Of a DNA stretch of 5,759 nt, positions 1 through 5,759 are shown piece by piece. Under the pieces are notes generated by a model. The model did no database searches and was not told the origin of the DNA. It worked only from the letters and a program-made list of their open reading frames with translations. The stretch covers positions 1 to 5,759 of the forward strand of contig WJIO01000007.1 in NCBI GenBank assembly GCA_014730235.1, read 5' to 3'. Every line of letters begins with the position of its first letter. The first letter of the stretch is position 1. Source of the DNA: Candidatus Poribacteria bacterium. GTDB taxonomy: Bacteria; Poribacteria; DTPJ01; WJIO01. The translations under genes were made by a program, and so were the position numbers.

Positions 1-158
1 ATGGTAAACTGTGCGCTGTTGATATTGGCCGCAGTCTTGATAAGATTACGGGTAGCCGTTTCAAGCTCAAAGCTAGCCTGGTTAATATTTGAGATCATCT
101 GCTGAAGCTTTCTTGTTCTTTCCCGCAACTCATCCAACTGATCAGGCTCCTTCGCCAT
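1..158 (-). CDS. Partial small helical (probable coiled-coil) protein, C-terminus outside window
   Basis: The first 52 codons of a minus-strand gene that runs off the left edge. The start ATG (156-158) is set by an AAGGAGG SD at 169-175, and no stop occurs before the edge. The visible protein is hydrophilic, starts MAKEPDQLDELRERTRKLQQ, is rich in Glu, Arg, Gln and Asn with Leu/Ile spaced in a heptad-like way, and has no Cys, signal peptide or membrane segment, so a helical bundle or coiled coil is likely. It is the last visible gene of the leftward operon, 76 bases after the Cys-rich gene, and a strong hairpin lies directly before its SD. I do not recognise the family. Reality of the gene is well supported by SD and composition; function is unknown. 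Confidence 0.75.
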   Translation of the reverse strand, partial: MAKEPDQLDELRERTRKLQQMISNINQASFELETATRNLIKTAANINSAQFT

Positions 159-168
159 AACTTTATTT

Positions 169-175
169 CCTCCTT
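169..175 (-). promoter_or_regulatory. Shine-Dalgarno site AAGGAGG for the 1-158 gene
   Basis: On the minus strand AAGGAGG lies 10 bases before the ATG at 158. It is a near-perfect anti-16S match and fixes the start of the edge-truncated gene. It begins only about two bases after the hairpin at 178-208, so folding or protein binding there could affect initiation. Confidence 0.85.
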
Positions 176-177
176 AT

Positions 178-208
178 ACATCCCCGGCCGATAAATGACC
201 GGAGATGC
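178..208 (-). promoter_or_regulatory. Hairpin abutting the SD of the 1-158 gene
   Basis: Read on the minus strand, CATCTCCGG pairs with CCGGGGATG across an 11-base loop. That gives nine pairs with one internal G-U wobble, plus a tenth possible G-U at the base. The stem is GC-rich and ends two bases before AAGGAGG. No T-run follows, so it does not look like an intrinsic terminator. The layout (about 9-bp stem, 11-12-base loop, then SD) resembles the two elements in the right flank, though the primary sequence differs. It could protect the mRNA 5' end after processing or act as a translational operator; that role is inference. Confidence 0.6.
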
Positions 209-234
209 TGGTAAATGGTTAATTAGTTTAATGC

Positions 235-459
235 TTAAGAACCACAATCCTTATGCGCAACATAGCCGATCCCTTTACAGGTCTCGCATGATAAGGCATT
301 TTCTATTGCCAAATCCGCTCCGCATGTCAGGCAATATCTGCCCCGGTTAACTGATCCGCAGTGTATTGCAGTGTATTTGTGGCTTCGGCCGGTTCCCTGG
401 CATTTAGGGCAAAGCATGGATTTATTACAATACTTACATTTAATGTCAGGTCGTCTCAT
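235..459 (-). CDS. Small Cys-rich zinc-ribbon-like protein with two DnaJ-type CxxCxGxG motifs
   Basis: A complete 74-aa protein with ten cysteines. The order is CKYC (residues 8-11), CPKCQGTG (17-24), C34, CLTC (43-46), CETCKGIG (58-65) and C72. The CxxCxGxG motifs are those of the DnaJ/Hsp40 zinc-binding domain, which normally has four; this protein has two plus two plain CxxC knuckles, so it probably binds two zinc ions. There is no J domain or membrane segment, so it is not a DnaJ. The ATG is preceded by AGGAGGTGAT at ideal distance. The upstream gene's TAG stop overlaps this SD, with a 13-base gap between the genes, so translational coupling is likely. Expected to be a cytoplasmic protein- or nucleic-acid-binding zinc protein; the specific role is unknown. 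Confidence 0.85.
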   Translation of the reverse strand: MRRPDIKCKYCNKSMLCPKCQGTGRSHKYTAIHCGSVNRGRYCLTCGADLAIENALSCETCKGIGYVAHKDCGS

Positions 460-464
460 TAATT

Positions 465-474
465 ATCACCTCCT
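465..474 (-). promoter_or_regulatory. Perfect Shine-Dalgarno AGGAGGTGAT overlapping upstream stop codon
   Basis: This minus-strand site is fully complementary to the usual 3' end of 16S rRNA and lies 5 bases from the ATG at 459 (9 from its GGAGG core). Its first two bases are part of the TAG stop (473-475) of the upstream gene, an arrangement typical of coupled genes within one operon. Confidence 0.9.
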
Positions 475-883
475 ATTCATCAAGAAGTAGATGACCATAG
501 TTGTCCACGATCTTCTGAATGACCTCCATGTCGAACCTGCTTGGAAGTTCCAGCCCGAACCTGTCGCAGATCATCCTGGCCCTCTCTATGTTATCCTGCA
601 ACTCCCTCAGATACGGCAGGGATTCCATCTCCACATGCCTCAGGTATTCACCAAACAGATCTCCAATAGGATCTTCCTCGACATCAGGAATATTGGGTAT
701 CTCTATCTCCCTGACAGGCTCGATAGGATATTCCCTTGGCGAAGGTTCACCGTCATACAAGGATGGGCTCTTATAAAGATCATCAATTTCATACTGTCCC
801 ATCCGCTTATCATAGTTGTCCTGCGGAAGAGATCGGTAAATCTTCAATAGATCCTCTAAGTCCTTCTGGTCATCAAAAGGCAA
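473..883 (-). CDS. Acidic 136-aa hypothetical protein (TTG start)
   Basis: A 136-aa soluble protein, strongly acidic and without Cys pairs, signal peptide or membrane segments. The N-terminal third is charged and helical. The middle (about residues 40-75) is rich in Pro, Glu and Asp and probably disordered. The C-terminal 60 residues look like two or three amphipathic helices with one Cys (C106). The start is a TTG at 881-883, chosen because AAGGAG lies exactly 7 bases upstream and no in-frame ATG gives as good a signal. It sits between the YbjN-like gene (82-base gap) and the Cys-rich gene (stop overlaps that gene's SD), so it is probably co-transcribed with both. I recognise no family. The mix of disorder and helix would suit an adaptor or scaffold, which is only a guess. 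Confidence 0.8.
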   Translation of the reverse strand: MPFDDQKDLEDLLKIYRSLPQDNYDKRMGQYEIDDLYKSPSLYDGEPSPREYPIEPVREIEIPNIPDVEEDPIGDLFGEYLRHVEMESLPYLRELQDNIERARMICDRFGLELPSRFDMEVIQKIVDNYGHLLLDE

Positions 884-884
884 A

Positions 885-960
885 TCACTTCTCCTTATAT
901 TGAGTCCAAGTCAATGCATGTCCTTGACAGTCCAGTAATGATGTCGCCAACCACCTCCTC
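885..960 (-). other. Gap with an unassigned strong SD and possible 19-21-codon leader ORFs
   Basis: Just after the 187-aa gene the minus strand carries GAGGAGGTGG (951-960), a strong SD with no long gene behind it. Two overlapping short ORFs could use it. A GTG ORF at 954-895 (19 codons) ends in a TAA overlapping the next gene's SD. A TTG ORF at 950-885 (21 codons) ends one base before the next gene's TTG start. Their spacing from the SD is shorter than usual, since GTG lies inside the SD and TTG is 3 bases from GGAGG. A weak 5-bp hairpin (GTCAA/TTGAC, 910-928) also lies here. Either a coupling peptide or a decayed gene start is possible. Confidence 0.25.
891..896 (-). promoter_or_regulatory. 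SD AAGGAG fixing a TTG start
   Basis: The minus-strand AAGGAG is 7 bases from the TTG at 881-883 and decides that non-ATG start. The site also overlaps the TAA ending a possible short upstream ORF (895-954). Confidence 0.75.
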
Positions 961-965
961 TCTTC

Positions 966-1529
966 TTATTTGCTCATGGCTTTAATGATGGTCTCATCAG
1001 GTTTGTAATCAGGATTCCACCATGAGAAGCCCAAACCGTCCAGATTCATATCTACGCTTTCAAATAATTCCCTGACTGCCTTACAGCCCTCCTTTCCTTC
1101 CGTCAATATGTCCTCCATTGCCAGCTTTGTCCCCAGGACAGAATGCAGTTCGCGTTCGATGCAGACCTCTATTTCCCGGGACAATACCTTCTCCTTGGCC
1201 ATGTCCACGATAAGCCTGACGGCGACTTTCCCCGCATCAGCATCCACCAGGACCGTTGTGGCGATATAGAGAGTATTAAGACAGTTCCCTGCCTTCAGCA
1301 CGTCAGCCAGCTTATCTTCAGGAATCCCCTCCGCTACTATAAAATACAATTCAAGGGAATTGGAATGGAGATAATGGCAGGCTAACCCTTCTATCTCGAA
1401 CTCCTCGACACCCTCAATGTTTTCCACAGGCATTGTGAACTGGATGCGGAAATCATTCCTGTCCTTGTGGTATTCATATCCTGCGGAATCGAGGTATCGG
1501 ATGAGCTCCATGTCTATGTCGTTTCCCAT
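966..1529 (-). CDS. YbjN-like domain protein (187 aa), putative
   Basis: A 187-aa soluble protein, no signal peptide or membrane helices. Residues about 65-135 follow the pattern of YbjN / type III secretion chaperone-like folds: an acidic helix (EGIPEDKLADVLKAGN), an Asn followed by strands around N85-V95, a turn with a D-A-D-A-G hairpin, a strand running into R105, and a long helix after LSREIEV. The N-terminal 60 residues hold a charged strand-rich segment, and the tail ends in a Trp-Trp pair (170-171). YbjN-like proteins are small chaperone or regulatory proteins of poorly defined role. The call rests on pattern memory only. The ATG at 1529 has no good SD; M7 is an alternative start. First gene of the leftward operon, with a sigma70-like promoter directly upstream. 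Confidence 0.7.
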   Translation of the reverse strand: MGNDIDMELIRYLDSAGYEYHKDRNDFRIQFTMPVENIEGVEEFEIEGLACHYLHSNSLELYFIVAEGIPEDKLADVLKAGNCLNTLYIATTVLVDADAGKVAVRLIVDMAKEKVLSREIEVCIERELHSVLGTKLAMEDILTEGKEGCKAVRELFESVDMNLDGLGFSWWNPDYKPDETIIKAMSK

Positions 1530-1542
1530 TGCGGATTTCCCA

Positions 1543-1571
1543 TTTATATATTAGAAGACAATTTCCATCAA
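1543..1571 (-). promoter_or_regulatory. Sigma70-type promoter for the leftward operon
   Basis: On the minus strand, -35 TTGATG (1566-1571) and -10 TATAAA (1543-1548) are separated by exactly 17 bases. The predicted transcription start lies about 7 bases further, near 1536, leaving a leader of only about 7-10 bases before the ATG at 1529. The first gene would then be nearly leaderless, consistent with its missing SD. Confidence 0.6.
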
Positions 1572-1633
1572 CTTTCTAGCATCCAGCGACCTACAATGAC
1601 ATCCTCTTACGACAATATTTTAAAACTGCTTCT

Positions 1634-1662
1634 CTGAGTATGTTTCTCAAACCCCATATACT
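1634..1662 (+). promoter_or_regulatory. Possible promoter for the membrane protein / protease pair
   Basis: TATACT at 1657-1662 is a good -10 match (5 of 6), 55 bases before the ATG at 1718. The -35 at 17-bp spacing, CTGAGT (1634-1639), is poor (3 of 6), so expression may need an activator or an alternative sigma factor. The -10 lies inside a 13-bp palindrome (1655-1667). Confidence 0.4.
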
Positions 1663-1667
1663 ATATG
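1655..1667. repeat. 13-bp palindrome over the -10 element, possible operator
   Basis: CATATA and TATATG are exact reverse complements around a single central C. The palindrome contains the putative TATACT -10, so a dimeric protein bound here would block or remodel the promoter. Being AT-only at the core, it could arise by chance in AT-rich DNA. Confidence 0.4.
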
Positions 1668-1690
1668 TGTAAAATTTGGGAATTTTAAAC
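1667..1690. repeat. Inverted repeat in the leader of the 1718 gene
   Basis: AAAATT (1671-1676) and AATTTT (1681-1686) flank a TGGG loop. One more T-A pair, then a mismatch and two further pairs, extend it to 1667-1690. It adjoins the -10 palindrome and lies in the predicted 5' leader. It could be a second operator half or a weak hairpin; the stem is AT-rich and no T-run follows it. Confidence 0.35.
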
Positions 1691-1717
1691 ATTCAAAGCA
1701 AAAAAAGGCGTTAAGGA

Positions 1718-1990
1718 ATGTCATCCACTTCTCTGATTCGAATAATTGGCGGGATTATAATACTCATAATAATTGGCGTTTATATCAGAAGGAAGAAAAA
1801 CTCAATTAAACTGTCTCAGTTGAGCTGGAAGAGCTTATTGCTGACCTTTGCTATCATCCTGGCATCATCTATTTGCTTATCTCAAATAAACTACATGCTT
1901 TTTGGGGTTGATTATTATACTCTTCTTATCAGCTTTTTATCGGTATGTCTGTCTTATACCTATCTTTTGTCACATCGAGAGAAAGATTAG
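1718..1990 (+). CDS. Three-helix membrane protein, or N-terminal part of the downstream protease
   Basis: A 90-aa hydrophobic protein with likely transmembrane helices at about residues 7-24, 39-60 and 64-85. A positive RRKK patch (24-27) after helix one suggests N-out, and HREK closes the end. The ATG has a modest SD (AAGG, 9 bases upstream). The last 46 bases overlap the protease gene, which is in the -1 frame. Two readings are possible: a separate small membrane partner translated in coupled fashion, or the first helices of a single membrane protease of about 560 aa joined by a frameshift, programmed or from mutation or sequencing error. M56/BlaR1-type proteases do carry such N-terminal helices. 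I do not recognise a family for the 90 residues alone. Confidence 0.7.
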   Translation: MSSTSLIRIIGGIIILIIIGVYIRRKKNSIKLSQLSWKSLLLTFAIILASSICLSQINYMLFGVDYYTLLISFLSVCLSYTYLLSHREKD

Positions 1991-3405
1991 GTATTCTTCG
2001 CATAGAATTCAGGGATTTGCTCGGATTATCGGGCATATTTTCATGCTGGCTAATGGTTGCCATACAATTGATTGGAAAATATTTCCTGGATTTTAAGACA
2101 TATTTATTTGCCGCAGACTATGGTTGGCTTATTTTGGTTTCGATGGGAACTTTTATTTTTATCAGAAGTTTCATAGAGTTCGGAAGGGGTTTGTTCTATC
2201 GGAACTATGAGGAAGTTGACAGTTGTATAATAAACCGCTATATATCTAAATTTGAGTCTTTGGTTGGGCAAAAGATAAAAAACCTGAGAGTCTTAAGACG
2301 TAAAGATGATAAGCTCATTGTGCCAGCAATAACAGGAACAATTTTCCGTCCCATCATGCTGCTCCCCCGAAGCATGGAAGAGGAATACATTGGTAATGAA
2401 AACATCCAGGAGAAAGCAGTCCGGAAATTTACCATATATCACGAACTCGCCCATCACTTCAACAGAAACCTTTTATTCTTATTTGTAAATGAAGTTTTCA
2501 TCATATTCTGGTCTGTCGGCTTGATTTACTTTCTGCATGCATACTTCCTGTTTGCTTCGCAATTCATCCATGACCCCATTAATGAAATAGGTAGAGACGA
2601 ATTTTTTCTTGTGTATTTGATATTTACCTGGGCGGGATATGGGTTTCTTTGGTTTTTCGAAGCGCGAAAAGTGAGCAGAATAAGGGAAATCCAGGCGGAT
2701 AATCTATCATGGAGTCTCCTAAACGAAGATGAGAAGAACGCCTTGCTTGCTTCATCATCGGACAGGACTACATACTTTGAGGCATTTCTTAATGAAATGA
2801 GACTCTCAAAAGCTGTGAATAACATATCGTTTAGTGTCTTGGGCGGCGCAGTTGGCTCTGTTATCAGACGATTGAGAAGAATTCATTATCCGTTTATTAG
2901 ACCATTAACTCGGCTAGATAATTTATTGTCGCCGCATAAATATACCCTCACAACTATTAAAAGAGCGGCATTTATTTCAGGTGCCAGCGTCGGATTGACA
3001 GTCGGATATATTACTTATTACCGTCCATACTATATGATTTTCTTCAGTTTTATTTTTATGATTGCAGGTATCTATCTGGCCACAAATATCTACAGCAATC
3101 GTTCTGAAGAGAGGAAAGTATCGATACCTCGTATTACTTTATATGTATTTGTTGGCAGTATAATGGCTGGTTTTGCATATTTTGCATTACTAATATTGAT
3201 CTTTATCCCGCTTTATATCTATAAAGAACCTAAACCAGATACATTTACTACAGTTAAGAGTATTGCTTCTGGGTTATGGGTTCTGAGGATGAAGTTTTTA
3301 CAATACCTCACGGCTTCTGGAGCAATGGGTCTTATTTGTGTGTTCGCGGCATCAACTTTTTTGGAAATGTATGATGGTATAAGCAATACATTCTTCAAAA
3401 AATAG
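1945..3405 (+). CDS. HtpX/M48-like membrane zinc metalloprotease
   Basis: A 486-aa polytopic membrane protein. HELAH (166-170) is the zinc and catalytic motif. SRIREIQAD (244-252) matches the M48 SRxRExxAD signature and supplies the third ligand E248. The 82-residue spacing between them, holding two membrane helices (about 178-202 and 219-239), is close to that of E. coli HtpX (H139 to E222). Helices precede the motif at about 28-48 and 58-78. After it, an unusual extension adds about four helices (340-358, 362-380, 397-425, 440-470); HtpX itself is about 290 aa, so the C-terminus is extra. Expected to cleave membrane proteins in the inner membrane, with the active site on the cytoplasmic side in the family. 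The ATG at 1945 lies inside the upstream gene and has no SD, so the start is uncertain. It converges on an anti-sigma-like gene, suggesting a signalling role (inference). Confidence 0.85.
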   Translation: MSVLYLSFVTSRERLGILRIEFRDLLGLSGIFSCWLMVAIQLIGKYFLDFKTYLFAADYGWLILVSMGTFIFIRSFIEFGRGLFYRNYEEVDSCIINRYISKFESLVGQKIKNLRVLRRKDDKLIVPAITGTIFRPIMLLPRSMEEEYIGNENIQEKAVRKFTIYHELAHHFNRNLLFLFVNEVFIIFWSVGLIYFLHAYFLFASQFIHDPINEIGRDEFFLVYLIFTWAGYGFLWFFEARKVSRIREIQADNLSWSLLNEDEKNALLASSSDRTTYFEAFLNEMRLSKAVNNISFSVLGGAVGSVIRRLRRIHYPFIRPLTRLDNLLSPHKYTLTTIKRAAFISGASVGLTVGYITYYRPYYMIFFSFIFMIAGIYLATNIYSNRSEERKVSIPRITLYVFVGSIMAGFAYFALLILIFIPLYIYKEPKPDTFTTVKSIASGLWVLRMKFLQYLTASGAMGLICVFAASTFLEMYDGISNTFFKK

Positions 3406-3410
3406 CATGA

Positions 3411-4043
3411 TCAAAGCAAGCGATTCCGAATATACCTTAGTGCTTTGCCCCGGATTCTCAGTGGAACTATTTTAAGGCACGCCCGTGATATATTGTTAAA
3501 ATCTTTCCTGGAATTGAGCAACTCAGGTGATTGGTTAATCCTGTCACAAAAAGCCAGATACGCTAATAGTAATTTTTCCGCTGGTGAAATATTACTTTCA
3601 GTGAGGGCTAAGCTGAACGTTGGTAACAGCGATATATTCCTATTTTTCCCCTTGTCCCATAGTTCCTCCCGAGTATCTGTATAAAGTTTCTTAATTATGC
3701 TCCATCCAGAATTGATCTCTTCAAGCCCCGTAGAATCATTCTCAAGGAAATCCTCTGTAAGCATTTTACCAACATCCATCCATTCCCCATGTTCTATCAA
3801 TCTTCTATTCATTGCGGGAGCCGTGCGTTTTACAGGTTCTGGTTTTGCCAGCAGCTCTTCTAATTTATCTGGATTTACGGCTTTCATCGCTCCTTGGCAA
3901 AGTTCACACTTACGGATATGCTCCTCAATACCAGGTTTCATTTGGTCCAACAAATCATCTCTGCAATATCGCTTTATCAGTTCTGTTGGTATACACAGTA
4001 TAGAGGCAGACAAATTAATCTGAGATTTACTTTCCTTAGCCAT
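3411..4043 (-). CDS. Zinc-binding (ZAS-type) anti-sigma-like protein, soluble
   Basis: A 210-aa protein whose N-terminal part fits the zinc anti-sigma fold (zf-HC2/ZAS). C17, H42, C46 and C49 form C-x24-H-x3-C-x2-C, the spacing of the ChrR site (H6, H31, C35, C38) and within one residue of RsrA. A helix with DDLLDQMKPGIEEH lies between, as in the family. C27 is an additional Cys. No transmembrane helix is seen, so it should be cytoplasmic, like RsrA/ChrR. Residues 60-130 look like a linker with helices, and 140-210 form a basic helical domain I do not recognise. Its ATG shares one base with the TAA of the sigma-like gene (TAATG), with GAGGTGG upstream: tight coupling, as expected for a stoichiometric partner. 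It should bind and hold the 4043-5032 product; loss of zinc, oxidation or proteolysis could release it (inference). Confidence 0.75.
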   Translation of the reverse strand: MAKESKSQINLSASILCIPTELIKRYCRDDLLDQMKPGIEEHIRKCELCQGAMKAVNPDKLEELLAKPEPVKRTAPAMNRRLIEHGEWMDVGKMLTEDFLENDSTGLEEINSGWSIIKKLYTDTREELWDKGKNRNISLLPTFSLALTESNISPAEKLLLAYLAFCDRINQSPELLNSRKDFNNISRACLKIVPLRIRGKALRYIRNRLL

Positions 4044-5032
4044 TATTCCACCTCTTCCTCATTTTCATAAATTTCCAGATAATCAACCATATCCACTTTT
4101 TCCCAATTTTCCTTTACATACTGCTTAAATCCATTATAGGCTTTGTTACGCTCTGCTCTCAAGCGTTTTATACCTTCCTCTATCTCAATATCTTTCCAGT
4201 CATCATATGTATTTTTGAAACGGATAACATATTCTTTATCGCTTAGCTTAACAATACCCTCTACTCTCTCAATTTTGGTATGAAAACCTAAAAACTCATC
4301 TCCCTCAAGCTGCTCCTCATATTCTTCAGCAAATCTATAGAATTCAAGCCGTCTTAAAGTCATGTCAATAATATGGCCATTTTCGGCCCTATTTTTTTGG
4401 ACTCTATCCGATATAGGGACTTGTTCGATATTCTTTACCCATACCCACCTGGATGTATCCTTTTCATTCTTATTTTTATCCGAATCGTTGAATTCTGGAT
4501 TTGGAATTTTTCTATATCCCTTGCTTTCAAGGAAGCTATTAAAACCTGTCTGGATCTTGTAATTTAGGAATGTGGCGAAAGAATGATTTCCATCGTAATC
4601 AAGAAGCGCGTATTTTCTTGTGTAGATATAGGTAATTACCTCGCCAACGGCTTCCTCAAGCTCATCTTTATTATCAAGTTCTGGGAAACGGGATAATTGC
4701 TCTCTTATGCGCTTTTCAATATATTCATAGTATCTCTTATATATTAAAAATCGAATATGGAATCCATCATAAATAAAGACATCATTTAAAAATCTTTCAA
4801 GGGGCATTCCTTCTTCATATTCATTTAGTCTTCTAGCTTCTTCAAATATGTAGTCTTTAACAGTATTTACTGCTTCCTGAAAAATCTCTTCGGTATCTAA
4901 TTCCCAAAACTTGTATAGATACTGTGTCACCATTCGTTCAATGTAGGCTGAATAGTTTCTGAATATATATGTCAGGGAAATTTCTTCTTTTTTCTGTTCA
5001 TCCATATTTTGCACATCCGAATTTGCTATCAT
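4043..5032 (-). CDS. Sigma-factor-like protein with tandemly duplicated region-2-like domain
   Basis: A 329-aa soluble, acidic protein. Residues 30-101 and 104-174 align without gaps at an offset of 74. They share YIE(R/K), xxFxELD, EAVxxVxxYI and FLN, with about one third identity over the first 57 positions. Each copy resembles sigma70 region 2: LDTEEIFQEAV is like the DAEDLVQEVF helix, followed by a loop and an F-L (WL-like) helix. Ordinary ECF sigmas are about 170-200 aa with one region 2 and a region-4 HTH. Here residues 175-280 are unrecognised, and only a weak region-4-like helix pair (about 282-308) is seen. The ZAS partner immediately downstream supports the sigma assignment. A strong promoter with a palindromic -10 precedes it. 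The start at 5032 has AGGA directly abutting the ATG; M10 (5005) is an alternative. It could instead be a structural relative without sigma activity. Confidence 0.7.
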   Translation of the reverse strand: MIANSDVQNMDEQKKEEISLTYIFRNYSAYIERMVTQYLYKFWELDTEEIFQEAVNTVKDYIFEEARRLNEYEEGMPLERFLNDVFIYDGFHIRFLIYKRYYEYIEKRIREQLSRFPELDNKDELEEAVGEVITYIYTRKYALLDYDGNHSFATFLNYKIQTGFNSFLESKGYRKIPNPEFNDSDKNKNEKDTSRWVWVKNIEQVPISDRVQKNRAENGHIIDMTLRRLEFYRFAEEYEEQLEGDEFLGFHTKIERVEGIVKLSDKEYVIRFKNTYDDWKDIEIEEGIKRLRAERNKAYNGFKQYVKENWEKVDMVDYLEIYENEEEVE

Positions 5033-5058
5033 TCCTGTAGAATCTTTATGCTATTCTT

Positions 5059-5074
5059 TATACTCCGTAGTATA
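5059..5074. repeat. Palindrome over the -10 of the sigma-like gene, possible operator
   Basis: TATACT (5059-5064) and AGTATA (5069-5074) are exact inverted repeats with a 4-base spacer. On the minus strand the -10 hexamer TATACT coincides with one arm, and the other arm falls near the transcription start. Because of the symmetry, a TATACT -10 also faces the plus-strand genes, but there it has no good -35. Confidence 0.5.
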
Positions 5075-5097
5075 GGAATTACGACGGTAAAAGTCAA
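5069..5097 (-). promoter_or_regulatory. Strong sigma70-type promoter for the sigma / anti-sigma-like operon
   Basis: On the minus strand, -35 TTGACT (5092-5097) and -10 TATACT (5069-5074) are separated by exactly 17 bases, 5 of 6 matches each. Transcription would start near 5062, about 30 bases before the ATG at 5032. The housekeeping polymerase should read it; autoregulation through the overlapping palindrome is plausible. No clear promoter for the plus-strand genes was found in 5075-5121. Confidence 0.75.
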
Positions 5098-5120
5098 CGG
5101 CAAAATTCGCGATATTAAAA

Positions 5121-5166
5121 CGAACCCGACCCAAAATCCATTGAGACCGGGTTCGGTCCTTGGAGG
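5121..5166 (+). promoter_or_regulatory. SD-adjacent hairpin element A (conserved with element B)
   Basis: CGAACCCG (5121-5128) pairs perfectly with CGGGTTCG (5148-5155), 8 bp, closing a 19-base loop. The SD core GGAGG (5162-5166) follows 6 bases later, and the ATG is at 5174. Element B before the next gene shares GACCC, ATTGAG and TTCGGYC then GGAGG in the same order. The CCC/GGG part of the stem is replaced there by TTT/AAA, so pairing is kept while sequence changes. No T-run follows, so it is not a terminator. Best read as a structured 5' UTR controlling translation or stability. Confidence 0.7.
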
Positions 5167-5173
5167 AAAAAAC

Positions 5174-5374
5174 ATGGCAACCATATTACCAACTTTCAAA
5201 GGCTACACCGTAGATACCAGACTGCACCAGTTCAGGAAAGTCAATCCTGACACCAGCATAGAATTCATTGACTTTGGCTCTGAAGAAGGAGACAAACTTC
5301 TCTGCGAATATATAGACACTCTAGACAAGAACTCAGAAGAGTTCAACAGGATAGCATCATACTTTCTTTCCTAA
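5174..5374 (+). CDS. Small 66-aa hypothetical protein
   Basis: A complete 66-aa soluble protein, beginning MATILPTFKGYTVDTRLHQF and ending EEFNRIASYFLS. It has one Cys (C44), no membrane segment and no metal motif. A strand-like N-terminus, an acidic turn (FGSEEGD, 34-40) and a C-terminal helix suggest a compact alpha/beta fold. The start at 5174 is chosen over upstream in-frame starts because TTGGAGG lies directly before it; the upstream in-frame stretch overlaps the divergent promoter and is not credible coding. It is followed by hairpin element B and the next gene, so the two are likely co-transcribed. The family is not recognised. Codon composition is GC-richer than the central block and like the left flank. 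Confidence 0.8.
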   Translation: MATILPTFKGYTVDTRLHQFRKVNPDTSIEFIDFGSEEGDKLLCEYIDTLDKNSEEFNRIASYFLS

Positions 5375-5381
5375 GAAATGA

Positions 5382-5427
5382 GCCCAATTTGACCCATAAT
5401 GATTGAGGTCAAATTCGGCCTCGGAGG
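5382..5427 (+). promoter_or_regulatory. SD-adjacent hairpin element B (conserved with element A)
   Basis: AATTTGACC (5386-5394) pairs perfectly with GGTCAAATT (5407-5415), 9 bp, with a 12-base loop. After a C-C mismatch, GCC (5382-5384) and GGC (5417-5419) add three pairs. GGAGG at 5423-5427 follows, then ATG at 5437. It occupies most of the 62-base gap between the two right-flank genes. Shared bases with element A and compensated stem changes indicate a common origin and selection on structure. Confidence 0.75.
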
Positions 5428-5436
5428 TAAGAAAAA

Positions 5437-5759
5437 ATGGTGAAAGAGAATTTAGGAGAGATGAAGTTCGAGAGGGCTTTGGTTGATGATGACTCATACA
5501 TGGGCCAGATCAGGGAGATCTCTGAAGTATACGCGACAACGAACTACACAGGAAAGGACGTTGAAAAGATAAGGCTGGACATAGAGATAGAAATGGAAAA
5601 TAAGGAGAAAGCGACTCTTCCATTGTTCATGACTGCGACCATCAGCGACGCAGGGGAGAACAACAGCAAATACCGAAACTCAAGGCTCTACGACCTTCTC
5701 GTCCGGTCAGAACAGCTGGATAATTACATGAAGATGAGAGACACCATATTCAAGGAAGG
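5437..5759 (+). CDS. Partial hypothetical protein, possibly nucleic-acid-binding (C-terminus outside window)
   Basis: 107 codons are visible and the gene continues past the right edge. The ATG is set by GGAGG at 5423-5427. It starts MVKENLGEMKFERALVDDDS. Residues about 20-65 look like an alternating strand region (IREISEVYATTNYTG, IRLDIEIEME, LPLFMTATIS) that could be an OB-like beta-barrel. It is followed by a NSKYRNSRLYDLL segment (76-88) and a charged helix. Similar strand-then-SKLRKLL layouts occur in phage and plasmid single-strand-binding-like proteins, but I am reasoning from pattern only. There is no Cys and no membrane segment. If it binds nucleic acid, it could regulate its own mRNA through hairpin B. 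Confidence 0.8.
   Translation, partial: MVKENLGEMKFERALVDDDSYMGQIREISEVYATTNYTGKDVEKIRLDIEIEMENKEKATLPLFMTATISDAGENNSKYRNSRLYDLLVRSEQLDNYMKMRDTIFKE

Follow-up and report, generated by a model that had tools for sequence, protein, structure and literature searches.

Two related stem-loops before the Shine-Dalgarno sites of consecutive orphan genes in a Candidatus Poribacteria genome

Introduction

In phages T4, RB69 and RB49 the gene 43 operator is a hairpin located 5′ of the ribosome-binding site. Its loop bases matter for binding, and among relatives the loop and upper stem are kept while the remaining stem varies (PMC3014915). Two stem-loops, here called elements A and B, were found in a contig of a Candidatus Poribacteria bacterium. 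This contig, analysed whole, is referred to below as the window (5,759 bp). By analogy with the T4-type operator, A and B may be viewed as short hairpins just 5′ of a ribosome-binding site, with a conserved loop and a variable stem. The T4-type operator, however, is a 16-18-nt element that carries a UAAC-type loop and regulates the DNA polymerase, whereas A and B are 40 nt long, have loops of 12-13 nt and occur as two copies in one operon. The genes that follow them, ORF1 and ORF2, were rejected as gene 43 or gene 32 homologues since neither matched a Pfam or NCBIfam family above cut-off or a named PHROG. The parallel with the gene 43 operator is one of analogy and not of membership.

Leader hairpins of the ompA type, which stabilise the 5′ end of the mRNA, also have their stem-loop on the 5′ side of the Shine-Dalgarno sequence, as A and B do. 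Unlike A and B, they function without a conserved loop and are not repeated, with the same loop blocks kept, in front of adjacent genes. Tandem small riboswitches are similar to the pair in being compact, structured leader RNAs in which unpaired bases are conserved. However, A and B had no Rfam match and did not recur in other genomes, and their genes do not appear to be metabolic.

Integron attC sites possess RYYYAAC and GTTRRRY core sites and are about 55 nt long or more. A and B are like them in having variable complementary arms and in lying in direct orientation around a small ORF. The cores differ, with GCCCAAT and ATTCGGC in B and AACGAAC and GTTCGGT in A, and both elements are only about 40 nt long. 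The best match to the integron-integrase profile in the host genome scored 92.6 bits against a cut-off of 265, and ordinary tyrosine recombinases also matched this profile in all 14 control genomes. An integron cassette was therefore ruled out by core sites, length and integrase search.

Sequence and structure of the hairpin pair

Aligned directly, A and B were identical in 25 of 40 columns with one 1-nt gap. The blocks that a sequence-only reading of this DNA had reported as common to both were recovered in the same order, as GACCCA-AAT, ATTGAG, TTCGG-Y-C and GGAGG. On the plus strand the two copies could be folded into 13 nested pairs, of which five were invariant, four were compensated on both sides and four were broken in one copy. 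Three of the compensated pairs (columns 7-33, 8-32 and 9-31, C-G in A and U-A in B) are exactly the triplet described earlier as CCC/GGG in A and TTT/AAA in B. We add a fourth, between columns 1 and 39 (A-U to G-C). Shifting the partner by one column reduced the paired cells from 85% to 46%. The stem of A, with 8 clean pairs, was shorter than that of B. The predicted folds had energies of -17.2 kcal/mol for A (z -2.1) and -18.3 kcal/mol for B (z -3.3).

Both hairpins end a few bases 5′ of a GGAGG (Table 1), followed by an ATG at 5174 for ORF1 and at 5437 for ORF2, which agrees with the earlier placement of the pair just 5′ of the Shine-Dalgarno sites of consecutive genes. Directly 3′ of element A, a possible 4-bp mini-hairpin (UCCU-UGG-AGGA) that includes the GGAGG of ORF1 was predicted. 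We rejected a Shine-Dalgarno-sequestering mini-hairpin as a switch common to both genes, since its prediction depended on the folded length and was unstable in a longer context. Sequestration of the Shine-Dalgarno sequence was inconsistent across the predicted folds.

Table 1. Coordinates of the hairpins and associated features in the window.
Feature	Position	Strand	Basis
Third hairpin, GCATCTCCGGTC-ATTTATC-GGCCGGGGATGT, 12 bp	166-195	minus	folding
Divergent intergenic stretch 5′ of element A	5032..5121		consensus promoter scan
Element A hairpin, arms CGAACCCG/CGGGTTCG (5121-5128, 5148-5155), loop ACCCAAAATCCATTGAGAC	5119..5158	plus	folding, alignment
GGAGG Shine-Dalgarno of ORF1	5162..5166	plus	sequence
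ORF1, 66 aa, orphan	5174..5374	plus	ORF, profile and similarity searches
Element B hairpin, arms GCCCAATTTGACC/GGTCAAATTCGGC, 12/13 pairs, one C.C mismatch, loop CATAATGATTGA	5382..5420	plus	folding, alignment
GGAGG Shine-Dalgarno of ORF2	5423..5427	plus	sequence
ORF2, at least 107 aa, orphan, runs off contig end	5437..5757	plus	ORF, profile and similarity searches

The strength of the folds was compared with a reference sample of 177 Shine-Dalgarno starts, drawn from some 0.69 Mb of the host genome. In only about 1% of these did the 45 nt upstream fold as strongly as in A (-15.0) or B (-17.1). Strong hairpins 5′ of Shine-Dalgarno sites were therefore rejected as a general habit of this genome, as about 1% of the sampled starts matched the pair in strength. 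A likeness of 25/40 in register, with one shift allowed, was reached by 58 of 15,576 random leader pairs from the same genome and by 10 of 5,000 shuffled pairs, so that the likeness of A to B, taken alone, has a p of about 0.002-0.004. Four or more compensated pairs arose by chance in 3.9% of trials when the differing columns were fixed and their letters randomised, and in 0.03% when the columns were random too. Taken together, likeness, strength and compensation form good but not overwhelming evidence, because the pair was chosen after the fact.

Search for further copies

A covariance model was built from A and B only. In the host genome it detected these two elements (54.7 and 52.3 bits) and nothing else up to E=10. 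Among 97 genomes of relatives, comprising one from the host's order but another family and others sharing only the phylum, the best other match scored 28.3 bits, lacked the conserved loop and did not precede a start codon. The match in the same-order genome was rejected because it sits within a dehydrogenase-like reading frame, and the next match among the relatives because it lies behind a gene end and lacks the conserved loop. In 291 genomes of an unrelated phylum the model gave chance matches of up to 31 bits, which were ordinary palindromes, and the 21-28-bit matches in relatives are therefore background.

Exact-pattern scans of IMG/VR returned 55 and 73 stretches, which were coding or chance matches with the stem never rightly placed before a start. 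A pattern scan across 84,980 species genomes yielded a single match, located in a coding sequence of a Lachnospiraceae MAG. No Rfam family matched near 5119-5427 even at E<=5, in agreement with the earlier statement that no named family is known to have this pattern. The further homologues 5′ of genes that would be expected of a recurrent motif were thus found neither in the host genome nor in the 97 relatives, IMG/VR or the species genomes. This counts against the expectation of the sequence-only reading with limited force, because the host belongs to an isolated lineage and relatives are lacking for the flanking genes too, which makes the lack of a third copy weak evidence. The functional RNA motif proposed there holds insofar as two related stem-loops with compensated changes are present; a recurrent family was unsupported and action on the mRNA strand was not established.

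Interpretation of the hairpin pair

We tentatively favour, as a possibility just short of an even chance, that A and B have diverged from a single cis-acting leader hairpin and that this hairpin acts on translation or mRNA stability, for example as an operator. Under this proposal, a single transcript would carry the two consecutive orphan genes, each with one copy on its 5′ side. The hairpin would be made as RNA and would act beside the start of translation at the ribosome-binding site; a small translational operator bound by a protein is the likeliest form. A single factor, which may itself be encoded in the operon, might repress or coordinate both genes, recognising the loop and hinge sequence (GACCCA, ATTGAG and TTCGG) while the variable lower stem would serve as a scaffold. 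The common layout, the retained unpaired blocks, the compensated stem and the presence of both hairpins among the strongest 1-2% of leaders favour the operator. Against it stand the restriction to two copies, the better pairing of the antisense strand, a fixed-column compensation p of only 0.039, the lack of a repressor-like protein in the window and the inconsistent sequestration in the predicted folds. None of the proteins of the window was found to resemble a known RNA-binding repressor.

From the two copies, a shared regulatory role is plausible and it is reasonable to regard the hairpins as functional RNA; two sequences are too few to demonstrate a mechanism or a new RNA family. Sequence alone does not separate translational control from protein binding or 5′-end protection. 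A stronger version, in which a lineage-specific RNA element is used at least twice in one operon and its GACCCA/ATTGAG/TTCGG core binds a protein or ligand to control translation of the two orphan proteins, appears unlikely. If confirmed, the operator would be an unnamed cis-regulatory RNA hairpin controlling two orphan genes in a lineage of bacteria that has been sparsely sampled. Translation-tuning leader hairpins as such are well known, and the novelty would lie in this particular motif and the partner that binds it.

The main rival, which we consider rather unlikely, is that A and B are generic stabilising hairpins at 5′ ends or between cistrons. Such hairpins would protect the mRNA or keep the ribosome-binding site open with no specific ligand or protein, and their likeness would derive from a duplicated leader. 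A third strong hairpin, of unrelated sequence, occupies the same position before the minus-strand gene 158..3, 4-5 bases 5′ of its Shine-Dalgarno sequence (AAGGAGG). It resembles A and B in position but not in sequence, and its predicted fold is much stronger on the sense strand (-15.8 kcal/mol) than on the antisense strand (-7.0). Moreover, Shine-Dalgarno starts of the contig were enriched for strong adjoining hairpins (3/8, against 13/289 in the genome sample; p about 0.006). The third hairpin and this enrichment favour a role at the mRNA level beside the ribosome-binding sites of this gene neighbourhood and keep the stabiliser alive, but a stabiliser leaves unexplained why the unpaired GACCCA and ATTGAG were kept better than the stem. 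Chance or plain local duplication, by which unrelated or recently duplicated stem-loops would have incidental structure only, is distinctly improbable. The pair was picked from one window and the single tests each gave p of only 0.002-0.04; however, these tests are largely independent and point in the same direction, and hairpin strength, Shine-Dalgarno register and loop identity coincide.

A and B are each an imperfect palindrome and can therefore fold on either strand. On the reverse strand 24 of 26 pair cells are kept (12/13 pairs per copy) against 22 of 26 on the plus strand. The difference comes from two A.C mismatches of A that turn into G.U on the reverse strand, whose energies of -20.6 and -20.2 are slightly better. 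As the opposite strand pairs better, compensation does not single out the mRNA strand as the selected one, and plus-strand action is argued from the placement 5′ of two Shine-Dalgarno sites. A further reading is that leftward transcripts form the hairpins, for example as bidirectional insulators or terminators that keep antisense transcription out of the divergent gene 5032..4046. The U tract that directly follows the GC-rich stem of an intrinsic terminator was absent on the plus strand; next to the minus-strand hairpins lie UUUUAAUA after A and only UCAUUUCUU after B. A terminator scan listed neither element, but it allowed loops of no more than 8 nt, too few for either hairpin to be detected. 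This antisense action is quite unlikely: the U tracts are short, no minus-strand gene lies to the right of A or B within the contig, which ends inside ORF2, and the exact position before plus-strand Shine-Dalgarno sites would then be a coincidence. An element acting at the DNA level, with single-stranded DNA hairpins or operators (recombination or cassette sites, transposon ends or repressor binding sites) flanking a 262-bp unit, is very doubtful. A and B do lie in cassette-like direct orientation around ORF1, and the host genome encodes tyrosine recombinases and another hairpin-forming repeat family. Nevertheless, the arms vary and the loops are conserved, the reverse of what a protein operator would show; the AAC/GTT triplets of the attC core are absent from B, both elements are too short for such a site, no integron integrase scored above cut-off and no other copies of A or B occur in the host genome.

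Genes and genomic setting

The predicted fold of ORF1 is beta-beta-beta-alpha-alpha (mean pLDDT 83, from a single-sequence model with no alignment), and ORF1 is probably a real protein, to judge from this model. Fold searches with it gave nothing at E<=0.001. ORF2 is truncated at the contig end, and the structure model obtained for it was too poor for use. No relatives of ORF1, ORF2, the peptidase-like protein at 1945-3405 or the minus-strand genes 5032..4046 and 1529..969 were recognisable in the collections searched. The peptidase-like protein had a weak M56/M48 match, below threshold.

The assembly comprises 5.53 Mb in 451 contigs and is 92% complete. A foreign origin of the contig was unsupported by composition, as its GC content (0.40) equals the genome median and its tetranucleotide distance is ordinary for the genome. 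No similarity to phages or plasmids was found for the contig DNA. Within the divergent intergenic stretch 5′ of element A, the consensus scan gave no promoter-like match on the plus strand. On the minus strand it gave TTGACT-17-TATACT (5097-5069), a match to the consensus only and no more than chance expects.

The host genome contains a high-copy MITE-like repeat of about 125 bp that forms a near-perfect long hairpin, with ends GGTTCTTCCGGGTTNAGTG and CACTNAACCCGGAAGAACC and inner sequence TGTCATTCCTGC...GCAGGAATGACA. There were 233 exact copies of its 19-nt end in the 5.53 Mb, and many of the sampled copies lacked one end. Copies are located at L162:1690-1815, L171:110-235 and many other loci, with none in the window. 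A second dispersed repeat, AAAGGTATTTTCTAAACACATTTTTCATTTTTTAACGATTAC, was found at L152:8609, L164:24, L179:5459 and other loci, sometimes adjoining the MITE-like repeat or upstream of genes.

Two adjoining orphan genes on the minus strand (3411-5032) resemble, by eye, an ECF-type sigma factor (5032..4046) and a Cys-containing partner (4043..3414). No family match supported this assignment for either gene. A possible leader ORF of 21-22 codons was observed on the minus strand at 890-955, with the Shine-Dalgarno sequence GAGGAGG, a TTG start and the product MATSLLDCQGHALTWTQYKEK-stop. Its stop overlaps the ribosome-binding region of gene 883..473.
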